Below, piece by piece: positions 1-6,556 of a stretch of 6,556 nucleotides of DNA (position 1 is the stretch's first letter; every line of letters starts with the position of its first letter). Made by a program: the position numbers and the translations under genes. Under the pieces are notes generated by a model. The model did no database searches and was not told the DNA's origin. It worked only from the letters and a program-made list of their open reading frames with translations. Source of the DNA: Nitrososphaerota archaeon (lineage in GTDB: Archaea > Thermoproteota > Nitrososphaeria > Nitrososphaerales > Nitrosopumilaceae); assembly GCA_030624325.1 (NCBI GenBank), contig JAUXKJ010000023.1, forward strand, positions 1 to 6,556, given 5' to 3'.

Positions 1-1
1 A

Positions 2-793
2 GCTGACTTTGGAATTGTCTGTACCTTTGGTACCGGCGGCACTTCTGGTGGCTTGAGCAGATACGTGTCTGAAAAATATGGAAAAAAGTCGCTGCATGTA
101 GTATTTCCACCTGCTAATCAAGATGTTGGAGGAATCAGGACAAAAGCCAATGCAGATGGCTTGACGTTATACGAACCTGAGATATATGCAGGACAACATG
201 AAGTAGATTTTGAGCAGGCAAAACTTCTTCTAAAGTTTTTTGTAGACAAAGGTCACGACATTGGAGAAAGTAGTGCTCTTGCACTTTATGCTGTGATACA
301 GATGGCAAACTTTGGCGACGGTGGAAAGTTTGTCGTAATAGTTGCTGATGGAATACAAAAGTACAAAAAGAATTTCGAAGAGATTGGAAAGAAGCAGAAG
401 CGTACTCAGGTCTCCCTGCAGGAAGCTGCATCAAACGTAGGCGACTATGATAGAGTAATCTGGATTCATGCCCAGTATACTCCTAAAGAAGAAGGCCTGG
501 AGATAATTGCAAAATCTCTCGGCGTTGATAAAGCGAAGATCTCTGTGCCAAAGGCAAGAACGGTCAACCAACTATTAGCAACACAGCAAATTCCAGAAGA
601 GCTAAGTAAAGCTCTGCAAGGCTCTAAAGGCAAATCGTTGCTGGTTTGTATGGCTGGAAATACTTCGTTGATGGCCGTAAAAGTTCTTGCGGGCAAAGGC
701 ATTGTAACTGAAAGTTTGAGTGGTGGGATATCAGAGCTGCCCCAAGCAAAAAACAAATCACCTGGTGAATTTATCAAAGTAGCTACCGAATAA
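2..793 (+). CDS. PLP-dependent fold-type II enzyme (cysteine synthase/CBS-like) with C-terminal rhodanese-like domain, 5' truncated
   Basis: The reading frame is open from base 2, so the start lies outside the window and the PLP-binding lysine cannot be checked. The visible part begins just before the glycine/threonine loop FGTGGTSGG (about nt 26-52), which holds the PLP phosphate in cysteine synthases and cystathionine beta-synthases. IGESSALAL and VVIVADGIQKY follow in the family's usual order and match its C-terminal GxSSG and PDSGERY regions. In the second motif the usual Ser appears to be Gly, so substrate chemistry may differ. After a basic linker (KKQKR), nt ~407-760 resemble a rhodanese domain: a V-S-x-x-E-like opening, then CMAGNTS (Cys codon 647-649) and SLSGGISEL, like the CxxGxRS loop and the following LxGGI. 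The Arg of that loop is Thr and the early DxR motif is missing. The protein probably handles cysteine or another beta-substituted amino acid, possibly passing on sulfur. The PLP assignment is firm, the rhodanese part moderate, the exact reaction unknown. Confidence 0.82.
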   Translation, partial: ADFGIVCTFGTGGTSGGLSRYVSEKYGKKSLHVVFPPANQDVGGIRTKANADGLTLYEPEIYAGQHEVDFEQAKLLLKFFVDKGHDIGESSALALYAVIQMANFGDGGKFVVIVADGIQKYKKNFEEIGKKQKRTQVSLQEAASNVGDYDRVIWIHAQYTPKEEGLEIIAKSLGVDKAKISVPKARTVNQLLATQQIPEELSKALQGSKGKSLLVCMAGNTSLMAVKVLAGKGIVTESLSGGISELPQAKNKSPGEFIKVATE

Positions 794-888
794 TAGGGCA
801 GTATAATTTCTTACCTTTCTACGGCTAATCCCATGATGATTCCTGATTTAGAGATGGGTCCAAATAGGTGTAGTGTTAGAATCAACTA
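794..888. other. Intergenic region between PLP enzyme and ASCH gene
   Basis: This 95-bp stretch contains pyrimidine-rich runs (about 816-830) that could end the upstream transcript. TATAAT at 812-817 is a possible but distant TATA box. A short CCCAT/ATGGG inverted repeat lies at 830-834 and 854-858. No clear TATA box sits at the usual 25-30 nt before the ASCH start, so its promoter is unresolved and it may be read from upstream. Confidence 0.35.
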
Positions 889-1341
889 ATGAAATGCCTT
901 TCAGTATCTCAACCTTTTACAAATCTAATTGTTAAAGGCAAAAAAACAATTGAGTTAAGACGCTGGAATACAAATTTTAGAGGAGAGTTTCTAATTCACG
1001 CACCTCAAAAAATAAAAAGAGATGACTGTAAGCGACTAAAAATCACTGAAAAGCTAATCACAGGTGCAATTATCGGCAAAGCCGAAATCTACGACGTAAA
1101 AAAATACAATTCCACATCAGAAATAAGACTAGATTCAAAAAAACATCTAGCATCAAAAAAATTTCAAGCAAAGTATGGATTCTTGCTAAAAAACGCGAAA
1201 CAGTTCAGAATACCAATTCCTTGTAAAGGACAGCTAGGATTCTTTGATGTAAAGTTGAAAAAATCAAAGGTAACAACAAAGGAAATGATTACTGATCTAA
1301 TTGATGAAGAATACAGATACCAATGGATAGGACGACACTAA
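889..1341 (+). CDS. ASCH (PUA-like) domain protein
   Basis: A 150-aa protein that is essentially one ASCH domain. The opening Q8-P9, the signature GKKTIELR (residues 17-24), the strand FRGEFLIHAP (30-39), GAIIGKAEIYDV (59-70) and the closing YGFLLKNAKQF...GQLGFFDV (96-121) follow the family order. A charged tail (122-150) rich in Lys, Glu and Asp follows. ASCH domains share the PUA fold and are thought to bind RNA or modified nucleotides. The E. coli member YqfB hydrolyses N4-acetylcytidine using Lys and Thr of the equivalent motif. Here Lys19 and Thr20 are present, but the position aligned by eye with the catalytic Thr24 looks like Glu22, so that activity cannot be assumed. There is no signal peptide or membrane segment, so it should be cytosolic. 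It lies on the same strand as its neighbours but is separated from tbp by that gene's own promoter. Family assignment is strong; substrate unknown. Confidence 0.85.
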   Translation: MKCLSVSQPFTNLIVKGKKTIELRRWNTNFRGEFLIHAPQKIKRDDCKRLKITEKLITGAIIGKAEIYDVKKYNSTSEIRLDSKKHLASKKFQAKYGFLLKNAKQFRIPIPCKGQLGFFDVKLKKSKVTTKEMITDLIDEEYRYQWIGRH

Positions 1342-1350
1342 AATTTTCAA

Positions 1351-1364
1351 AATTCATTTGAATT
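1351..1364. repeat. 14-bp dyad upstream of the tbp TATA box
   Basis: AATTCATTTGAATT is a perfect inverted repeat with 6-bp arms and a 2-nt centre, lying 19 bp upstream of the TATA box of tbp. Further AATTC half-motifs follow (1361-1365, 1372-1376). It could be a regulator site or simply AT-rich chance. Confidence 0.3.
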
Positions 1365-1383
1365 CGGCGAAATTCTTATTTAG

Positions 1384-1393
1384 TATATATAAA
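1384..1393 (+). promoter_or_regulatory. TATA box of the tbp gene
   Basis: TATATATAAA is close to an ideal archaeal TATA element and is centred about 27 nt before the ATG at 1416. Archaeal transcription normally starts about 25 nt downstream of the TATA centre, so the mRNA should be leaderless or have a leader of a few bases. The bases just upstream (TTATTTAG) are a poor BRE. Confidence 0.75.
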
Positions 1394-1415
1394 GGGGGTT
1401 TTTAAAGGGACACGA

Positions 1416-1979
1416 ATGCCACAGACAAAACCTATCGTTAGTGTGGAAAATGTAGTAGCATCTGCCTCAGTTGACCAGAAAATCGACCTCAACGATGTTA
1501 CAAAAAAGTTTCCAGACACTGAATATCACCCAGACCAATTTCCAGGCTTGGTTTTTCGTTTAAAAACACCAAGGACTGCAACTCTGATTTTTAGAACTGG
1601 AAAAATGGTGTGTACAGGCGCAAAATCAGAAGAGATGGCTGTTAAGGCAGTAAGAACAGTAGTTCAAAAGCTTCGAAAAGGAGGCATTAAGATAAAAAAA
1701 GATGCAGTAATCGTGGTTCAAAATATTGTAGCTGCCATAAATCTTGGCGGAAAAATTCACTTAGAACAGGCTGCAAGAAGCTTGCCAAGAAGTATGTATG
1801 AGCCAGAACAGTTCCCAGGCTTAATTCACAGAATGCTTGATCCTAAGACGGTAATCTTGCTTTTTGCCTCTGGAAAATTAGTTTGTACTGGAGCAAAAAA
1901 GGAAGCAGATGTCTATCGTTCTGTGCATAATTTGCACGCACTTTTAGAAGAAAAAAATCTGATGATATACGACGAGTAG
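1416..1979 (+). CDS. tbp: TATA-box-binding protein (TBP)
   Basis: A general transcription factor that binds and bends the TATA box and recruits TFB and RNA polymerase. The 187-aa length is normal for archaeal TBP. Two direct repeats make the saddle: repeat 1 (about 6-93) has QFPGLVFRL and LIFRTGKMVCTGAK, and repeat 2 (about 97-187) has QFPGLIHRM and LLFASGKLVCTGAK. All four DNA-intercalating phenylalanines are present (F42, F59, F133, F150 by alignment to yeast F99, F116, F190, F207). Each repeat keeps a Cys in the VCTGAK strand. The C terminus (MIYDE) is short and has no long acidic tail. The ATG at 1416 fits the TATA spacing. The gene appears monocistronic: its own promoter lies upstream, a T-run follows the stop, and the next gene is convergent. 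Its near-ideal TATA box could allow autoregulation, which is inference. Confidence 0.97.
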   Translation: MPQTKPIVSVENVVASASVDQKIDLNDVTKKFPDTEYHPDQFPGLVFRLKTPRTATLIFRTGKMVCTGAKSEEMAVKAVRTVVQKLRKGGIKIKKDAVIVVQNIVAAINLGGKIHLEQAARSLPRSMYEPEQFPGLIHRMLDPKTVILLFASGKLVCTGAKKEADVYRSVHNLHALLEEKNLMIYDE

Positions 1980-1981
1980 AA

Positions 1982-1988
1982 TTTTTTT
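1982..1988 (+). terminator. Poly-T terminator after tbp
   Basis: Seven T residues begin 3 nt after the tbp stop codon, in the 15-bp gap before the convergent gene. Archaeal RNA polymerase can terminate at such T-runs without a hairpin. No stem-loop is visible. Confidence 0.5.
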
Positions 1989-1994
1989 AATTTA

Positions 1995-2252
1995 TCAAAG
2001 TACGTAAAAATTAGCTTTTGCCTTTTGAATCAAAAGTTGTTTTTGACGAATCTTTTGCAAGTTCGGTTTTACTAAAATCTTCATAGGTTCTTTAACTATT
2101 TTTGTTTTAGTAGTTTTAGGAAGAACATTTAGCTCTTTATTAAACCAACTTTTGTGGCATTGAGAACAAACATCAAAAAATGTCGAATTACCGTTTTCAA
2201 GTTTTGCCTCTAGAATTTTATTATGACCTATAAACCAGCAAATGAATCTCAT
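1995..2252 (-). CDS. Small putative zinc-binding protein (C-x4-H ... CxxC)
   Basis: An 85-aa protein with Cys5, His10, Cys29 and Cys32 (CWFIGH near the start, then CSQCHKSW). This C-x4-H followed by CxxC resembles the small DUF1660-like/zinc-ribbon layout and suggests one zinc site in the first 40 residues. The second half (about 45-80) is strongly basic (many Lys, few acids) and predicted helical, as in small nucleic-acid-binding proteins. It is convergent with tbp (15-bp gap) and divergent from another small cysteine-pair gene. The ATG at 2252 is followed at once by the first metal ligand, so a shorter form would lose the site. I see no convincing TATA box at the expected distance, only an A-rich tract and CTAAATTT. 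Function unknown. The conserved-looking ligand set makes a real gene more likely than not. Confidence 0.68.
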   Translation of the reverse strand: MRFICWFIGHNKILEAKLENGNSTFFDVCSQCHKSWFNKELNVLPKTTKTKIVKEPMKILVKPNLQKIRQKQLLIQKAKANFYVL

Positions 2253-2383
2253 AATTATACATAGAAATTTAGTTTTTTCTTAGTCAGTGTCTAAATTATT
2301 TGTATACTACGCAAACTTATTCGACAAAAGCTGAGAGTAGACCACCAAAGTTGATGCATATTAAACCTTGTTAGGACAAACTA

Positions 2384-2398
2384 AAAACCAATGGTTTT
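2384..2398. repeat. Perfect 15-bp dyad overlapping BRE/TATA (candidate operator)
   Basis: AAAACCAATGGTTTT has 7-bp arms around a single central base (2391). Its right arm ends inside the TTTTATAT element of the downstream gene, and its left arm covers the BRE position. A protein dimer bound here would block TBP/TFB, the usual mode of archaeal repressors. The repressor is unknown. Confidence 0.5.
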
Positions 2399-2402
2399 AT
2401 AT
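2395..2402 (+). promoter_or_regulatory. TATA box of the 118-aa zinc-ribbon gene
   Basis: TTTTATAT is centred about 30 nt upstream of the ATG at 2428, predicting a leader of only a few bases. The preceding A-rich stretch could serve as BRE but also forms part of the dyad at 2384-2398. Confidence 0.6.
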
Positions 2403-2427
2403 CCACGATTAAAATTTTAAACATTTC

Positions 2428-2784
2428 ATGGGACTAAAATCAAGTCTAAAAAAAGGATTAAAGAAAAAGAACAGATCCATTAACAAAAAGGTAAGGATCT
2501 GCGTAGAATGTGGAAGTGTCAGAGTTGTAATGAATGAAAAAAATATTGCTTGTTTAGACTGTGGAGTTAAAAGAAAATTCAAAAAAACGCTTGAACAATC
2601 TGCTATTAAGAAAGGTGATCATGTAAAAATAATTGAACTAGAATATTCAAACACAATTTACAAGATTAAAAAATTAAAAAAATCTGAAGATGGAACGAGG
2701 CTCTATCTTTTAAAATCAGAATCAAGCCCTATTTCACTTTTGTACTATGAGAGTGAAGATTCTCATTTAGAAAAAGTAAATTAA
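2428..2784 (+). CDS. Zinc-ribbon protein of unknown function
   Basis: A 118-aa protein with three visible parts. Residues 1-23 are a very basic tail (Lys at 4, 8, 9, 12-14, 20, 21), likely to touch nucleic acid. Residues 25-46 form a textbook zinc ribbon, CVECG-x12-ACLDCG, with Cys25, Cys28, Cys42 and Cys45. From about 63 the protein looks like a small beta-barrel-type domain (GDHVKIIELEYSNTIYKIKKL), reminiscent of KOW/SH3-like folds, though I cannot confirm this by eye. The ATG choice is supported by the TATA box 30 nt upstream. The gene ends 3 bp from the convergent transaldolase stop codon. Possible roles include a transcription- or translation-associated factor, but no known family is recognised. 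Not a membrane or secreted protein. Confidence 0.75.
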   Translation: MGLKSSLKKGLKKKNRSINKKVRICVECGSVRVVMNEKNIACLDCGVKRKFKKTLEQSAIKKGDHVKIIELEYSNTIYKIKKLKKSEDGTRLYLLKSESSPISLLYYESEDSHLEKVN

Positions 2785-2787
2785 ATC

Positions 2788-3453
2788 TTAGATCCGAATG
2801 TTTGGATCTTCTGTCTTGAGTTTTTCCCAGTCTGCTAGAAAATTCTTTAGGCCTTTATCTGTTAGTGGATGTTTTAACATTTTTCCCAAAACTGCTGGGG
2901 GCAACGTTACAACATCTGCTCCAATTTTTGCTGCATCAACAACGTGTATTGGATGTCTTATACTTGCAACTAGAATCTGAGTTTCAAATTCATAATTTTC
3001 AAAGATTTCTTGTATCTCTTCAATCAACTGCATGCCATCTTTTCCAACATCATCTAGCCTCCCAATAAATGGACTCACATATTTTGCACCAGCCTTTGCA
3101 GCAAGAATCGCCTGATTTGGAGAAAAGACTAATGTTACATTTACTGGAATTCCTTCTGCAGATAGTGCTTTACAAGCCTTTAGTCCATCAGCAGTCATTG
3201 GACATTTAACAACAACATTGTCACCGTATTTTCTCAAGCGATGTGCATCATCAATCATTCCAGCATATTCTGTACTAATTACTTCAAGACTGACGTCTCC
3301 TTTGATAATTCTACAAATTTCTTCCATTGTTTTTTGAGGATCTCCACCTTCTTTTGACAATAGGCTGGGATTGGTTGTTATTCCGTCAAGCAACCCCATA
3401 TCATTATACATCTTAATGGATTCTAGATTTGCTGTATCTAGGAATATTTTCAT
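2788..3453 (-). CDS. tal: Transaldolase (small FSA/TalC-type)
   Basis: Transfers a dihydroxyacetone unit between fructose-6-P and erythrose-4-P in the non-oxidative pentose phosphate pathway. At 221 aa it belongs to the small transaldolase/fructose-6-P aldolase group. The TIM-barrel landmarks are visible: FLDTAN (4-9) with Asp6, GITTNPSLL (24-32), the Schiff-base Lys83 in VVKCPMT, the SPFIGRLDD region (127-135) and VASIRHP (162-168) with phosphate-binding Ser164/Arg166. Glu57 (SLEVIS) and Phe129 stand where the E. coli aldolase FsaA has Gln59 and Tyr131. That pattern marks true transaldolases, so aldolase-only activity is less likely. The ATG overlaps the transketolase stop in ATGA, with AGGAG 9 nt upstream inside the preceding gene, indicating translational coupling. 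It is the last gene of the operon and ends against a convergent gene. Family assignment is very secure; the reaction choice is good but inferred from residues. Confidence 0.94.
2790..2825. terminator. Stem-loop between convergent genes, possible bidirectional terminator
   Basis: AGATCC (2790-2795) and GGATCT (2804-2809) form a perfect 6-bp stem with an 8-nt loop. On the plus strand T5 follows at 2821-2825. On the minus strand the stem meets the transaldolase stop codon and is followed by a T-rich tract (complement of 2770-2780). Both convergent transcripts could end here, although the stem lies within the last transaldolase codons. Confidence 0.4.
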
Positions 3454-4421
3454 GATTTTTTACTCCTGATTTCTTTTACTGCATTTGCTATATTAATAGA
3501 TGTTATTCCGTGTTTTTCAAGCAAGAGTGGAATTTCGTTATCTCTTGCAGATTCACCAAACATATCTTTAACACCTATTCGTTTGATAGGTACAGGATAC
3601 CTTTCAGAAACTACTTCAGATACAGCTGAACCAAATCCTCCCATGATGTTGTGTTCTTCACAGGTAACAATTCCACCTGTTTCTCTTGCAGATTTTTCTA
3701 AAAGAGCTACATCGATTGGTTTTACTGAAAACATATCAATTACTTTACAAGAAATTCCTTCTTGTTTGAGTTTGTCAGCTGCATCTAAAGCCATCTTTAC
3801 AGTAATTCCGCATGCAACAATTGTACAATCATTACCATCTCTTAATGTAATTCCCTTACCAATTTCAAATTCTTGTGACTCTGAATGTACTACTGGTGTT
3901 TTAGAACGAGTCATTCGCATGTAAAATGGACCATATTTTTGTGACATTATCCAAGTTAATTTTAAAACAGTGTTGCCATCAGCTGGAATTAAAACTTTCA
4001 TGTTGGGTATTGTTCGCATTATTGCAATGTCTTCTATTTGTTGATGAGAACCTCCGTCGGCACCAACTGATAATCCACCATGTGAAGTTACCAACTTTAC
4101 ATTAAGTCCCTTATTTTCACCACGACTTGGATATGCAATTGCGTTCCGTATTTGATCTACACAGCGGCCTGGAAGAAATATTGCATAGGTACTTGCAAAA
4201 GCAACTTTTCCAGCATATGCAAGGCCAGCTGCTATTGAAACAAGATTTGCTTCTGCAATTCCAACATTAAAAAACCGTTCTGGGAAATTTTTTCCAAAGC
4301 CTGCTGTCTTTAATGAATCAGTAGTATCTGCTCCTAAAACAACAACATTAGGATTTTCTTTTCCTATTTCGATCAAAGTCTTGCCATATTCTGTGCGCAT
4401 GTCAGTTAGTTGTTCAGTCAT
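3450..4421 (-). CDS. tktB: Transketolase, C-terminal half (pyrimidine-binding and C-terminal domains)
   Basis: Pairs with the N-terminal half encoded just upstream to form an active transketolase, moving two-carbon ketol units between sugar phosphates with thiamine diphosphate (TPP). It holds the pyrimidine-binding domain (about residues 5-175 of the 325-aa form), including GADTTDS, the FNVGIAEAN motif with the Glu that activates the TPP aminopyrimidine (E59 of the longer form, E57 from the ATG), and [19 protein letters not shown], equivalent to the family's DG-THQP(I/V)E region. The C-terminal transketolase domain (about 190-310) follows. Two starts are possible: TTG at 4427, whose TTGA overlaps the upstream stop with AGGAG 11 nt before it, or ATG at 4421, 2 nt after that stop. 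I chose ATG, but the Shine-Dalgarno spacing leaves TTG open. Translation is probably coupled to both neighbours. Split transketolases are usual in archaea. Confidence 0.94.
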
Positions 4422-4423
4422 TG

Positions 4424-6091
4424 TCAATTGAACCCTAGCTCCTGAGAAATTTGGATAAGTTGATTCTTTTTTTTACCCACAACATGCAAGTCAATCCATT
4501 GTTTAACAAGTTCAGTTCCCCCAAACTCATGTGCTTTTTGAATTAACAATTTTCTCCTAGAACGTAATATGGTATTTCTAAATTCCCTAATGATACCTCT
4601 TACATCTTTTTGTCCGATTATTGCACTTCCTCCAACAAAGGCTCTAGCACCATCCAAAAAACATTGGCCTACATTATCAAGACCAACACCACCGTCAGCC
4701 TCAATATATCCTCCAAAATTATTTTCGTGAAGAATTTTTACAAGATTTTGAGTTTTTTCATGTGTTGTTTCGATAAATTTTTGTCCAGATTTACCAGGTA
4801 CAACTGACATTACAATTAGTTGATCTAAATCGGAGACGAATTTGTTTGACCATTGAGGTAATTCTGTGTCAGGATTAATTGCAAGGCCAACACCAACTTG
4901 GTTCTGTTTTAAGATGTCATGAATTTCTCCAAAACTAGATTCATCACAAACTTCAGCATGAACAGTAATTATGTCACAGCCTGCATCAACATAATCCCGT
5001 ACATGTTTTACTGGTTCGTTTATCATCAAATGTGCATCAAATGGAATTGCTGTGATTGGTCTGAGATCTCTAATTTTATTATGATCAAAAGTTCTGTTGG
5101 GAACAAAATTTCCATCCATTACATCAAGATGAATGTAGTCAGCTCTTCCTTCTACACATTTTTTCACTTCGTTTTCTAAATTGGACATATCACCTGCGAT
5201 TATTGAAGGAGCAATCATAAATTGGGAATCAAGTTCTACATCAATTATTGGTGCAATCTCTGGTTTTGGTGCTTTGCCATGCCATTGTGGATTGTCTTCC
5301 ATATGTTCGACACTTTTACCTTTTATTGTTCGAGCAATTATTATAGAAGGCACGCCCTTTGCTTGAGACGCTTTTGTTAATGCATCATCAATCTGTTCAA
5401 TTCTATGTCCATCAATTTCTAAAACATTCCAGCCAAATGCTCTCCATTTATCGCCAATTTTCCATCTACTAGCATCTTTCCACATCTCAGAAAGATCATC
5501 TCCAACAAGTTCTTCATCTAAAGGCATAACTTTTTCCGTGTACGAGTCTTGTTGTATAAAATTTCTATCCATTATAACTGTCATGTTATCAACTTTGTAT
5601 TTTGCAGCAGTCATTGCCGCTTCCCAAACTTGTCCTTCGTCTGACTCTCCATCACCGATAATTGTATAGATGTGATGATTCTTTCCATCAATTTTTGCTG
5701 CTAATGCATTACCTATAGAAAATGAAAGTCCAATTCCTAATGAACCACCACAAAATTCTACACCAGGGCATTTTAGATCAGGATGACCTTGTAATCTACT
5801 TCCAAACTTTCTTAGAGTTTCAATTTCTGATGGTTCAAAATATCCAGCCACTGCAAGATTTGAAAACAATCCTGGAGAAGCATGACCCTTTGATAAAACC
5901 AATCTATCTCTGTCTTCCCAGAGAGGATTTTTTGGATCATATCGCATGAATTTGAATAGTATACATCCTAAAATTTCAGCCATCGAAAAGCTTCCTCCTG
6001 GATGCCCTGAACCTGCTTTAGTTGTACCTTTAATGACTAACTTACGAGCCTTGAGAACGTTTTTTTTGATTTGATAGTAATTTAGTCCCAT
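4424..6091 (-). CDS. Fusion: transketolase N-terminal half + ribulose-phosphate 3-epimerase
   Basis: A 555-aa bifunctional protein. Residues 1-277 are the TPP diphosphate-binding half of transketolase: GSGHPGGSFS with His30, SKGH with His70, QGHP with His103, GDGESDEGQVWEA with the Mg/TPP Asp147, DRN with Asn177, and QWHGKAP with His271. All expected catalytic histidines are present. After a linker (278-291), residues 292-505 are a complete ribulose-5-P 3-epimerase: IAPS with Ser296, IHLDVMDGNFVPN with metal ligands His321 and Asp323, DAHLMI with His354, EADGGV with Asp466 and the phosphate loop VGGSAIIG (486-493). The usual PGFGGQ capping loop is PGKSGQ (432-437). A basic, helix-prone tail of about 50 aa (506-555) extends beyond known epimerases. 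The epimerase makes xylulose-5-P, a transketolase donor, so the fusion joins consecutive steps. It is first in the operon. Residue 292 is an ATG codon (5218-5216), the likely ancestral epimerase start. Domain calls are very secure. Confidence 0.95.
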   Translation of the reverse strand: MGLNYYQIKKNVLKARKLVIKGTTKAGSGHPGGSFSMAEILGCILFKFMRYDPKNPLWEDRDRLVLSKGHASPGLFSNLAVAGYFEPSEIETLRKFGSRLQGHPDLKCPGVEFCGGSLGIGLSFSIGNALAAKIDGKNHHIYTIIGDGESDEGQVWEAAMTAAKYKVDNMTVIMDRNFIQQDSYTEKVMPLDEELVGDDLSEMWKDASRWKIGDKWRAFGWNVLEIDGHRIEQIDDALTKASQAKGVPSIIIARTIKGKSVEHMEDNPQWHGKAPKPEIAPIIDVELDSQFMIAPSIIAGDMSNLENEVKKCVEGRADYIHLDVMDGNFVPNRTFDHNKIRDLRPITAIPFDAHLMINEPVKHVRDYVDAGCDIITVHAEVCDESSFGEIHDILKQNQVGVGLAINPDTELPQWSNKFVSDLDQLIVMSVVPGKSGQKFIETTHEKTQNLVKILHENNFGGYIEADGGVGLDNVGQCFLDGARAFVGGSAIIGQKDVRGIIREFRNTILRSRRKLLIQKAHEFGGTELVKQWIDLHVVGKKKNQLIQISQELGFN

Positions 6092-6117
6092 ACCTAGCTT
6101 CCTTCCCTTTAGATTTG

Positions 6118-6126
6118 AAATAAAAA
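6118..6126 (-). promoter_or_regulatory. Candidate TATA box of the pentose phosphate operon
   Basis: On the minus strand TTTTTATTT is centred about 31 nt before the ATG at 6091, predicting transcription start around 6097 and a leader of only several bases. It is a fair, not ideal, TATA element. The purine-rich AAGGGAAGGAAG just before the start codon would span the predicted start site, so it is probably not a full-length Shine-Dalgarno leader. Confidence 0.5.
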
Positions 6127-6134
6127 GCTACTTC

Positions 6135-6147
6135 CGAAAATTTTAAT
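6135..6147 (+). promoter_or_regulatory. BRE/TATA promoter of the DCC-family gene
   Basis: CGAAAA (6135-6140) followed directly by TTTTAAT (6141-6147) matches an archaeal BRE plus TATA box. The TATA centre is 26 nt before the ATG at 6170, the spacing expected for a leaderless mRNA. This favours that start over the in-frame ATG at 6185. Confidence 0.65.
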
Positions 6148-6169
6148 CCGATCAAATCCTAAATTAATT

Positions 6170-6547
6170 ATGGATTTGCAAAGTATGGTACCTCTAGTCA
6201 TATATGATGATCAGTGTTACCTTTGCGTTAAATTTGCCAAAGTAGTTAATTTTTTGGCAAGAGGTAGATTGCGTCTAGTAGGTCATTATACTGAATTAGG
6301 TAAGAAATTAAGAGAAAGTATTCTAGATTCTAGTGCGCTTGAAATGTTTTGGTTTGTTGATCATAAGATGGCATATGGGGGAAGATCTGCATTAATACCA
6401 TTAATGAAAGGAATTCTTAGTGCAAATAATAAAACTGATAGCATTAGCGTCCAAGAATCATGTGATATCGGTTGCAAAAATCCTAAAGCTGTGTTTATTC
6501 GATCTTTTAGCTTAATCACTAATAGCAAAAAAATTAAGCTCACATAG
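6170..6547 (+). CDS. DCC-family (DUF393) thiol-disulfide oxidoreductase-like protein
   Basis: A 125-aa protein with the thioredoxin-like DCC/DUF393 pattern. A beta strand and the CxxC motif lie at the N terminus (VIYDDQCYLCVKF, Cys16 and Cys19), standing for the family's FDGxCxxC. YGGRSALIPLMKGI (69-82) follows, the family's G-x-x-A helix. The length is typical. Members are presumed to shuttle electrons between thiols, but physiological substrates are largely unknown. A second pair, Cys98-x3-Cys102 (SCDIGCK), near the end is not part of the core motif and might be a second redox or metal site. No signal peptide or membrane segment is present, so it should be cytosolic. It is divergent from the pentose phosphate operon across 78 bp with separate promoters. 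The start at 6170 is supported by the TATA spacing. Family assignment is good; role unknown. Confidence 0.8.
   Translation: MDLQSMVPLVIYDDQCYLCVKFAKVVNFLARGRLRLVGHYTELGKKLRESILDSSALEMFWFVDHKMAYGGRSALIPLMKGILSANNKTDSISVQESCDIGCKNPKAVFIRSFSLITNSKKIKLT
6509..6540. repeat. Inverted repeat at the 3' end of the DCC-family gene
   Basis: AGCTTAAT (6509-6516) and ATTAAGCT (6533-6540) are perfect 8-bp arms around a 16-nt A-rich loop inside the last codons. No T-run follows on the plus strand within the window, so a terminator role is uncertain. Confidence 0.35.
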
Positions 6548-6556
6548 CATAAAAAA

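Follow-up and report, generated by a model that had tools for sequence, protein, structure and literature searches.

A fusion between the N-terminal half of transketolase (TktN) and ribulose-phosphate 3-epimerase (Rpe) has been described in thaumarchaea by Padalko, Nair and Sousa (2024; PMC11237513), who report it as cluster 341.1 from 73 of 98 assemblies. Another close system is the split-chain transketolase of Carboxydothermus hydrogenoformans, whose chains, according to PMC7661550, are inactive alone and active as α2β2, without a PP–Pyr linker. Unlike the protein studied here, its N chain (6YAK/6YAJ) is the PP domain alone, with neither epimerase nor tail; stand-alone ribulose-phosphate 3-epimerases of known structure (7sbj, 5umf, 1rpx and 3ovp) are not fused either. 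We found no experimental study of any fused member in the literature searched, which mostly excludes subscription journals.

In the window, i.e., the whole stretch of 6,556 nucleotides analysed here, a thaumarchaeal TktN half and an Rpe share one frame, and the nearest named relatives of its fusion are Nitrosopumilales and Thaumarchaeota records. As far as the available text of PMC11237513 describes cluster 341.1, the two share both parts and the lineage and differ in nothing that we tested. The initial annotation was unsure whether such a fusion had been described; it is already in print and is not new. The same text, as far as available, gives no account of an unfused adjacent precursor, a tail or a linker for this cluster, and these features, together with the single-clade test, are what the present analysis appears to add.

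The fusion gene lies on the minus strand (4424..6091) as a single open frame of 555 codons with an ATG start. Its 555-aa product consists of the transketolase N-terminal (PP) half, matched by Transketolase_N at residues 12–274 (5270..6058; Pfam PF00456, E = 1.7e-44), a linker of 20 residues (273–292; 5216..5275), a ribulose-phosphate 3-epimerase, matched by Pfam Ribul_P_3_epim at residues 293–492 (4616..5215; E = 5.8e-52), and a C-terminal tail (residues 505–555; 4427..4579), all on the same strand. Both matches are far above the Pfam gathering cut-offs, and the structure model of the fusion protein is of high confidence (pLDDT 87.4, pTM 0.88). The initial reading of one uninterrupted frame with both catalytic units held up, with two complete Pfam domains and each of the residues it had named in place (10/10). 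In an alignment of 79 fused proteins (the window protein and 78 others, 49–89% identical to it), H30, H70, H103, D147 and H271 of the transketolase half are invariant, as is N177, and so are S296, H321, D323 and H354 of the epimerase; D466 is conserved in 78 of the 79. We take the GDG...N of the PP half to be the TPP-binding motif and its histidines to be part of the active site. The epimerase domain is a TIM barrel with the Ser, His-x-Asp, His and Asp that are presumably its active-site residues, and among NCBIfam models it scores 191.3 against NF004076 (cut-off 165) and 183.4 against TIGR01163 rpe (cut-off 212.6). In the transketolase half, a loop of about 20 residues (residues 188–209; window 5465–5530) is absent from, or shortened in, many proteins of the split and Nitrososphaeraceae types, and its residues 192–209 mostly have a pLDDT below 50 in the model.

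The C-terminal half of transketolase (Pyr and C domains) is encoded by the next gene, tktC (3450..4421, minus strand), whose product carries PF02779 and PF02780, in agreement with the initial proposal that a second gene completes the enzyme. Among solved structures, both halves are closest to the split-chain transketolase 6YAK, and for TktC the nearest solved chain is the C chain of 6yaj/6yak (E = 7.1e-97). The ATG of tktC is at 4421, two bases past the TGA of the fusion, and a TTG at 4427, in frame with tktC, overlaps the fusion stop. Downstream, the start of a transaldolase/FSA-family gene (2788..3453, minus strand; TIGR00875 309 bits, cut-off 245.95; PF00923) shares 4 bases with the tktC stop. 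Its product carries Glu and Phe at the positions occupied by Gln and Tyr in fructose-6-phosphate aldolases; notwithstanding its NCBIfam name, the protein may be a genuine transaldolase. The order fusion–tktC–tal is found in 74 of the 80 named loci (the best 80 of 168 relatives); the other six meet a contig end, five after tktC and one at the fusion. Elsewhere in the window, the 1416–1979 product resembles, by eye, a TATA-binding protein with two repeats, 889–1341 encodes an ASCH-domain protein and 6170–6547 a protein with a sub-cutoff match to DCC1-like thiol oxidoreductases.

Could the continuous frame be a sequencing or assembly error over two separate genes? Distant relatives do carry separate adjacent genes, but the stop codon or frameshift between residues 278 and 291 that, according to the initial annotation, would point to two genes is not seen in close relatives. 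The linker has an identical length in the 79 aligned fused proteins, and both domains share one stop-free frame in 80/80 of the best 80 of 168 relatives. An artefact is ruled out by the independently assembled sequences of many relatives, and we give this reading practically no chance. Judged from these alignments, the two complete catalytic units are genuinely fused in frame, and the fusion is conserved. It is also very improbable that the TPP enzyme belongs with the DXP synthases or dehydrogenase E1 components instead of the transketolases. The TktC chain does match dxs with 192.8 bits, but both chains score better with a transketolase model (284.8 and 305.2 bits), dxs reaches only 33.8 bits for the N half, and the solved structure closest to both halves is a transketolase; profile scores and nearest solved relative thus rule out these identities. 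Both halves fall below the full-length NCBIfam transketolase cut-off because each covers only half of the model. Very doubtful, too, is an epimerase domain that has lost catalysis and persists as a structural or regulatory part. One relative (P0192) has Glu in place of D466, but S296, H321, D323 and H354 do not vary in the 79 rows and D466 changes in no other row. Moreover, the fused epimerase is the sole epimerase match in 4/4 genomes (the source genome not among them), with no second match in these; some other genomes examined hold more than one epimerase-family match.

In a sample of 400 genomes of the class, 342 give a match. By E-value and match count, entered by hand, 254 of these were assigned as fused, 44 as split and 6 as in frame with an intervening stop; 15 are cut or mixed, and 23 are weak. 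Among the 254, 151 have E = 0 and are mostly listed as one open frame; for the remaining 103, an open frame was seen in 75, and 28 were assigned by E-value alone. In a 300-genome phylum sample, 32/32 genomes outside the class sample with an epimerase match at E ≤ 1.1e-24 show stand-alone frames of 226–295 aa, as counted by eye. In a close relative (L143, genome G397; 82–83% identical), the halves are in different frames and a stretch is missing; the copy is broken, or the assembly is at fault. A mixed assembly is suggested for genome G168, where a fused-type transketolase fragment (82% identical) occurs alongside one of split type (51%). A viral origin was rejected: a phage collection gave 76 records, all below 60% identity to the fusion. 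Among the five listed, one matches only the transketolase half, and four unannotated ‘Listeria phage’ records (OR848341, OR846917, OR846886 and OR848325) each match in two separate pieces; these records may derive from bacterial chromosomes in which tkt and rpe are neighbours.

Split-type genomes (the split loci among L137–L174) have homologous tktN and rpe in the same order, followed by tktC, but in separate frames, unlike the fusion. In 43 genomes hand-picked as intermediates and counted by eye, tktN and rpe are adjacent on one strand in 38; rpe is elsewhere in two (G166 and G171), its match is absent in two (G164 and G168), and in one (G386) a fused gene is divided between contigs. Three divergent genomes (G012, G036 and G049), from a set likewise hand-picked, carry a nearby rpe that differs in order or strand. 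The rpe gene sits between tktN and tktC in 33/33 split loci with tktN and rpe side by side; these were chosen by an rpe within 600 bases of tktN, which makes the adjacency a product of selection, whereas the tktC after rpe was not selected for. Outside the class sample, G604 and G569 have tktC directly upstream of rpe, i.e., another cluster position for rpe.

In a tree of 62 rows and 467 aligned columns, 29 fused rows stand alone on one side of a branch (support 100/100), and fused rows group with six AmoA-positive split rows (100/98.9); an earlier quick tree of 65 rows likewise recovered the fused clade. The fused genes thus form one clade beside AmoA-bearing genomes with separate adjacent genes, which argues for a single origin by the joining of neighbours. 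With the root placed by assumption among AmoA-negative split rows, the tree most likely records a single fusion event in the ammonia oxidisers, later than the divergence of the AmoA-positive split lineage; we infer that this lineage corresponds to Nitrosocaldaceae. Archaeal AmoA was found in 249 of the 400 sampled class genomes and serves as a row marker only, since some fused genomes have no AmoA match and some AmoA genomes no fusion match; incomplete assemblies probably account for this mismatch. In 6/6 AmoA-positive adjacent split loci (G070, G080, G083, G100, G113 and G138), a candidate rpe start overlaps the tktN stop by 4 bases, and four of these loci also offer candidate starts further downstream. 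Another two genomes with AmoA (G164 and G361) have split-type genes cut by contig ends, and they are absent from the trees. Split TktN proteins end 16–18 residues past their last His-Gly.

The fused proteins have two further features in common. Between G272 and I293 the linker is exactly 20 residues long in 79/79 fused proteins, with a mean identity at residues 276–290 of merely 26% to 30 Nitrososphaeraceae-type rows, and a short helix is predicted in it at 280–288 by the model. A length so constrained suggests that it matters. Past the epimerase domain there are 49–51 residues in the 80 named fused loci and a tail of 39–52 residues in 19 additional fused loci with an intact 3′ end. In split loci, the epimerase ends 6–29 residues past the domain in 32/33, the remaining one (L165) having an internal stop. 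Residues R505, L516 and W532 of the tail are invariant in the 79 fused rows, and the model predicts helices at 497–534, continuing from the epimerase domain, and at 541–552. The tail helices are predicted again in a model of a Nitrososphaeraceae-type protein, whose mean pLDDT of 69.6, with low confidence over the transketolase half, limits its support to the helical tail. The solved epimerases listed above align up to residues 509–516, short of most of the tail of the fusion. From lengths and predicted helices, a helical tail of 39–52 residues is a mark of the fused proteins.

The fusion may do no more than set a 1:1 ratio and co-localise the enzymes, with no passage of substrate from one site to the other. 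This would be a special case of our preferred explanation, and we give it an even chance. In its favour, tktN and rpe were already neighbours before the fusion, and joining them would therefore yield equal amounts and alter little else; sugar phosphates, besides, diffuse fast. Against it, the fixed linker length and the clade-specific, predicted helical tail suggest a defined geometry. It is conceivable, and in our judgement rather unlikely, that the tail of roughly 50 residues and the fixed linker hold the epimerase on an α2β2 transketolase in a single geometry. The fusion and TktC would then make up a complex of ammonia-oxidising archaea dedicated to pentose synthesis, in which transketolase passes xylulose-5-P directly to the epimerase.

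The direction of such a flow bears on another claim of the initial annotation, namely that the epimerase feeds xylulose-5-P to transketolase. The C-terminal domain of glucose-6-phosphate dehydrogenase (G6PD_C) was not found in any of 24 chosen genomes (0/24) and ribose-5-phosphate isomerase A (RpiA) was found in 24/24; in 14 control genomes, the RpiA and G6PD searches matched in 8 and 9, respectively. In such autotrophs, fructose-6-P and glyceraldehyde-3-P are therefore the most likely starting points of the non-oxidative pathway, and ribose-5-P its end product. With a net flux in that direction, xylulose-5-P would be a product of transketolase and the substrate of the epimerase, and the claimed order is probably reversed.

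Taken together, we consider it highly probable that the fused protein is a conserved bifunctional enzyme of the non-oxidative pentose phosphate pathway in ammonia-oxidising archaea, derived from a single fusion and pairing with TktC. This explanation is based on the frame, the catalytic residues, their conservation, the phylogeny, the gene order, the fixed linker and the tail. Most likely, adjacent tktN and rpe genes of a tktN–rpe–tktC cluster were joined once, in the common ancestor of Nitrosopumilales and Nitrososphaeraceae-type lineages. By analogy with the Carboxydothermus enzyme, the N-terminal half and the TktC encoded by the next gene would assemble into an α2β2 transketolase, and the epimerase domain, held by its 20-residue linker and bearing the predicted helical tail, would interconvert xylulose-5-P and ribulose-5-P, with a net flux presumably towards ribose-5-P.

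The same fused protein is named ‘transketolase’ or ‘ribulose-phosphate 3-epimerase’ depending on the source, and therefore one of the two activities can go missing from pathway reconstructions. The relatives with split, adjacent genes and the fused genes form a before-and-after pair for the effect of fusing two consecutive enzymes. Within the ammonia-oxidising archaea, the fusion looks like a clade marker, and it supports a working non-oxidative pentose pathway in these organisms.
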